From: Bacteroidota bacterium
GTDB taxonomy: Bacteria; Bacteroidota; Bacteroidia; Flavobacteriales; Flavobacteriaceae
Direction of reading: 5' to 3'
DNA: 64,000 bases
NCBI GenBank assembly: GCA_024279425.1
Contig: JAJRRO010000010.1
Location: 1-64,000 of the forward strand
The position numbers were made by a program, and so were the translations under genes. Under the pieces are notes generated by a model. It was not told where the DNA came from. It was given only the letters and a program-made list of their open reading frames with translations, and made no database searches. This document shows positions 1 to 64,000 of the stretch, piece after piece (positions within the stretch are counted from its first letter, which is position 1; every line of letters starts with the position of its first letter).

Positions 1-290
1 AATAAAGCCCCATCAGTTTGTGCCTGAAATTCCGAAGTTGAAAAGTCACCTATTTCACCTTCAACCTCATCGGCTTTTGGCCCATCACCATACCCTTCCT
101 TACCATGGCAAGATTTACAATGCTTGCTGTACAAAGATTTTCCAATGGCCACGTCAACTGAAGGATCCGTTGGATTTTTCATATTTACGTATTTTTCAGG
201 AACTACCCATTTATCTTGAATAACAGTCGTAAAAGAGTATAAAGCAAATGATACAATTCCGATAAATAATAAAGTTTTAAGAGTATTCAT
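1..290 (-). CDS. Secreted c-type cytochrome, 3' end outside window
   Basis: The start codon is at 288-290 and the reading frame stays open to the left edge, so the C-terminus is missing. The visible 96 residues begin with a hydrophobic signal or anchor segment (about residues 5-22). A haem c motif CKSCH (residues 58-62) follows, with GKEGYGDGP after it, typical of small class I cytochromes c. The axial methionine is not in the window. It lies 10 bp downstream of the 301-1173 gene on the same strand, so it belongs to the respiratory operon and is a likely periplasmic electron carrier. The haem motif is seen directly; the partner is inferred from context. Confidence 0.85.
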   Translation of the reverse strand, partial: MNTLKTLLFIGIVSFALYSFTTVIQDKWVVPEKYVNMKNPTDPSVDVAIGKSLYSKHCKSCHGKEGYGDGPKADEVEGEIGDFSTSEFQAQTDGAL

Positions 291-300
291 ATTAATGAAA

Positions 301-1173
301 TTAAGATTTAGTTATTTTGAATAAATTAGTAATTAAATATATTATTAAACCCCATATACCAAAAATCAATATATTTGGAAAAATAAGCAGAAATAATGGT
401 GTTTTATTTCTTGAAGACCACATTTTTCTTTGATCAAAAGTGGATTCATCCACTATTGGTGTTCCAATAGGAGCAATAAGCAAAGTTTTTACAGTCCCAT
501 AAATATCATGATCGTTTAGAACCACTTCAATATTTAAATTTCCATCAATACCAGGTATATTTGTATCTACAGAGACAAGGATTGTGCCATTTTCATCAGT
601 ATAATTAAATTCTTCTCCAATTTTATAAGGCATAAACAACCGTTGTACTTGCACATCCATTGATTCACCTATAATTAGACTGTCTGCGCCTACATCAATA
701 AGCATTGCTGATATATAATTTGTACTGTCTTTTACAACTAGTTCTGCTTTGATATCGGCATTTTTAAAACTTACACGCTTTGAGGCTCTCTTGAAAGATT
801 CGTTGCCATCAAAAGAAACTACAAAATTATAGGTGTGGGTAGAGTCAGGTGTAATTTCCTTTAATTTTGGTAGTACAAACTTACTTTCACCTTTCATATT
901 TGTAGTCAATGTACCCAATTCAATTTTTTCGTCAATAATCTCATTAAAAACGGTAAGTTTTAGATTAGGAACTTCTGTATTTTTCTTTTCAATTCTAGAA
1001 GTGGCTTTAATATCAAAATAAGCTTCCCCATCCATTATCTTAAAATAATATACCCTTATCCTTACGCTATTCTTTTCACCATCTTGGGCCAATAGATTTT
1101 GGGAACCCATGGTTAATAAAAAGATACCTAGGAATGCTAGAAAAACAAAGTGAACTTCAAATCTATTTTTCAT
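301..1173 (-). CDS. Hypothetical secreted protein with C-terminal membrane anchor, respiratory operon
   Basis: I do not recognise a named family. The 290-residue protein has an N-terminal signal segment ending near LLAQ (residues 27-30). A periplasmic region rich in beta strands follows, reading like one or two immunoglobulin-like domains (for example KLTVFNE and SFKRASKRVSF). A single C-terminal transmembrane helix spans about residues 260-283 and ends in a short basic tail. Its start overlaps the stop of the NrfD-type gene by 4 bp (ATGA), which indicates translational coupling. No metal or haem motif is visible. A role as an accessory or scaffolding subunit of the membrane complex is inferred only from its place in the operon. 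Confidence 0.7.
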   Translation of the reverse strand: MKNRFEVHFVFLAFLGIFLLTMGSQNLLAQDGEKNSVRIRVYYFKIMDGEAYFDIKATSRIEKKNTEVPNLKLTVFNEIIDEKIELGTLTTNMKGESKFVLPKLKEITPDSTHTYNFVVSFDGNESFKRASKRVSFKNADIKAELVVKDSTNYISAMLIDVGADSLIIGESMDVQVQRLFMPYKIGEEFNYTDENGTILVSVDTNIPGIDGNLNIEVVLNDHDIYGTVKTLLIAPIGTPIVDESTFDQRKMWSSRNKTPLFLLIFPNILIFGIWGLIIYLITNLFKITKS

Positions 1174-2486
1174 GATTCGACTATTTTAGAGGTTTTTGAT
1201 AATCCTTGTTCTTCAGCTGTCCGTTGAATCGGGATTACTGGCAAATATCTTACGAATAGCGTAATAATCAATAATGCCATGGCCAATGTAGCAACAGTAA
1301 TTAACCATTCATGCATACTTGGAAAGTAGTGGTGCCAAGATTCTGGAACACCTTCTATCGGCAAAAATGGATGTAATAATGTTGGCGTTACAATAATGAA
1401 TCGTTTCCACCATGAACCAATGACAACCATTAAACCTATAATAAACATAGCTCCTGGCTTTCTTCCTTTATTGAATAATAAAATCAATAGAGGTAGTAGT
1501 AGTCCAACAATTTGAGCAAACCAGAATAGAGGGGCGTATTCACCTGAAACTAATGAATCTAAATGAATATCTTCCTCAACCGGAGCGGTGAATATGGGAA
1601 TCAGATATTCGTTGATATTAAAGTATAGGTATGTTAAACAGGCCAAACCTAGGAATTTACCCATTTTATCAAAATGATAATCGGTAATATAATTCTCTAG
1701 TCTTCTTACTCTTCTTATCACATACATTAAAGTTACTAAAGCACCGATTCCTGCTACAAAAGCTCCAGATATAAAATAAGCTCCCATATTGGTACTATCC
1801 CACCCAATTCTATAAGTCGTTGAAAATAACCAGGCATCAATGGTTTGCAAAATGATACCCACAGGGATGATCAATATGGCTATAATTCTAATCGACTTTT
1901 CTTGAAGTGCTTTTTGTGCTTTACTGCCAGTCCAGTTTAAGGCCAATTTTCCGTACCATTTGCTAAATGTTGGTTTTGTTTTTTTGAAGTGTTTCTTAAG
2001 GATTGCCAGATCAGGTAGTAACGGAAAATATAGTAACAAGAAACTCAAAACAATAGAAGTTGGTACAATGATTACATCCCAGGTAATTGGCGATTGCAAT
2101 CTGGCATGAATGAATAGGTTTAAGAGCCTATCGGGCCTTGCCATGTCGATCATAATTGTTATACCTGCCATATCAATGGCGGCTAATGAAATAATTTCAG
2201 CAATACGTACCAATGGTGTTCTCCATGAATTATTTGTTAATCTTAAAACTGCAACGGTAACCGATCCTACAAAACTAATAGCTATGAAGAAAACGAAATT
2301 AGAAATGTAAATTCCCCAAAGGGCATAGTCTCGCATATTGGTTACAACTTGTCCTTTTATTATTTGATCTATATATGCAATAAGTCCTATAATAATGATT
2401 ATAATTAAAAAGGTAGTCCAAATGGTACCTCGCTTACCAAATTTTCTTGGGGCTAAATCATTGATCAGTTTGTTATAACTATCCAT
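1170..2486 (-). CDS. NrfD/PsrC-type membrane subunit (quinone-interacting)
   Basis: The 438-residue protein has about ten predicted transmembrane helices. It resembles the NrfD/PsrC/ActC family, integral membrane subunits that exchange electrons between quinones and a periplasmic Fe-S or cytochrome partner in polysulfide, tetrathionate and DMSO-type reductases and in alternative complex III. Family-like features include the N-terminal amphipathic segment before helix 1, the early helix-loop region reading DMARPDRL, and the long last helices near the C-terminus. It starts 2 bp after the Fe-S subunit ends, and its stop overlaps the next gene by 4 bp. No haem ligand pattern is evident. The direction of electron flow and the final substrate cannot be read from this subunit. 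Confidence 0.85.
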   Translation of the reverse strand: MDSYNKLINDLAPRKFGKRGTIWTTFLIIIIIIGLIAYIDQIIKGQVVTNMRDYALWGIYISNFVFFIAISFVGSVTVAVLRLTNNSWRTPLVRIAEIISLAAIDMAGITIMIDMARPDRLLNLFIHARLQSPITWDVIIVPTSIVLSFLLLYFPLLPDLAILKKHFKKTKPTFSKWYGKLALNWTGSKAQKALQEKSIRIIAILIIPVGIILQTIDAWLFSTTYRIGWDSTNMGAYFISGAFVAGIGALVTLMYVIRRVRRLENYITDYHFDKMGKFLGLACLTYLYFNINEYLIPIFTAPVEEDIHLDSLVSGEYAPLFWFAQIVGLLLPLLILLFNKGRKPGAMFIIGLMVVIGSWWKRFIIVTPTLLHPFLPIEGVPESWHHYFPSMHEWLITVATLAMALLIITLFVRYLPVIPIQRTAEEQGLSKTSKIVES

Positions 2487-2488
2487 AA

Positions 2489-3478
2489 TTATTCAGGTTT
2501 TTCAACTGATTCAAATTCCTTGTAATTTTCCAAACCATCTTCAAAATCAACTAATCTGTCAACTGGTGGTAAATAATATACACTAGGTGCTGTACCCAAT
2601 TCTTCCAATAATCTATACCCTGCCTTATCTTCTAATAATTGGCCCAATCGCAAGGTTTCCTCTCCATTTGTAACGGTATCCTCATATTTGTCCCCAAAAT
2701 AAAAAACGCCATTGGGGCAAGCAGTTACACAATGAGGGAGTTCATTATTTTGAATGGTATGTGGACAAAAATCACATTTGTCTACAGTACCTTTTAAACT
2801 TGGGCGACCCGCATACTCAGGAGAAGGCTTCATGGGCTCTTCAATGCCCATAACATGACCCATATTCAAGGTGATTTCCTGACCTGGTTCACTCCAATTA
2901 AAAACCCTTATAGAGTATGGACAAGCTGCCATGCAAAAACGGCAACCTATACAGCGTTCATTATCAATCAATACCAAACCATCCCTTCTCTTGAAGGTGG
3001 CGTCAACAGGGCAAACGGTTACACAGGCAGGTTGATCACAATGCATACAAGTTCTTGGCATCCAATAAGGAGCCGTATCCTTGGATTCCTGCATTTTGTG
3101 AACCTTTAGCCATGCATTTTCACCGGTTATGTAATGGTGTTTATTACAAGCACTTACACATTTTAATGCGTTTTTACATTTTGCCAGATCAATTACCATT
3201 ACGAACTTTCTGTTGGGCATGCCTTCCCTAACGTTGTATTTTACTTCGTGATCTTGGGAGTGTTCAACCTCTACTACTTCCGATGAATCTACTTTTATCA
3301 AGGTTCCATCGGTAGTCATTAATTCAATGGTTTCAGTGGATTCTTTTTTTGTATTTGCACTTAATTTCGAAGATAATTTGGCAAGTCCAATCCCACCTAT
3401 CGCAGAAACAAGACCTAATTTTAGTCCTTTGTCAAGAAATTTTCGTCTTGTCTTTTTGTTATTTTCTTCCATAATCAA
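2489..3478 (-). CDS. Tat-exported ferredoxin-like Fe-S electron-transfer subunit
   Basis: The 329-residue protein resembles the beta subunits of molybdopterin oxidoreductases (DmsB, NrfC, TtrB, PsrB). It begins with a Tat signal (TRRKFLDKG, then a hydrophobic stretch). Four cysteine clusters are visible: CKNALKCVSACN, CMHCDQPACVTVCP, CIGCRFCMAACP, and CDFCPHTIQNNELPHCVTACP, consistent with four iron-sulfur clusters. Between the Tat signal and the first cluster is an unusual segment reading TDGTLIKVD, also found in the small neighbouring Tat protein. It is encoded directly before the NrfD-type subunit, so the two should form an electron-transfer pair at the outer face of the inner membrane. 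No molybdopterin subunit lies inside the window. Confidence 0.9.
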   Translation of the reverse strand: MIMEENNKKTRRKFLDKGLKLGLVSAIGGIGLAKLSSKLSANTKKESTETIELMTTDGTLIKVDSSEVVEVEHSQDHEVKYNVREGMPNRKFVMVIDLAKCKNALKCVSACNKHHYITGENAWLKVHKMQESKDTAPYWMPRTCMHCDQPACVTVCPVDATFKRRDGLVLIDNERCIGCRFCMAACPYSIRVFNWSEPGQEITLNMGHVMGIEEPMKPSPEYAGRPSLKGTVDKCDFCPHTIQNNELPHCVTACPNGVFYFGDKYEDTVTNGEETLRLGQLLEDKAGYRLLEELGTAPSVYYLPPVDRLVDFEDGLENYKEFESVEKPE

Positions 3479-3494
3479 AATACATTAAATGAAA

Positions 3495-3764
3495 CTAGAT
3501 TTTTTTACCCAACCAGGTTAGGAACGAACTATTCGAAATATTTTCCTTTACGATATTTGATTTATTTAGAGCGCTCATTTTCACCTTGACAATTGTACCA
3601 TCCGGTTTTAACATCGTTTGGTATTCATCATCACTGTCAGAATTTTTAACTTCTTTTTTATCAGGTTTACCAAATCCTAAAAAAGGAATTAATAAGGATC
3701 CTCCTAAAATAGGTAGTATACCTCTTCTGGAAATTATTTTCTTTTTTTTGGAATTGTTGGCCAT
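3495..3764 (-). CDS. Small Tat-signal protein resembling the N-terminus of the Fe-S subunit
   Basis: The 89-residue protein starts with a lysine-rich stretch and a twin-arginine motif (ISRRGILPILGG), followed by a short hydrophobic core. After cleavage only about 50 residues would remain. The segment MLKPDGTIVKVKMSAL resembles LMTTDGTLIKVDSSEV in the Fe-S subunit encoded immediately downstream (16 bp gap). There is no cysteine and therefore no cofactor site. It could be a chaperone-like or assembly factor, or a duplicated head of the Fe-S subunit. The function is unknown. Confidence 0.7.
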   Translation of the reverse strand: MANNSKKKKIISRRGILPILGGSLLIPFLGFGKPDKKEVKNSDSDDEYQTMLKPDGTIVKVKMSALNKSNIVKENISNSSFLTWLGKKI

Positions 3765-3803
3765 GACGTAATTCTTAATTTAATATGTTGATTATACTAT
3801 AAT

Positions 3804-4673
3804 TTAAAAATTATAGTTTCTAGTAATATTAAATCCAATCAAAAAATCTGTGCCTCCTTTAAAGAAATCCTTTTGGTTGAACATATAATTCTCTTGCGGC
3901 ACTATACCATTATAGCTTGATAAGAACAATTGAAAAGCATGGGCAGAGGTGGAAAATTCAAACCCTATACTAAATCCAGGCTCCGGGTCATTCTCAAATT
4001 CAACATCATTCAAATGATGGATGAATGGGTGGCTATAATCTACCAATATCGAGGTCTGGTCACTAATTTTATAACGGCCACCCACGGCTAAGGCAACAAC
4101 ATCATTTGGCATTCTATCTTCCATTAAATTGTAATGTGAAATACTCGGAGCGACTTGTAGGGATAGTTTAGGACTAAACCTACGAGCAATTATCAATTGA
4201 TTGAAATAAGAATATCTAGCTTGTTTTGTTGGAAAACGATCTTTACCTTTTGCACGTGCATCAATTGTATAATTACCGTAGTACGAAATGCTTACAGGAA
4301 TTCTGTTTGAACGTGTTTGACTTAGGATACCAACTTTCCAATTAAAATCCTGATATGATTTTAATTTTGTAGTTCCATAACCTAGGGTCAATCTGTCGTG
4401 TATGGCATATGAAAGGCCAATACGAATATTTGCGGCGCCATAAATACCAGCTAAATCATTGGTCCCCCCATTAATCGTCCCAAACCTGTGCTGCATCATT
4501 ACTTCCAAGGTATTTTTATTGAAGAGTACGTTGGTGGGATTGTTAATTAGTGTTGTGCTTTCGAACGCAGGTCGTTCAGGCTTATCTTGAATCGAATCTT
4601 TTTTCGTTTCTTGTGAAACGACCAACACCGGTATCATTAAAAAAACAAAAAGTAATATTATATAATTTTTCAT
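3804..4673 (-). CDS. DUF5777 family outer-membrane beta-barrel protein
   Basis: The 289-residue protein has a signal peptide (cleavage near VVSQ, residue 20) and then repeating amphipathic strands ending in an aromatic C-terminus (ITRNYNF), as expected of an outer-membrane barrel. The sequence fits DUF5777, a Bacteroidota family often encoded beside c-type cytochromes and ethylbenzene-dehydrogenase-like haem proteins. Motifs include the N-terminal NPTNVLFNKNTLEVMMQHR and the strand region LTLGYGTTKLKSYQ. It lies 17 bp downstream of the cytochrome-like lipoprotein. The function is uncharacterised; a role at the outer membrane for the respiratory system is inferred from context. Confidence 0.8.
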   Translation of the reverse strand: MKNYIILLFVFLMIPVLVVSQETKKDSIQDKPERPAFESTTLINNPTNVLFNKNTLEVMMQHRFGTINGGTNDLAGIYGAANIRIGLSYAIHDRLTLGYGTTKLKSYQDFNWKVGILSQTRSNRIPVSISYYGNYTIDARAKGKDRFPTKQARYSYFNQLIIARRFSPKLSLQVAPSISHYNLMEDRMPNDVVALAVGGRYKISDQTSILVDYSHPFIHHLNDVEFENDPEPGFSIGFEFSTSAHAFQLFLSSYNGIVPQENYMFNQKDFFKGGTDFLIGFNITRNYNF

Positions 4674-4690
4674 GTCTATTTTATTGAAAG

Positions 4691-5080
4691 TTAATTATCT
4701 AAAGCTCCTTGCTCAATCCAGAGTTTGACTAAATTTATTTCTGAAGCTGGTAATTGTTCTGACTGAGGCATAGGACTAACTTCCCAGAGAAGGGTTTGAT
4801 ATAATAAACTAGCATTTAAATCCTCCGGAACTATATAGGTGCCATCAGTGATAGCGCTATATGAATTACCTACTGTTAAATCAGGTTCTGAGAAACTTGG
4901 ATGACATGAAGCACAACTTTCGGTAAAGATTGGCTGAATATCTGCTGCAAATGAAATTACTTCATCCACAGGGTCATCAGCAATGACTTCTTCTAAAATT
5001 TCATCATAATAACAACTAGATAAAGAAAGCATCAGAAGTACGACAGCTGCTTTACTTATTAAATTTAATATTTTTTTCAT
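4691..5080 (-). CDS. Small c-type cytochrome-like lipoprotein
   Basis: The 129-residue protein has a lipoprotein signal with the lipobox cysteine at residue 23 (SLSSC), then an acidic linker. A haem c motif CASCH lies at residues 56-60 within FAADIQPIFTESCASCH, the typical start of the single-haem domain found in many Bacteroidota lipoproteins. The C-terminal part (MPQSEQLPASEINLVKLWIEQGA) carries the methionine expected as distal ligand and the final helix of that domain. It lies between the first gene of the operon and the DUF5777 gene, and its transcription may be partly separated from the first gene by a terminator-like hairpin at 5101-5160. Confidence 0.85.
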   Translation of the reverse strand: MKKILNLISKAAVVLLMLSLSSCYYDEILEEVIADDPVDEVISFAADIQPIFTESCASCHPSFSEPDLTVGNSYSAITDGTYIVPEDLNASLLYQTLLWEVSPMPQSEQLPASEINLVKLWIEQGALDN

Positions 5081-5100
5081 AATTGTAAATTTAAAAGGTG

Positions 5101-5160
5101 AAAAAAGGCAATGACCAAAATCAAATTTTGATTATGAAAGTTAAAGTTCAGTCATTGCCT
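5101..5160 (-). terminator. Hairpin followed by T-run inside the respiratory operon
   Basis: On the minus-strand transcript a 10-bp perfect stem (AGGCAATGAC pairing with GTCATTGCCT, outer arms 5106-5115 and 5151-5160) encloses a second A/T-rich dyad, and six T follow. This is the form of a rho-independent terminator. It sits 16 bp after the stop of the first operon gene and 20 bp before the next start codon, so it may set a higher transcript level for the first gene than for the rest. Confidence 0.65.
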
Positions 5161-5175
5161 ATTTTAATCTAAATG

Positions 5176-6429
5176 TTATTCTTCAAATTTTAAAGTCAAA
5201 AATGCTTTTGTACCATGTGCTATTGCTGCATTGTTAAAAGTTGCGATTCCAAATGGAAAATCTTGAAGTGATGAAAAATCAACGTCTGCTCCTGTTATAT
5301 CTCCAGTAGAAAGTTTACGTTTAAATTCAAGTATCCAACTAGAACCAGTATATACCCCAATTGCAGTAATATCCCCTCTACTACCATTTGAAGGTCGTAC
5401 CCAAACACTTGGCATACCAAATTTACCTGAAGTTGCACCATCACGTTCGTAGCCTGCTTCGGTGTTGGGATCAATAGTACCACCGGCATAGGTAAGTATA
5501 CCTGTAGCGTCAACACCTGTTATTAGTTTAGCCTCGCCAGAATTGATTTCGTCAATAGTGATCCAGTTATAATATTCTCTACCTGGAATAAAATACAATG
5601 GTACACTTACATCAGCAGTTCCGTTATTTAAAGTTTGAGCGTTGTTGGTATACCCCCCCTGTCCATCATCACTATGTCTTCCATTTGGTTGTGTCTCATT
5701 TTGGTTTTGGTCATCAAATTGACCATAAAAGCTAGTTCTTGCCTGTTTCCAGTGCCACATATCAACTGTTTGACCGGCTGCTGCTGTAAAATGACGAGCA
5801 TAACCCTCCGGTTCAGTTAAACCAGTATGACAGGATGCAAAACAAGTTTGGGCAGACCAATTATCTGTACTATTGTCAACATCCCAAAGTATGGCATATT
5901 TATCTTCATAAAATGCATCCCTTATTTTTACACCATTTACGTCAAATAATGGCCAACGACTTTCTTGTGCCCAAAGGCTGGTTGCTGAATCAAAATACCA
6001 AGTGTCTCTAGTAGTCGATTTTTTTTCATCTTTCCATTCCGCTAAAAAGTAAATGTATTCATCGTCATAAAGTGCTCTTAAGGTAGATTCTTGAGTTTGA
6101 CCCACATATCCTTGAAAAACCTGTGTCCCATCATCTCCTAGGGGATCCAGTACTTCTGTAGGTGCTATTAGTATTTGTGCATCCGCCCAAGCGACATCTA
6201 TAACACCATCAATCAATGGACCGGTAAATACTTTTTTTGCCAATAAATCTGTTGTACTTGTGCCTGCACCTGTACTAACACCATCCTGACCGTCTTGACC
6301 ATCTTGACCGTCTTGACCATCTATACCATTAGCCCCTGGAGGTCCTGGAATAATATCACTGGTACATTGAATAAACATTACACTTGTTGCAATGATCATC
6401 AAGAAACTCATTAATTTTAAATTTTTCAT
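5176..6429 (-). CDS. Ethylbenzene-dehydrogenase-related haem lipoprotein with collagen-like spacer
   Basis: The 417-residue protein has a lipobox cysteine at residue 22 (FIQC), then a collagen-like stretch of Gly-X-Y triplets (GPPGANG and four GQD units, about residues 29-50). The rest fits the ethylbenzene dehydrogenase-like haem-binding fold (PF09459): LIDGVIDVAWADA, the strand YDDEYIYFLAEWKD, and a cysteine motif CFASCH near residue 196. Its spacing is CxxxCH, not canonical CxxCH. In this family such proteins act as haem-binding subunits of DMSO reductase-family enzymes or as stand-alone electron carriers. It is the first gene of the operon and follows the FNR-like promoter at 6479-6522. 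Whether both cysteines bind haem cannot be told from sequence. Confidence 0.85.
   Translation of the reverse strand: MKNLKLMSFLMIIATSVMFIQCTSDIIPGPPGANGIDGQDGQDGQDGQDGVSTGAGTSTTDLLAKKVFTGPLIDGVIDVAWADAQILIAPTEVLDPLGDDGTQVFQGYVGQTQESTLRALYDDEYIYFLAEWKDEKKSTTRDTWYFDSATSLWAQESRWPLFDVNGVKIRDAFYEDKYAILWDVDNSTDNWSAQTCFASCHTGLTEPEGYARHFTAAAGQTVDMWHWKQARTSFYGQFDDQNQNETQPNGRHSDDGQGGYTNNAQTLNNGTADVSVPLYFIPGREYYNWITIDEINSGEAKLITGVDATGILTYAGGTIDPNTEAGYERDGATSGKFGMPSVWVRPSNGSRGDITAIGVYTGSSWILEFKRKLSTGDITGADVDFSSLQDFPFGIATFNNAAIAHGTKAFLTLKFEE
6281..6325 (-). repeat. 9-bp tandem repeat encoding Gly-Gln-Asp collagen-like triplets
   Basis: Five consecutive 9-bp units (variants of CCATCTTGA and CCGTCTTGA on the plus strand) encode the collagen-like part of the lipoprotein spacer. 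Units two and four are identical. Such arrays often change copy number by slippage and would lengthen or shorten the surface spacer in frame. Confidence 0.8.
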
Positions 6430-6478
6430 AATTTTAGATATTTAGATTTATAAGTTTTATAAGCATTGTAATTATCTA

Positions 6479-6522
6479 TAAAATTATTAATGGATAGCTC
6501 CTTAAAATATGACATAAATCAT
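6479..6522 (-). promoter_or_regulatory. FNR-like promoter of the respiratory operon
   Basis: The dyad ATGACATAAATCAT (6509-6522) has the 5-4-5 layout of FNR boxes. Its centre (6515.5) is 33 bp from the centre of the minus-strand octamer TAATTTTA (6479-6486), which matches TAnnTTTG except for the last base. Transcription would start near 6475, about 46 nt before the start codon at 6429. The same dyad and spacing recur at four other places in the window. The regulator is not encoded here. Confidence 0.7.
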
Positions 6523-6591
6523 GTTTTTATTATTTTATTTTGCTGATTATCAGGACTTTAAAGTAATACGTGAAACCTTTTGCAACATTTT

Positions 6592-6609
6592 ATGTAACAA
6601 TTGTTACAT
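6592..6609. promoter_or_regulatory. 18-bp perfect palindrome ATGTAACAATTGTTACAT
   Basis: This perfect 18-bp dyad lies in the 321-bp space between ackA and the respiratory operon, 163-180 bp upstream of the first codon of the operon (6429) and about 85 bp upstream of the FNR-like dyad. The TGTAACA/TGTTACA half-sites look like an operator for a dimeric regulator, possibly a second CRP/FNR-family protein. The rest of this intergenic space is AT-rich and shows no gene. Confidence 0.55.
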
Positions 6610-6750
6610 TAATGACCGGCAAAATTGAATTTGATGACAAGCAATTATTTATAAAAAGGAAGAGAATAAGGTTAAAAAAAAGTTGCTTGTTTTAAATAGG
6701 TAATCTTATCTTCAAGTTTGAAAATATAATCTACTTAAATGAGATTGAAA

Positions 6751-7935
6751 TTAGTTAAGAAGTTGATAGGATTGCTTGGCGATTTCAAGCTCTTCATTCG
6801 TAGGTATTACCAAAATCTTGACTGGGGAAGTAGCTGTATTTATTTCGCGAATGCCTTTGAATTTTTGCTTGTTTTTAGCAACATCCAAGAACATCCCCAA
6901 AAATTGCATATCAGAACAGACCATCGCCCGAATTAGGTCAGAGTTCTCTCCAATACCTGCTGTAAACAATATAGCATCCAAACCATTCATTATAGCCGCA
7001 TAGGCGCCGATATATTTTTTAATGCGATACGCATTCATTTGCAATGCCAATTTACATGCTGTATTACCTTTTTCCGCCTCGCCTTCAATATCCCTTAAAT
7101 CGCTATAGCCTGTTAGGCCAAACATCCCACTTTCCTTAATTAACAAATTGTTGACCTCTTCTAAACTATAGCCCACTTCATTCACCAGATAAAAGATTAG
7201 GGAATGATCTATATCGCCACTTCGAGAACCCATAATCAATCCGTTCGACGGAGTAAAACCAAGGCTATGGTCCACACTTTTACCATTTTGGACTGCAGTT
7301 ATGCTACAGCCGTTCCCCAAATGGATCGAGATTATCTTGGCATCATCTATCTGTAAATATTCCATTGCCTTTTCAGAAACATATTTATGGCTGGTCCCAT
7401 GAAAACCATATGCCTGGATACCATGGTCTGACTGGAGGGCATTGGGAATCGCATATTTACGGGCCTTTACGGGCATAGTCTGATGGAAAGCCGTATCAAA
7501 AACAGCTATCTGCCTGGCATTGGGAAAAACCTGTTCTGCGATTTCGATGCCCTGAAGATTATGAGGATTATGCAAGGGTGCCAAATTACTGAATGTGTTT
7601 ATCTTGTCCTTAACCTTTGCGTCGATTAATGTGGTTTTCGAAAATGCATCACCTCCATGGACCACCCTATGACCCACGACATCAATTTCATCGGCATCTT
7701 TTATCACTCCTATTTCCGCATCGAGCAAATAATTGGCTATTTTTTCTAGACCTGCTCTATGGGAAAGTATTTCAATGGTCTCAGAAGTGTTCTTGCCTTC
7801 CACTCTATAACTTAAAATGGCATCCTTGGAACCAATACGTTCAACCAGACCAGAGACGATTACCTGAGCATTTGGCATTTCAATCAACTGAAACTTAATC
7901 GATGAGCTGCCCGAATTTAAAACCAAAACCTTCAT
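6751..7935 (-). CDS. ackA: Acetate kinase
   Basis: The protein converts acetyl phosphate plus ADP to acetate plus ATP (reversible), the substrate-level phosphorylation step of acetate fermentation, in the cytoplasm. The 394-residue length is normal. Signature features are present: the N-terminal VLNSGSSSIKFQL, the second signature VGHRVVHGG, the phosphate-binding region HLGNGCS, the GSRSGDIDHSL segment, and FTAGIGENS near the C-terminus. It starts 13 bp downstream of pta on the same strand, forming a pta-ackA operon read from the FNR-like promoter at 10080-10123. Confidence 0.97.
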   Translation of the reverse strand: MKVLVLNSGSSSIKFQLIEMPNAQVIVSGLVERIGSKDAILSYRVEGKNTSETIEILSHRAGLEKIANYLLDAEIGVIKDADEIDVVGHRVVHGGDAFSKTTLIDAKVKDKINTFSNLAPLHNPHNLQGIEIAEQVFPNARQIAVFDTAFHQTMPVKARKYAIPNALQSDHGIQAYGFHGTSHKYVSEKAMEYLQIDDAKIISIHLGNGCSITAVQNGKSVDHSLGFTPSNGLIMGSRSGDIDHSLIFYLVNEVGYSLEEVNNLLIKESGMFGLTGYSDLRDIEGEAEKGNTACKLALQMNAYRIKKYIGAYAAIMNGLDAILFTAGIGENSDLIRAMVCSDMQFLGMFLDVAKNKQKFKGIREINTATSPVKILVIPTNEELEIAKQSYQLLN

Positions 7936-7948
7936 GTACCTCCTTTGT

Positions 7949-10042
7949 TTAAAGATCCTGCGCCTGGATTGCTGTTATTATTACTGTGTTGAAAATATCC
8001 TCAACCGTGCAACCTCGGCTCAAATCATTTACTGGCTTGTTAAGACCCTGTAAAATAGGACCTATAGCAACAGCTCCTGTTTCACGTTGAACTGCCTTAT
8101 ATGTATTGTTTCCCGTATTCAGGTCAGGGAATATAAAGACCGATGCCTGCCCTGCAACCTTCGAGTTTGGTAACTTGGCCTTGGCAACATTAATATCTAC
8201 AGCCGCATCATATTGAATTGGGCCTTCCACTTTTTGATCAGGATACTTTTCTTTCAATATTTCGGTAGCGCTGCGCACACGGTCAACATCCTCACCTTTA
8301 CCAGAGGTGCCCGAAGAATAGGATAGCATGGCTATTTTCGGCTCAATATCAAAGGCCAAGCTTGTATTGGCTGAGGATATGGCAATTTCTGCCAATTGAT
8401 CAGCGGTAGGGTTTGGGTTTATAGCACAATCTCCAAAAACGGTGACACGATCTGGCAAACACATAAAAAATACAGAGGAAACCACCGATACGTCAGGTTT
8501 GGTCTTTATAAATTGTAATGCAGGCCTTATCGTATGTTGGGTAGTGTGAACAGCTCCAGATACCATACCATCAGCGTCACCTTTATATACCATCATGGTT
8601 GCAAAATAGGACACATCTTCCATAAGGTCCCTAGCCATAGCGAAGTTCACGTTTTTATGCTTCCTAAGTTCATATAAGGTATTGGTATAGTCTCCAAATC
8701 TTGGTGATCGTTTTGGGTTTTCAATGTTAATATCATTTATGTCCAAGTCAAGATCCAATTGCGATATTTTGTCTTCAATCTGTTTGTGGTCTCCCAAAAG
8801 GGTAACTCTTACAGCATTGGAATCGACAAGGAGTTTGGTTGCTCTTAGAATGCGTTCATCCAGCCCCTCGGCCAAAACAATATGCTTCACATCTGACTTT
8901 GCCCTTCTAATCAAATTGTACTGGAACATTCTGGGCGTAATTCCCTTAGCCTTAAAAGTTATTAGCCTTTCTGCCAATTCATCTTCGGGAACATATTTTT
9001 CGAAATCTTTGATAGAGACCGTTATCTTCTGCGTGTTTTCAGCATATATCCTTGGTTTTATACCTCCTATTTTATTGGTTATCGAAAATGTACCCTCCTT
9101 TACTGAAATAATTGGAACAACATCAGAAAGTCCGTCAATAAGCTTTATAATGGATTCTTCTGGAATAAGGTTACCCGTTAATATGATTCCTGAAATAGTT
9201 GGGTAATTGGCTGATAAGTTAGCCTGTAACGCCCCTAAAATAATATCGGCACGATCACCTGGGGTAATTACGAGTCCGTCTTTTTTTAAATGGGTAAGAT
9301 AGTTTCGAAGCTGCATGGCTCCCACACCAAAATGACCAGCCTGATTATTGAGATACTTTTCGCCAAAAAGAACCTTTCCTTTAAGCACTTCGACAATCTC
9401 CATAATAGACGGGTTTCCTAAAACTGGATTTAAAGGGATTGTACCAATGAGAATATTCATCGGCAGTTCTTTTTGAAGTCCCTTTTCAACTATAGAAACA
9501 TTTTCAGGCTGTACTTTGTTGGCAACGACCATAAGCACTTCTACACCCTTATCCTTGAAAGAATCATAGGCAAGGTAGATATTGTTAACCAACTCATCCA
9601 ACGTCTTGCCAACTCCACTAGCCAGAATAATGGTAGGTATCCCTAAATTCTTGGCCATTAATACATTAATATCCCATTCTATAATTGCCCCTTCACCAGA
9701 AAAATCGGTCCCCTCTACCAGAACAAAATCAAAGCGGTCTTCAATGGACTTATACTTTTCGATGATTTTGTCCAACACCACGTCCTCTTTATTTTGGTTG
9801 ATTTTATGGATGACTTCGCTCCTTGTAAAAGCAAAAGCCTCCTCATAATCCAATGCTAGACCAAAATAGGAGATTATGGTATTTATGTGATTGTCTTTCA
9901 CTCCCGGTGGGTAATCATCAATAATCGGCCTAAAATAGCCCACTTTGGCTGCCTTGCCCAATAACATATGCATAAGACCTAACGAAATAATTGATTTACC
10001 ACTATTGGGTTCAGTTGTGGCTATGTAAATGGCTTTGCTCAT
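7949..10042 (-). CDS. pta: Phosphate acetyltransferase, long form with BioD-like N-terminal domain
   Basis: The enzyme interconverts acetyl-CoA plus phosphate and acetyl phosphate plus CoA. At 697 residues it is the long three-domain form: an N-terminal P-loop BioD-like domain (IATTEPNSGKSIISLGL, about residues 5-200), a DRTGG domain (about 210-330, PGDRADIILGAL), and the catalytic PTA/PTB domain (about 370-690, with MLSYSSGTSGKGEDVDRV and the end region GAVAIGPILQGLNKPVNDLSRG). It is the first gene of the pta-ackA operon. Upstream, within 80 bp, is the FNR-like dyad with a perfect -7 octamer. Together with AckA it makes ATP from acetyl-CoA when oxygen is limiting. Confidence 0.97.
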   Translation of the reverse strand: MSKAIYIATTEPNSGKSIISLGLMHMLLGKAAKVGYFRPIIDDYPPGVKDNHINTIISYFGLALDYEEAFAFTRSEVIHKINQNKEDVVLDKIIEKYKSIEDRFDFVLVEGTDFSGEGAIIEWDINVLMAKNLGIPTIILASGVGKTLDELVNNIYLAYDSFKDKGVEVLMVVANKVQPENVSIVEKGLQKELPMNILIGTIPLNPVLGNPSIMEIVEVLKGKVLFGEKYLNNQAGHFGVGAMQLRNYLTHLKKDGLVITPGDRADIILGALQANLSANYPTISGIILTGNLIPEESIIKLIDGLSDVVPIISVKEGTFSITNKIGGIKPRIYAENTQKITVSIKDFEKYVPEDELAERLITFKAKGITPRMFQYNLIRRAKSDVKHIVLAEGLDERILRATKLLVDSNAVRVTLLGDHKQIEDKISQLDLDLDINDINIENPKRSPRFGDYTNTLYELRKHKNVNFAMARDLMEDVSYFATMMVYKGDADGMVSGAVHTTQHTIRPALQFIKTKPDVSVVSSVFFMCLPDRVTVFGDCAINPNPTADQLAEIAISSANTSLAFDIEPKIAMLSYSSGTSGKGEDVDRVRSATEILKEKYPDQKVEGPIQYDAAVDINVAKAKLPNSKVAGQASVFIFPDLNTGNNTYKAVQRETGAVAIGPILQGLNKPVNDLSRGCTVEDIFNTVIITAIQAQDL

Positions 10043-10079
10043 TGACAGTCTCGATTTTAAAATGCAAATTTAGATATTA

Positions 10080-10123
10080 CAAAATTAGTATCACCTTTAT
10101 CAAATAGATATGACTTTTATCAT
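10080..10123 (-). promoter_or_regulatory. FNR-like promoter of pta-ackA
   Basis: The dyad ATGACTTTTATCAT (10110-10123) is followed on the minus strand by a perfect -7 octamer TAATTTTG (plus-strand positions 10080-10087). The centre-to-centre distance is 33 bp, giving a start near 10076 and a leader of about 34 nt to the pta ATG. A second octamer, TAAATTTG (10065-10072), also matches but does not have the shared spacing. Confidence 0.75.
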
Positions 10124-10174
10124 TCTTAAAAACCAAACTTAGGTCATGTGTAATCAGAACCAATATTGTCTTTA

Positions 10175-10218
10175 ATGACCATTATCATGAAAAATCATAA
10201 CAATGAACACTATTTTTG
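10175..10218 (+). promoter_or_regulatory. FNR-like promoter of deoC-deoD
   Basis: The dyad ATGACCATTATCAT (10175-10188) lies 33 bp centre to centre from the perfect -7 octamer TATTTTTG (10211-10218). Transcription would start near 10222, about 42 nt before the deoC ATG chosen at 10264. This mirrors the divergent pta promoter, so the 221-bp space holds two back-to-back promoters of the same kind. Confidence 0.75.
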
Positions 10219-10263
10219 GGCTATATCCCTTATTTCCCAAGAACCATTAAACCATTGATCCAA

Positions 10264-10911
10264 ATGCGAATACAAGATTTTATAGACCATACCTTGCTCA
10301 AACCCGTTGCGACGATTGTCGATATTAAAAAACTATGCAAAGAAGGTATTGACCATGGTTTTTACGCAGTCTGTGTAAATGGCTGTTATACAAAACTGGC
10401 CAAGGAGCAATTAAAAGGGAGTAAGGTAAAGGTTGCCGCCGTTATCGGTTTCCCCTTGGGAGCTATGAGCACCGAGGCTAAAATTTTTGAAGCCTTAGAT
10501 TGCATTAAAAATGGAGCGGATGAAATCGATATGGTCATTAATATAGGTTGGCTAAAATCTGGAGAATTTGATTTGGTACAAAATGAGATTTCAAAAATCA
10601 AAAAAGCCATCGGTGATAAAATCCTTAAAGCTATTATTGAAACCTGTTATTTGACCAAAGACGAAAAGATACACGCATGTAAATTAGCGATTAACGCTGG
10701 GGCAGATTTTGTGAAAACTTCAACTGGTTTTGGCAACGGAGGTGCTACGCTGGAAGATATAAGGTTAATGAAGGATACTGTCGGCAACAAGGCCAAGATA
10801 AAAGCGTCAGGTGGAATAAAGGACAGGGCGACAGCACTAAAATATATTGCCTTGGGGGTTTCCAGAATTGGCACCTCCTCAGGTATAACCATTGTATCAG
10901 CTAACAAATAA
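10264..10911 (+). CDS. deoC: Deoxyribose-phosphate aldolase
   Basis: The enzyme cleaves 2-deoxyribose 5-phosphate to glyceraldehyde 3-phosphate and acetaldehyde. The 215-residue class I aldolase barrel shows the Schiff-base lysine in FVKTSTGF, the second lysine region [10 protein letters not shown], and [16 protein letters not shown] chose the ATG at 10264 ([14 protein letters not shown]) over an upstream in-frame start at 10216. The upstream start would put coding sequence on the predicted transcription start, and homologs begin close to the DHTLL motif. It is followed after 7 bp by deoD, making a deoxynucleoside salvage and catabolism operon. Confidence 0.95.
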
Positions 10912-10918
10912 AAAAACC

Positions 10919-11617
10919 ATGAGTGTTCATATTGAAGCCAAAAAAGGCGAAATAGCAGAGACCGTATTAATGCCAGGAGACCCCTTACGGGCCCAATGGA
11001 TTGCCGAAACATTTTTGGAAAATGTTTTTTGCTATAACAAGATCCGGGGGATGCTGGGGTATACAGGCGTCTATAAAGGGAAAAGAATATCAGTTCAGGG
11101 CAGTGGTATGGGCATACCCTCTGCCATGATTTATTATCATGAACTCATCAATGAATATGGTGTGAAAAACATTATTAGGGTCGGTTCGTCAGGTTCATAC
11201 CAAAAAGATATAAAACTACGTGATATTGTATTGGCCATGGCTGCCTCGACCACTTCGGGTATTAACAATAATAGGTTCGTGAATTCCGATTATTCGCCCA
11301 CTGCCAATTTTGATTTACTGCTTAATGCCACCCTTTACGCTAGGGACAAAGGCATAAAAATAAAAGCAGGCAATGTACTCTCTGCCGATGAATTTTATGA
11401 CGATAACCCAGAAGCTTATAAATTATGGGCAAAATACGGGGTTCTTTGTGTTGAGATGGAAGCGTCTGGCCTATATACCATTGCCGCTAAATACAATGTA
11501 AGGGCGTTGGCCATTTTAACCATTTCCGATTCTATGGTAACTGGTGAACAAATCTCTTCCTCCGAAAGGGAAACTTCCTTTAATGAAATGGTAGAGATAG
11601 CATTGAATATAACCTGA
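10919..11617 (+). CDS. deoD: Purine-nucleoside phosphorylase, DeoD type
   Basis: The enzyme phosphorolytically splits purine (deoxy)nucleosides to base and (deoxy)ribose 1-phosphate; after mutase action the deoxyribose 5-phosphate feeds DeoC. The 232-residue protein has the hexameric-class signatures: [13 protein letters not shown] (phosphate site), [29 protein letters not shown] (ribose and base site) and [11 protein letters not shown] with the catalytic Asp. The ATG at 10919 ([14 protein letters not shown]) matches the usual N-terminus; an earlier start at 10892 would overlap deoC. It is co-transcribed with deoC. Confidence 0.95.
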
Positions 11618-11662
11618 TTTAACAAGAACTATCCTAAAATCCCTAGCACCCCTTCCCAACAC

Positions 11663-11706
11663 ATGACATAAGTCATTTCATGATAAAGTATTAGTTGCCA
11701 ACTTTG
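11663..11706 (+). promoter_or_regulatory. FNR-like promoter after deoD, target uncertain
   Basis: The dyad ATGACATAAGTCAT (11663-11676, outer five bases perfectly symmetric) lies 33 bp from the plus-strand octamer CAACTTTG (11699-11706), which differs from TAnnTTTG only in the first base. A transcript would begin near 11710 and read through the MITE-like element at 11820-11978 before reaching the WG-repeat gene at 12062. No reading frame of meaningful size lies between. Confidence 0.55.
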
Positions 11707-11819
11707 ATTTGAACTAAAATGGTATTCAGGAATGGCGTTTTAATCTATATGCGATAGAAGGAAATATCTTTTTGGAAAATATACACGGACAGAAATAAAC
11801 CTAACTAATAATAGGTATA

Positions 11820-11978
11820 GAACTCGTTTAAACTTTTTGGATAATAGCGAAAATTAGGTCCTTAGTGCCCGATTGAAAACTTTTTTAAGTTGCATAGCAG
11901 GGCTACGGAAGGAAAAAAGACAAAAAGCGGGTGTAAAAGAGAAATTTTTTAGCCAATTGAAAAAGCTTAAACGAGTTC
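11820..11978 (+). mobile_element. MITE-like element A (159 bp)
   Basis: The ends are inverted repeats, GAACTCGTTTAAACTTTTT on the left and its complement with one mismatch on the right. ATA stands on both sides, a likely 3-bp target duplication. The interior has no reading frame and aligns with element B (35918-36076, also 159 bp). The orientation is arbitrary but the same as B. It sits in the 444-bp space between deoD and the WG-repeat gene. Confidence 0.8.
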
Positions 11979-12061
11979 ATAGTATATCCAAAGAATTAAA
12001 AGGCATTATCTATTCATGTACCATGTTTATAAACTGATTGAATAACAAAAAATATAAAGAC

Positions 12062-12703
12062 ATGAAAAATATTCTAGCAACTCTGACTTTGTTGTTTGTC
12101 GTACCGATTACATCGAGTTCGCAAACTACGATTAACAGCTATGATGAAATAGCCCCTTTTAGCGAAGGGTTAGCAGCGGTTCGCCGAGGAAACCTATGGG
12201 GTTTTATTGATGAAGAAGCTAAACTAATCATTGATTTTAGAGATGATCTAGTATGGAATAAGGCTGCCGATATAACAGTACTGGGTGTGTTGGGTATTCG
12301 ATATCCCCAATTTAAAAATGGCCGGTGTCTAATCAAAGAATTGAAAGGGGACGATATACCTTATTACGGTTTTATTGATAAAACCGGTGCTTTGGTCATA
12401 AAGCCGGAATACTTGAATATCACCCGTTTTGACCAAAAATATGCCATTGGCATATTTGTCAGGGAAGCCTTCCAAGGAAAGAATGAAATAAATTTAAATA
12501 TTATAGACTACATATTTACAGAGGTGGTAGTAAATACCAATGGCGAAATCATGTGGCCCATAACCCAACGGGAACACATCCTTACTTCTAAGAGACGATA
12601 TGAAATTCCCGAGTTAAGGGCAAAACTCATCGCAAAAGACCTGCTTGCGGTTAAAACCAAAGCGAACACGTGGGAAACTAAAAAACTGAATCTAAAACTC
12701 TAG
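12062..12703 (+). CDS. Secreted WG-repeat protein
   Basis: The 213-residue protein has a signal peptide (MKNILATLTLLFVVPITSSS) and then two WG-type repeats: DEIAPFSEGLAAVRRGNLWGFIDEE (residues about 25-50) and a more diverged copy around YYGFIDKTGALVIKPEY (about 108-125). WG repeats are beta-hairpin units common in Bacteroidota; their function is generally unknown. The ATG at 12062 was chosen because it starts a good signal peptide; a TTG at 12038 would add eight non-hydrophobic residues. The gene is closed by the hairpin at 12819-12850. It may be read from the FNR-like promoter 350 bp upstream, through an inserted MITE. Confidence 0.75.
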   Translation: MKNILATLTLLFVVPITSSSQTTINSYDEIAPFSEGLAAVRRGNLWGFIDEEAKLIIDFRDDLVWNKAADITVLGVLGIRYPQFKNGRCLIKELKGDDIPYYGFIDKTGALVIKPEYLNITRFDQKYAIGIFVREAFQGKNEINLNIIDYIFTEVVVNTNGEIMWPITQREHILTSKRRYEIPELRAKLIAKDLLAVKTKANTWETKKLNLKL

Positions 12704-12818
12704 TTAAAATAACATTAGCTCAAATCTTCACTAAAATCATATGGATTTTACATAACTTAATTGTCAAATTCAGGTTTCAGACTTTTTATTAGCACTATCT
12801 CATAAAGTGTGTAAGTAG

Positions 12819-12850
12819 AAAAATAGCGGGGGCATGCCCCCGCTATTTTT
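12819..12850. terminator. Bidirectional terminator, 32-bp perfect dyad
   Basis: A fully symmetric sequence centred on GCATGC (12834/12835) has a GC-rich core flanked by A5 on the left and T5 on the right. It lies between the convergent WG-repeat gene and the slipin gene, so it can end both transcripts. Confidence 0.9.
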
Positions 12851-12874
12851 GGTTACCATTTAATTCTTCAATTA

Positions 12875-13624
12875 TTATAACTTAAGCTTTCGACTTTTTG
12901 TTTTGTGTAAAACTTCTTCAGGAAATGGAAAAATAATGGTCGAATTTTTCTCGGCTGCTATGTTGGACAATGTTTGATATAATCTCAATTTTATCGCCGA
13001 AGGGGATTGATCTATAAGTTTCCCTGCCTCAAGTAATTTTCCGGCTGCCTGTTCCTCGGCCAAAGCTAAGATTACCCTTGCTCTCCTGGAACGTTCTGCT
13101 TCCGCCTGATTGGCCATCATTCTCCTCATATTTTCGGGCAATTGAATATCTTTTATTTTCACATCCATAATTTCAATGCCCCATTCATGGGTTTCTTGTT
13201 CCACAATTCTCTTTATATTCTTACCCATTTCCTCTCGTTTAGACAAAATGGTATCCAATTCCACTTTACCACAAACATCTCTTAAAGCCGCCTGTGAAAG
13301 TTGGGTTATGGCGAAAGTGAATTCCTCAACTTCCAATACGGCCTTTTCAGGATCTGTAATCTTAAAAAAGACCACACCATCTATACTACAAGGCACGTTA
13401 TCCTTAGTCATTACTTCTTGAGATATTACATTGATCGTGATTATCCTTATATCAACAATTTGAATAGTTTCTACAATGGGGATAATCCATCTGAAACCCG
13501 GTTGTAACGTTTTAATATACTTTCCAAAACGGAACTTTAGGGCTCTTTTATACTCAAAAACAATTCGAATTCCGGCCAATGCCAAAACTCCAATGATTAC
13601 AACGAATAAAGCTAATGGGTTCAT
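12875..13624 (-). CDS. Slipin (SPFH/Band 7 family membrane protein)
   Basis: The 249-residue protein has one N-terminal transmembrane helix (residues 3-22), then an SPFH/Band 7 domain: EYKRALKFRFGKY, the proline-rich turn LQPGFRWIIPIVE, and VMTKDNVPCSIDGVVFFKI. A helical C-terminal part follows with EAERSRRARVILALAEEQAAGKLLEA. It fits prokaryotic stomatin-like slipins, which form oligomers on membrane patches. The usual NfeD partner is not adjacent. It is a single gene with a bidirectional terminator downstream. Confidence 0.88.
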   Translation of the reverse strand: MNPLALFVVIIGVLALAGIRIVFEYKRALKFRFGKYIKTLQPGFRWIIPIVETIQIVDIRIITINVISQEVMTKDNVPCSIDGVVFFKITDPEKAVLEVEEFTFAITQLSQAALRDVCGKVELDTILSKREEMGKNIKRIVEQETHEWGIEIMDVKIKDIQLPENMRRMMANQAEAERSRRARVILALAEEQAAGKLLEAGKLIDQSPSAIKLRLYQTLSNIAAEKNSTIIFPFPEEVLHKTKSRKLKL

Positions 13625-14039
13625 AATAATTTATTTATGATTTATGTACATTTTTTAATCATGAAGCATCGATTAATCTATGTACTTTTATGGGTATGTC
13701 CTAAGACTTTAAAAAACCACCGTAAAAAGAGTTGAATCTCCTTCTAGCTCATCTTATCATACCCTTTTAATTTACGAAAATTATTCCTTATTACAAAGAG
13801 AAACAAAGCTTAAAACAACGCACAAGCAATTAAATATCAGTATTTTAATCCGACCCTGTCACCTTGGTCATTCCATAATTCTATGGAACAAGTCGGTAGA
13901 ATGAAGTTTTACCCACCCCAAACAACTAAACCAATTGATAATCTTCCCTATCTTTTACAAAAGAATCTTTGCTTTTTGTGAACATATGTCAATATATTAA
14001 AAAACACTCTAAATTTCATAAGATTAGTTGTTCATTCCT
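13625..14039. other. Non-coding stretch between slipin and the HMA-fold gene
   Basis: About 415 bp without a supported gene. It must hold the promoter of the slipin gene (minus strand). I see no repeats, no structured RNA that I recognise and no open frame of useful length. The regulatory dyad of the next gene begins at 14040. Confidence 0.6.
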
Positions 14040-14083
14040 ATGACTAAGATCATGCTATACTTTGGTGTCTTTGAATAGTTTTG
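14040..14083 (+). promoter_or_regulatory. FNR-like promoter of the HMA-fold gene
   Basis: The dyad ATGACTAAGATCAT (14040-14053) is 33 bp, centre to centre, from the perfect -7 octamer TAGTTTTG (14076-14083). The predicted transcription start is near 14087, so the mRNA would have almost no leader before the ATG at 14092. Confidence 0.7.
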
Positions 14084-14091
14084 TTGTGACC

Positions 14092-14331
14092 ATGAAAACT
14101 ACTTTTGAAATACAGAACACCGGTTTAAGTATGGATGAGAAAGTCATTATAGAAAGGTTATTCACTTTAAAGAATATATGGGGTGTTCTTGTGGACACTA
14201 ATAATCGTTCAATTACCTTTGAATATCCCAATAGCACTGACCGTGATATGGTACAAAGAGAGTTGCATCATATGGGTTTTACCTTAATCAATGATACCCA
14301 CACCATGGATAGTTATAAAAACCTTCATTAA
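14092..14331 (+). CDS. Small HMA-fold-like protein without metal-binding cysteines
   Basis: The 79-residue protein has the beta-alpha-beta-beta-alpha-beta pattern of heavy-metal-associated domains: TTFEIQN, helix DEKVIIERLFTL, KNIWGVLVDTNNRSITFEY, helix DRDMVQRELHHMG, FTLIND. It contains no cysteine, so the CxxC metal site of true copper chaperones is absent. The start at 14092 was chosen because it begins the first strand; the frame is also open upstream to 14062. It stands alone, with an FNR-like promoter. It may act as a cytoplasmic adaptor or regulator; no function is established for it. Confidence 0.65.
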   Translation: MKTTFEIQNTGLSMDEKVIIERLFTLKNIWGVLVDTNNRSITFEYPNSTDRDMVQRELHHMGFTLINDTHTMDSYKNLH

Positions 14332-14433
14332 AATTATTGAGCTATACCTCTATTTAACTTTTGCTATAAGAACACCTTATTTTTCTCCAATAATTTATAT
14401 GAACAATAAATTTTAAGTTCCGCCTCACCTTCC

Positions 14434-14441
14434 TATATTTG
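14434..14441 (+). promoter_or_regulatory. -7 promoter element of tRNA-Leu
   Basis: TATATTTG matches the Bacteroidota -7 consensus TAnnTTTG exactly and ends 15 bp before the mature 5' end of the tRNA, a normal distance for a tRNA promoter. Confidence 0.6.
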
Positions 14442-14456
14442 CAGACTAAAATTTAT

Positions 14457-14540
14457 GCGCACGTGGCGGAATTGGTAGACGCGCTAGCTTGAGGGGCTAG
14501 TGACCATTAGGTCGTGGAAGTTCGAGTCTTCTCGTGCGCA
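14457..14540 (+). tRNA. tRNA-Leu, anticodon GAG
   Basis: The acceptor stem pairs GCGCACG with CGTGCGC, followed by the discriminator A; CCA is not encoded. The D arm (GGCGGAATTGGTAGACGC), the anticodon arm CTAGC-TTGAGGG-GCTAG with anticodon GAG, a long class II variable arm, and the T arm with GTTCGAGTC are all readable. It decodes CUC and CUU leucine codons. A terminator hairpin follows directly. Confidence 0.95.
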
Positions 14541-14544
14541 CAGG

Positions 14545-14575
14545 AGCTTCTCATTTTCCAATGAGGGGCTTTTTT
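14545..14575 (+). terminator. Terminator of tRNA-Leu
   Basis: An 11-bp stem with two G-T pairs (AGCTTCTCATT with AATGAGGGGCT, loop TTCC) is followed by a run of T. It begins five bases after the tRNA. Confidence 0.85.
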
Positions 14576-14621
14576 ATTTTGAGAAAGTCTGCACCCCTTT
14601 TTAAATTTAAAATCGAAAGCT

Positions 14622-15182
14622 TTATTCGGCAACTAATTCATCTAAAAGATTTCTGATCTTATTATTATTCCAATCCGCGACCCCAGTTTCGGCAATAATT
14701 ATTTTTCCCTGTTTATCAATCACATAAGTAGTAGGTATGGTCTTGGCCGTCAAGAGACTAGGTGCTTTTGTATCTGAAAAATATATTGGAAGATCATAGC
14801 CATGCTTTTCAACAAAAGTAGAAACCTTTTGCTCCTTGTCTTGGGCAACGAATAGAAAACTTACTTTGTCTCCATAATCATTGTACAGGTTTTGCAGACT
14901 TGGCATTTCAGCAACACAAGGTGCGCACCATGTTGCCCAGAAATTCACCAAAACAACTTTCCCTTTGGCTTCTTGAAAATTGTAAGGGCCTTTGTCAACA
15001 TCGACCAATTGCCAATCATAATCCTTAACTGGCATTTGTAATTCTGTCTTAAGTACTGTTGCACTTGAAGCCAACAATCTTCCTAAAAATACTCGCCCAT
15101 AAAACCCAACAGGCGTAAAAAGGATTAAGATTATCCCAACAATAAAGGCGGCATTAATCCACTGTTTCTTACTTAGTTTCAT
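14622..15182 (-). CDS. TlpA-family thioredoxin-like protein, membrane-anchored
   Basis: The 186-residue protein has one N-terminal transmembrane helix (about residues 9-27) and a periplasmic thioredoxin fold. The active-site motif WCAPC is in VNFWATWCAPCVAEMP, and the cis-proline region is TIPTTYVIDKQGK. Such proteins reduce disulfides in cytochrome c maturation or in stress repair. I chose the ATG at 15182; the GTG at 15191 would overlap the upstream gene. The upstream neighbour is a paralog of nearly the same length without the cysteines. Confidence 0.88.
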   Translation of the reverse strand: MKLSKKQWINAAFIVGIILILFTPVGFYGRVFLGRLLASSATVLKTELQMPVKDYDWQLVDVDKGPYNFQEAKGKVVLVNFWATWCAPCVAEMPSLQNLYNDYGDKVSFLFVAQDKEQKVSTFVEKHGYDLPIYFSDTKAPSLLTAKTIPTTYVIDKQGKIIIAETGVADWNNNKIRNLLDELVAE

Positions 15183-15183
15183 A

Positions 15184-15744
15184 CTATTCACTTATCAATT
15201 TATCCAATAATTGCCTTATTTCCGTATTATCCCAATCTGCAATATCGTCTTCTTTCACTACTATATATCCATTTTTATCGATAATATATGAAGCAGGTGG
15301 TTCCAAAATCTCAAGAGGTGCAGGTTCTCCAATAATTTGATAGGTAACGGGAAAGGTATATTTCTTATCCTTCATGAATTCCTCAACTGGTGGTCTTTCC
15401 TCATTCGTAATGATGTAAAAATCCACATAGGCTCCATAACCATTATAAAGCTCTTGAATGCCCTTTAGTTCGGCTTCACTAGGCAAACGCCATGAAGCCC
15501 AAAAATTAATAAAGACAACCCTATCCTCGGATTTTTCAAAATTAAAATAATTCCATTGGGCATCTTTTAACTTCCAATAGTATGAGGGCAGTTGTTGTCT
15601 TGAACCCTCTTCAATCGGGTCGGGTGAGACAGAAAAGAGCCTATTTAGAAAAACCTTCCCAAAATGCCCTAAAGGAGTCACAAAAAAAGACAGGACAAAT
15701 GCAATGAGTAAAATATTGAGCCCTGTTTTTTTATTTATTGCCAT
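15184..15744 (-). CDS. TlpA-like thioredoxin-fold protein lacking both catalytic cysteines
   Basis: The 186-residue protein is a paralog of the gene immediately downstream, with the same N-terminal transmembrane helix, FINFWASW segment and C-terminal sequence (ADWDNTEIRQLLDKLISE against ADWNNNKIRNLLDELVAE). Its active site reads WRLPS in place of WCAPC, so both redox cysteines are gone and it cannot work as a dithiol oxidoreductase. The frame is intact over its full length, so it is probably still used, perhaps as a binding partner or chaperone. Confidence 0.85.
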   Translation of the reverse strand: MAINKKTGLNILLIAFVLSFFVTPLGHFGKVFLNRLFSVSPDPIEEGSRQQLPSYYWKLKDAQWNYFNFEKSEDRVVFINFWASWRLPSEAELKGIQELYNGYGAYVDFYIITNEERPPVEEFMKDKKYTFPVTYQIIGEPAPLEILEPPASYIIDKNGYIVVKEDDIADWDNTEIRQLLDKLISE

Positions 15745-15771
15745 TTTTTTGGGGGGATTAATCCAAAACTA

Positions 15772-15801
15772 AAAAACTCTCAATGAAAATTGAGAGTTTT
15801 T
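15772..15801. terminator. Terminator downstream of aconitase
   Basis: A 13-bp perfect stem (AAAAACTCTCAAT with ATTGAGAGTTTTT) with a GAAA loop. It lies between the aconitase stop and the next minus-strand start, and ends in T-runs in both directions. Confidence 0.88.
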
Positions 15802-15907
15802 ATCAATTAATTGCTTTAATCCTTATGACACAATGCTAAGAGCTTTTATTGAGCAATACACTTTTGCCGAGAACTTCAATAAGCTTCAACATAAATCACT
15901 AATAGAT

Positions 15908-18175
15908 CTATGCCCCGTTTTCTCTTTTGATTACGTTCAAGGCAGAACCCTCTTTGAACCAACCTATTTGGGATTCGTTATAGGTATGGTTTACCTTGAT
16001 GGTATCTTTACCGCCATCTGCATGAACAACTTCCAATGTCAACTGTTTTCCTGGAGCAAAGTCAGCTATATCAACAAAATTGAACGTATCGTCTTCTTGA
16101 ATTAAATCGTAATCATTCTCACTGTCAAAAGTTAAGCCTAACATTCCTTGCTTCTTCAGGTTGGTCTCATGAATACGTGCAAAGGATTTAACCAACACTG
16201 CAGCAACTCCCAAATGTCTTGGCTGCATTGCTGCATGCTCTCTTGATGATCCTTCACCATAGTTATGGTCTCCCACAACAATCGATTTTATGCCTGCGGC
16301 CTTATACGCCCTTTGGGTATCTGGAACTCCGCCATACTCACCTGTAAGTTGATTCTTTACATAATTGGTTTTCTTATTGAATGCATTGACCGCACCAATA
16401 AAAGTATTATTGGCAATATTATCCAAATGCCCTCGGAAACGCAACCATGGCCCGGCCATGGATATATGATCGGTTGTACATTTACCAAAAGCTTTGATCA
16501 AAAGTTTTGCTCCTTGTAATTGCTCCGGTTGCATAGGTACAAATGGGTCAAGCAATTGAAGCCTTTCTGAGGTGGGATTCACTTTTACCTCAACACCCGA
16601 ACCATCTTCATCAGGAGCCAGGTAACCAGCATCCTCTACGGCAAAGCCCTTAGTCGGCAGTTCAATGCCCATTGGCTCATCTAATCTAACTTCCTCACCA
16701 TCTTCGTTGATCAAAGTGTCGTTCATTGGATCAAAATCCAGCTTCCCTGAAATTGCAATGGCAGCCACCATTTCCGGTGACCCTACAAATGCATGGGTAT
16801 TTGGGTTTCCATCTGCTCTTTTAGAAAAGTTACGGTTAAAAGAATGTACAATTGTATTTTTTTCGTCTCCTTTAAGGTCACTTCTATCCCACTGGCCAAT
16901 ACAAGGTCCACAGGCATTGGTAAACACTGTTGCACCGAGCTTTTCAAAAGTTTGAAGAAGTCCGTCGCGTTCTGCAGTAAATCGTATTTGTTCAGACCCT
17001 GGATTAATACCAAAGTCTGATTTTGGTTTTATTTTTTTCTCAATAGCCTGTTTAGCTATTGACGCTGCGCGGGACAAATCTTCATAAGAAGAGTTTGTAC
17101 AAGAACCTATTAGTCCCCAATCTACTTTAATCGGCCAGCCATTTTCTTTGGCTTTTATTCCCAATTCACCAATAGGAGTCGCCAAATCGGGAGTGAAAGG
17201 CCCATTCAAATGAGGCCTTAACTCATCCAAATTAATTTCAATGACCTCATCAAAATACTGCTTTGGGTCATCATAAACCTCTGAATCGGCGGTTAAATAA
17301 TCTTTTACTTCATCGGCCGCATCAGCAATATCACTTCTATCGGTAGCTCTTAGATACCGCTCCATGGATTCATCGTAACCAAAAGTTGAAGTTGTCGCAC
17401 CAACTTCAGCACCCATGTTACAAATGGTTCCTTTGCCCGTACAGGAAAGATTTTTGGCTCCTTCTCCAAAATATTCAATTATTGCCCCCGTTCCACCTTT
17501 TACGGTCAAAATACCGGCAACTTTTAAAATAACATCCTTTGCAGAAGTCCATCCCGAAATATTCCCCGTTAATTTAATCCCTATCAACTTTGGAAACTTT
17601 AATTCCCAAGCCATTCCTGCCATAACATCAACAGCATCAGCACCACCTACACCAATAGCTACCATTCCCAAGCCACCGGCATTAACGGTATGTGAATCGG
17701 TACCAATCATCATTCCTCCTGGGAAGGCGTAATTTTCCAATACTACTTGATGAATAATTCCTGCTCCCGGTTTCCAAAATCCTATTCCGTATTTATTTGA
17801 AACGGATTCCAAAAAATCAAAAACCTCTGCACTTGTTGTATTTGCTACTTTTAAATCAGCAACAGCTCCATTTTTAGCTTGAATCAAATGATCACAATGA
17901 ACTGTAGTTGGCACAGCAACCCTTTGCTTACCGGCCTGCATAAATTGCAACAATGCCATCTGGGCCGTCGCATCTTGGCATGCTATACGATCCGGTGCAA
18001 AGTCAACATAATCCTTGCCTCGAACAAACGCCTTGGAAGGATTACCGTCCCATAAATGGGAATATAAAATTTTCTCGGCCAGGGTAAGTGGTTTGCCAAC
18101 TATTTCGCGAGCTTTGTCCACTCGTTCCGTCATGTTGGCGTATGCACTTTTAATCATCTCAATATCAAATGCCAT
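15908..18175 (-). CDS. acn: Aconitate hydratase, mitochondrial-like type
   Basis: The enzyme interconverts citrate and isocitrate in the TCA cycle. At 755 residues it has the size of the mitochondrial-type monofunctional aconitase. The three 4Fe-4S cluster cysteines are seen in [13 protein letters not shown] and [13 protein letters not shown]. Other signatures are [21 protein letters not shown] and, in the C-terminal swivel domain, [17 protein letters not shown]. It is a single gene with a strong terminator. No FNR-like dyad lies upstream. Confidence 0.96.
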
Positions 18176-18350
18176 TAGATAGGGTATTTATTGTTAAAGT
18201 AATTCAGCGAAATTAAGAAAATCCGTGGGGCAAATAAAATTTTTGTCCAAGGATTACATCGATTTTGGAAAATTGGCAATTTGTTTGATAAGCTATTGAA
18301 AGAATCATGGTAAAGACCCTTAAAATCAAGGGCACCGATTATTGAAAGGG

Positions 18351-19304
18351 TTAAAACAATCTTTCGATAATGTTCTCCTCAGTTATACCCTCGGCCTCGG
18401 CCTTATAGTTTTTAATGATCCGATGCTTTAAAATTCCCATTGTTACTGCCCTTACATCCTCAATATCAGGAGAGAACCTGCCACGTATCGCAGCATGCGC
18501 CTTTGCTCCCAAAATAAGATTTTGTGATGCTCTAGGACCAGCTCCCCAGTCTAAATACTGCTTAACGAAATCGGGGGCGGTTTCAAGATTCGGTCGTGTT
18601 TTGTTTACCAAGGTAACGGCGTAGTTCACGACATTATCCGGTACTGGAATTCGTCTAATCAAGTGTTGTACCTCTAGAATTTCCTCGGCGCTGAATAGCG
18701 CATTTATTTTCGTTGTTTCATCCGAAGTAGTAGCTTTAACAACCTCTATTTCCTCTTCAATGGAAGGGTATTTTAATTCTATGGCAAACATGAAACGATC
18801 CAATTGGGCCTCAGGTAAAGGATAGGTTCCTTCTTGCTCAATAGGATTTTGTGTGGCCAAAACAAAATAAGGAAGTTCCAATTTATGCTGTTGACCGGCA
18901 ATAGTAACGGCTCTTTCTTGCATAGCCTCTAACAACGCAGCCTGCGTTTTTGGAGGTGTACGGTTTATCTCATCTGCTAAGATTATATTGGAAAAAATTG
19001 GCCCTTTTATGAATTTGAAGTTGCGGTTTTGGTCTAAAATCTCGCTTCCCAAAATATCACTGGGCATTAAATCAGGGGTAAACTGAATTCTTTTAAAATT
19101 CAGGCCCAATGTTTGGGCAATAGTGTTCACCATCAAAGTCTTGGCCAAACCGGGAACACCGATTAAAAGTGAATGACCACCTGTATAGATTGAGAGCAAA
19201 ACAAGGTCCACGACTTCTTTTTGCCCTATAATGACCTTGGCTATTTCCTGCTTAAGAGCAACATGTTTTTGGACTAAATTATTTATGGCCGTTACGTCTG
19301 ACAT
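18351..19304 (-). CDS. MoxR-family AAA+ ATPase
   Basis: The 317-residue protein has Walker A GVPGLAKT (about residues 44-51), Walker B ILADEINR, and the MoxR signature RTPPKTQAALLEAMQE, with ATQNPIEQEGTYPLPEAQLDRF as sensor region. MoxR ATPases act as chaperones that insert cofactors or assemble complexes, usually with DUF58 and VWA partner proteins. No such partner is encoded next to it here. It follows the upstream isomerase gene after 3 bp and is co-transcribed with the two isomerases. Confidence 0.93.
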   Translation of the reverse strand: MSDVTAINNLVQKHVALKQEIAKVIIGQKEVVDLVLLSIYTGGHSLLIGVPGLAKTLMVNTIAQTLGLNFKRIQFTPDLMPSDILGSEILDQNRNFKFIKGPIFSNIILADEINRTPPKTQAALLEAMQERAVTIAGQQHKLELPYFVLATQNPIEQEGTYPLPEAQLDRFMFAIELKYPSIEEEIEVVKATTSDETTKINALFSAEEILEVQHLIRRIPVPDNVVNYAVTLVNKTRPNLETAPDFVKQYLDWGAGPRASQNLILGAKAHAAIRGRFSPDIEDVRAVTMGILKHRIIKNYKAEAEGITEENIIERLF

Positions 19305-19307
19305 GCA

Positions 19308-20759
19308 CTACTCCTTTACCCAATTATTGGCAAAATCACAAGCTTTGTTCGATTCATTTACGCTTATATAGGTTTCCTCGATATGCTCACTCAACCATTT
19401 TTTAATGGTATTGAACTGTTTTTCTGTGAGTGCCAATTGCTGTATTTTCATATAGTCCTTGGCAAAATCAGCAATATGCTCATCGTATCTGTTAGTAACC
19501 CTAAGTATTTTGTATTTTGGCCCACCTCCCCTTGGATCTTCTTCGTATAGAGGATATGAAATTTCATCATCCTTCAAGTTTCTCACTTGGTTATAAAGCG
19601 CAGGGTCCATTTTGGTGAGCTCAAATTTTGAATCATAGTTGATTGGATTTCGCAACTGCCCGCCATCGAACTTAGTCTCTTTCTCATCAGAAAAGTTTTG
19701 GGCCGCCTCTTCAAAAGTGTATTTGCCTTCACTTACATGTTTTCGAATGCTATCCAGTTCGGACTTGGCATCATTCAAAGATTCTTGGGAAATCTCAGGT
19801 TGTAATAATATATGTCTTACATCCCTTTCTTGCCCCCTCACTTTCTCAACAAATAATATATGATATCCGAACATGGTCTCAAAGGGGTCAGAAATCTCTC
19901 CTTCCCGCAAACTAAAAGCCACATCCTTAAACTCTTTCACATATCCTGATTCTTTGGTCACGGCCCCTAATGAACCCCCTGTTGATTTAGATGGTCCCTG
20001 CGAATATAAAATAGCCTTCACACTAAATTTAGCACCATTATCCTCAATATCAGACTTAATAGTATTAAGCCTGTCAATGACTTTTTGTTTTTCCTCCTCT
20101 GTAGGTTTTGGTTGCTTGATTATCTGGGAAATTTCCATTTCTGCCCCAAAAACAGGCCTTTCGTTTTCGGGTATTCTATTAAAGAACTGCCTAACTTCTT
20201 CAGGTGTGATTTTAATCTCCGAAATAATATTGTTCTGCATTTTTTCGGATAACATTCGAAGCTTGTTTATCTTATTGATATCTTCTCTTAGGCTTGCCTC
20301 ATCTTCCTTTTTATAAAATTTCAACAACTTTTCCATCGAACCCATTTGTGTGACAAAAGACTTAATCTGTCTATCTGTGGTCAGGCCAACTTCATCGTCT
20401 GAAATAAGCAAACTATCTTGCACTGCCTGGTGGGCGTACAAGCGATCTTCCATAAGTTTGCCTAAAAGTCGACATCTGGTAATATCCTCAGTAGAAGCTC
20501 CCTGACTTTTAAGGTCAATCATGGTCTTTTCAATGTCCGATTCCAAAATGACATAATCACCTACTACCGAGGCAATACCGTCTAACTTTAATTTCTTGAA
20601 ATTGTGGGTTGAATCTTTTTTCATACCCACACTGGCCTCTAGAGCCAGTTCTGGCGATTCAACCTGGGTATTGGCAATTTCATCGGTCTCTTGACCAAGT
20701 ATTATACCTGAAATAAACAAAAATGTATAAAACAGCGCTTTTTTAGTTGTCTTGTGCAT
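19308..20759 (-). CDS. SurA-like periplasmic peptidylprolyl isomerase
   Basis: The 483-residue protein has a signal peptide (MHKTTKKALFYTFLFISGII), a SurA-type N-terminal helical region (DGIASVVGDYVILESDIEK), and two parvulin-like PPIC segments. One is around AEMEISQIIKQPKPTEEEK to DPFETMFGYHILFVEKVRG, the next around RDVRHILLQPEISQES to EISYPLYEEDPRGG. SurA-type proteins escort outer-membrane proteins through the periplasm. I preferred the ATG at 20759, which starts the signal peptide, over an earlier start at 20792 that overlaps the upstream gene more deeply. Confidence 0.9.
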   Translation of the reverse strand: MHKTTKKALFYTFLFISGIILGQETDEIANTQVESPELALEASVGMKKDSTHNFKKLKLDGIASVVGDYVILESDIEKTMIDLKSQGASTEDITRCRLLGKLMEDRLYAHQAVQDSLLISDDEVGLTTDRQIKSFVTQMGSMEKLLKFYKKEDEASLREDINKINKLRMLSEKMQNNIISEIKITPEEVRQFFNRIPENERPVFGAEMEISQIIKQPKPTEEEKQKVIDRLNTIKSDIEDNGAKFSVKAILYSQGPSKSTGGSLGAVTKESGYVKEFKDVAFSLREGEISDPFETMFGYHILFVEKVRGQERDVRHILLQPEISQESLNDAKSELDSIRKHVSEGKYTFEEAAQNFSDEKETKFDGGQLRNPINYDSKFELTKMDPALYNQVRNLKDDEISYPLYEEDPRGGGPKYKILRVTNRYDEHIADFAKDYMKIQQLALTEKQFNTIKKWLSEHIEETYISVNESNKACDFANNWVKE

Positions 20760-21621
20760 AGACTTCGAATTCTTTTTCTTTGATAGCTTCATCTATAATC
20801 TCGGCTTCCAATTGTCTAATATAATCTAACTTTCTACGGTTGAGGAGTACCTGTTTTATCGATGGTTCAATATAAGACAATGGAGCAATATCATTAACTT
20901 CCAATACTCCCCTAATCTTTGCCAAATATACCCCTAATGAATCCTGCAATTCAAAAAATTGTGATTTTTTTAAGTATCTATTCTGATTTTCAAGGGTCAA
21001 GGGAGGAATTTCTTCAAGAACCCTTGGGGCACTCACCCAAATCGAGTCATTAAAATGGAGCTTCTTGAATTGCACTCCAATAGAATCCAAATATCTGATA
21101 TCATCAGGTTGAAAGCTCTTCAACTTACTGATTACTATTTCCTTATTTAAGAATTGGATTGGCAATTCAATAAATCTAAGTTTGATGAGTCTTTCCTTTA
21201 ATTTGAAATTCTCTTTCTCATTTTCATAAAATTGCTCCAATTGCGATTGACTTATAACCGTGTCACTTCCCTGTCGAATCAGAGCCTCTTTATAGGCTCG
21301 AGTATACAAGTCTGTTTTGTAATCGGAGACCAGAGCATCGAACTCAGCCAACTTTTCCTCTGACAAATTAATCTTGGACTTGGAAAGCAGTAATTGCTTT
21401 GAAGCCCAATTGTTTATATAATCGGTAATAAATGCGGTGCTATCCGCTTTGGTCATTTCCCTGGTTATAAATGGGGTAACATCCTCTTTATATAAAAAAG
21501 ATTCCCCAACCCGCGCTATAGGCTCACTTCCTGTTTGACCCTTCCAAAGAGGGCCACATGAAACAAAGAGCAAGATCAGCGAATATCTAACTAAAAGAGA
21601 TTTTTCAAATGCCAAAAACAT
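20743..21621 (-). CDS. PPIC-type peptidylprolyl isomerase-like lipoprotein
   Basis: The 292-residue protein is a lipoprotein (lipobox LLFVSCG about 22 residues from the chosen ATG at 21621). A helical foldase region follows (residues about 30-130, rich in Lys/Glu, with ARVGESFLYKEDVTPFI), then a diverged parvulin-like part (about 140-250). The frame is open upstream to 21699, but the extra residues do not look like a signal. It overlaps the next isomerase by 17 bp. It is probably an outer-membrane protein chaperone working with its neighbour; catalytic residues are poorly conserved. Confidence 0.75.
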   Translation of the reverse strand: MFLAFEKSLLVRYSLILLFVSCGPLWKGQTGSEPIARVGESFLYKEDVTPFITREMTKADSTAFITDYINNWASKQLLLSKSKINLSEEKLAEFDALVSDYKTDLYTRAYKEALIRQGSDTVISQSQLEQFYENEKENFKLKERLIKLRFIELPIQFLNKEIVISKLKSFQPDDIRYLDSIGVQFKKLHFNDSIWVSAPRVLEEIPPLTLENQNRYLKKSQFFELQDSLGVYLAKIRGVLEVNDIAPLSYIEPSIKQVLLNRRKLDYIRQLEAEIIDEAIKEKEFEVYAQDN

Positions 21622-21733
21622 CTCGCAAAAATAACAATTAGATGGCGTTAAACAAGTTATATAGGGTTTCATTAACACATTTTTGGCCAGCAGAAACATT
21701 ATTTATTACATTAGTGGCACAAACCATTTGTGA

Positions 21734-22193
21734 ATGAGGTACACCACTGAAATGACGATTGATCTATCTCATAATAAATACATTAAAAATTGGACGATTC
21801 CTAGAATTTGAAACACTGGCAGAAAGGACTTATTAGTTTCAGGTTCTTATCTGGCACCCAAGGCCAAGAGGGTGCAAAAATGGAGCTAAACTACCAAATG
21901 AGGAAAAGAGATGTGGTACTGTTAGAAATTATTATCAAAAGAAACTTCCCTTTTGAATTTCACGTGACGTATGACGCTAAAGGTGTACACACTAATCAAC
22001 GGAAATATTTTAGGGATAGGGATATAGATGCGAAAACGACCAAATGGATATCGGGATCAGAGTTTCAACTTTCGGGATTTATAATAATATAATGGCTTTT
22101 CTAACGCCCAGTGACTTTAGAAAGCAATCAATAAAATATTTAAAGGATTTTAAGACCTTTGCCAAGAAAAGTGTTTCGGTAGCCGAATCCTAA
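21734..22193 (+). pseudogene. Broken SRPBCC (START-like) family gene
   Basis: Three reading frames in series give one recognisable SRPBCC protein. Frame one starts at 21734 (MRYTTEMTIDLSHNKYIK) and stops near 21810. Frame two (21808-22092) reads KHWQKGLISFRFLSGTQG to TTKWISGSEFQLSGF. Frame three starts at 22092 (MAFLTPSDFRKQSIKYL) and ends in the TAA at 22191-22193 after SVSVAES. At least two frameshifts are therefore needed to make the whole. The sequence is otherwise well preserved, so the loss looks recent. A sequencing error is possible but two independent ones are less likely. Confidence 0.8.
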
Positions 22194-22210
22194 ACCAACA
22201 ACAATTGTCT

Positions 22211-22453
22211 GTGAGCAAAAAAATCAAACTCATATGGGACTTTCATGGTCCTACAGCCCAAAAGATCGCTGAGCACCATGAAATACACCTTAAAGAATAT
22301 ATGGCCGTCAAAGGTATGGACTCGAATATTACAGGACACCAGCAAATAAATGAAATGTATAGTTTGGCTTTCATGGTCGTAACCGAAGAGCATATGATAC
22401 AAGTACGGGATGCCTTGAAACCTCATCGTGGAGAACTTTACCAAGAACAATAA
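22211..22453 (+). CDS. Conserved small hypothetical protein
   Basis: An 80-residue protein starting at GTG 22211 (MSKKIKLIWDFHGPTAQ); a TTG six bases earlier is the alternative. It is rich in His (AEHHEIHLKEYM) and ends in RDALKPHRGELY. There is no signal peptide or membrane helix. It begins 17 bp after the broken SRPBCC gene and was probably its operon partner. I recognise similar small proteins in Flavobacteriaceae but know no function. Confidence 0.7.
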   Translation: MSKKIKLIWDFHGPTAQKIAEHHEIHLKEYMAVKGMDSNITGHQQINEMYSLAFMVVTEEHMIQVRDALKPHRGELYQEQ

Positions 22454-22485
22454 CGTTTATTTATTTCTCGACTAATTCTTTTCCC

Positions 22486-23628
22486 ATGATCAATAGATTT
22501 AATTTATCCTTAATTTTTATTTTGCTTTTGGCCTCATGTAAAAATGAAAACAGAAATCAAAACCCGTTGGAATTTGCACTAAACTCCAAGAATATCAAAA
22601 TTCGTCAAGTGGCCGACAGCATAGGACCATACGAGATTCAGATAAAGTTCACGCAAATAGATAGATTTAAGGATAGCGTTGTTTTCATTGATTACGATTT
22701 TCAAGTAAACAATAACAATTACTTCTACCCGGCAAGCACAGTTAAATTCCCCATTGCGGTTCTGGCCCTGGAAAAACTGAATCAAATTGATTCGTTGTAT
22801 AGAGATACCCGTTACTATGTAGAGGGTGATTCTATAGAAACTACATTTGCAACAGATGTTTCAAAGATTTTCGCCATAAGTGATAACGAGGCGAATAACC
22901 GATTGCTAGAATTCTTGGGGCAAGATGCCATCAACTCGACCTTAAGGCAAAAAGGAATTTCACCCGTACGTATTTCCCATAGGCTATCAACAGGCAATGC
23001 CGACGAGATAACTACCAAACCCTTGATTGTTTACTTAAACGATAGCACGGTCGCTACCTTGGAGGGTACCACCAATACCTCACCAGCACCTTTGAAAATA
23101 AACAAAATTGAAAAGGGCATTGGATATATCGCGGAAGATTCATTGATTCATGAACCATTTAGTTTTGCTCTGAAAAACCAATACTCCATCAATGCTCAAC
23201 ACGGTCTTTTAAAACGTATCATTTTCCCTAAAAAATTCAAAGAAAGTGAAAGGTTTGACCTGAGCGAAAGTCAAAGGGAGTTTCTTCTGGACGCAATGCA
23301 CCATCTTCCTAAAAGAGTAGGATATGATCCAACGGCGTATTATGATAGCTACGTAAAATTCTTTATGTTCGGTGACAACAAAAAAGATATGCCCGATCAT
23401 ATAAAAATATACAATAAGGTAGGGTATGCCTATGGCACATTAACCGATTGCGCGTACATTTACGATACAGAAAGCAAAGTGGAATTTATGCTTACCGCAA
23501 CCATTCTGGTTAATAAGGATGGTATTTTCAATGATGATGCTTACGAATATGATGATATTGGAATTCCGTTCTTGGCACAATTGGGCCGAGAGATTTACCA
23601 ATTTGAATTAGACAGAAAAAACAAATGA
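22486..23628 (+). CDS. Class A beta-lactamase-like serine hydrolase lipoprotein
   Basis: The 380-residue protein has a lipobox (LLLASC, Cys 18). The class A beta-lactamase/transpeptidase fold is marked by SxxK in YPASTVKFPIAVLAL, SDN in ISDNEANNRLLEFLG, and a KVG triad (KVGYAYG) in place of KTG. Length is about 100 residues above a normal class A enzyme, the excess being in the middle. It may act on peptidoglycan or a related substrate. A role in beta-lactam resistance is not supported by the sequence alone. Confidence 0.85.
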   Translation: MINRFNLSLIFILLLASCKNENRNQNPLEFALNSKNIKIRQVADSIGPYEIQIKFTQIDRFKDSVVFIDYDFQVNNNNYFYPASTVKFPIAVLALEKLNQIDSLYRDTRYYVEGDSIETTFATDVSKIFAISDNEANNRLLEFLGQDAINSTLRQKGISPVRISHRLSTGNADEITTKPLIVYLNDSTVATLEGTTNTSPAPLKINKIEKGIGYIAEDSLIHEPFSFALKNQYSINAQHGLLKRIIFPKKFKESERFDLSESQREFLLDAMHHLPKRVGYDPTAYYDSYVKFFMFGDNKKDMPDHIKIYNKVGYAYGTLTDCAYIYDTESKVEFMLTATILVNKDGIFNDDAYEYDDIGIPFLAQLGREIYQFELDRKNK

Positions 23629-23643
23629 CCCGGTACATACGCA

Positions 23644-24381
23644 ATGAAAGAACAAAAACAGACCAGAATCAATAAATACCTGAGCGAGGTAGGTTACTGC
23701 TCAAGAAGAGCAGCAGATAAACTTATTGATCAAGGAAGAGTTACCATCAATGGTAAAGTACCCGAAATGGGAACAAAAATTACCGACAGGGATGAAATTC
23801 GTGTGGATGGCGAACCCATATCGGAACCTAAGGAGAAAGCCATTTACCTTGCTTTTAACAAACCTATAGGTATTGTCTGTACTACTGACACACGTGTTGA
23901 AAAAGACAATATCATTGATTTTATCAAATATCCAAAACGTATATTCCCCATTGGCCGTTTAGACAAACCCAGTGAAGGTCTTATTTTCTTGACCAATGAT
24001 GGCAATATCGTAAATAAGATATTAAGGGCTCGGAACCATCATGAAAAAGAATATTTGGTCACTGTGGGGAAACCCATCACATCAAAGTTTCTCGAACAAA
24101 TGGCTAACGGGATTCCCATATTGGATACTGTAACCAGAAAATGTGAAATTGAGGAAGTAAGCAAGTATCAATTCAAAATAATCTTGACACAAGGCCTTAA
24201 TCGCCAAATTAGACGCATGTGTGAATATTTGGATTATCGTGTCAAAAAACTCAAACGTATACGGATAATGAATGTCAAGTTAGACGTTCCTGTAGGTAAA
24301 TGGCGAGATTTAACACCAGAAGAATTGACAGAAATAAATCGTTTGGTGTCTTCCTCTTTCAAAACTCCTGAAGAAAAGTAA
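23644..24381 (+). CDS. rluF: Pseudouridine synthase, RluF type
   Basis: The 245-residue protein has an N-terminal S4 domain (RINKYLSEVGYCSRRAADKLI, residues about 7-27) and a catalytic RsuA/RluB/E/F domain. The Asp nucleophile is in IFPIGRLDKPSEGLIFLTNDG, with the later motif QGLNRQIRRMCEYLDYRV. RluF modifies U2604 of 23S rRNA. The choice among RluB, RluE and RluF rests on the motif style around the S4 domain and the final loop. It is encoded 15 bp after the serine hydrolase. Confidence 0.88.
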   Translation: MKEQKQTRINKYLSEVGYCSRRAADKLIDQGRVTINGKVPEMGTKITDRDEIRVDGEPISEPKEKAIYLAFNKPIGIVCTTDTRVEKDNIIDFIKYPKRIFPIGRLDKPSEGLIFLTNDGNIVNKILRARNHHEKEYLVTVGKPITSKFLEQMANGIPILDTVTRKCEIEEVSKYQFKIILTQGLNRQIRRMCEYLDYRVKKLKRIRIMNVKLDVPVGKWRDLTPEELTEINRLVSSSFKTPEEK

Positions 24382-24445
24382 TCTCAATATTGGTCCAAGT
24401 CATTGGAAGCATTCAACGCTATTTTTGGCTTGTACCAAAGTCTAC

Positions 24446-24459
24446 ATGATTTTAATCAT
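24446..24459 (+). promoter_or_regulatory. FNR-like dyad without a good -7 element at the shared spacing
   Basis: ATGATTTTAATCAT is a 14-bp dyad of the ATGAY-N4-RTCAT type in the 246-bp space before the CarboxypepD_reg gene. At the shared spacing the sequence reads AATTTTTA, a poor match to TAnnTTTG. It is therefore a weak candidate compared with the other five. Confidence 0.3.
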
Positions 24460-24627
24460 TGTCTAAGTGATAATTATTTCCAATTTTTACGATAGGCCTA
24501 TTCAAAGTCTTTTTTTAAGGGATTGCTACATCCGTTATTAATACGCTTTTAACAGCTTATTTAGTTAATTATCATTAACTTAGATAAACCCAAACACGAT
24601 AGTTTCATAATCTAAAAAGCATCAATC

Positions 24628-25956
24628 ATGAGACAGAAATATATTCAAGTACGTAAGAAATCCTTTTTGGCAGTATTGTTTATCATGCTGTTTATGGGAG
24701 CTTTGACAATTCCTAAAGCTTCCGCTAATTTCCAGGAACCTCAGGAGCAGGATATAACCTATATACAATACAAAGGGGAGGTCATGGACTCTAAGACCAA
24801 AAAACCCATGGTTTTCGCTACACTTTCCATTGATGAAACAAATATAAGTACGATTTCCAATACAGAAGGGGTATTTGCCCTTAAGGTGCCTAAAAGTATT
24901 GCCCAAGGAAATGTTTTGGTTTCTTTTTTGGGCTATAAGTCCAAACTAATTCCCCTATCGCAATTTAAAGATGGTAACAATAAAATATATATGGACATTT
25001 CTGTGGTCCAATTAAGTGAAGTGAGTCTTAGCATTCCTAAAAATGCAGAATCCTTGGTTCGGGAAACCCTAAGAAAAAGAGGGCAAAATTATTTTAAAGA
25101 CCCAACATTGATGACCGCTTTCTATAGGGAATCCATTAAGAAAAGGAAACGAAATGTGTCCTTATCCGAAGCCGTGGTCAACATTTACAAAACCCCCTAT
25201 ACCTCAACGAGACCAGATGGAGTACAGCTCTATAAAGCCAGAAAAAGCACAGATTATAGTAGACTTGACACTATAGCACTTAAGCTTCAGGGAGGTCCGT
25301 TCAATGCACTATTTGTCGACATCATGAAATATCCTGAGTACATCTTCGAGGAAGAATCGTTATCTAAATATGATTTTACTTTCGACCATTCCACCAGAAT
25401 AAATGACAGGCATATCTTCGTAGTGCAGTTCACTCAAAAACCAGGTATCGGAGAACAACTATATCATGGGAAGCTTTATATAGATGCTGAGAATAAGATT
25501 CTAACGAGTGCCATATATTCCCTTAACATAACTAATAAAAAAGAAGCCTCTAAATTATTTGTACGCCGAAAACCCAGAAATGTAAAGGTGTGGCCAAATG
25601 AAGTGGCCTATAGAGTGGATTATAGGGAAAAGAATGGAAGATGGTACTACGGTTATAGTAACGTCTTGATGGAGTTTAAAATTAATTGGGATAAGAAATT
25701 GTTTAACTCAGTTTATAGCATGACCAGTGAAATGGCCGTTACTGATTGGGAAAGGAACCTTACCAACGAAATGCCAAAAGCAAGAGAAAGAATCAAGACT
25801 TCCATAATCTTGGGTGACGAGGCCATCGGATTTGCCGATCCTGATTTTTGGGGTGAATACAATATTATAGAGCCTGATAAATCTATAGAGTCGGCCATCA
25901 AGAAAATAAGACGGCAACTTAAAAAAGCAAAGTCCAAAGATACTTCCGCCCCATAA
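24628..25956 (+). CDS. Secreted CarboxypepD_reg-like domain protein
   Basis: The 442-residue protein has a signal peptide (SFLAVLFIMLFMGALTIPKASA). A carboxypeptidase-regulatory-like beta domain follows (YKGEVMDSKTKKPMVFATL to SFLGYKSKLIPLS, about residues 48-120), then a long region with KRGQNYFKDPTLMTAFYRES and HIFVVQFTQKPG that is common in Bacteroidota. This arrangement lacks the TonB receptor barrel. It is likely periplasmic or at the outer membrane; function unknown. Confidence 0.8.
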   Translation: MRQKYIQVRKKSFLAVLFIMLFMGALTIPKASANFQEPQEQDITYIQYKGEVMDSKTKKPMVFATLSIDETNISTISNTEGVFALKVPKSIAQGNVLVSFLGYKSKLIPLSQFKDGNNKIYMDISVVQLSEVSLSIPKNAESLVRETLRKRGQNYFKDPTLMTAFYRESIKKRKRNVSLSEAVVNIYKTPYTSTRPDGVQLYKARKSTDYSRLDTIALKLQGGPFNALFVDIMKYPEYIFEEESLSKYDFTFDHSTRINDRHIFVVQFTQKPGIGEQLYHGKLYIDAENKILTSAIYSLNITNKKEASKLFVRRKPRNVKVWPNEVAYRVDYREKNGRWYYGYSNVLMEFKINWDKKLFNSVYSMTSEMAVTDWERNLTNEMPKARERIKTSIILGDEAIGFADPDFWGEYNIIEPDKSIESAIKKIRRQLKKAKSKDTSAP

Positions 25957-25968
25957 AGAATTCAAAGT

Positions 25969-26003
25969 AAAAAAACCACTGTTGTGATGACAGTGGTTTT
26001 TTT
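25969..26003. terminator. Bidirectional terminator between convergent genes
   Basis: A 14-bp stem (AAAAAAACCACTGT with ACAGTGGTTTTTTT) with a 7-base loop, between the convergent CarboxypepD_reg gene and recQ, able to terminate both. Confidence 0.9.
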
Positions 26004-26021
26004 ATGTCTTCTCCAAGAAGT

Positions 26022-28232
26022 TTAATTCGCAACCTCACTAATGAACTTCAAACGATAAAACCTTAAGTCCTCTTCCTCATATTCTCCATCAAATTCCTTC
26101 ATGGCTTCTTCCAAATCGTCGCTTTCAGCTTCCAAGAAGTATTCGTGAATCTCTTCCTGTTGATCATCATCAAGGACATCATCAATATAGTAGCCAATAT
26201 TCAGTTTGGTACCACTATAAACAATCTGTTCCATTTCTTTTAAAAGGTCAGCTATTTCCAAACCTTTGGCAGACGCAATGTCTTCAATACTCAATTTTCT
26301 ATCCACATTTTGGATGATATAAAGTTTCAGACCTGAATTGGCCCCAGTGCTCTTCACCACCAAATCGTCAGGTCTAATGATATCATTGTCTTCAACATAG
26401 GTTGAAATAGCCTCAATAAAAGGTTTCCCATACTTTTTGGCCTTACCTTCGCCCACTCCATAAATATTAAGCATTTCAGCCATTGAAATAGGGTACTTAA
26501 GTGCCATATCATCCAATGATGGGTCTTGAAAAACCACAAATGGAGGGACACCCAATTTATCGGCTTGCGATTTTCTAATCGATTTCAAAAGTTTTAATAA
26601 TTTTTCATCGGCTACTCCACCTTTAGACGCACTTACGATTGCTTCATCTCTTTCCTTATTATATTCGTGGTCCTTGGTCATCATAAAAGAAATGGGGGTT
26701 TTCAAGAACTCTTTTCCTTTTTCAGTAATCTGTAAAATACCGTACAATTCTATTTCTTTTCGCAGAAAACCAGCAACGAGAACCTGCCTAATCAATGCCA
26801 TCCAATGGCTTACCGTTTTATCGGAACCTATTCCAAAGATAGATTTTTCATGGGCCTTATGAGACGAAACCAAAGCGTTTAACTGCCCTGTTATAGTCTT
26901 CACCACTTCCTTAGACTTGAATTTTTCGCTAGTCTCCTTAACGACTTTCAATAGTTTAAGTACATCTTCCTTGGCCTCTTGCTTCTCTTTGGGGTTACGT
27001 GTATTGTCATCCATATCGGCTCCCTCACCATTGACCTCGTCAAAGGCTTCACCAAAGTAGTGCAGCATAAACTTTCTTCGTGACATTGAAGTTTCTGCGT
27101 AGGCAACGACTTCTTGCAAAAGGGCATTACCAATCTCTTGTTCTGCAACAGGTTTCCCTGACATGAATTTTTCGAGTTTCTCAATATCCTTATAAGAATA
27201 GAAGGCAAGACAATGACCTTCGCCCCCGTCCCTTCCGGCACGTCCTGTTTCCTGATAATAACTTTCAATACTTTTTGGAATATCATGGTGAATCACAAAA
27301 CGTACATCGGGTTTATCTATTCCCATGCCAAAGGCAATAGTGGCCACCACAACATCAACGTCTTCCATCAAGAACATATCTTGGTATTTGGAACGCGTTT
27401 TTGCGTCAAAACCTGCATGATATGGGACGGCACTAACACCGTTAACCTGGAGAACCTTCGCCAGCGATTCGACACGTTTTCTACTTAAACAGTAGATAAT
27501 ACCCGATTTCCCTGAATTTTGCTTTACAAATCGAATGATATCAGCATCAACATTCGCTGTTTTTGTGCGTACTTCATAAAAGAGATTAGCCCTATTAAAA
27601 GAGGCTTTAAACAATTTGGCATCTGTAATCCCCAAATTCTTGATGATATCTTCTTGCACTTTGGGAGTCGCTGTGGCCGTTAAACCAATAATCGGAATAC
27701 CTTTTCCCAATCGACTTACGATGGTTCTTAAGTTTCGATATTCGGGTCTAAAGTCATGCCCCCATTCCGATATACAATGAGCTTCATCAACTGCGACAAA
27801 AGATATTTTTACCGATTGAAGAAAATCAATATATTCCTCCTTGGTCAAGGATTCTGGAGCTACGTATAATAACTTCGTAACCCCGCTGGTAATATCTTTC
27901 TTTACCTGCTTTATCTCCGTTTTGTTTAGAGAGGAGTTCAATACATGGGCAACTCCATGTTCCGAGGAAATTCCTCGAATGGCATCCACTTGGTTTTTCA
28001 TCAAAGCAATTAAAGGAGATACCACAATGGCCGTACCCTCTTGCATCAAGGCCGGGAGTTGATAACAAAGTGATTTACCACCGCCAGTCGGCATAATGAC
28101 AAAAGTATTCCTTGCTTGAATTATGTTATTGATAACATCTTCCTGAAGACCCTTAAATTGGGAAAACCCAAAATATTTTTTTAACGAGGCATGTAAGTCA
28201 ATATTGCCAAGTTCCATTCCGCTTTTGATCAT
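26022..28232 (-). CDS. recQ: ATP-dependent DNA helicase RecQ
   Basis: This is a 3'-5' DNA helicase of recombination and repair. The 736-residue protein has the helicase motifs MPTGGGKSLCYQLP (Walker A), VDEAHCISEWGHDFRPEY (DEAH and aromatic-rich loop), LTATATPKVQ and the QETGRAGRDG motif. A zinc/RQC region (CLAFYSYKDIEKLEKF), an HRDC domain (about residues 545-625) and a helical acidic C-terminal extension follow. A protein of this size is typical of Bacteroidota RecQ. Divergent from kdsD. Confidence 0.95.
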   Translation of the reverse strand: MIKSGMELGNIDLHASLKKYFGFSQFKGLQEDVINNIIQARNTFVIMPTGGGKSLCYQLPALMQEGTAIVVSPLIALMKNQVDAIRGISSEHGVAHVLNSSLNKTEIKQVKKDITSGVTKLLYVAPESLTKEEYIDFLQSVKISFVAVDEAHCISEWGHDFRPEYRNLRTIVSRLGKGIPIIGLTATATPKVQEDIIKNLGITDAKLFKASFNRANLFYEVRTKTANVDADIIRFVKQNSGKSGIIYCLSRKRVESLAKVLQVNGVSAVPYHAGFDAKTRSKYQDMFLMEDVDVVVATIAFGMGIDKPDVRFVIHHDIPKSIESYYQETGRAGRDGGEGHCLAFYSYKDIEKLEKFMSGKPVAEQEIGNALLQEVVAYAETSMSRRKFMLHYFGEAFDEVNGEGADMDDNTRNPKEKQEAKEDVLKLLKVVKETSEKFKSKEVVKTITGQLNALVSSHKAHEKSIFGIGSDKTVSHWMALIRQVLVAGFLRKEIELYGILQITEKGKEFLKTPISFMMTKDHEYNKERDEAIVSASKGGVADEKLLKLLKSIRKSQADKLGVPPFVVFQDPSLDDMALKYPISMAEMLNIYGVGEGKAKKYGKPFIEAISTYVEDNDIIRPDDLVVKSTGANSGLKLYIIQNVDRKLSIEDIASAKGLEIADLLKEMEQIVYSGTKLNIGYYIDDVLDDDQQEEIHEYFLEAESDDLEEAMKEFDGEYEEEDLRFYRLKFISEVAN

Positions 28233-28364
28233 TTAATTTCTTAATTCAATGACAGTGAGCCATCTACTATTATTTATATAAGTTAAGGCCTTTTATTTTA
28301 TTGCACAAGTTGTTGCAAAATATCCTTAAAAAAACTTAAGCTATTCTATAAAGCTAAGTTTATG

Positions 28365-28372
28365 TAAGTTTG
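28365..28372 (+). promoter_or_regulatory. -7 element upstream of kdsD
   Basis: TAAGTTTG matches the Bacteroidota -7 consensus and lies 56 bp before the TTG start of kdsD, in the divergent recQ/kdsD space. Confidence 0.5.
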
Positions 28373-28427
28373 TAAACTTAAATATAACACAATCTTTCAG
28401 GATTACAATTCATAACATAACTTATAC

Positions 28428-29393
28428 TTGGACAATTCCAAAAAGATACTTGACCTAGCAAAAAAAACCATAGAGACCGAAAGTAAGGCCATCGGAAATT
28501 TGGCATCTTTGCTTAATGATGATTTCGCCCTAGCTACCGAATGCCTTCTAAATTCAAAAGGGAGGGTCATAATTACAGGAATCGGTAAAAGTGCGATCAT
28601 AGCCACAAAAATAGTCGCCACCCTTAATTCTACGGGAACACCTGCTATTTTTATGCATGCAGGCGATGCTATTCATGGTGATTTGGGAACCATTCAAAAA
28701 GACGATGTGGTCATTTGCATCTCTAAAAGTGGTAGTACGCCTGAAATAAAAATGTTGGTTCCTCTTATAAAACGGGGAAACAATACCTTGATAGGCATGA
28801 CCGGCAATACGGAATCGTTTTTGGCAAATCAGGCAGATTTTGTGCTTAACACTTTTGTAGCGAAAGAAGCCTGCCCCAATAATTTGGCGCCAACGACCAG
28901 TACCAGTGCCCAATTGGTCATGGGCGATGCACTTGCCATCTGTTTATTGGAATTGAAAGGGTTCAGTAGTAAGGATTTTGCGAAGTACCATCCTGGAGGT
29001 TCATTGGGTAAAAGACTTTACCTTACCGTGGATGATATTGTCAAGACCAATATGAAACCTGAAGTAAATTTAGATACCGATATTCGTAAGGTCATTGTTG
29101 AAATATCAGAAAAAATGTTGGGCGTAACGGCAGTAATCCATGAAAACAAAATTGTGGGAGTCGTCACCGATGGCGATATTCGCAGAATGTTGAATAAATA
29201 TGATGATATAAACGGACTGACAGCAAAGGATATAATGACTTTAGAACCCAAAACCATAGCAACGGATAAACTTGCCATAAAAGCGCTTGAAATTATGCAG
29301 GACAACAGTATAACACAACTTCTGGCCACTGATGAAGACAAGTATAAAGGAGTAGTACATTTACATAACTTAATAAACGAAGGCATACTATAA
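28428..29393 (+). CDS. kdsD: Arabinose-5-phosphate isomerase, KpsF/GutQ family
   Basis: The enzyme converts ribulose 5-phosphate to arabinose 5-phosphate for Kdo in lipopolysaccharide. The 321-residue protein has a SIS domain (GRVIITGIGKSAIIATKI, ISKSGSTPEIKMLVPL, APTTSTSAQLVMGDAL) and two CBS domains (about residues 205-255 and 270-320). The start is a TTG (MDNSKKILDLAKK), because homologs begin at the same place and no ATG is near. tatC starts on its last base. Confidence 0.93.
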   Translation: MDNSKKILDLAKKTIETESKAIGNLASLLNDDFALATECLLNSKGRVIITGIGKSAIIATKIVATLNSTGTPAIFMHAGDAIHGDLGTIQKDDVVICISKSGSTPEIKMLVPLIKRGNNTLIGMTGNTESFLANQADFVLNTFVAKEACPNNLAPTTSTSAQLVMGDALAICLLELKGFSSKDFAKYHPGGSLGKRLYLTVDDIVKTNMKPEVNLDTDIRKVIVEISEKMLGVTAVIHENKIVGVVTDGDIRRMLNKYDDINGLTAKDIMTLEPKTIATDKLAIKALEIMQDNSITQLLATDEDKYKGVVHLHNLINEGIL

Positions 29394-30247
29394 TGGCAAA
29401 AACTGAAACCAAAAGTCCTAACGAAATGTCTTTTTTGGATCATCTGGAAGAGCTAAGATGGCATTTGATACGTTCTACCCTAGCCATTGTGATTATTGGC
29501 TGTGTGGCCTTTATGATGCGTGGTTTTATTTTTGACACCATCCTCTTTGGGCCCAAAAATATGGACTTCCCTACTTACAAATTCTTTTGTAAAATTGCAA
29601 CATTTATTGGTTTTGATTCTGATTTCTGTGCGAACGAACTTCCGTTTACAATTCAAAGTAGATTGATGGCTGGGCAGTTCTCGGCACACATATGGACCTC
29701 TATATGGGCAGGGTTCATAGTTGGCTTCCCATATGTACTCTATGAAATTTGGAAGTTCATTAGTCCTGGGTTACATGCCACAGAACGCAAATATTCAAAA
29801 GGCTTTATCTGTACGGCATCCCTTTTATTCTTCTGTGGTGTCCTGTTTGGTTATTATGTCGTGGCACCATTATCCATCAAATTTTTAGGAAGCTACCAAG
29901 TTAGTACAGAAGTGACCAATGAATTTGATTTGGCTTCCTATATATCCACAATAAGAACTTCTGTGATCGCGTGTGGACTCATCTTCGAACTCCCCATTAT
30001 CGTTTACTTCTTGACCAAGGTCGGGTTGGTAACTCCTGAAATACTTAGAAAGTATAGAAAAATATCTTTGGTAGTGGTACTAATATTGTCAGCTGTCATC
30101 ACACCTCCAGACGTCACGAGTCAAATAGTAGTGGCCCTGCCAATTTTAGTGCTATATCAGATAAGTATATATATTTCAAAGAGGGTTATCAAAAGTGAGA
30201 AGAAAAAAGAAGCCAAGTTGGCTGCTGAACGTGCCAAAAAAAGTTAA
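29393..30247 (+). CDS. tatC: Twin-arginine translocase subunit TatC
   Basis: TatC binds twin-arginine signals and forms the core of the Tat export pathway. The 284-residue protein shows the N-terminal signature MSFLDHLEELRWHLIRS, six transmembrane segments, and the conserved FFCGVLFGYYVVAPLSIKFL region. It is longer than usual at the start of helix 2, with an insert around LFGPKNMDFPTYKFFCK. No tatA is adjacent. Several Tat substrates are encoded in this window (Fe-S subunit, small Tat protein, sugar isomerase, oxidoreductase). Confidence 0.96.
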   Translation: MAKTETKSPNEMSFLDHLEELRWHLIRSTLAIVIIGCVAFMMRGFIFDTILFGPKNMDFPTYKFFCKIATFIGFDSDFCANELPFTIQSRLMAGQFSAHIWTSIWAGFIVGFPYVLYEIWKFISPGLHATERKYSKGFICTASLLFFCGVLFGYYVVAPLSIKFLGSYQVSTEVTNEFDLASYISTIRTSVIACGLIFELPIIVYFLTKVGLVTPEILRKYRKISLVVVLILSAVITPPDVTSQIVVALPILVLYQISIYISKRVIKSEKKKEAKLAAERAKKS

Positions 30248-30298
30248 AAATAGCCTATTTGAATACCAAGGCTGATTTTATGTTTTAGATTTGAAGCC

Positions 30299-31039
30299 AT
30301 GAAACTAAGAGCAGAAAATATAATGAAGGCCTATGGAGGGCGCCAAGTGGTCAAAGGTATTTCCCTAGAAGTCAACCAAGGGGAGATCGTTGGGCTTTTG
30401 GGGCCTAACGGAGCGGGAAAGACCACCTCATTCTATATGATTGTAGGGCTTATTAAGCCGAATGGTGGCACTATTTACCTGGATGATATGAACATCACCA
30501 AGTTCCCCATGTATAAAAGAGCCCAGAATGGTATTGGTTATTTGGCTCAGGAAGCTTCGATATTTCGTAAGCTGAGTGTTGAAAAAAACATTTTGAGCGT
30601 GTTGCAATTGACCAATTTGAGCAAAAAGGAGCAGCACATGAAAATGGAATCCCTCATCGAGGAATTTGGCCTTGGACATATTCGAAAAAGCAGGGGGGAT
30701 TTACTTTCGGGTGGTGAACGCCGACGCACAGAGATTGCACGTGCCCTTGCCACAGATCCCAAATTTATTCTTTTGGACGAACCCTTTGCCGGAGTGGACC
30801 CAGTTGCTGTAGAGGATATTCAACGTATTGTGGCCCATTTGAAGGACAAGAACATAGGAATTTTGATTACGGACCACAATGTTCAAGAAACCTTGGCGAT
30901 TACCGAACGTTCGTATTTGATGTTCGAAGGCGGAATTCTAAAATCGGGTCTCCCTGAGGACCTTGCTGCAGATGAAATGGTTCGTAAGGTATATTTAGGC
31001 CAAAACTTCGAGCTTCGTAAAAAAAAGTTGGAGTTCTAA
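30299..31039 (+). CDS. lptB: Lipopolysaccharide export ATPase LptB
   Basis: This is the ABC ATPase of the LptB2FG extractor that moves lipopolysaccharide to the outer membrane. The 246-residue protein has Walker A GPNGAGKT, the signature [17 protein letters not shown], Walker [14 protein letters not shown] and the H-loop ITDHNVQE. It follows tatC by 51 bp and shares an envelope context with kdsD upstream. LptF/G are not in the window. Confidence 0.95.
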
Positions 31040-31059
31040 GTCAAAATTCAAGATTTGCA

Positions 31060-31809
31060 TTACTTGCCCATATTCCCCACTAAAGAACTCAATAGATACA
31101 AAGCTATAATAGCCGGTATAGCCAAAAACTTCATGGTGGCCAACAATACCAAGCTAACTATCAAAAAGATATAACGCTGCGAATTGTCATTAAAGCTCCA
31201 GTTCTTGAATTTCAAGGCGAACAGTTTAATATTTGAATTGAGTAAAAAGGCACTTAAGAGCGTAATTCCAATCAAAAACCATTGATTAAGAATAATGGCA
31301 TTTAAGAAGTCGTTGTTATGATATAAAAGAATCAATGGCAAAGAAAGAATAAGCAAGGTATTGGCCGGTGTCGGAAGCCCAACAAAAGAACTTGTCTGAT
31401 TCTCATCAATATTAAATTTCGCCAAACGATACCCTGAAGCCAGAGTTATCAAGAAACCAAAAAAAGGTAGTGGAGCTACTCTGAGTCCAGCCCAAAACGT
31501 ATCATTAGCGGCATGGGATGAAAGGTCAACATTCCACCCTCCATGCATAGACATTCCCAACAATTGAAACATTACAATACCCGGAACCAATCCACTGGTT
31601 ACCATATCAGCAAGGGAATCCAACTGCAACCCCAAATCGCTCTTTACATTCAAAAGTCGGGCAGCAAATCCATCAAAAAAATCAAAAACAATCCCAAGGA
31701 AAACAAAAAAAGCGGCTAACTCTAGTTGGTTCAAAACAGCAAAAACCACAGCCACACAGCCACAAAACAAATTCAGTAAAGTAATTAGATTAGGGATGTG
31801 CCGTTTCAT
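31060..31809 (-). CDS. pssA: CDP-diacylglycerol-serine O-phosphatidyltransferase
   Basis: The enzyme makes phosphatidylserine, the precursor of phosphatidylethanolamine. The 249-residue protein shows the CDP-alcohol phosphotransferase motif in FDGFAARLLNVKSDLG and LDSLADMVTSG, and about eight membrane helices. The ATG at 31809 (MKRHIPNLITLLNLFCGC) is the family's usual start; the frame is open upstream to 31899 but the extra part is not a recognisable signal. It converges on lptB with no clear terminator between. The 311-bp space upstream to the next gene is AT-rich and featureless. Confidence 0.93.
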   Translation of the reverse strand: MKRHIPNLITLLNLFCGCVAVVFAVLNQLELAAFFVFLGIVFDFFDGFAARLLNVKSDLGLQLDSLADMVTSGLVPGIVMFQLLGMSMHGGWNVDLSSHAANDTFWAGLRVAPLPFFGFLITLASGYRLAKFNIDENQTSSFVGLPTPANTLLILSLPLILLYHNNDFLNAIILNQWFLIGITLLSAFLLNSNIKLFALKFKNWSFNDNSQRYIFLIVSLVLLATMKFLAIPAIIALYLLSSLVGNMGK

Positions 31810-32120
31810 AGATTGCGGTTTCCGTAAAAATAGCACAAAATAAGAGAATGATCTTAAGTGGATATGCCATTTAATATGTGAGATATTGACAAAATACACG
31901 TTTAAAAAAAGTATTTAAAGTGTGCTAAAATTGAAAAATCCCATAGTTTTTGGGAGCTAATTTTAAAATTTGGCTACCGATTTGAAATACTGCGATTTGA
32001 ATAAAAAGCACAATTCATGTAATTCAAGCATTTCAATCTTTAATTAACAACAATTAACTTTAATCCTGAACTGATCTAATTTATTCAGATATTTGGCAAT
32101 TCTAACGTTTGAGATTCAAA

Positions 32121-33296
32121 ATGTCATTTAAAAAAATACTTTTTTTTCTTTTCCTTACCTATGGCCTTCAAGGTACTTCACAAACACCTGAATTGTCACC
32201 ATTGTCCAAAATAAGTGTCCTTACCAGTGGTCCGGGAGGCATACTTTATTCTGCTTTCGGTCATAGTGCATTTAGGGTCCGGGATGTATCACAAGGTATC
32301 GATGTGGTATATAACTATGGTGTTTTTGATACCAGCGGTGAAAATTTCTATTTAAAATTCTCAAAGGGTAGAATGGATTATAAACTTGAGCGAAGGAGTT
32401 ACAAATCTTACCTAAGGAGTTACGAAATCGAAAATAGATGGGTCAATGAACAACTATTAGACTTATCTGTTCCTGAAAAGAATAAGCTATTTAAATTTTT
32501 GGAGATCAATAATCTTCCGGAAAATAAGGTATATCAGTATGATTACTTTCTTAACAATTGTGCCACAAAAATTTGGGAAGTACTTAAGCATAATTTTGGG
32601 GAACAGTTGTTTTTTGATGAAACCTATATCACAAATCAATTTACCTTTAGAGAATTGATACATCAGAATATTAAAACAAACTCCTGGGGGGCTTTTGGCA
32701 TTGACTTGGCGCTTGGTTCTGTCATTGACAGAAAAGCAACTCCCAAAGAACATCTATACCTTCCAGACTATGTAATGCGGCAATTGGAGGTAGCCTATTT
32801 AAATGATAGTCCCATAACGGTTAAAAAGGAGTCCCTTTTAGAGACAGGTCATAGAGAAAACACCTTCAGTTTTTTCACCTCTCCCCTATTCTTTATTCTT
32901 ATAATCTCAATAGGGATTTTAATTGCTACATATTCTGATTTTATTAGAAAAAGGCGAAGAAGATGGTTAGATTTTGGTATTTTCCTGTTTACCGGGTCGG
33001 CGGGTCTAGTTCTATTTTTTCTGTGGTTTATGACCGATCATATTTGGACGGCTGGTAACTACAATATTTTATGGGTGTTCCCATTAAACTTCATTTTGGC
33101 TTTCTTGATTTTACGAAAATCCATTGCTCCTTGGGTTCGAAAATATATGCTTGGCTTGGTGGGCCTATTGTTACTCATGATACTATTGTGGATGTTCAGT
33201 GTTCAAGCCTTTACACCAGTATTGATTCCTTTGTTGGTAGCACTTGCAACACGATACTTTTACATAGGAATCATTTTTCAAAATATTAAACCATAG
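32121..33296 (+). CDS. DUF4105 / Lnb N-terminal domain membrane protein
   Basis: The 391-residue protein has a signal segment, then a periplasmic DUF4105 domain (PF13387, now called the Lnb N-terminal periplasmic domain). GHSAFRVRD near residue 46 and NNCATKIWE near residue 142 supply the expected His and Cys. A C-terminal bundle of five transmembrane helices follows. Lnb is the lipoprotein N-acyltransferase described from Bacteroides. This protein has the same layout, so it is a candidate for the third step of lipoprotein maturation. The ATG at 32121 gives the best signal peptide. The next gene begins 5 bp later. Confidence 0.75.
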   Translation: MSFKKILFFLFLTYGLQGTSQTPELSPLSKISVLTSGPGGILYSAFGHSAFRVRDVSQGIDVVYNYGVFDTSGENFYLKFSKGRMDYKLERRSYKSYLRSYEIENRWVNEQLLDLSVPEKNKLFKFLEINNLPENKVYQYDYFLNNCATKIWEVLKHNFGEQLFFDETYITNQFTFRELIHQNIKTNSWGAFGIDLALGSVIDRKATPKEHLYLPDYVMRQLEVAYLNDSPITVKKESLLETGHRENTFSFFTSPLFFILIISIGILIATYSDFIRKRRRRWLDFGIFLFTGSAGLVLFFLWFMTDHIWTAGNYNILWVFPLNFILAFLILRKSIAPWVRKYMLGLVGLLLLMILLWMFSVQAFTPVLIPLLVALATRYFYIGIIFQNIKP

Positions 33297-33301
33297 TTTG
33301 A

Positions 33302-35182
33302 ATGAACCTACTTACCGTTGAAAATATTGCTAAGTCTTACGGCGAGCATGTACTTTTTCAGAATTTATCCTTTGGGGTCAATAAAGGACAAAAAATTGCG
33401 TTGATCGCCAAAAACGGAGATGGAAAAACATCTATTTTGAATATTCTGTCGGGAAAAGATTCTCCCGATGTTGGATCTGTGAATTATAGAAAAGGGATTC
33501 GGATTTCTTATTTGGAGCAGGAGCCAGATCTTAATCCGGATTTAACCGTTGAACAAACCATTTTTGCTTCTGACAATGAGGTTCTTGGAATTATTTCAGC
33601 CTACGAGAAGGCCCTGGCCAATCCTGAAGATGAGGAAGCCTACCAAAAGGCCTTTGACGCGATGGACCGTTTTGATGCTTGGGATTTTGAGACCCAATAC
33701 AAGCAAATTCTCTTCAAGTTGAAACTTGAAGACCTTAATGCCAAGGTTGGGCTTCTTTCCGGTGGACAAAAAAAGCGCCTTGCACTCGCCAATGCCCTTA
33801 TCAATAGGCCTGACCTATTGATTTTGGATGAACCTACCAACCACCTGGATCTGGAAATGATAGAATGGTTGGAGCAATATTTCGCCAAAGAGAACCTCAC
33901 ATTGTTCATGGTAACGCATGATCGCTATTTTCTGGAGCGTGTTTGTAACGAAATCATCGAGTTGGATCATGGTAAATTGCATCCCTATAAAGGCAACTAT
34001 TCGTATTATTTAGAGAAGAAAGAGGCGCGAATCGGGCAAGAAGCCGTTGAACTGCACAAATCAAAATTGCTATATAAAAAAGAGTTAACCTGGATGCGAC
34101 GCCAACCTAAAGCCAGAACCACGAAATCAAAGTCACGCATTGATGATTTTAAGACAATCAAAGAGAAGGCACACCAGCGACGTATGGAGCATGAGGTACA
34201 GCTGGAAATTAATATGGAACGCATTGGAAGCAAGATTCTTGAGCTTCATAAAATCTCCAAATCCTATCCCAACAAGCCTATACTTGACAAGTTTGAATAT
34301 ACGTTCACTAAAGGTGAACGCGTGGGCATTATTGGTAAGAACGGGACAGGGAAATCCACATTCCTTAATATCCTTACGGCAACCGACGTGCCAGACGCTG
34401 GCAAGGTGGTGGTAGGTGATACCATAAAATTTGGGTATTATACCCAAACGGGAATTACTATAAAGAAAGGGCAAAAAGTCATTGATGTTATTCGGGAATT
34501 CGGGGATTACATTCCACTTAAAAAAGGAAGACAGATTTCCGCCCAGCAATTGCTCGAACGTTTTCTTTTTGACAGAAAGAAACAATATGATTTTGTTGAA
34601 AAACTGAGCGGTGGTGAGCGCAAACGACTTTATTTATGCACCGTATTGATTCAAAACCCGAATTTTCTGATTTTGGATGAACCCACAAATGATCTGGATA
34701 TCGTAACCCTCAATGTTCTGGAAAGTTTTCTATTGGATTTCCCAGGATGCATTTTGGTCGTATCCCATGATCGATATTTTATGGATAAAATCGTAGATCA
34801 TCTTTTTATTTTTCGAGGCGATGCCATTGTCGAGGATTTCCCTGGAAACTATACCGACTTTAAGACCTATGAAGATAGTGTCGTAATTGAAAAAAGAATC
34901 GAAAAGAGTAAAACAGCTGAAAATAGTCCCAACAAAAATTCATGGAAGAATGAGCAAGCTGTCCAAAAATTTTCCTATTTGGAACAAAAAGAATACAAAT
35001 CCCTCGAAAAGGAAATCCAAAAATTGGAAGATAAAAAAGAAAATGTGCAGCAGCAATTCATGAATGCTGATCTATCAGGAGAAGAAATAGACAGACTTTC
35101 GGTCGAATTAAAGGAGATTGAAGGTGGTATTGAAACAAAAACCGAACGTTGGTTCGAACTTTCAGCCTTGTTGGAACAATAA
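33302..35182 (+). CDS. ABC-F family ATPase, Uup-like
   Basis: The 626-residue soluble protein has two ABC domains and no membrane segments. Domain one carries AKNGDGKTSILNILSG, LLSGGQKKRLALANAL and LILDEPTNHLDLEM; domain two carries GKNGTGKSTFLNIL, LSGGERKRLYLCTVL and LILDEPTNDLDIVT. The linker (about residues 235-310, KEARIGQEAVELHKSK) and a C-terminal coiled coil (about 540-626) are as in Uup. ABC-F proteins act on ribosomes or on DNA metabolism rather than transport. It is likely co-transcribed with the Lnb-like gene. Confidence 0.93.
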   Translation: MNLLTVENIAKSYGEHVLFQNLSFGVNKGQKIALIAKNGDGKTSILNILSGKDSPDVGSVNYRKGIRISYLEQEPDLNPDLTVEQTIFASDNEVLGIISAYEKALANPEDEEAYQKAFDAMDRFDAWDFETQYKQILFKLKLEDLNAKVGLLSGGQKKRLALANALINRPDLLILDEPTNHLDLEMIEWLEQYFAKENLTLFMVTHDRYFLERVCNEIIELDHGKLHPYKGNYSYYLEKKEARIGQEAVELHKSKLLYKKELTWMRRQPKARTTKSKSRIDDFKTIKEKAHQRRMEHEVQLEINMERIGSKILELHKISKSYPNKPILDKFEYTFTKGERVGIIGKNGTGKSTFLNILTATDVPDAGKVVVGDTIKFGYYTQTGITIKKGQKVIDVIREFGDYIPLKKGRQISAQQLLERFLFDRKKQYDFVEKLSGGERKRLYLCTVLIQNPNFLILDEPTNDLDIVTLNVLESFLLDFPGCILVVSHDRYFMDKIVDHLFIFRGDAIVEDFPGNYTDFKTYEDSVVIEKRIEKSKTAENSPNKNSWKNEQAVQKFSYLEQKEYKSLEKEIQKLEDKKENVQQQFMNADLSGEEIDRLSVELKEIEGGIETKTERWFELSALLEQ

Positions 35183-35227
35183 GAGTTATTCATCATAAAA
35201 TGAAAAATACAAACCAGTACCAATCTT

Positions 35228-35731
35228 ATGCTTTATGAATTCGCCTCATATATAAAGTTCTTATTCACCTCCACCAACCAGCATGGGACCCACTCTCCCT
35301 TTATTTATAATTATGTGACCAAATGTCTTTATACCAAATCTAATTTCAAAGGGGGCAAGAGCATTCAAGTACTCCTAAAAAGCATCGGTTATTTTAAGGC
35401 CAATGCGGTACACCTCGATTTACAGAACCATCATATACAAAACTTGATCAAGATCAACTATCCGAATGTGGAATTAGGGACGGGTCCTTACGACATTATT
35501 TATGTAGACTATCCAAAGATAGAACTCGTCAACTACCTTTTAAATTCAAGCGCCATTCATAATGACACTATGCTCCTTATTGGAACTCTGTATAAAAACA
35601 GAATAATCGCCTCCCAATGGGAGCTGATCAAACGTAATGACAGGGTCACCGTGAGCGTAGATATGTATCATTGCGGTGCCGTTTTTTTTAGGAAAGAACA
35701 AGCAAAAGAACATTTTAAGATTCGAACATAA
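35228..35731 (+). CDS. Shortened methyltransferase-like protein, SAM-binding core missing
   Basis: A 167-residue protein. The N-terminus (YIKFLFTSTNQHGTHSPF) and the C-terminus (VTVSVDMYHCGAVFFRKEQ and AKEHFKIRT) resemble the ends of a class I SAM-dependent methyltransferase of about 240 residues common in Flavobacteriaceae. The middle, including the glycine-rich SAM motif I, is absent or unrecognisable; only the DIIYVDYPK strand is left. The frame is intact, so this is an internal deletion or a strongly diverged form rather than a truncation. Methyltransferase activity is unlikely. Confidence 0.6.
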   Translation: MLYEFASYIKFLFTSTNQHGTHSPFIYNYVTKCLYTKSNFKGGKSIQVLLKSIGYFKANAVHLDLQNHHIQNLIKINYPNVELGTGPYDIIYVDYPKIELVNYLLNSSAIHNDTMLLIGTLYKNRIIASQWELIKRNDRVTVSVDMYHCGAVFFRKEQAKEHFKIRT

Positions 35732-35762
35732 ACCCGTAACTTTAACTATTAAGTTCAATATT

Positions 35763-35906
35763 ATGGAGTATTCAATTTATGCGGTTCTGGGCGTGCTTGT
35801 TGTTATTTATCTGTTCATTACAATTAAGAATAGGAATAAGTCAAAAAGTAGAAAATCAAAAAAATTTATGGATGGTTATAATCATGAGGATAGGAAAAAG
35901 GATTGA
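35763..35906 (+). CDS. Small single-pass membrane protein
   Basis: A 47-residue protein with one transmembrane helix (IYAVLGVLVVIYLFITI) followed by a strongly basic cytoplasmic tail (KNRNKSKSRKSKKF) and a polar end. It starts 31 bp after the preceding gene. Similar short proteins occur in Flavobacteriaceae; function unknown. Confidence 0.65.
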   Translation: MEYSIYAVLGVLVVIYLFITIKNRNKSKSRKSKKFMDGYNHEDRKKD

Positions 35907-35917
35907 AGCCGATTATT

Positions 35918-36076
35918 GAACTCATTTAAACTTTTTGGATTGAAGCGAAAATTAGCGATTTTGTGTTCAGTTGAAGACTTTTTTGAGTTGCATAGCAGAG
36001 CTACAGAAGGAAAAAAAGACAAAAACCGGGGGTAAAAGAACGATTTTTAGCCCATTGAAAAAGTCTAAACGAGTTC
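35918..36076 (+). mobile_element. MITE-like element B (159 bp)
   Basis: It begins GAACTCATTTAAACTTTTT and ends with the near-complement AAAAAGTCTAAACGAGTTC. ATT lies on both sides (ATTATT on both, so the duplication may be 3 or 6 bp). Its interior aligns with element A over the full 159 bp and shares an AGTTGCATAGCAG core followed by a GCTAC hairpin arm. It sits 12 bp after the small membrane protein and 22 bp before the PduO gene. Confidence 0.8.
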
Positions 36077-36098
36077 ATTATTTACCAAGAACCACTAC

Positions 36099-36674
36099 AT
36101 GAAAATTTACACTAAAACCGGTGATAAAGGCACCACGGCTCTTTTTGGGGGCACACGCGTATCAAAACATCACATTCGGATAGAAAGTTATGGTACCATA
36201 GATGAATTGAATGCCTGGTTGGGTCTAATTCGTGATCAGAATATTGACGCCCATTCCAAGGAAATCATAACGGCGATTCAGGATAGGCTATTTACTGTGG
36301 GTGCAGTTTTGGCCACTGATCCAAAAAAGGCAATCCTAAAAAGTGGTAAAGAACGTCTTAATATCCCTAAAATCAGTACCAAGGACATAGAATCATTGGA
36401 ACATGAAATGGATTCTATGAACGAATTACTCCCCCCCATGACCCATTTCATTCTTCCCGGAGGTCATACAGCAGTGTCATACTGTCATATTGCCCGTACC
36501 ATATGTCGTAGGGCCGAACGTATGGCAACCCAACTTTTCGAAAAGGAACCTTTTGATGAAAACGTTTTGTCATACATCAACAGGCTTTCCGACTACCTTT
36601 TTGTATTGGCACGAAAGTTGTCCAAAGATTTGAAAGCGGACGAAATCAAATGGATTCCCGAAAAAAAGGGCTAA
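36099..36674 (+). CDS. ATP:cob(I)alamin adenosyltransferase, PduO type
   Basis: The enzyme transfers adenosine to cobalamin to make coenzyme B12. The 191-residue protein has the nucleotide motif IYTKTGDKGTTALFGGTRV, YGTIDELNAWLGLI, and the helix HIARTICRRAERMATQL with the catalytic arginines. The gene follows MITE B closely. No other cobalamin genes are in the window, so salvage is the likely use. Confidence 0.93.
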   Translation: MKIYTKTGDKGTTALFGGTRVSKHHIRIESYGTIDELNAWLGLIRDQNIDAHSKEIITAIQDRLFTVGAVLATDPKKAILKSGKERLNIPKISTKDIESLEHEMDSMNELLPPMTHFILPGGHTAVSYCHIARTICRRAERMATQLFEKEPFDENVLSYINRLSDYLFVLARKLSKDLKADEIKWIPEKKG

Positions 36675-36788
36675 TAAATCCAAATTTTATTCGTTATCAA
36701 ATTATTAAAGCAGAAATAATGCAAAAAAATCTTGGCTTTATCAGGATAAAAATTACTTTTGCAAAAATTATAAAATCAAATTGTTACC

Positions 36789-37013
36789 ATGTATTGGACA
36801 TTAGAACTTGCATCTTATTTAAGTGATGCGCCTTGGCCAGCTACCAAAGACGAATTAATCGATTATTCCATAAGAACCGGGGCCCCTTTAGAAGTGGTCG
36901 AAAATCTACAGTCTATGGAAGAAGAAGGTGGTGAAATCTACGAGTCTATCGAAGAGATTTGGCCAGATTACCCAACAGAAGAAGACTACCTCTGGAATGA
37001 GGACGAATATTAA
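36789..37013 (+). CDS. DUF2795 domain protein
   Basis: A 74-residue acidic protein (MYWTLELASYLSDAPWPATK) of the DUF2795 family, with the characteristic VVENLQSMEEEGGEIYESI and a C-terminal DEEY-like end. DUF2795 proteins are small and uncharacterised. In Flavobacteriaceae one is often found next to secA, as here. A terminator follows. Confidence 0.85.
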   Translation: MYWTLELASYLSDAPWPATKDELIDYSIRTGAPLEVVENLQSMEEEGGEIYESIEEIWPDYPTEEDYLWNEDEY

Positions 37014-37033
37014 TAGAATTATCCAAACACACT

Positions 37034-37063
37034 AAAAAAGCCTTCAGAAGAGGCTTTTTTTTT
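37034..37063. terminator. Terminator after the DUF2795 gene
   Basis: A 10-bp stem (AAAAAAGCCT with AGGCTTTTTT) with a 7-base loop and a run of nine T, 20 bp after the stop codon. The next 247 bp before secA show no gene or repeat. Confidence 0.88.
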
Positions 37064-37310
37064 ATGACCTTTTTTACCACTGCTGGCCTAAGAAAAAAAA
37101 GGGAATTAGAGTACAAAATGCTACCTTCGCATGTAAAATGACCCCCGAGGTCATATTCTCGGTAATTTTGGCAGTTAAAAAGGTCTCTTTCCTTAAAATC
37201 ATAAACTGGAATACCTTTTGTTCTACCAAACATTGTTCCTTTAAAAAGGACATTATTTAAACAGTCTTGTAAAGTTCTAAGAACTTTCAATATAAATAAT
37301 ATCAAAAAAT

Positions 37311-40300
37311 ATGAGTTTTTTAAATTCAGTACTTAAGGCCTTTGTCGGAGACAAGTCCAAAAAAGATGTTAAGGAATTACAGCCCATACTTAATCAAATA
37401 AAGTCGTTCGAATCAGCTTTGGAAAGTTTGGACCTCGACGGACTTAGAGCTAAAACCGATGAATTCAAGGCTAGAATTCAAGAAGATTGCAAGACGACCA
37501 ATGATAACATCAAGGAATTGACCGATCAGGTGCAGGCATCTACCGACATTGACAAGAATGAGGATATTTATGCAGAAATAGATAGGCTCAAGGAAGAAGC
37601 CTACAAAATATCCGAAAACACTTTAAACGATATACTACCAGAGGCCTATGCCGTGGTCAAGGAAACCACAAAAAGATTTGTTGCCAATCAGACCCTTACA
37701 GTTATAGCTACCGAATTTGATAGGAAACTATCAGGTGACAAAACCTATGTTTCCTTGGATGGCGATATGGCCATTTGGCAAAATTCATGGAACGCAGCCG
37801 GTAAGGAAGTTACTTGGGACATGGTGCACTATGATGTGCAATTGATTGGTGGTATTTGTCTTCATCAGGGTAAAATTGCAGAAATGCAAACAGGCGAAGG
37901 TAAAACTTTGGTTGCCACCTTACCTATGTACCTAAACGCTCTATCGGGGAATGGCACCCATTTAGTAACCGTTAACGATTATTTGGCCAAAAGGGATAGT
38001 GCATGGATGGCACCTATTTTTGAATTCCACGGTCTTTCCGTAGATTGTATTGACCATCACAAACCCAATTCAGAAGGTCGTAGAGCCGCATATAATTCTG
38101 ATATAACCTATGGCACCAACAATGAGTTTGGTTTTGATTATTTGCGAGATAATATGGCCCATACCCCTAAAGACCTTGTTCAAAGACCCCATCATTATGC
38201 CATTGTCGATGAGGTCGATTCGGTATTGGTCGATGATGCGCGTACCCCATTGATTATTTCTGGTCCTGTTCCCGAAGGTGATCGCCATGAATTCAATGAA
38301 CTTAAACCTAAAGTTGGTGATATCGTTCAAAAGCAACGCCAACATTTAACGGGAGTATTGGCAGAAGCGAAAAAAGCGATCACAGCAGGCGATACCAAAG
38401 AAGGTGGTTTTTTATTGTTGCGCGTTTACCGTGGATTACCTAAAAATAAGGCACTCATCAAGTTTTTAAGTGAAGAAGGTGTAAAGCAGCTATTGCAAAA
38501 GACCGAAAACTTCTATATGCAAGATAACAATAGGGAGATGCCAAAGATAGATGAGGACCTACTATTCGTCATTGATGAAAAAAACAATCAGATAGAATTG
38601 ACCGATAAAGGTATCGACTATGTCTCCGGGGAGCAGAATAGAGACTTTTTCGTAATGCCCGACATTGGCGGGGAAATTGCAAAGATTGAATCACAAGGTT
38701 TAGAAATCGAAAAGGAAGCAGAGCAAAAAGAAGAGCTTTTCAAGGATTTTACTGTAAAGAGCGAACGCATACATACCATGAGTCAGTTGTTAAAAGCATA
38801 CACTCTATTCGAAAAAGATGTGGAATATGTGGTCATGGACGATAAAGTAATGATTGTAGATGAGCAAACGGGGCGTATTATGGACGGACGTCGATATTCC
38901 GACGGCTTGCACCAGGCTATCGAAGCCAAGGAAAACGTAAAGATCGAGGCATTGACCCAAACCTTTGCAACGGTTACCTTGCAGAACTACTTTAGAATGT
39001 ACAAGAAGCTGGCTGGTATGACTGGAACAGCTATTACCGAGGCAGGTGAGCTCTGGGAAATTTATAAGTTGGACGTAATGGAAATCCCAACCAATAGACC
39101 TATTGTCCGAGACGATAGAAATGACTTGATTTATAAGACTAAACGCGAAAAATACAATGCCATAATAGATGAAGTCACCCAACTTTCACAATCGGGCAGA
39201 CCAGTATTGATCGGTACAACATCGGTTGAGATATCTGAATTACTTTCACGAATGTTGAATATTCGCAAAGTACCTCACAACGTACTAAATGCCAAGTTGC
39301 ATAAAAGGGAGGCAGACGTCGTCGCCGAAGCCGGAAATGCCGGTGTTGTTACAATCGCCACCAACATGGCAGGTCGTGGCACAGATATTAAGCTATCTGG
39401 TGAAGTAAAAGATGCAGGTGGTTTGGCCATTGTAGGAACAGAGCGTCATGATTCAAGACGTGTAGATAGGCAGTTGAGGGGGCGTTCAGGGCGCCAAGGT
39501 GACCCTGGAAGCTCGCAGTTCTATGTTTCGTTAGAGGATAACCTTATGCGCTTGTTTGGCTCAGATAGAGTTGCCAAAATGATGGATAAAATGGGCTTGG
39601 AAGAAGGCGAGGTCATTCAGCATTCTATGATGACCAAATCCATAGAACGGGCTCAGAAAAAAGTAGAAGAGAACAACTTTGGTGTTCGTAAACGTTTACT
39701 GGAATATGATGATGTAATGAATGCCCAACGCGAAGTGGTGTACAAAAGAAGACGACATGCCCTGCAAGGAGAACGTTTAAAGGTTGATATCGCCAATATG
39801 GTCTATGATACCTGTGAGATTATTACGGATACCAATAAAGCTGCAACAGACTATAAGAACTTTGAGTTTGAATTGATAAAGTATTTTTCAATAACATCGC
39901 CGGTCACAGAAGCTGATTTTGATAAACTTAGTGTCCAGGAAATTTCAAACACTATTTATAAAGCCGCATATGACTATTATCAAGGTAAGATGGAAAGAAA
40001 TGCGGCAACTGCATTTCCTGTGATAAAAAAGGTTTATGAGGACAACTCCAATACGTTTGAGCGCATTGTGGTTCCGTTCACCGATGGAATAAAAAGCTTG
40101 AACGTAGTTACCAATTTAAAGGATGCTTATGAAACCAATGGGAAACAACTGGTCACTGATTTTGAAAAGAATATTACCCTTGCCATAATCGACGATGCCT
40201 GGAAAACCCACCTGCGTAAAATGGATGAATTAAAACAATCGGTTCAATTGGCGGTTCATGAACAAAAAGATCCTTTATTGATATATAAGTTCGAGGCTTT

Positions 40301-40673
40301 TGAGCTTTTCAAAGGTATAATCGACCAAGTAAACAAAGAAGTAGTCTCTTTCTTATTCAAAGGCGAACTGCCTACCCAAAACCCAAGTGAGATTCAAAAT
40401 GCCGGTAATCTAAGACGCCCCAAAGAGAATCTACAGACCAGCAAGGAAGAAATTCCAAATAATGATGAATTGACCGCAAGGAATAGAGCTGCCGGGCAAA
40501 CACAAGGTCAAAGACCTTCTGTGACGGAAACGATAGTTCGAGAGCGACCAAAAATTGGGCGTAATGAACGAGTCACCATCAAGAATATTATGTCCGGTGA
40601 AAGTAAAGTGGTCAAATACAAACAAGCTGAACCCCTTATTGTGAAAGGAGAATGGGTTTTGACCGAAGATTAA
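37311..40673 (+). CDS. secA: Preprotein translocase ATPase SecA
   Basis: SecA is the ATPase motor of the Sec pathway. At 1120 residues it is the long Bacteroidota form. Seen are the Walker A MQTGEGKTL, DYLRDNMA, VDEVDSVLVDDARTPLIISGP, the helicase-like TNMAGRGTDIKL and RQLRGRSGRQGDPGSSQFY. A long insert separates the nucleotide-binding region from EKDVEYVVMDDKVMIVDEQT (about residues 350-500). The C-terminus lacks the Cys/His zinc tail and ends in VKGEWVLTED. Confidence 0.98.
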   Translation: MSFLNSVLKAFVGDKSKKDVKELQPILNQIKSFESALESLDLDGLRAKTDEFKARIQEDCKTTNDNIKELTDQVQASTDIDKNEDIYAEIDRLKEEAYKISENTLNDILPEAYAVVKETTKRFVANQTLTVIATEFDRKLSGDKTYVSLDGDMAIWQNSWNAAGKEVTWDMVHYDVQLIGGICLHQGKIAEMQTGEGKTLVATLPMYLNALSGNGTHLVTVNDYLAKRDSAWMAPIFEFHGLSVDCIDHHKPNSEGRRAAYNSDITYGTNNEFGFDYLRDNMAHTPKDLVQRPHHYAIVDEVDSVLVDDARTPLIISGPVPEGDRHEFNELKPKVGDIVQKQRQHLTGVLAEAKKAITAGDTKEGGFLLLRVYRGLPKNKALIKFLSEEGVKQLLQKTENFYMQDNNREMPKIDEDLLFVIDEKNNQIELTDKGIDYVSGEQNRDFFVMPDIGGEIAKIESQGLEIEKEAEQKEELFKDFTVKSERIHTMSQLLKAYTLFEKDVEYVVMDDKVMIVDEQTGRIMDGRRYSDGLHQAIEAKENVKIEALTQTFATVTLQNYFRMYKKLAGMTGTAITEAGELWEIYKLDVMEIPTNRPIVRDDRNDLIYKTKREKYNAIIDEVTQLSQSGRPVLIGTTSVEISELLSRMLNIRKVPHNVLNAKLHKREADVVAEAGNAGVVTIATNMAGRGTDIKLSGEVKDAGGLAIVGTERHDSRRVDRQLRGRSGRQGDPGSSQFYVSLEDNLMRLFGSDRVAKMMDKMGLEEGEVIQHSMMTKSIERAQKKVEENNFGVRKRLLEYDDVMNAQREVVYKRRRHALQGERLKVDIANMVYDTCEIITDTNKAATDYKNFEFELIKYFSITSPVTEADFDKLSVQEISNTIYKAAYDYYQGKMERNAATAFPVIKKVYEDNSNTFERIVVPFTDGIKSLNVVTNLKDAYETNGKQLVTDFEKNITLAIIDDAWKTHLRKMDELKQSVQLAVHEQKDPLLIYKFEAFELFKGIIDQVNKEVVSFLFKGELPTQNPSEIQNAGNLRRPKENLQTSKEEIPNNDELTARNRAAGQTQGQRPSVTETIVRERPKIGRNERVTIKNIMSGESKVVKYKQAEPLIVKGEWVLTED

Positions 40674-40698
40674 AAAATTTTGATATTCAAGAGAGGAG

Positions 40699-40727
40699 CG
40701 GCAACCAAAAAATGGTTGCCGTTTTTT
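40699..40727 (+). terminator. Terminator of secA
   Basis: A 9-bp stem (CGGCAACCA with TGGTTGCCG) with an A5 loop, followed by six T, 26 bp after the stop codon. Confidence 0.92.
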
Positions 40728-40920
40728 GGTTTTGCAGTGAGCCAATTCAGTTCGCAGAACGATGATCACGTTTCGTCTTCCAAATTATTTTCAACTATTT
40801 TGATTTAATTGTAAAACATAACTAGCTTTACATTAGATATTAATCTCCCCTTTCATTCCAAGAGGTATGGGATTAACGTAGAATTCATCATATCAGGACA
40901 AGTATTAAACACAAAACCAT

Positions 40921-42135
40921 ATGCCCGACCCAGTAATAGATCAGGAGCGTTTGAAAGATAAAATAAAATTGGTCCTTAAAGTCAATTACTTTTCTTCAAT
41001 CCTAGCCATATTTTTTAGTATGGTCTGTTTATTTGCATTGAACATTACACAAATAATTCCATATGCTTTTTTGATTTTCGGAGTATTGAATTTGGCCAAC
41101 ACATGGGTATTCAAATATCATAAAATATTGATCATAACATATAACATTTCTTCCATAATGGCCCTAATCAGTACTTTGATCATTTCGCTATATAGCGGAG
41201 GGATAAATAGTCCGTTCATATTTATTTTGGCCCTTATTGTCTTTGCCGGTTATGTCACCACACGCAAATATGGGCAAGTGTATCTAAACTTGATATTTTT
41301 TCTTATCATTTTGGTCTATTCCCAAAGTATTCCTGAATTTACTTTCACTTTCAATGCAATTGAACCACAATCCCAAAACCTTTTTAGTCTATTCAGCGTA
41401 CTTTTTTCAGTCTATCTTTTAGGCAATGTTTTTGGAAAAAACCTGCTAAGGACCCATCACGGCCTGTACAAATCAAAAATGGAAATTGAAAAACGCATCA
41501 AAGAAAAAGAAACTTTACTTAAGGAAATTCATCATCGCGTAAAAAACAATTTACAGACCGTATCAAGTTTATTAAGTCTGCAATCACGAAATATAGAGGA
41601 TGTAGGAATGAAAAACATTATAAAAAGCAGCCAGAACAGGGTTATTTCCATGGCTATGGTCCATGAAATGTTGTACATGAGGGATGACCTCTCAACAATT
41701 GAATACGGGTCCTATGTACAAGAGTTGAGTGAGTATCTCCTTCGCTCTTTAAAAGGCTCTGAAAATAACGTAAAATTGAGTATCGATATTCCGGACATCA
41801 AATTGGGTATTGATACGGCTATTCCCCTTGGGCTATTGATCAATGAAACAATTACCAACGCCCTTAAGTATGGCATTACAGATGAAAACGAAGGGGAAAT
41901 AAGTATTGTCATGAAACAGGAAGAAAATAATGATTACATCCTAAGAATTGGTGACAATGGTATTGGCTTTCCCGATACAATTGACCACAATACCACTAAA
42001 TCGCTTGGATTAAAACTTATTCATAATCTGACACGACAATTAAAAGGCACAATCACCAAAGATCTTTCCAAAAAAGGAACCAATTATATTGTTACGTTCC
42101 AGGAGGTGGCCAAGCAGTTTCACTCGGTAGCCTAA
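40921..42135 (+). CDS. Orphan membrane sensor histidine kinase (HisKA_2 type)
   Basis: The 404-residue protein has about six N-terminal transmembrane helices (residues 20-180) with hardly any extracytoplasmic domain. A coiled linker with IEKRIKEKETLLKEIHHRVKNNLQTV follows (phospho-acceptor His of the HisKA_2 class). A HATPase region shows ETITNALKYG and IGDNGIGFPDT with GLKLIHNLTRQL. No response regulator is encoded nearby. The sensor input is likely membrane-embedded or a property of the membrane itself. Confidence 0.88.
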   Translation: MPDPVIDQERLKDKIKLVLKVNYFSSILAIFFSMVCLFALNITQIIPYAFLIFGVLNLANTWVFKYHKILIITYNISSIMALISTLIISLYSGGINSPFIFILALIVFAGYVTTRKYGQVYLNLIFFLIILVYSQSIPEFTFTFNAIEPQSQNLFSLFSVLFSVYLLGNVFGKNLLRTHHGLYKSKMEIEKRIKEKETLLKEIHHRVKNNLQTVSSLLSLQSRNIEDVGMKNIIKSSQNRVISMAMVHEMLYMRDDLSTIEYGSYVQELSEYLLRSLKGSENNVKLSIDIPDIKLGIDTAIPLGLLINETITNALKYGITDENEGEISIVMKQEENNDYILRIGDNGIGFPDTIDHNTTKSLGLKLIHNLTRQLKGTITKDLSKKGTNYIVTFQEVAKQFHSVA

Positions 42136-42239
42136 ACCTGGATTTTCGCTTTCCTAAAACTTCGATAATCCGATACCAAGGGTAGGATTTTTCTAGTTAT
42201 ATTCCCTATATTTAGGTGACTAATTCAAAATACCTTTCC

Positions 42240-44765
42240 ATGCTTAAAAGACTGCTTCTTTTGGTACTGTTTTGTGGTTCAACACTTTACGGTCAAGATT
42301 ATTTTTTAAAAAAATTCCATCCTTTTAATACTGACATTCCATCACCAGAACAATTTTTGGGCTATGGCATTGGAGAACATCATACCCGACACGATTTAAT
42401 TGTTGCCTATTTGGAAAAACTGGCCGAAACATCTGACCGAGCTTCCATTCATTATTATGGCAAAACCCATGAAGGACGTAAATTGGTAATCTTGACGATT
42501 AGTTCGCCATCCAATTTGGCCAATCTTGATACTCTAAAACGGCAGCATTTGGCATTTACCAACCCTAACGGTAATGTGACAAACTATAATGATGTTCCCA
42601 TCTTCATCAATCTTGCCTATAATGTTCATGGCAACGAGCCATCGAGTTCTGAGGCCGCAATGTTAAGTGCCTATACCTTTGCCGCTTCAAACAACCCAGA
42701 AATTCTAAGCTATTTGGATAATGCAGTGATTTTCGTTGACCCAACACTAAATCCTGATGGCCGTGATCGACATACGCAATGGGCAAATTCGTATCAAGGA
42801 AAGCCTGAAGTCGCTGACCCACAAGACGTCGAACATAATGAATATTGGCCTGGAGGGCGTACCAATCACTATTGGTTTGATTTAAATAGAGACTGGTTAT
42901 TAGGTATTCACCCAGAAAGCAGGGGGAAATTAAAATGGTACCATGAATGGTATCCCAATATAGTAACCGATTTTCATGAAATGGAATCACAAAGTTCCTA
43001 TTTCTTTGAGCCTATGAAGACCAATGGCTCATTGGATCCTATTATGCCAAAAGAAAATTTCGAAGACCTCAATGATATGTTTGGAACCCAATTTGCCAAG
43101 GCCTTGGATAGTATTGGCTCTTTTTACTTTACAAAGGAGGTATTTGATGGCACATACCCAGGGTACGGTTCTTCATATCCCGATTTACAGGGTGGTCTTG
43201 GCTTACTGTTTGAGCAGGCCAGTTCTAGAGGGCATAAACAGACAACCGCTTTTGGAGAGATAACTTTCCCTTTCACCATTCGTAATCAGTACACCTCAAG
43301 CATTACAACAGTTAAAACCGCTGTAAAGAACAAAGCTTATATGCGTAAATACCAACAAGACTTCTTTAAAAGTGCAATCACAAATTCTGCCAAAAGTAAA
43401 ATTAAGGGGTATTCCTTTGGAGATGTACATGACCAAAACCGCAACAAGGCCTTTATAGATAAACTTTTATTACACAAGATCGATGTCTATACATCGGGGA
43501 ATACATTTGTCGTCCCTACCCAGCAGGCACAATATAGAATGGTACAATCAATGTTCGAGACCTATTCAAAATATAGGGATAGCGTATATTATGATGCTTC
43601 CGCCTGGTCTGTTGGCAATTTTTACAACATGAAATACCGCCCAGTAAATTCCCTTAATTTGGGTGATAAGATTACCTCTACCGATGGATTGGTTAAGGTG
43701 TCGGCAATTCAAAAATCAAACTATGCCTATATTGTTGATTGGGATGATTACAATGCTCCTGCAGCACTTCATTTTCTTCAGTCGAACGGATTGATCGTCT
43801 CATCTTCCTTTAAACCCTTTACCGCGAAGATAGGATCTGAATCCAAATCCTTTAATTATGGTTCTTTAGTCATTCCAGTACGTTTACAAAAAAAAGATGC
43901 CAACAAAACGTACCAATTGATCCAGAAGGCGCAGCAGAAATACCAAGTGCCCATATATGCTGTGAACTCGGGCTATAATTTAAAGGGTATTGATTTAGGA
44001 AGTAGATATATTTCACCACTAAAAAAGCCCAAAGTAGCTATGCTCATTGGAAAAGGAGTTCGCGCTTATGAAGCAGGTGAGGTTTGGCATCTGTTAGACA
44101 CAAGGGTTCACATGCCCATTGCCAAAATCCCATTGCGAAATTTCAACAAGGCCAATCTGGACAAGTATAAAACCTTGGTCATGGTTTCGGGTTCCTATGA
44201 ATTTACCGAAAAACAACAGGCAAAAATCAAAGACTGGGTCAGTAAGGGTAATACATTGATTACCATTGGCACCGCAACCAAATGGGCTGTTGAAAAAAAA
44301 TTGGTAAAGGAAAAATTGACAAATGTAAAAAAGGACACTTCAAAGGCTATCGTTCGTAAACCTTATGTCGAGGCTGTGGAGAATATAGGTAAAGAAAGCG
44401 TTGGGGGAGTGGTTATCAAGGTGGATTTAGATACGACCCATCCTCTGGCCTTTGGATATCATGATACGTCGATTCCGGTATATAAAAACAATACGGTTTG
44501 GCTGGCACCCAGTAAAAATGAATATGCCACCGTGGCCAAATATGCCTCAAGCCCACATATAGATGGATTCATTACGAAAAAAAACATGGAAGAGAACCTA
44601 AAGCCATCCGCCTCACTAGTGGTGAGCAAAGTAGACTCTGGAAGGGTGATCTTATTTGCCGACAACCCGAATTTTAGAGGTTCATGGTATGGCACTAACA
44701 GGCTTTTTTTAAATGCGCTGTTTTTAGGAAATCATATCAATGTACCCACAAAAAGTTCTAACTAA
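42240..44765 (+). CDS. Secreted M14-family zinc carboxypeptidase
   Basis: The 841-residue protein has a signal peptide (MLKRLLLLVLFCGSTLYG). An M14 peptidase domain shows zinc ligands in NVHGNEPSSSEA (HxxE) and VTDFHEMESQSSYFF (His), with the substrate motif LNPDGRDRH between. A C-terminal region of about 400 residues has a GATase-like fold start (PKVAMLIGKGVRAYEAGEVW). Similar long forms are common in Bacteroidota and probably degrade peptides outside the cytoplasm. The ATG at 42240 begins the signal; a GTG at 42216 adds residues before it. Confidence 0.88.
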   Translation: MLKRLLLLVLFCGSTLYGQDYFLKKFHPFNTDIPSPEQFLGYGIGEHHTRHDLIVAYLEKLAETSDRASIHYYGKTHEGRKLVILTISSPSNLANLDTLKRQHLAFTNPNGNVTNYNDVPIFINLAYNVHGNEPSSSEAAMLSAYTFAASNNPEILSYLDNAVIFVDPTLNPDGRDRHTQWANSYQGKPEVADPQDVEHNEYWPGGRTNHYWFDLNRDWLLGIHPESRGKLKWYHEWYPNIVTDFHEMESQSSYFFEPMKTNGSLDPIMPKENFEDLNDMFGTQFAKALDSIGSFYFTKEVFDGTYPGYGSSYPDLQGGLGLLFEQASSRGHKQTTAFGEITFPFTIRNQYTSSITTVKTAVKNKAYMRKYQQDFFKSAITNSAKSKIKGYSFGDVHDQNRNKAFIDKLLLHKIDVYTSGNTFVVPTQQAQYRMVQSMFETYSKYRDSVYYDASAWSVGNFYNMKYRPVNSLNLGDKITSTDGLVKVSAIQKSNYAYIVDWDDYNAPAALHFLQSNGLIVSSSFKPFTAKIGSESKSFNYGSLVIPVRLQKKDANKTYQLIQKAQQKYQVPIYAVNSGYNLKGIDLGSRYISPLKKPKVAMLIGKGVRAYEAGEVWHLLDTRVHMPIAKIPLRNFNKANLDKYKTLVMVSGSYEFTEKQQAKIKDWVSKGNTLITIGTATKWAVEKKLVKEKLTNVKKDTSKAIVRKPYVEAVENIGKESVGGVVIKVDLDTTHPLAFGYHDTSIPVYKNNTVWLAPSKNEYATVAKYASSPHIDGFITKKNMEENLKPSASLVVSKVDSGRVILFADNPNFRGSWYGTNRLFLNALFLGNHINVPTKSSN

Positions 44766-44888
44766 AAGTAATTTCAATACATCCATCTGATGAAATAAAG
44801 AGATATATTCAACTGAACCACTAAAACCAAATAGAAAATGTCCTTTTCGGAGGAAGGGACATAATTAACTAACAATACAACCTTCAAA

Positions 44889-46454
44889 ATGAAAAAAATA
44901 ACCATCTTTTTGACCACGGTTCTTTTATGGAGCTTAAATGGTACTGCGCAAAGCGCACAGGGTGACGGTCCACATTCCCAATTGATAATTCGAGGTGTAA
45001 TGCTCATAAACGGTAATGGAGCGCCTCCACAAGGCCCTATTGACATTGTTGTAGAAAAGAATGTCATCAAAAAAATTCAGGTTGTAGGATATCCTGGTGT
45101 GACCATTGAGGAATCTGGCCGACCAAAATTAAGACCCGGGGGCAAGGAACTCGATTGCAACGGAATGTACCTTATGCCTGGATTTGTTGATATGCACGGC
45201 CATATTGGAGGCACTTCGCAAGGCGCTGATTCGGAATATGTATTTAGGTTATGGATGAGTCATGGCATTACCACAGTTCGGGAACCCAGTGGTCGCGGCC
45301 TGGACTATACCCTAGATCTTAAGCGTAAAAGTGCCAAAAATGAAATCGTTGCACCCCGAATTTTGGCCTATACTGGTTTTGGTCAAGGCAATGACGGCCC
45401 GATCACTACGCCAGAAATGGCCCGAAAATGGGTCAGAAACAATGCTAAAAAAGGGGCAGATGGTGTTAAATTTTTTGGTGCCGAGCCAGAAATCATGGAT
45501 GCGGCCTTGCGTGAAAACAAAAAGCTCGGGCTGGGCTCTGCATGCCACCATGCACAGACCACGGTAGCAAGATGGAATGTGCTACATTCTGCCAAAGCGG
45601 GACTCACTAGTATGGAACACTGGTATGGGCTTCCAGAAGCCCTGTTCGATAATCGCATGGTACAGGATTTCCCTTTGGATTATAACTATAATAACGAGCA
45701 ACACAGATTTGAACAAGCAGGTCGTTTATGGAAACAGGCTGCAGAGCCCTACTCTGAGCATTGGAATGCTGTAATGGAAGAATTATTGGCCTTGGATTTT
45801 ACCTTGGACCCCACTTTCAACATTTATGAGGCCAGTCGTGATCTACAACGGGCGAGACGTGCAGAATGGCATGAAGAATATACCCTGCCATCGCTCTGGG
45901 ATTTCTATCAACCCAGTAAAATATCCCACGGTTCGTATTGGCATGATTGGGGTACTGAACAAGAAATTGTCTGGAAAGAAAACTACAAACTTTGGATGAC
46001 CTTTGTGAACGAATACAAAAACCGAGGAGGACGCGTCACTACAGGTTCCGATTCAGGGTTTATTTTCCAATTGTATGGTTTTGCCTATGTGCGTGAATTG
46101 GAGTTGTTACGAGAAGCGGGGTTCCATCCTTTGGAGATTATTCGATCTGCAACCTTGAATGGCGCTGAAGCTTTGGGAATGGATGATAAGATTGGGAGCG
46201 TTAGGGTAGGTAAACTTGCCGATTTTGCCATTGTTGAGGAAAACCCGCTTAAAAATCTAAAGGTGTTGTATGGGACCGGCGCCATAAGACTTACCGAAGA
46301 TAACGAAGTTGTTCGCGTTGGTGGTGTAAAATATACCATTAAAGACGGTATCATATATGACGCCAAAGCCTTGCTTAAAGAAGTAAAGGATATGGTTACA
46401 GCCGAAAAACAAAAATTAAACTACAAAATAATACAGCCAGGAATACAGGAATAG
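44889..46454 (+). CDS. Secreted metal-dependent amidohydrolase
   Basis: The 521-residue protein has a signal peptide (FLTTVLLWSLNGTAQS). The composite domain of amidohydrolases is marked by MPGFVDMHGHIGG (metal-binding HxH), the internal ACHHAQTTV and MEHWYG histidines, and TGSDSGFIFQL near the end (metal Asp). A later segment reads VGKLADFAIVEENPL. The substrate may be a cyclic imide or dipeptide; this cannot be decided from sequence. It may work with the preceding M14 peptidase, 123 bp upstream. Confidence 0.85.
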   Translation: MKKITIFLTTVLLWSLNGTAQSAQGDGPHSQLIIRGVMLINGNGAPPQGPIDIVVEKNVIKKIQVVGYPGVTIEESGRPKLRPGGKELDCNGMYLMPGFVDMHGHIGGTSQGADSEYVFRLWMSHGITTVREPSGRGLDYTLDLKRKSAKNEIVAPRILAYTGFGQGNDGPITTPEMARKWVRNNAKKGADGVKFFGAEPEIMDAALRENKKLGLGSACHHAQTTVARWNVLHSAKAGLTSMEHWYGLPEALFDNRMVQDFPLDYNYNNEQHRFEQAGRLWKQAAEPYSEHWNAVMEELLALDFTLDPTFNIYEASRDLQRARRAEWHEEYTLPSLWDFYQPSKISHGSYWHDWGTEQEIVWKENYKLWMTFVNEYKNRGGRVTTGSDSGFIFQLYGFAYVRELELLREAGFHPLEIIRSATLNGAEALGMDDKIGSVRVGKLADFAIVEENPLKNLKVLYGTGAIRLTEDNEVVRVGGVKYTIKDGIIYDAKALLKEVKDMVTAEKQKLNYKIIQPGIQE

Positions 46455-46560
46455 TCAAATCGGGATTCGTTGACCTCCTCTACTACATAACGCTACATTT
46501 TGAAAATACTTAGCTATACCTCCAATTGGTACTGCAGTATATTATGTAGAGAAATAAATC

Positions 46561-46692
46561 CTATTTCCGAACGGGAACCTTCAAGGGTTGTAAAAAACCT
46601 TTGGTCTTTGGAAAAAGAACTACGTTCACCATAAAAAGTACAACGGAAATCAATAGAATAAAAAGTATCATAATCTGCAGGTTTTTAAACAT
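46561..46692 (-). CDS. Possible 43-residue membrane peptide
   Basis: An open frame from ATG (46690-46692) to TAG (46561-46563) encodes one hydrophobic helix (MILFILLISVVLFMVNVVLF) and a basic tail ending in LKVPVRK. It lies 49 bp downstream of the small secreted protein gene at 46742-46999 on the same strand. It is the only coding candidate in the 287-bp space after the amidohydrolase. Support is limited to its membrane-helix composition and position. Confidence 0.4.
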   Translation of the reverse strand: MFKNLQIMILFILLISVVLFMVNVVLFPKTKGFLQPLKVPVRK

Positions 46693-46741
46693 CGTTTGGG
46701 GGTGATGTTCTTTTTAGAGTTTATTAATTCGGTTACGAATA

Positions 46742-46999
46742 TTACGATAATTTGGGTTTGTCTTTTTTCGTAGTAAAAGCCAAAGCCTTCTTTATACGAG
46801 AGTTTTTAAACTTGTATAATCGTGCTACTTTTTTTTTGGTAATAGCCTTAACTTCTTTAAAATTGCTAGAAGTGCCAATCCCACTATCCAAAACAGCGCC
46901 CATTTTAAGAGGTTCCACTGTATCATAATCTTGTGTGTTTTGTGCTAGAGCCATAGCTCCGAAAAAAAGAATAAAAATAAGAGTGATAATTGCTTTCAT
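46742..46999 (-). CDS. Small secreted paralog family, member 1
   Basis: An 85-residue protein with a signal peptide (MKAIITLIFILFFGAMALAQ) and a short acidic linker. The conserved C-terminal block is VARLYKFKNSRIKKALAF followed by TTKKDKPKLS. Three other genes in the window (47610, 52238, 55772) encode the same block. The mature protein is about 65 residues, very basic at the end, without cysteines. The function is unknown. Its upstream region has the leader described at 47000-47106. Confidence 0.75.
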   Translation of the reverse strand: MKAIITLIFILFFGAMALAQNTQDYDTVEPLKMGAVLDSGIGTSSNFKEVKAITKKKVARLYKFKNSRIKKALAFTTKKDKPKLS

Positions 47000-47106
47000 G
47001 ACTTGGGGTCTTGCTATATAAAGATAACCCCGTATACAGCTCTAGGAGGGTTGTAAATCGTTGAAAGTCAATGATTTTTCGGTTATCGAAAAAAGTTTGG
47101 ATAAAG
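47000..47106 (-). promoter_or_regulatory. Conserved leader and promoter block of the small secreted paralogs
   Basis: On the minus strand, CTTTATCC is followed at fixed distance by ACCGAAAAAT, then CGATTTACAACCC, then a stem-loop (GGGGT paired with ACCCC, 47005-47031), then AAGTC directly before the ATG. The gene at 52456 has the same blocks with identical spacing between CTTTATCC and ACAACCC (51 bp between block starts), but a stem of different sequence. Nothing is visible in this leader as a Shine-Dalgarno. The ACAACCC block could be the -35 part of an ECF-type promoter; this is a guess. Confidence 0.55.
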
Positions 47107-47609
47107 TGCAGGGAAAGTTGGATAAACGTTTTGGAGACCAAAAGCCATTTATCGATAAATAGTGGTGTTAAACGATATTTTGATAAGTATTTATATAGGT
47201 TTCTGAACCAATATTTTTATGGAAGTCATCTATTCAATATAGGAATTCGGCTAGTGGGTCTAAAGATTCAAAAAACAAACCACTTGCTATCTTCCATGGA
47301 AATCAATGGAGTTGATACTTCTTCAAAACTGAAATTAAGGACCTCGGTGAAGACTAAGAATTCGGTTTAAAAAGGCAAACCATCCGGGCATATCCTGCAG
47401 CATCACCCAAAATTCAAATATCGGTATATTTCTATTTCCATGAAGAAAGACGAAAAAGAAGTTTGGATGAATATCTTCCGAGTTGACTTTGGGGGTAAAA
47501 ATTGACAAACAAAGCCATTATAGATTGGTGGTAATAGGAATCACTTTATCCGCATAAAGTCAATTGATAACAAAAAAATGTACTGGATGTTAAAAAGAGA
47601 TACTTGACC
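47107..47609. other. Non-coding stretch between two small secreted paralogs
   Basis: About 500 bp. It includes the dyad TTTATCGATAAA (about 47148-47159), which may serve the upstream region of member 1. Short open frames on the plus strand (for example 47071-47370) have no family resemblance and unusual composition. I see no supported gene. Confidence 0.5.
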
Positions 47610-47849
47610 CTAAGCCAGCTTCAAACGTCCCTTCTTGGTACTAAATGCCAAGGCGCTTTTTATTTTAGAATGTTTAAACTTATAAATACCAGTCAGGTTA
47701 TTTTTGCTTTTCAAGGAAGATTTGTATAACGGGGTAGTCAATACAAAACCCTTTTCCTGTAGGTGTATTTTCTTTTGGTGGCTTTTGTCCTGGGCATGGG
47801 AAATAGCTCCTATACATAAAAATACTGTCAGCAAGAAAAAGGTTCGCAT
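47610..47849 (-). CDS. Small secreted paralog family, member 2
   Basis: A 79-residue protein with a signal peptide (MRTFFLLTVFLCIGAISHAQ) and the family's C-terminal block in diverged form (GIYKFKHSKIKSALAF followed by STKKGRLKLA). Upstream it keeps the element GTCAGTTATC, as in members 3 and 4 (GTCAGTTACC), but not the stem-loop leader. Its 360-bp upstream space (47850-48209) has several short ACCGTTAA/ATCGATGAA-like direct and inverted repeats and no gene. Confidence 0.7.
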   Translation of the reverse strand: MRTFFLLTVFLCIGAISHAQDKSHQKKIHLQEKGFVLTTPLYKSSLKSKNNLTGIYKFKHSKIKSALAFSTKKGRLKLA

Positions 47850-48209
47850 AGCTTTAGTTCGTTTGGTTCCCTTTGATAACTGACGATGGTCTGTTTTCCT
47901 TTATAATTATTCGATAAAAAGTATTATTTTACCGTTAAACTGTACTTTTACCGATGAAATACATAGTTTCATCGAGGAACTCCATTTTTCATTAACACAC
48001 TTTATCGGTTTTTTTTAGTAGTTCATCGATAATTGTAAATATTCAAAGTATCCTAAAATTCGAAAATGAGATTGTTTAAGGAATGTTTTCCAACAGTCGG
48101 GGTTCAATCCGCTGATAAGAAATCAGAATAATCAATGGCGCAATTTCAAGAATTATAATAACCTTACCATAACCCTGACACTTAATAAGGGATACAGATC
48201 AAGCCTCCT

Positions 48210-50768
48210 CTACCTTACTTCTTTACGAAGTACTTGTAGTGGTGGGCTACTTATTACACTTCTGCTGTTTACCAAACCAATGACCAACACCAATAGGGTT
48301 ATCCCTGGTAAGAGAATCAAAAAAGGTTCCATAGTAGGAACGAACGGAGTTTTAAAAACAAATACAGCCAGCAATTGACTACCGAACAACGAAAGTAAAA
48401 TGCCAATACCACTTCCCAAAACTCCCAAATACAAATATTCTAAAGCTGTGATTTTCAAAATCTGTCGACTACGTGCTCCAATGGTCCGGAGGAGTACGCT
48501 TTCCTTGATACGCTGATATTTACTATTACGTACGGAGCCTATCAAAACAATAATACCCGTTAGAATACTAAAAAAAGCCATAAAATTGATTGCCCAAGAG
48601 ATTTTATCCAAGATACTTTCTATAATGGTTATGACCTGCCTTAAATCGATAATGGAGACATTGGGGAATTTACGCACCAATTCTTGCTGCAATTCTGCCG
48701 AAGCCCTTTCATTGGGCACGTTGGTAGACAATACATTAAACTGCGGGGCATTCTCCAATACCCCTTTGGGAAATATAATAGAAAAATTCATTTGCATACG
48801 GCTCCAATCCACCTCACGAATACTACCTACAACAGTTTCCATAAGCACCCCTTGCACATTAAAGACCATACTGTCCCCAATTACAACTTGCGCATCTCTG
48901 GCCACATTGTCTGACAATGAAATAGGATAAGGTTTTTCGTTGGTTGTAACCTCAGGAACCCAATTCCCTTCGGTCAAAGTTTCTGTAGCAATCAATGCCC
49001 CGCGATACGTGGCCCTAAATTCGTGATACAATATCCATTTGTTTATGGTGGTTAGCGTATCTAAACGCATATCGTTCACCGGTCTACCCTTAATACTATG
49101 AACCCTCATGGTCACAATGGGTATATTGTCAATGACCGGCAAACCTTTGAGAGTTATACTGTTTAGAACGGCATCCTTTTGATGGGTCTGTACGTCGAGC
49201 AAAATAATATTGGCCTTTTGCTCACTGTTGTCCAAGGCCGTTTTTGCCAATAAGATATCCTTTGTGAAATATAGTGTACTAATAAGAAAGGTCCCCACTC
49301 CAATGGCCAAGATTAGAACCATTGTCTGATTATTCGGCCTGAAAAGATTCAGTAAGCTTTGACGTGCGATAAAGCCCCATGAGGTTGGGAAATACTTTTT
49401 TATTCCTTTCATGAATAAAGTAGCGATTCCTGACAATATCGAAAAAGTTACTAAGATACCCATAACAAAAGCCAAGGCAATTTTCCAATTTTCAAGTAAC
49501 CAAAGTGAAAACAAAAAGATAAACAGAAGAATGACGATTAGCACCAAAATAGAAGCTTTTCGCGACTTGGTATTATCCACTTCCTGAATGCGCAACACTT
49601 GTAAAGGCGAAACATACCACGTACCCAGTAAGGGTGAAAGCGCAAATAAGACCGACATAAAGACTCCAAGCAGCAGGCCTAACAAGATGGGTTGTGCCGA
49701 CAGTGTAATCTGAACTTCAAAGGGTAGAAAATCCTGAAGGATAAATGGGAAAAGCTGTTGTAGAGATACTCCAGCAAAGGTACCAAGGAGTCCTCCCAAT
49801 AAACCCATTCCAGCTATTTGGATAAGATATATTGAGAATGTCTGTTTTCGGGTGGCCCCAATGCACTTAAGAACGGCCACAGCACGCAATTTTTCTTTAA
49901 TGTAAATATGTACTGAACTGGCTATGCCCACACAACCCAATAAGAGGGCGATAAAAGCCACTAGATTCATAAACTTACCCACATTTTCATAACGACGACC
50001 TAGTCGCTGACTGGTTTGGGTATGGGTATCCATATCAGCATTTTCAACATCGAGCACCGGGTCAATTTCCTTGTAAATTTTTTCTAAATCTGTAGTGGCG
50101 TCTACCCTGAAATAATAATTGTACCCTACCCTACTTCCTTTTTGTAAGAGCCCTGTGTTTTCAATAAAACGATATGGAATTATTATGGGTGGAGCAATCG
50201 AAGCGGATATGGCAGTACTTCCAGGTGCGGATTTTAATGATCCAATAATGGGAAAGGTTAATTCTCCAATCTTGACGCTATCCCCAAGTTGTAGGTCAAA
50301 TTGTAGCATCACGGTAGCATCGACCAAGGCTCCTTCAGCGTTATGGTACTCTTTTGCGGCAGAAGCGGGTTCGGTCTCCAGCTTACCGTATATAGGAAAA
50401 TCACCTTCTATTCCCCGTACTTGCACTAATTTTGTGGCTTTTCCTTTTGAAAAAGCGGCCATGGAGACAAATTTAACTTCCATACCTTCTGCCCCACCCA
50501 AGGAGTCAATGATTCCCTGTACCCTTTCATTGGGCAATTGATCACTATCAATAAGATAATCAGCACCCATAAGTGCCTTGGATTGCAATGTGATATTTTG
50601 CTTTAAATTTTCACTAAAAGACTGTATCGAAACTACAGCCGCAATTCCCAAAATAATTGAGGCCATAAAAAGCATCAATCTCCTGCCACTGGCCTTGCCA
50701 TCTCGCCAAGCCATTTTTAAAAGCCAACTAAAGCCTGCTTTAGTAGTATTTTTTGAAGTCTTGCTCAC
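48210..50768 (-). CDS. YbbP-like ABC transporter permease
   Basis: The 852-residue protein has about ten transmembrane helices with two FtsX-type permease domains (around residues 265-400 and 730-850) and a large periplasmic part. It overlaps the ATPase gene by 4 bp (50765-50768). The pair matches the YbbA-YbbP exporter of unknown substrate. In E. coli it is encoded divergently from the esterase gene tesA, and the same divergent arrangement is present here. Confidence 0.9.
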   Translation of the reverse strand: MSKTSKNTTKAGFSWLLKMAWRDGKASGRRLMLFMASIILGIAAVVSIQSFSENLKQNITLQSKALMGADYLIDSDQLPNERVQGIIDSLGGAEGMEVKFVSMAAFSKGKATKLVQVRGIEGDFPIYGKLETEPASAAKEYHNAEGALVDATVMLQFDLQLGDSVKIGELTFPIIGSLKSAPGSTAISASIAPPIIIPYRFIENTGLLQKGSRVGYNYYFRVDATTDLEKIYKEIDPVLDVENADMDTHTQTSQRLGRRYENVGKFMNLVAFIALLLGCVGIASSVHIYIKEKLRAVAVLKCIGATRKQTFSIYLIQIAGMGLLGGLLGTFAGVSLQQLFPFILQDFLPFEVQITLSAQPILLGLLLGVFMSVLFALSPLLGTWYVSPLQVLRIQEVDNTKSRKASILVLIVILLFIFLFSLWLLENWKIALAFVMGILVTFSILSGIATLFMKGIKKYFPTSWGFIARQSLLNLFRPNNQTMVLILAIGVGTFLISTLYFTKDILLAKTALDNSEQKANIILLDVQTHQKDAVLNSITLKGLPVIDNIPIVTMRVHSIKGRPVNDMRLDTLTTINKWILYHEFRATYRGALIATETLTEGNWVPEVTTNEKPYPISLSDNVARDAQVVIGDSMVFNVQGVLMETVVGSIREVDWSRMQMNFSIIFPKGVLENAPQFNVLSTNVPNERASAELQQELVRKFPNVSIIDLRQVITIIESILDKISWAINFMAFFSILTGIIVLIGSVRNSKYQRIKESVLLRTIGARSRQILKITALEYLYLGVLGSGIGILLSLFGSQLLAVFVFKTPFVPTMEPFLILLPGITLLVLVIGLVNSRSVISSPPLQVLRKEVR

Positions 50769-51454
50769 AAAGGTATGGTGCTTTCGTTAGCCATTATTTT
50801 TCCTCCCTTTAATCGAAGTATATGTTGGTTTCTTTTGGCCAAATCAAGATCATGGGTCACTATGACCAGGGTCGTACCAGCTTCTTGGTTTAAATCAAAA
50901 AGCAATTGTACTACTTTTTGTCCTGTTTCCTCGTCAAGGTTTCCTGTCGGTTCATCAGCAAACAGTATCGAAGGGCCATTTGAAAAAGCGCGGGCCAAAG
51001 CAACACGTTGTTGTTCTCCACCAGAAAGTTGGGAAGGATAATGGTGCATTCGATCTGCCAACCCTACCTTGCCTAACAATTCCTTGGCCTTAGCACCGGC
51101 GTTTTTCGCACCTTGCAATTCTAAAGGAACACTCACATTTTCTAAAGCCGTTAATGTAGACAGCAATTGAAAGTCCTGAAAAATAAAACCCACATTGTTG
51201 TTTCTAAGTAACGCACGCTCATCCTCATCCATAGCACTTAGCTCAGAACCACAGAGTTCAATGGTGCCAAAATCAGGTTGGTCAAGCCCTGCACAAAGCC
51301 CCAATAAGGTGGTTTTTCCACTGCCTGATGGACCCACAATGGCAAAGGTATCTCCTTCTTCTATATCAAAAGAAATATCATCCAATACCGTCAGTGCCTT
51401 GGAACCGCTCGTATATGTTTTCTTCAGATTACGAACGTTTAATATCTTTGCCAT
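50765..51454 (-). CDS. YbbA-like ABC transporter ATPase
   Basis: The 229-residue ABC ATPase has Walker A GPSGSGKTTLLGLCAG, the signature LSGGEQQRVALARAF, Walker B ILFADEPTGNLDEETG and the H-loop VTHDLDLAKR. It is of the LolD/MacB type, which couples to FtsX-like permeases, and the permease overlaps it by 4 bp. It is divergent from the SGNH esterase (51529). Confidence 0.93.
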   Translation of the reverse strand: MAKILNVRNLKKTYTSGSKALTVLDDISFDIEEGDTFAIVGPSGSGKTTLLGLCAGLDQPDFGTIELCGSELSAMDEDERALLRNNNVGFIFQDFQLLSTLTALENVSVPLELQGAKNAGAKAKELLGKVGLADRMHHYPSQLSGGEQQRVALARAFSNGPSILFADEPTGNLDEETGQKVVQLLFDLNQEAGTTLVIVTHDLDLAKRNQHILRLKGGKIMANESTIPL

Positions 51455-51528
51455 ATTCCATTTTTATAGTTTACATTGGCCAAAGAGGCAATTTAAGGAA
51501 ATGATTTTGATATTTTGACCCTATACCT

Positions 51529-52221
51529 ATGCATACAATCTTAAAGTTTAGTTATTTATTGATGTTTCTTTTTTTGCTTTCTTGCGGGGAGAAAGTCGAT
51601 AAACAGGTTGAAAGCAAAACGACCGAAGTTATAGGAGATGAAAAAACACCTTTAGTAGAAACAGCGCAAAAAATCATCTTGTTCTTTGGCAATAGCCTTA
51701 CAGCGGGGATGGGATTAGACCCGGAGGAGGCATTTCCAGCGGTCATCCAGAAAAAATTGGATTCATTGCAGTTTGATTATGAGGTAATCAATGCTGGACT
51801 AAGTGGTGAAACCACTGCAAGTGGAAAAAACAGGTTGAACTGGGTGCTAAACCAAAAAGTCGACGTTTTTATTTTAGAACTTGGCGCCAATGATGGGTTA
51901 CGGGGTATACCACTTGAAGAAACCCGAAACAACCTTCAGGCAATCATTACCGCAGTACTTGAGAAAAATCAAGATACAAAGATAATATTGGCCGGAATGC
52001 AGATTCCACCTAATATGGGAAAAGACTATACCACTGAATTTCGGGAAATCTTTCCAATATTATCCGAAAAGAACACTACACACCTTATTCCTTTTTTGCT
52101 GGAAGATGTTGCCGGGATTCCAGAATTAAATCAAGGAGATGGTATTCACCCTACTACCGAAGGACAAAAAATCGTGGCAAATAATGTTTGGGAAATTTTA
52201 AAGGAGGTTGTTACGAAATAA
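51529..52221 (+). CDS. SGNH-family lysophospholipase/arylesterase lipoprotein (TesA-like)
   Basis: The 230-residue protein is a lipoprotein (FLLSCGE, Cys 19). The SGNH blocks are present: block I FFGNSLTAGMGL with the nucleophile Ser, GLSGETTASG with the oxyanion Gly, ELGANDGLRG with the Asn, and DGIHPTTEG with the catalytic Asp and His. It fits the TesA family of periplasmic esterases. The spacer to ybbA is 74 bp. The next gene starts on the other strand 17 bp beyond its stop. Confidence 0.93.
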   Translation: MHTILKFSYLLMFLFLLSCGEKVDKQVESKTTEVIGDEKTPLVETAQKIILFFGNSLTAGMGLDPEEAFPAVIQKKLDSLQFDYEVINAGLSGETTASGKNRLNWVLNQKVDVFILELGANDGLRGIPLEETRNNLQAIITAVLEKNQDTKIILAGMQIPPNMGKDYTTEFREIFPILSEKNTTHLIPFLLEDVAGIPELNQGDGIHPTTEGQKIVANNVWEILKEVVTK

Positions 52222-52237
52222 AGGTGTTGAAGTTTTC

Positions 52238-52456
52238 TTAAGCCAATTTAGCTTTGTTTCTTTTAGTGGTAAAAGATAACGCTTTCTTTACTCTAGCATT
52301 CTGGAACTTGTACAAACGAGCCACCGTATTCTCATTAGAGGTAGAAGTAACGATGGTCATTTCAACAGTTTCTACCTTAACATCGGCCTTGGTATCTTGG
52401 GCCTGGGCAGTTACTCCGATTGTAAGAACAAAAATTAAAGTTAAGATAGTTTTCAT
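52238..52456 (-). CDS. Small secreted paralog family, member 3
   Basis: A 72-residue protein (MKTILTLIFVLTIGVTAQAQ signal), then an acidic and valine-rich linker. The family block is VARLYKFQNARVKKALSF followed by TTKRNKAKLA. The ATG at 52456 is preceded by AAGTC and an 11-bp stem-loop; starting at 52501 would put the stem in coding sequence. Nearly identical to member 4 at 55772-55990. Mature product is about 52 residues with a basic tail. Confidence 0.75.
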   Translation of the reverse strand: MKTILTLIFVLTIGVTAQAQDTKADVKVETVEMTIVTSTSNENTVARLYKFQNARVKKALSFTTKRNKAKLA

Positions 52457-52629
52457 GACTTGCGTTTTTATATAATAAAAACGCAGCATGGTGTATCCCA
52501 CGGGGTTGTAAATCGCTCAAAACCCCTTATTTTTCGGTAACTGACAATAATCCGGATAAAGCGTAAAAAATGCTCGACGAACGTAACCAACGCTAAAAAC
52601 ACCTTACCGAAGGTTTGTGCATTTCGTCG
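52239..52629. repeat. Direct repeat, left copy (391 bp)
   Basis: It contains the member 3 gene and its upstream region. By eye about nine in ten bases match the right copy at 55773-56163, with the same length and orientation. Identity stops close to the coding start of the sulfatase side and just inside the tail beyond the shared TGCTCGACGAACGT segment. It lies directly 5' of the first sulfatase gene. Confidence 0.8.
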
Positions 52630-52767
52630 TAAATTTCTATCTTAATTTCTCGAGGAAACACCTTTTTTTTGTTCAGAGCAAGGTATCCAACTCATTCGCG
52701 CTAAACTTTTTAACTATAGTATTACCTTTAATGGATACGTGACCAAGACTCATTATACTATTGATCC

Positions 52768-54312
52768 ATGAAAAAACAATTGTTGATTGCCATACTACTA
52801 CTAAGTATTTTATATGCCTGCGATACCGAAAAACCAGTAGCCAAAAAACCAAATATCGTATTGATCATGGCCGACGATATCGGCATATCAGACATCGGTA
52901 GTTACGGCGGGGAGATAAAAACTCCAAATATTGATTTTTTGGCGAATGAAGGGTTGAGATTCAAGACCTTCTATAATATGGCCAAATGCAATCCCACACG
53001 TTCCTCAATGCTGACCGGACTATATAGGGGTGGAAGTGGAGCCGTTCATTTGGCGCATCTTACAAAAAAAGCAGGGTATTACAATATTATGAGTGGCAAG
53101 GAACATTTTGACAAATGGGTGCCCGATTATTGTAAGGCCGAGAATGTGTTTGACCATTCGTTCACTTTTTGGGCCACTACAGAATATTTTTTACCTCCTT
53201 CCGGAAAATTTGAAAGGCCTTTTTATTTAGAGGGACAAGAAATCGATGCCAGCGAAATTCAGCATGAGCAATCTCCGATGTACAAAACCGATTTTATCAC
53301 TGATTATGCACTGAGTTGGTTGGATGATACCTTCGAACAAGAAAATCCATTTTTCCTTTATTTACCCTATCATGCCGCCCATTACCCACTACAAGCAAGA
53401 CCAGATGATATTGCAAAATATAGAGGAATATATTTAAAAGGATGGGACTCTTTGCGCCAAGAGCGTTTTAAAAAAATGAAAGAACTTGAAGTACTGCCCA
53501 AAAATGCGCTATTAAGTCCGCCTGAAGGGAATTTGAATACTTTCAGAGGACCTTTGATACTCGATTATACCGATTATCATCCTTGGGAAAGTCTTTCAAA
53601 TAGCAAAAAAGATTCGCTCGATTTGGAAATGGCCGTATATGCAGCGATCATAGACAGAATGGATCAGAACATTGGTCGTGTTTTGGACAAATTAAGAGAT
53701 AAGGGTGAATTGGAAAATACCATTATCATGTTTTTGGTCGATAATGGTTCCTGCCCTTTTTATTCGAACAAAATTAAGGATGTAGGACCCGGACCTGCCA
53801 ATTCGTATTGGAGTTTACGCTCTAGCTGGGCAAATTTGGCAAATACACCCTATAGACAATTTAAGCAATGTGGTCATGAAGGTGGAAGTCATACTCCATT
53901 TATTGCCTATTGGCCGGGTGTTATCGAGCCTGGCACCATAACCGATCAACCCGGTCATGTCGTAGACGTTGCCCCCACATTCTTGGATATTCTACAAACG
54001 CAATATCCCGATAGTATCAATGGACATAAGACCATACCACTTGCGGGCAATTCATTGCTTCCAATTTTAAAGGGCGAAAAACGGAAAGAGCCCGAGTACT
54101 TTATCTCAGGTTTGGATAAATTTAGAATGTTCAGAAAAGGAGATTATAAAATAGTTCGATTAAATGGAGGAAATTGGGAGTTATACAATTTACGACAAGA
54201 TCCAACAGAACTCAATAATCTCTCAAAATCCCATCCGGAAAAACTGAAGGAATTATCGGAGGATTACAAGACTCTGGAGCCTGAATTGAACAAGAGCAGC
54301 TATGCCCTCTAA
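52768..54312 (+). CDS. Lipoprotein sulfatase, formylglycine type (first of tandem pair)
   Basis: The 514-residue protein is a lipoprotein (LYAC, Cys 18). It has the sulfatase N-terminal metal site VLIMADDIGISDIGSYGGE and the modification motif CNPTRSSMLTG (C-x-P-x-R), whose Cys becomes formylglycine. Later motifs are PYHAAHYPLQ, FLVDNGSCP and GHEGGSHTPF. It removes sulfate from a polysaccharide or other ester; no glycoside hydrolase is adjacent to name the substrate. The maturase is not in the window. Confidence 0.92.
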   Translation: MKKQLLIAILLLSILYACDTEKPVAKKPNIVLIMADDIGISDIGSYGGEIKTPNIDFLANEGLRFKTFYNMAKCNPTRSSMLTGLYRGGSGAVHLAHLTKKAGYYNIMSGKEHFDKWVPDYCKAENVFDHSFTFWATTEYFLPPSGKFERPFYLEGQEIDASEIQHEQSPMYKTDFITDYALSWLDDTFEQENPFFLYLPYHAAHYPLQARPDDIAKYRGIYLKGWDSLRQERFKKMKELEVLPKNALLSPPEGNLNTFRGPLILDYTDYHPWESLSNSKKDSLDLEMAVYAAIIDRMDQNIGRVLDKLRDKGELENTIIMFLVDNGSCPFYSNKIKDVGPGPANSYWSLRSSWANLANTPYRQFKQCGHEGGSHTPFIAYWPGVIEPGTITDQPGHVVDVAPTFLDILQTQYPDSINGHKTIPLAGNSLLPILKGEKRKEPEYFISGLDKFRMFRKGDYKIVRLNGGNWELYNLRQDPTELNNLSKSHPEKLKELSEDYKTLEPELNKSSYAL

Positions 54313-54358
54313 AGGCTATACTAAACCCAATGAAGTTATCCAATTAGTTGAACCTATT

Positions 54359-55756
54359 ATGAAATACCTTGCGTTACTATCGCTATTTGTCTTTTTCAAT
54401 GCTTGCAAAATTGATAAGGAAACGATAGCCAAACCCAATATCATACTAATCAATATAGATGATCTTGGGTATAAGGATTTGGGCTTTATGGGTAGCGAAT
54501 ACTATAACACCCCCCATATTGATGCTTTGGCAAAATCCGGAATGATCTTTACCAATGGTTATGCAGCTGCAGCCAATTGTGCACCAAGTAGGGCCTCGAT
54601 AATGACTGGAAAATGGACTACACGCCACGGTATATACACCGTAGGTTCCTCGGAAAGGGGGGAATCAAAATACAGAAAATTAATCTCAACGGTCAATACC
54701 GTAACCTTAACAAAAAACCACAGTGTATTACCTGGAATATTACAAAGAAATGGGTACCAAACTATTCACGCTGGCAAGTGGCATTTGAGTGATTCACCTT
54801 TGGATTATGGATTTGACATCAATATTGGTGGTGGGCACAATGGGCATCCCAAGAGTTATTATCCACCCTATGGTAATGTACAGTTAAAAAATTCGGGTAG
54901 GGAATATCTAACTGATTTAATTATGGAATATACTATTGAATCGTTAGATTCTATAGATCGGCCATTTTTCCTAAACTATGCACCTTATGCCGTGCACACG
55001 CCCATTCACCCAGTTGACAGTTTATTGGTCAAGTATGCTAACAAAACGGCTTGGAAGGGTCAGAACAATCCCAAATATGCCACCATGATCGAGAATTTGG
55101 ATAGAAATATAGGGATGTTGGTGTCGACCTTAAAGAGAAACGAACTATTAGATAATACCTTTATTGTTTTTACATCGGACAATGGTGGACTGTACGGAAT
55201 TACAAAACAACATCCATTGCGTGCTGGAAAGGGTAGCTATTATGAAGGGGGTATTCGAGAACCTTTCTTTTTTGTGTGGGAAGGAAATATAAAAGCCAGT
55301 TCAAAGAATGATGTCCCAATTACTCATTTGGATTTATTCCCAACCTTGCTGCAGGTTGCTGAAATTGAAACAGAAATCCATGCCACTGATGGAATAAACC
55401 TTGTACCGCTCCTTCAGCAAAAAGTCACCGATATAGAACGACCACTCTTTTGGCATTTCCCTATTTATTTACAGGCCTACAATGTCCATGACAACGAAAA
55501 TAGGGATTCACTCTTCAGAACGCGTCCAGGATCGGTAATCCGTAAAGGGAATTGGAAATTACATTTCTATTTTGAAAATAATGAAATGGAATTATACAAC
55601 CTTGCCGATGATATCAGTGAAAGGAAAAATTTGGCTGAAATCCATCCCAAAAAAGTAGAGGAACTCTTAGAACAATTAAAAACTTGGTGGAAAGGAACAA
55701 ATGCGCCCATTCCGATGGAAAGGAATCCAGAATATGATAGTATGCCAATCGAATAG
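54359..55756 (+). CDS. Lipoprotein sulfatase, formylglycine type (second of tandem pair)
   Basis: The 465-residue protein has a lipobox (FFNAC, about residue 15). It has the metal motif LINIDDLGYKDLGFMG, the modification motif CAPSRASIMTG, TIHAGKWHLSDSPLDYG, and FTSDNGGLYG. The ATG at 54359 starts the signal; an in-frame start at 54302 would overlap the first sulfatase. Different in sequence from the first sulfatase, so probably different substrate position or sugar. Confidence 0.92.
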   Translation: MKYLALLSLFVFFNACKIDKETIAKPNIILINIDDLGYKDLGFMGSEYYNTPHIDALAKSGMIFTNGYAAAANCAPSRASIMTGKWTTRHGIYTVGSSERGESKYRKLISTVNTVTLTKNHSVLPGILQRNGYQTIHAGKWHLSDSPLDYGFDINIGGGHNGHPKSYYPPYGNVQLKNSGREYLTDLIMEYTIESLDSIDRPFFLNYAPYAVHTPIHPVDSLLVKYANKTAWKGQNNPKYATMIENLDRNIGMLVSTLKRNELLDNTFIVFTSDNGGLYGITKQHPLRAGKGSYYEGGIREPFFFVWEGNIKASSKNDVPITHLDLFPTLLQVAEIETEIHATDGINLVPLLQQKVTDIERPLFWHFPIYLQAYNVHDNENRDSLFRTRPGSVIRKGNWKLHFYFENNEMELYNLADDISERKNLAEIHPKKVEELLEQLKTWWKGTNAPIPMERNPEYDSMPIE

Positions 55757-55771
55757 AAACCTTAACTGTGA

Positions 55772-55990
55772 CTAAGCCAATTTAGCCTTGTTTCTTTTAG
55801 TGGTAAAAGATAAAGCTTTCTTTACTCTAGCATTCTGAAACTTATATAAACGAGCTACGGTGTTCTCGTTAGAGGTAGAAGTAACGATGGTCATTTCAAC
55901 AGTTTCAACCTTAACATCTGACTTGGTATCTTGGGCTTGGGCAGTTACTCCGATCGTAAGAACAAAAATTAAAGTAAAGATAGTTTTCAT
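55772..55990 (-). CDS. Small secreted paralog family, member 4
   Basis: A 72-residue protein, nearly identical to member 3; only a few residues differ (for example SDVKVET in place of ADVKVET). It has the same signal, C-terminal block and 5' stem-loop (55995-56019). It ends with TAG where member 3 ends with TAA. It converges on the second sulfatase 15 bp from its stop. Confidence 0.75.
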   Translation of the reverse strand: MKTIFTLIFVLTIGVTAQAQDTKSDVKVETVEMTIVTSTSNENTVARLYKFQNARVKKALSFTTKRNKAKLA

Positions 55991-56163
55991 GACTTGCGTT
56001 TTTATATAATAAAAACGCAGTATGACGTATCCCACAGGGTCGCAAATCGCCCAAAACCCCTTATTTTTCGGTAACTGACAATAATCAGGATAAAGTGTAA
56101 AAAATGCTCGACGAACGTGCCGAGCCTCTAAAACACCTTACCGAAGGTTCGTGCATTTCATCG
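55773..56163. repeat. Direct repeat, right copy (391 bp)
   Basis: Second copy of the 52239-52629 unit, same orientation, same length. The two copies bracket both sulfatase genes (3.1 kb between). Sequence beyond 56163, up to the VOC gene at 56239, is unrelated. Confidence 0.8.
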
Positions 56164-56238
56164 AGACATACCATCCCACTGCTTCGAAACTCTTAGTAGA
56201 TTTTGTCCATTTCTTTTAAATGGTGACTAGAAGGCGGT

Positions 56239-56613
56239 CTATATTCTCCAAGGAGGATTCTTTCGATGTATTCCTGCATTGAAAAGGATTAGGTTATTAC
56301 CATCCAAATCTTTTAGACAGGCTTCTCTCCAAAGCCATCTTTTGTCATTGGGCATTTCATTGAACTCAATATCGAGCTCGACCAAACCTTGAACATGGGA
56401 ATCCAAGTCTTTGCATTCAAAATAAACATAGATACCCTCTCCCCTTGGTAATTCTTCAACGTGATGGATTGAAAAAGTAGCATCTCCCTCTGGGCATTCA
56501 AAACGTGCATAGTGGGGCAAGGCCTCAACAATTAACGTAAGACCTAATTTTTGATAGAAAGGGATTGACTTTTCCAAATCCAAGGAGGGCACCGTAATTT
56601 GGTTAAGGTTCAT
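56239..56613 (-). CDS. VOC-family (glyoxalase-like) protein
   Basis: A 124-residue protein with the vicinal-oxygen-chelate fold: LNQITVPSLDLEKSIPFYQKLG, then PEGDATFSIHHVE, WLWREACLKDLDGN and LILFNAG. Single-domain forms act as dimers on varied small substrates. Metal ligands are not clear enough to name a reaction. It follows the 67-residue gene after 2 bp, so the two are co-transcribed. Confidence 0.85.
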   Translation of the reverse strand: MNLNQITVPSLDLEKSIPFYQKLGLTLIVEALPHYARFECPEGDATFSIHHVEELPRGEGIYVYFECKDLDSHVQGLVELDIEFNEMPNDKRWLWREACLKDLDGNNLILFNAGIHRKNPPWRI

Positions 56614-56615
56614 TG

Positions 56616-56819
56616 TTATTTTGTGCCACTCAAGATTTTCCCTTTACTTACCTCTCCAATTACTACAACATCCTTGGACGGCTCATATTCCTTAATGGCC
56701 AAAAGCATTTGAGCTTCAGTATCTCTTCTTATTTTAACGCCTGCCTTAGAACCTCTATTTCTAATCTCAATATAAAATCCGTCTCTCAATTCAGTCGGCT
56801 TTGTTGCGGGTCTACCCAT
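56616..56819 (-). CDS. Small basic protein beginning MGRP
   Basis: A 67-residue protein (MGRPATKPTELRDGFYIEIR) rich in Lys, Arg and Glu. A GRP start like an AT-hook is seen at residues 2-4. The remainder (KAGVKIRRDTEAQMLLAIKE) looks like a small soluble domain. I recognise similar proteins in Flavobacteriaceae without known function. Possible nucleic-acid binding is a guess. Confidence 0.65.
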   Translation of the reverse strand: MGRPATKPTELRDGFYIEIRNRGSKAGVKIRRDTEAQMLLAIKEYEPSKDVVVIGEVSKGKILSGTK

Positions 56820-57198
56820 AATTATAATTTCAATATATGTTAATGTTTGTGTGTTTTTTGCCTTAATTTTTAATACTACATTTGGTAGTCGTAAAAATAT
56901 GCCCGAAACCTACAGCAAAAAGTGTTTAAAACATAACAATTGACCAAATATTTATAAAGTATTCATGAACATTTAACGCCATCTTTGCAAATTTTAGGGT
57001 TATTTTCTGAAATAGGTGCTTTTTAACCTTGATGACTCAACCCAAAAACTATAGATTTTAACATTTGGTTTACTAAACGTATATAACGAAAACGCAAGTT
57101 TATCATGGTGCGATCTAATAAGAACCCTAATCATAAATCTAGTTTATGCCATTGGTTAATCTTGACTTTGCTAATTTTATGCTTCAAGGATTTGTTAT
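56820..57198. other. Divergent intergenic space
   Basis: About 380 bp between the 67-residue gene and the dienelactone hydrolase. It has a dyad ACTAC-atttg-GTAGT (56875-56889) that contains a plus-strand TACATTTG (-7 consensus) and may regulate either side. I see no gene here. Confidence 0.45.
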
Positions 57199-57918
57199 AT
57201 GATCAGAGAGGAAATATTGGTATACAGAGATACCGGCAATAACGAATTTGAAAGTGTTGTGGTTTGGGATGATGCCAATGGCAAACCTAAACCAGGAATC
57301 CTGGTTTCGCATATGTGGAGTGGCCAATCTGATTTCGAGACAGGCAAGGCTACCGAATTGGCAAAATTAGGGTATGTGGGTTTCGCCATAGACAACTACG
57401 GCAAAGGCCGTAGGGCCAATTCCCCAGAGGAGGCCCAACAATTAATGGACGAGCTGGATAACAATAGACCATTACTCCTTGAAAGAATGCTCCTTGCAGT
57501 AAAAACGCTTGAAGGGCATAAAGAGGTCGATGCTTCAAAAATAGGAGCTATTGGATTTTGTTTTGGGGGCAAGTGTGTGCTTGATTTGGCGCGTTCGGGA
57601 CTAAACATTATGGGAGTTGTTAGTTTTCACGGATTATTAGACCCTCCGCTTAAACATCCGAATGTCGAAATAAAAAGTTCAATTTTGGTTCTGCATGGGT
57701 GGGAAGACCCAATGGCACTTCCTGGCGATATGGTAAAACTGTCCCAAGAACTAAATGAACTCAAGGCCGATTGGAATATTCATGTGTATGGACATACCGG
57801 ACATGCTTTTACCAATCACAACGCCAAATTTCCTGAAAAAGGATTGTTCTTTGAGCCAAAATCGAATAGAAGGGCATGGAATTCAATGGTCTATTTTTTT
57901 AATTCGCTATTCAATTGA
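57199..57918 (+). CDS. Dienelactone hydrolase-family alpha/beta hydrolase
   Basis: The 239-residue protein has the nucleophile elbow IGFCFGGKCVLDLA (Cys as the nucleophile), the acid in LHGWEDPMALP, and the His in YGHTGHAFTNHNA. Cytoplasmic, no signal peptide. It may hydrolyse a lactone or other ester; the natural substrate is unknown. Confidence 0.92.
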   Translation: MIREEILVYRDTGNNEFESVVVWDDANGKPKPGILVSHMWSGQSDFETGKATELAKLGYVGFAIDNYGKGRRANSPEEAQQLMDELDNNRPLLLERMLLAVKTLEGHKEVDASKIGAIGFCFGGKCVLDLARSGLNIMGVVSFHGLLDPPLKHPNVEIKSSILVLHGWEDPMALPGDMVKLSQELNELKADWNIHVYGHTGHAFTNHNAKFPEKGLFFEPKSNRRAWNSMVYFFNSLFN

Positions 57919-58004
57919 TTATTTAAAAGCATTGAATTAACATATTTTAACGTCGATAATTGTAAGTAGCCCTAAAAAGAGGCTACAAAAACCTAAACTA
58001 AAAA

Positions 58005-58685
58005 ATGAAAGCATTCAAATTCACATTTCTGATATTGGCCGTACTGTTCTCGGTACATTGCGAACCTAAAACAAAGAGGGGTCAAGAAATTTCGGAGCAT
58101 ATAACCAAAAAAAAGGTTAAGCCTTCTACTAAAAAACTGCAAAAGTACAATGTCGCCTACTTTGCCAGTGGTTGTTTTTGGTGTGTCGAAGCCATCTATG
58201 AGGACATTATCGGGGTCAAGGAAGTAATTTCTGGTTATGCAGGCGGCACTGAGAAGAATCCCACTTATGAACAAGTGGGTAGAGGATTGACCAGCCATGC
58301 CGAAACGGTAAAGGTATATTATGATTCCAAGGAAATATCTTTCGAAACTTTGGTCAAGGTGTTTTTTGGGTCACATGACCCCACGACCTTGAACAGGCAA
58401 GGACCAGATCGCGGTCCACAATACCGTTCAATTGCCTTTTATACCAACGAAGCGGAAAAAGAAATAATAAAAAGATATATTGCCCAACTAGAAAAAGATA
58501 ACATCTATGACAGTCCTATTGTGACCCAAGTTGAAAAAATCACCAAATTCTATGACGCAGAGGATTATCATCAAGATTATGAAAAGTTAAATCCCAACAA
58601 TCCGTACATCATTAATATTTCTATTCCCCGATACAAAAGATTTAAGGCAAAATACTCAGAATTGTTAAAAAAAAACGCCCATTAA
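58005..58685 (+). CDS. msrA: Peptide-methionine (S)-S-oxide reductase, lipoprotein form
   Basis: The enzyme reduces methionine-S-sulfoxide in proteins. The 226-residue protein has a lipobox (FSVHCEP, Cys 19), the catalytic motif SGCFWCVEAIYEDIIGV, VISGYAGG, NPTYEQVGRGLTSHAETV and DAEDYHQDY. Because of the signal it acts outside the cytoplasm. No msrB is fused or adjacent. The 298-bp space after it has no gene or repeat I can support. Confidence 0.95.
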   Translation: MKAFKFTFLILAVLFSVHCEPKTKRGQEISEHITKKKVKPSTKKLQKYNVAYFASGCFWCVEAIYEDIIGVKEVISGYAGGTEKNPTYEQVGRGLTSHAETVKVYYDSKEISFETLVKVFFGSHDPTTLNRQGPDRGPQYRSIAFYTNEAEKEIIKRYIAQLEKDNIYDSPIVTQVEKITKFYDAEDYHQDYEKLNPNNPYIINISIPRYKRFKAKYSELLKKNAH

Positions 58686-58983
58686 GTCCAAACATTAACA
58701 ATTAAAACCCTTGTAGACTGTGATGTGAAATTACTTTAAACGGGTTTTTTATATGAAAACTCTAGAGTTAAAGGAGTATTTCATATATTCGCGTTAACGT
58801 ACACGAAAATTTGGTTGGTTTGAGTATGACCAATGCCTTTAATAAATTGGTTTCCGAAACCAAGTGTGTGAAATGGCTCAATTTTGGTGAATCTAATATT
58901 GGCCATATTCCAGCAATGCCATGGGGACCATGTTTCCTTTCGAAATAAAGAAATCCGCAGCATTGCTGCAAAAAACTAAATAT

Positions 58984-59838
58984 ATGGGGTCAAATAGAAG
59001 GAATTTTCTAAAAAAAACATCGGTAGGAGCCCTTGGGATTGCCGCAACTGCAATTCCCGGGATTGCAAATGCATCAAGCGTCCAGGGTGAACCGATTAAA
59101 AGAAATAAGACAGCCATTCATTTGGGGGTTGCTTCCTATACCCTACGAAAATTCTCTATGGAGGAAGCACTTGATATGACCTTACGTTGTGGTATGAATC
59201 GCATTTCTTTCAAGAGCATGCACCTTCCGCTTGACTCAGATAGGGAGACCATTACAAAAGCAGTCGCACTTTGCAAGCAGAAGGGGGTAGAACTTTATGG
59301 TGGGGGAGTCATTTATATGAAGACCAAAGAAGAGGTGGACCAGGCATTTGAATACGCCAAAACCGCTGAAATGAAAATGATAATTGGGGTGCCAAATCAT
59401 GAATTATTGGCATATGTTGAAGAGAAGGTCAAACAATATGACATTAAACTTGCCATTCACAATCATGGGCCAGGCGATAAATTATATCCAAGCGCGGAAA
59501 GCGCATATTCCAGAATAAAAAACAGGGATAAACGAATGGGGCTATGTATTGATATTGGTCATACCAAACGTATTGACAGAAACCCAGAACAAGATGTCAA
59601 GGATTTTTTTGATAGGGTTTTCGATATTCATTTAAAAGATGTTACTGGAGCTTTTGCCGAGGGTAAAACCTGTATAATCGGAAGAGGGGTAATTGATTTT
59701 CCTGCTTTTTTAAAATCGGTTGTGAAAAAAGGATATAAAGGAACTTTAGCACTTGAATATGAAGCTGAAGCCAATGACCCATTACCAGGAATGGCCGAGT
59801 CCATCGGATATGTAAAAGGTATTTTAACAACACTATAA
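58984..59838 (+). CDS. Tat-exported sugar phosphate isomerase/epimerase-like TIM barrel
   Basis: The 284-residue protein has a Tat signal (SNRRNFLKKTSVGALGIAAT). An AP endonuclease 2-type TIM barrel follows with metal-site segments LAIHNHGPGDK and CIDIGHTKR, and the end ALEYEAEANDP. The ATG at 58984 starts the signal; the upstream open frame to 58921 does not. Followed after 10 bp by a Tat-exported oxidoreductase, and later by a cytoplasmic one. Confidence 0.88.
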   Translation: MGSNRRNFLKKTSVGALGIAATAIPGIANASSVQGEPIKRNKTAIHLGVASYTLRKFSMEEALDMTLRCGMNRISFKSMHLPLDSDRETITKAVALCKQKGVELYGGGVIYMKTKEEVDQAFEYAKTAEMKMIIGVPNHELLAYVEEKVKQYDIKLAIHNHGPGDKLYPSAESAYSRIKNRDKRMGLCIDIGHTKRIDRNPEQDVKDFFDRVFDIHLKDVTGAFAEGKTCIIGRGVIDFPAFLKSVVKKGYKGTLALEYEAEANDPLPGMAESIGYVKGILTTL

Positions 59839-59848
59839 ATCTAAAATA

Positions 59849-61192
59849 ATGAGTTCTAACAGAAGAGATTTTATTAAAAAGGTATCCGTAGGGGCCGCAG
59901 GGGTTGCAATTAGCGGAACTGCCAACGCCATGACCGCACAGAGCTATTCAAATATCATTGGCGCAAATGATAGAATACATGTTGCTATCCAAGGTTTGGG
60001 GAGAAGATACGGTGCGTATAAAGAACCCATAACGAATAAGAAAAACAATGTGCGGTTACTATACTTGTGTGATGTGATGAAAAGTCAGCAAGAAAAAGCT
60101 GCCGCTAATTTTGCGAAGGAAATCAATTATAAACCTACATTGGAAAACGATATTCGCAAAATCTTGGAGGATACAAAATTGGATGCCGTTTTTATGGCAA
60201 CACCAGATCACTGGCATACACCAGGAGCTTGTATGGCAATGCAGGCGGGGAAACATGTCTATTTGGAAAAGCCCTGTAGTCACAATCCGAATGAGAACGA
60301 ACTCGTTGTCGCATTCCAAAAAAAGTACAATAAAGTTGTTCAAATGGGTAATCAACAACGATCTTCCGTGGAATCAACTCAAATTATCAAAGATATTCAT
60401 AGCGGTGCTATTGGTAAAACATACAAGGCCACAGCCTTTTACATTAATTCTAGGGGTGCCGTTCCGGTTCCGGTCAAAGCTGCACCACCTGAAGGTTTGG
60501 ATTGGGAACTTTTTCAAGGACCTGCGCCTAGAAAAGACTACATGCATGACACTTGGAATTATAACTGGCATTGGTATGGATGGGACTACGGTACGGCGGA
60601 AATGGGAAATAATGCAACCCATGAACTTGATGTGGCGCGTTGGGCATTGGATGTCAAATATCCAGAACGTGTCGAAGTGCGATCCGGAAACCACCATTAC
60701 GAAAATGATGGATGGGAAATGTATGATTCAATGGAGGCAACTTTTAAGTTTTCTGACGGTCAGATTATTGAATGGGACGGACAAAGTAGAAATGGATTCA
60801 ATAAATACGGAAAAGGGAGAGGTACCATAGTGTATGGCTCTGAAGGTTCTGCATTTATCGACCGTGGCGGTTATCAATTATTTGATATCAAAGGAAAATT
60901 AATCAAGGACAGTAAGTCTGGAGGCTCAGAAGGTGGTATGGCCCTTGGCGGAGGTGGTGATCTTACAACAAGGCACACCCTTAACTTTTTTGACACCATC
61001 CGTGGCAAATCAAAATTAACCTCGCCCATTGAGCAGGGTGCCGTAACCCAAATGTTGACACATTATGCAAATATTGCCTCTAGAATAGGAAAATCTTTTG
61101 AAGTTGATGACACAACGGGACGCATTTTTGATAGGGAAGCCATGAAATTATGGTCACGCGAATATCAGTCTGGCTGGGAACCTAAATTATAA
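59849..61192 (+). CDS. Tat-exported Gfo/Idh/MocA-family oxidoreductase
   Basis: The 447-residue protein has a Tat signal (SNRRDFIKKVSVGAAGVAI), a Rossmann domain (VAIQGLGRRYG), the motif HVYLEKPCSHNP, and a C-terminal Gfo/Idh/MocA domain. Export of an NAD-dependent enzyme in folded form with bound cofactor is typical of this class. In Bacteroidota such exported enzymes are linked to 3-keto-sugar chemistry, but the substrate here is not shown by the sequence. The end of the protein is aromatic (SGWEPKL). Confidence 0.93.
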   Translation: MSSNRRDFIKKVSVGAAGVAISGTANAMTAQSYSNIIGANDRIHVAIQGLGRRYGAYKEPITNKKNNVRLLYLCDVMKSQQEKAAANFAKEINYKPTLENDIRKILEDTKLDAVFMATPDHWHTPGACMAMQAGKHVYLEKPCSHNPNENELVVAFQKKYNKVVQMGNQQRSSVESTQIIKDIHSGAIGKTYKATAFYINSRGAVPVPVKAAPPEGLDWELFQGPAPRKDYMHDTWNYNWHWYGWDYGTAEMGNNATHELDVARWALDVKYPERVEVRSGNHHYENDGWEMYDSMEATFKFSDGQIIEWDGQSRNGFNKYGKGRGTIVYGSEGSAFIDRGGYQLFDIKGKLIKDSKSGGSEGGMALGGGGDLTTRHTLNFFDTIRGKSKLTSPIEQGAVTQMLTHYANIASRIGKSFEVDDTTGRIFDREAMKLWSREYQSGWEPKL

Positions 61193-61296
61193 ACAGCTAC
61201 CTTGTAACACGCTTTTGATCTAAGCTTTTGCACGGCATAGCACTAAATGTTATTAGGCCCTAGTTGGTCGTGCTTATATTTAATGATTTGGTATAC

Positions 61297-62328
61297 ATGA
61301 AAACTGACAAAATTGGAGTTGGAATAATCGGTTATGGATCTATAACACCCTTTCATATACATAGCATTGTTGAATTGGACCATTGTCATCTTATTGCCGT
61401 GCAGAGTAGCAACGCGGAAAAAAGGGCAACGATTCAAGAAAAATATGATGTCCAGTGCTTTGATACTTATCAAGAGCTAATCAGTCTAGAACAGATTCAG
61501 TTGATAATCATTTGTACACCAAGTGGCTTTCACCTAGAGCCCGCACTTTTAGCAATGAAAGCAGGCAAACATGTGGTGGTCGAAAAACCATTGGAAATTA
61601 GTACTGCCCGGTGTGAAAAAATGATAGAGGCCAGTATAGCATCGAAAGTAAGTCTAACGTGTATATTTCAAAATAGATTTGCCTCGGACTACCTTAAAAT
61701 CAAAGAAGCCATTGCTGCCGGGAAACTGGGAAAATTACTACTGGGAAATGCCTACATTAAATGGAAAAGGGATCAAAACTATTATGATAGCTCCCCTTGG
61801 CGGGGAACCTTAAAGGGTGATGGTGGAGCGGTACTCATAAATCAAGGCATACACACTATTGACCTTCTGATGGATTTGATGGGAAACGCAAAAATGGTTT
61901 CTGGAAGCATTAGAACCTTAACCCATAATATTGAAGGTGAAGATGTCGCTGTAGCCAACGTAGAGTTTGAAAGTGGAGCTCTAGGTACCATCGAAGGAAG
62001 TACATCATTGTACAGGGCCTTCCCAGAGAAAATTGAGATACATGGTGAAAAGGGAAGTATCATCATGGAAGGTGGGAAAATCACCCATTGGAACACCGAG
62101 GAGGATGGTAAACTGGAAATAAAGGCTGAAAAATCCACTTCAGGAGCTGATGATCCCATGGCTATAGACAATACATTACATAAGAAGCAATTAAGGGAAA
62201 TTATAAATAGCATCAGACAAGGCAAAACTCCTCCGGTCGCTGCGAAGAAAGCTATGCAATCTGTTGCCATTATCGAAGCCATTTACAAGTCTTCCCGTGC
62301 CCACAAAAAAATCTCCATTAATACGTAA
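61297..62328 (+). CDS. Cytoplasmic Gfo/Idh/MocA-family oxidoreductase
   Basis: The 343-residue protein has no signal. It shows the Rossmann fingerprint GIIGYGSITPF, the lysine motif HVVVEKPLEIS, and GGAVLINQGIHTIDLL (active-site His). The ATG at 61297 (MKTDKIGVGIIGYG) is preferred to an earlier start at 61264. It is co-directional with the two Tat-exported genes and would complete the use of the same sugar in the cytoplasm. Confidence 0.92.
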   Translation: MKTDKIGVGIIGYGSITPFHIHSIVELDHCHLIAVQSSNAEKRATIQEKYDVQCFDTYQELISLEQIQLIIICTPSGFHLEPALLAMKAGKHVVVEKPLEISTARCEKMIEASIASKVSLTCIFQNRFASDYLKIKEAIAAGKLGKLLLGNAYIKWKRDQNYYDSSPWRGTLKGDGGAVLINQGIHTIDLLMDLMGNAKMVSGSIRTLTHNIEGEDVAVANVEFESGALGTIEGSTSLYRAFPEKIEIHGEKGSIIMEGGKITHWNTEEDGKLEIKAEKSTSGADDPMAIDNTLHKKQLREIINSIRQGKTPPVAAKKAMQSVAIIEAIYKSSRAHKKISINT

Positions 62329-62407
62329 CTAGCGTGAGCTCGATATAAAGCGTATTGAATGTGAGTTTCTGCGATATTCAGACATCCAAAATATTTGTGG
62401 AAACTAA

Positions 62408-62568
62408 GAGCCTGTTTAAATTTCGTTTTTGAAATTTGTTATACACTACTTTTTTGTCAATTGAAGCTTCAAAAACACAGTTTGGCAGAGTCAAATGAGT
62501 ATTTTGATAACGAAAAGTGGCGAAAAAAGAGTCATAACAAAACCGAAGGATGAAATTTAAACAGGTTC
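62408..62568 (+). mobile_element. MITE-like element C (161 bp), diverged subfamily
   Basis: It begins GAGCCTGTTTAAATTTC and ends with the near-complement GAAATTTAAACAGGTTC. TAA lies on both sides, a likely 3-bp target duplication. The TIR core CTGTTTAAA is related to the CTCGTTTAAA core of elements A and B, but most of the interior is different. It lies in the 363-bp space after the cytoplasmic oxidoreductase gene; the rest of that space shows nothing. Confidence 0.75.
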
Positions 62569-62691
62569 TAAAGTAGCGGCAATGAAATTGTAGGGTTTTA
62601 ACCTTTTACTTGATACTAAAGGATTGTACTTGAAAGGAAGGTAGCGAAGGAATAGTAGGCAAAGGTTCTTTGGGGACTCTGATTTTATGCA

Positions 62692-64000
62692 TTAATCTTT
62701 CAACACGACTTCACTATATTTTGAATTGATCAAAATAGACTTATCAGTATTCCTACTAATATTATATCCTTTATAAACGGTAGTATTGTGATTTTTGGTC
62801 TTATCCAAATGTAAGCTAGAAGGGACCTTTAACTCTGACAACGTTCCATCTACCTCAATAACAAAAGCAGTGGCAGGTAAGTTGCACATGAATTCGCCAT
62901 TTTGGAGTGAAATATCCATTTCTTTGAAATCTTTGGAAACTGAATTGATTTTAAGCGGTCCCATTTTATTGTTTACAACCAGACTTTTCAAAAGCTTGTC
63001 AATGGTCACGTCAGAAGAAGTGGCACTCAACCTTAAGTTGAGCACCTCTCTAAGATCTACATTTTCCGAATAATCGGCTTGCAAAAGTCCATAGTTCCAT
63101 TTTTGAACACTTACCGGGGAATATGAAGTTTTGATTATAGTCTTGTCACCATCTATAGTATAGGCCTCCAAGGAAGAGTACGATAGTTTGGCATTTATAT
63201 TTTTGGTGTTTTCGGCCAATTTCACCTCGCCATGCCGCACATTCATTTTGATTTTAGTCCCCTTGGGCATTTTTATCTTAATGGTCTTCTTAACTTTGTA
63301 ATTCTTGTTTTGCCCATCGTGGGAATAGTAAAAAATGTTGGCCTCTTTTTCATGCATTTCATGCTGTTTTTCTAAAAGTTCCCTCTGCTTTTCACGCTCT
63401 TCCACGCGTTTTTCCATTTCAGCAGCACGTTTTTCCATAGCTTCGGCCTGTTTTTCCATTCTTCTCTCTTGGCCCTCCATTCTTTTTTTCATCATTTCAG
63501 TGCGCCTCGACTGTCTTTCCTCCTGTCTTTTTTCTATCTCCGCTCCGCGAAGCTCCATTCTTTTGCTCCATGCTTCCATTTTCTTTTCATAATCCTTATT
63601 AAACCCTTTTTGGAATTTTTTCTGCCACTTTTCCAGGTATTTTTCACCATCCTTCTTATAGGCCTCATAATCAAAATCTATAGCTGGCACTGGTGGCATG
63701 GGCATATCTCTCAAATCAATAATAAAATCCTCCATATCCGGCATTTCGGGAATCTCTGGCATTTCAAAATGAAAATCCGGAATCACAATGTTCAAATCCT
63801 GTAAATCCTGCAATCCCTCCATTGTTTGACCAAACAACCATGTATTGTTTGTTCTTGTTGAGATTTCAACCTTTTGACTATTCCCCACAATCTCAATACT
63901 TCTGTCCTCAAAATATTTCTCGGCTTCTTCAGGGGTTGCCCCTTCGATTTCAACTATGGCCTCGACAGATATCTGATTTTTATCCCAGGTTTCAAATTCA
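62692..64000 (-). CDS. Coiled-coil protein with DUF4097-like C-terminus, 5' end outside window
   Basis: The frame is open from the right window edge to the stop at 62692, about 436 residues; the start is not in the window. A hydrophilic region of 130 residues (from IEKRQEERQSRRTEMMKKRM to KQRELLEKQHEMHEKEA) is a strongly charged Glu/Arg/Lys coiled coil. Before it lie proline and aspartate-rich segments (IDLRDMPMPPVPAID). The C-terminal 190 residues (MPKGTKIKMNVRHGEV to SKYSEVVLKD) are a beta-rich repeat domain like the putative adhesin DUF4097. Similar proteins are encoded next to ECF sigma factors in Flavobacteriaceae; whether that is so here is not visible. Confidence 0.8.
   Translation of the reverse strand, partial: EFETWDKNQISVEAIVEIEGATPEEAEKYFEDRSIEIVGNSQKVEISTRTNNTWLFGQTMEGLQDLQDLNIVIPDFHFEMPEIPEMPDMEDFIIDLRDMPMPPVPAIDFDYEAYKKDGEKYLEKWQKKFQKGFNKDYEKKMEAWSKRMELRGAEIEKRQEERQSRRTEMMKKRMEGQERRMEKQAEAMEKRAAEMEKRVEEREKQRELLEKQHEMHEKEANIFYYSHDGQNKNYKVKKTIKIKMPKGTKIKMNVRHGEVKLAENTKNINAKLSYSSLEAYTIDGDKTIIKTSYSPVSVQKWNYGLLQADYSENVDLREVLNLRLSATSSDVTIDKLLKSLVVNNKMGPLKINSVSKDFKEMDISLQNGEFMCNLPATAFVIEVDGTLSELKVPSSLHLDKTKNHNTTVYKGYNISRNTDKSILINSKYSEVVLKD

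Follow-up and report, generated by a model that had tools for sequence, protein, structure and literature searches.

The question raised by this locus is whether a 14-bp dyad, ATGAY-N4-RTCAT, which recurs at one distance from a TAnnTTTG octamer, marks promoters of a CRP/FNR-type oxygen regulator, as proposed in the first-pass annotation of the window (the whole 64,000-nt stretch of DNA analysed here). All five dyad-octamer pairs listed there were found as claimed, with three perfect octamers and two carrying one mismatch. Furthermore, a sixth dyad absent from the first list was located at 24446-24459, whose best octamer at the right spacing has two mismatches. The six occurrences of ATGAY-N4-RTCAT in the window compare with 0.42 expected, and none of 100 shuffles reached this number. 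The features around the five pairs are as follows.

301-6429, minus strand: putative operon under the promoter at 6509
1170-2486, minus strand: NrfD, putative respiratory operon
2489-3478, minus strand: 4Fe-4S protein, putative respiratory operon
4691-5080, minus strand: CXXCH lipoprotein without Pfam match, putative respiratory operon
5176-6429, minus strand: EB_dh haem protein, putative respiratory operon
6479-6486, minus strand: -7 box TAATTTTA, one mismatch, respiratory operon promoter
6509-6522, no strand: 14-bp dyad ATGACATAAATCAT, centre predicted at -41.5, respiratory operon promoter
6751-7935, minus strand: ackA, in the unit 6751-10042
7949-10042, minus strand: pta, in the same unit
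10080-10087, minus strand: -7 box TAATTTTG, perfect, pta promoter
10110-10123, no strand: dyad of the leftward pta promoter (window scan and genus comparison)
10175-10188, no strand: dyad of the rightward deoC promoter (window scan and genus comparison)
10211-10218, plus strand: -7 box TATTTTTG, perfect, deoC promoter
10264-10911, plus strand: deoC, in the unit 10264-11617
10922-11617, plus strand: deoD-type phosphorylase, in the same unit
11663-11706, plus strand: dyad with weak box CAACTTTG (11699-11706, one mismatch), probably an orphan promoter
14040-14083, plus strand: dyad with perfect box TAGTTTTG (14076-14083), upstream of a 79-aa protein
14092-14331, plus strand: 79-aa protein without Pfam match

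The genome was scanned with TGAY-N4-RTCA-N(8-38)-TAnnTTTG, where N=23 equals the distance of 33 bp between the centres of dyad and box. This single spacing accounted for 19 of the 41 matches, while the remaining 30 spacings had a mean of 0.73 matches and a maximum of 3, which bears out the earlier statement that five exact spacings are improbable by chance. The genome contains 73 dyads versus 17 for the reversed pattern, and allowing up to two mismatches at N=23 yielded 89 matches versus 18 (a dyad flanked by boxes on both sides being counted twice). Among relatives, the right spacing was present in 47 of the 150 matches listed from nine genomes of the order, and 295 genomes of the class gave 992 exact dyad-spacing-box sites as compared with 25 for the reversed control. 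The motif had been chosen by eye, which favors the view that motif and spacing are a coincidence picked up by reading; this view is refuted by the independent genome-wide and class-wide counts with their controls, and we give it practically no credence.

The location of the sites was analyzed for the 30 of the 41 scan matches with loci, using genes from a simple ORF caller. A pattern as frequent in coding sequence as upstream of genes had been set beforehand as the refuting test; none of the 16 matches with N=23 lay inside a gene versus 9 of 14 with other spacings. One of these nine is in fact the fnr upstream region beneath an over-long ORF start, and the hemN site, marked as inside a gene in one scan, likewise overlaps an over-long ORF start. 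A same-strand gene was found downstream of all 30 inspected sites with at most one mismatch, out of 34 such sites in the genome (the other four being C85:23768, C94:45446, C102:77972 and C124:45721).

A published start-site map of the flavobacterium F. psychrophilum places TAnnTTTG at -12 to -5 (PMC9723704). Together with the 33 bp spacing, the dyad centre would therefore lie at -41.5, the box position being borrowed from another flavobacterium. For sigma-70-family promoters this is the class II position, in agreement with the value near -41 postulated before. In the same study, cbb3 and haem genes are described as rising under oxygen limitation (PMC9723704).

Within the window, the putative respiratory operon also encodes three further proteins listed between the CXXCH lipoprotein and the 4Fe-4S protein, and it may be cut, since the contig begins at window base 1. 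Both the pta promoter box and the deoC promoter dyad are kept in 11 of 12 genus genomes, and at the deoC promoter the conserved blocks among the 12 are precisely the dyad and the box. The 33 bp, originally described as exact, are the norm but not absolute, as spacings of 32 and 34 also occur at the deoC promoter of genus relatives. Among other pta loci the site was present at only 1 of 17, a rarity for which gene order accounts only partly: in the relatives that were examined, universal stress genes separate pta from the promoter, which probably served these genes formerly. At the 11663 position a relative carries a DUF2267 gene of which only scraps are left here, and this site is therefore probably an orphan promoter. 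The 79-aa product had been named an HMA-fold protein; this assignment is not borne out, as no HMA domain was found by Pfam even at E 0.5.

Sites were found upstream of genes for cbb3 oxidase, nosZ, nirK, hemN, moeA, pta-ackA, ferredoxin oxidoreductase and universal stress proteins as well as deoC. The reductases for nitrite, nitric oxide and nitrous oxide are all represented, the norB-like gene being named by a COX1 match and by its position following a cytochrome c gene, as NCBIfam gave no name. The cbb3 and denitrification genes are classic FNR/DNR targets. The proposed low-oxygen regulon is supported by cbb3, nosZ, nirK, hemN, moeA and pta, as judged by inspection of the target list rather than by an enrichment statistic, but not by every target: a GH3 glycosidase and a PqqD-like protein have no obvious link to oxygen, and six of the scanned targets had no Pfam match. 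As a whole, the sites support the regulon first proposed, in which low-oxygen genes are under class II control by a CRP/FNR protein.

The CRP/FNR regulator expected by the first-pass annotation has a candidate in an FNR-like gene (C57:52858-53556) that adjoins the cbb3 oxidase genes and whose closest named relatives are from Maribacter. TGAY-N4-RTCA precedes 71 of 80 orthologous fnr-like genes (the best 80 of 263) as compared with 117 of 1798 control windows, and 57 of the 80 show the dyad with a perfect box at gap 23. In the genome studied here the box at the fnr-like gene has gap 9 instead. The recognition helix matches in part: E196 and R200, corresponding to Glu209 and Arg213 of FNR (PMC2908626), are retained, but Ile replaces Ser212, giving E..IR rather than the E..SR of FNR in 109 of 109 sampled proteins. 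The cysteines C9, C12, C58 and C111 are likewise invariant in this sample. Three have counterparts in FNR, namely the distal cysteine and two of the N-terminal ones; C58 is additional, and Asn18 replaces the third N-terminal cysteine. The 109 comprise the 80 orthologues and 29 class-level proteins taken from the top 30 matches (own protein included; 172 genomes with a match), and as only best-scoring proteins were sampled, the invariance is partly a matter of selection. In FNR proper the cluster is bound by four cysteines, of which three are N-terminal. The protein thus departs from FNR proper in its cysteines and helix and also in score: for one orthologue Fnr was the best named NCBIfam family, but with 103 bits versus a cut-off of 228. 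The AlphaFold model of this orthologue is of low quality (pLDDT 72, pTM 0.47).

In comparison with gamma-proteobacterial FNR and alphaproteobacterial FnrL/FixK, the class II position, the TGA(Y) half-site core, the helix Glu and Arg, the N-terminal CxxC and the distal Cys are shared. According to the available description, cbb3, hemN and fnr are among the targets of those regulators and fnr adjoins cbb3 genes (PMC2908626), as is the case here. Differences are the Bacteroidetes -7 box, the Ile, Asn and Cys58 described above, and a half-site that starts with A: the suggested replacement of the first T holds, as T occupies base 1 in only 1 of 38 half-sites of the genome, and the FNR consensus TTGAT is ruled out as its site for this reason. 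The Ile was considered as the residue fixing base 1 as A, but a contrary case is G329, a genome with the same helix pattern in which 5 of 7 listed sites end in TCAA. DNR and NnrR share the nitrogen oxide reductase targets, and the DNR motif is reported to resemble TTGATnnnnATCAA (PMC1274295); the target set here is far broader than nir-nor-nos, since pta, deoC, hemN, usp and cbb3 carry sites. HcpR2 of Bacteroides and others is, as described, a CRP/FNR protein of Bacteroidota with a 5-4-5 dyad, but was set aside because its published motif, GTAACnnnnGTTAC, differs from the TGAY/RTCA core, which is set here by the search pattern. PgRsp of P. gingivalis was set aside as an orthologue because its authors' description places it near CooA (PMC6955866). 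A Flavobacteriales CRP/FNR regulon has been predicted as MalR-like and carbon-sensing with a Bacteroides matrix, by the account given (PMC8510549); it is likewise a prediction, with carbon as the signal instead, for what may or may not be the same protein.

Most likely the FNR-like protein beside the cbb3 genes is the main regulator, and two other readings have to be weighed against this. The same protein might control the sites but respond to NO, to haem or to the redox state, and not to oxygen via an iron-sulfur cluster. The denitrification targets, the absent third cluster cysteine and the haem binding described for the Bacteroidota CRP/FNR proteins HcpR and PgRsp (PMC12040651, PMC6955866) point in this direction; however, many targets belong to respiration or fermentation without nitrogen oxides, and the four invariant cysteines, three of them at FNR positions, argue for a cluster, so that we consider this reading unlikely.

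The other candidate is a two-component system, namely a 350-aa receiver-CRP fusion on contig C56 (receiver domains assigned by Pfam) with an adjoining PAS histidine kinase, either as the main regulator or with sites common to both proteins. Its helix pattern E..IR is identical to that of the FNR-like protein, and its own gene cluster holds several right-spaced sites. Of the site-rich genomes that lack an FNR match (E 1e-30), the five examined all carry a fusion of this kind. Only two of ten zero-site genomes possess one, one with E..SR and one, G192, nonetheless with E..IR. As the main regulator it is quite unlikely, given that most orthologous fnr-like genes carry the site, that cbb3 and denitrification genes do so too, and that the site number climbs with the FNR match: the mean per genome is 5.0 with a strong, 3.4 with a weak and 1.8 with no FNR-like match (raw values, uncontrolled for genome size and base composition). 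The fusion may share sites with the FNR-like protein.

With the FNR-like protein as main regulator, we consider it probable that the dyads are CRP/FNR dimer sites from which low-oxygen activation proceeds at the class II position. At low oxygen the protein would hold an iron-sulfur cluster and dimerise; the dimer would bind ATGAY-N4-RTCAT and recruit RNA polymerase, activating sigma-A promoters with the dyad centre at -41.5 and the -7 box at -12 to -5. This would switch on the genes of high-affinity respiration and denitrification, of the anaerobic synthesis of haem and molybdopterin, of fermentation to acetate and of nucleoside salvage, together with those for universal stress proteins, and in most relatives sampled also the fnr-like gene itself. 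In this scheme we infer the binding protein, its cluster, the oxygen signal and the activation, whereas sites, spacing, upstream location, target genes, conservation and the sites at the regulator gene were computed directly.

The palindromes are thus very probably promoter switches for a low-oxygen sensor in this marine flavobacterium and many of its relatives. No FNR binding motif or regulon for flavobacteria appeared in the titles and displayed abstracts of the papers that searches of the open-licence part of PubMed Central listed. Flavobacteria rank among the main heterotrophs of sea and soil, and some of them reduce N2O. As a tentative extension, much of the class Bacteroidia might use an undescribed FNR branch as oxygen switch, in which C58 of the beta-roll replaces the third N-terminal ligand, ATGAY is read because Ser212 has become Ile, and these sites are also recognised by a receiver-CRP paralogue that shares the helix; if true, two inputs, one sensing oxygen directly and the other a two-component system, would converge on one promoter grammar. 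The finding points to a testable shift in cluster ligands and half-site reading and suggests that the unusual Bacteroidetes sigma factor is compatible with class II activation from -41.5. The dyad with TAnnTTTG at one spacing would provide a precise scan rule predicting low-oxygen promoters in many species.

The dyad ATGAY-N4-RTCAT occurred six times in the window (contig C13:1-64000 of the source genome), against an expectation of 0.42. For five of the six dyads an octamer was located exactly 33 bp from the dyad centre, three of these octamers matching the box TAnnTTTG perfectly and two with one mismatch. The coordinates and the exact spacing reported for these pairs in the first-pass annotation were correct on recheck. 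The sixth dyad, at 24446-24459, was without a good octamer at the 33-bp spacing.

Over the whole source genome (5.27 Mb, 140 contigs) 73 ATGAY-N4-RTCAT dyads were counted, versus 17 for the reversed control pattern. The core TGAY-N4-RTCA was followed by TAnnTTTG at a gap of 8 to 38 bp in 41 cases (reversed: 7), and in 19 of these the gap was exactly 23 bp, corresponding to 33 bp between centres, while the other 30 gaps held 0.73 matches on average and 3 at most. Gene locations were compared for the sites with loci, i.e. 16 of the 19 sites at gap 23 and 14 of the 22 at other gaps. None of the former lay inside a gene versus nine of the latter, and all 16 had a same-strand gene downstream, so that the proposed promoter grammar held when coding sequence was compared with the regions upstream of genes. 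Allowing up to two mismatches at the standard spacing gave 89 matches versus 18 for the reversed pattern; 34 of the 89 carried one mismatch at most, and a same-strand gene followed all 30 sites inspected out of these 34.

In E. coli, FNR and CRP occupy -41.5 at class II promoters. The proposed class II placement of the dyad is in line with this value: transcription starts mapped in Flavobacterium psychrophilum locate the sigma-A box TAnnTTTG at -12 to -5 (PMC9723704), and with 33 bp between its centre and that of the upstream dyad, the predicted dyad centre is -41.5. Furthermore, the linker was T-rich directly after the dyad, roughly where a -33 element is expected.

Genes with a site at the standard spacing and up to two mismatches were listed as targets in the source genome:

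C57:56056, cbb3 oxidase genes ccoNO, near the fnr-like gene
C57:53606, copper ATPase, near the fnr-like gene
C57:52727, usp gene, near the fnr-like gene
C57:80969, cytochrome c-nosZ cluster
C57:80999, Rrf2 regulator, opposite side of the nosZ-cluster dyad
C85:23768, cytochrome c gene, norB-like gene and nirK
C57:86207, hemN
C57:70703, moeA
C124:45691, 2-oxoacid:ferredoxin oxidoreductase
C32:172116, pyruvate phosphate dikinase
C21:12268, doubled-CXXCH protein
C56:79262, S30AE ribosome-hibernation protein
C56:87387, usp
Window, pta-ackA, deoC-deoD and EB_dh/4Fe-4S/NrfD genes
C51:55745, GH3 glycosidase
C82:11335, PqqD-like protein
C85:18285, FadL-like porin

The last three fit a low-oxygen regulon less simply, as do six of the scanned first genes for which Pfam gave no match. 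Three dyads are flanked on each side by a box at the standard gap, namely those at C57:80969-81042 (nos cluster and Rrf2 regulator), C124:45691-45764 (ferredoxin oxidoreductase) and C51:55745-55818 (GH3 glycosidase and CBS protein), and one dimer may therefore serve two divergent promoters there. Within C46:1512-2427, a gene located 500 bp past another dyad looks similar, on visual comparison, to the CXXCH lipoprotein (window 4691-5080) of the respiratory operon in the window, and the genome may contain a second copy of that operon.

Alignment of the deoC promoter from 12 genomes of the genus, the source genome included, revealed the dyad and TATYTTTG as the conserved blocks. The dyad was kept in 11 genomes, and the box stood at the standard gap in seven, one base further in three and one base nearer in one. 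On the leftward, pta side, dyad and box (five or six of six letters) were present at the standard gap in 11 of the 12. Gene order was compared at three pta loci and one deoC locus; in these, universal-stress-type genes, one of them confirmed by Pfam, lay between this leftward promoter and pta-ackA. The pta-deoC start distance was about 2.06 kb in six of the nine genus genomes with both genes on one contig; it was 222 bp in the source genome as in its closest relative, and one further genome had 330 bp. Because usp genes intervene in relatives and the distance is short here, the source genome seems to have lost two usp genes (window 10042-10264), whereby pta-ackA would have come directly under the old promoter. 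The site at window 11663-12030, an intact dyad followed by scraps of a DUF2267 gene that is intact in locus L236, is probably an orphan promoter. At deoC and pta of genomes beyond the genus, the sites were mostly not found. Among 295 genomes sampled across the class, the exact pattern itself was counted 992 times, versus 25 for its reverse, and was present in 236 of them. At order level, gap 23 accounted for 47 of the 150 matches listed from nine genomes, the other 30 gaps averaging 3.4 with a maximum of 8.

Crp-type HTH matches were obtained at eight loci of the source genome, one of which scored under the cut-off and looked GntR-like on visual inspection. The best candidate for the regulator that the first-pass annotation had called for is a 233-aa FNR-like protein encoded at C57:52858-53556. 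Its gene and those for the copper ATPase and cbb3 oxidase are oriented divergently, an arrangement like that in alphaproteobacteria, where fnr is often near cbb3 genes (PMC2908626). Among the best 80 of 263 orthologues, from Flavobacteriaceae, TGAY-N4-RTCA occurred within 250 bp upstream of 71 genes, versus 117 of 1798 control windows, and in 57 of the 80 a perfect TAnnTTTG on the same strand as the gene followed after a gap of exactly 23; the box of the source genome's own gene is at gap 9, not 23. Leaving the source genome out, the mean number of sites was 5.0 in genomes with a strong match to the protein (E up to 1e-40, n = 106), 3.4 with a weak match (n = 65) and 1.8 with none (n = 123).

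C9, C12, C58 and C111 as well as E196, I199 and R200 of the recognition helix did not vary among the 80 orthologues or among 29 class-level sequences. C9, C12 and C111 face FNR cysteines which, together with the next N-terminal cysteine of FNR, serve there as cluster ligands. In this alignment to the solved FNR (5cvr) the latter cysteine is replaced by Asn18, and C58 stands where FNR has Ala. Of the 29 class-level sequences, 21 have an extra cysteine at position 21, whereas the six belonging to the family of the source genome lack it. Base 1 of the half-site was A in 26, C in 7, G in 4 and T in 1 of the 38 half-sites from the 19 own sites; in the relatives' 47 sites the right half ended in T (A at base 1) 29 times, A 8, G 6 and C 4 times.

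A receiver-CRP fusion (contig C56, 350 aa, helix TETLIR) may share sites with the FNR-like protein. Such a fusion with E..IR was present in all five examined site-rich genomes without an FNR match, and in two of ten zero-site genomes a fusion was found, one with E..SR and one with E..IR. Its neighbours are PAS histidine kinase, usp, S30AE, DnaJ and thioredoxin-like genes (names partly by eye) with several right-spaced sites, and this island (locus L069, C56:78000-92000) looks like an anaerobic dormancy cluster. Another CRP/FNR type, with helix AREVISR, is directly followed by a GTGAC-like dyad in the source genome (C102:26106-26289), where it precedes a YgaP-like membrane gene, and in a relative, G329 (C34:75680-75908). 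Because the gap is the same there, this spacing may also serve further members of the family.

In the open-licence literature covered, mostly titles and abstracts, no description of the dyad-plus-box motif or its regulon was found. A Flavobacteriales CRP/FNR protein is assigned to MalR-like carbon sensing (PMC8510549) and oxygen-regulating Crp/Fnr proteins are mentioned for Maribacter genomes (PMC10942906). The class II regulon is real and widespread. The assignment to the FNR type stands for its targets (cbb3, nosZ, nirK, hemN and pta-ackA among others) and position and probably for its regulator, whose binding and oxygen sensing are predicted from sequence; relative to FNR, both the half-site and the cysteine set are changed.
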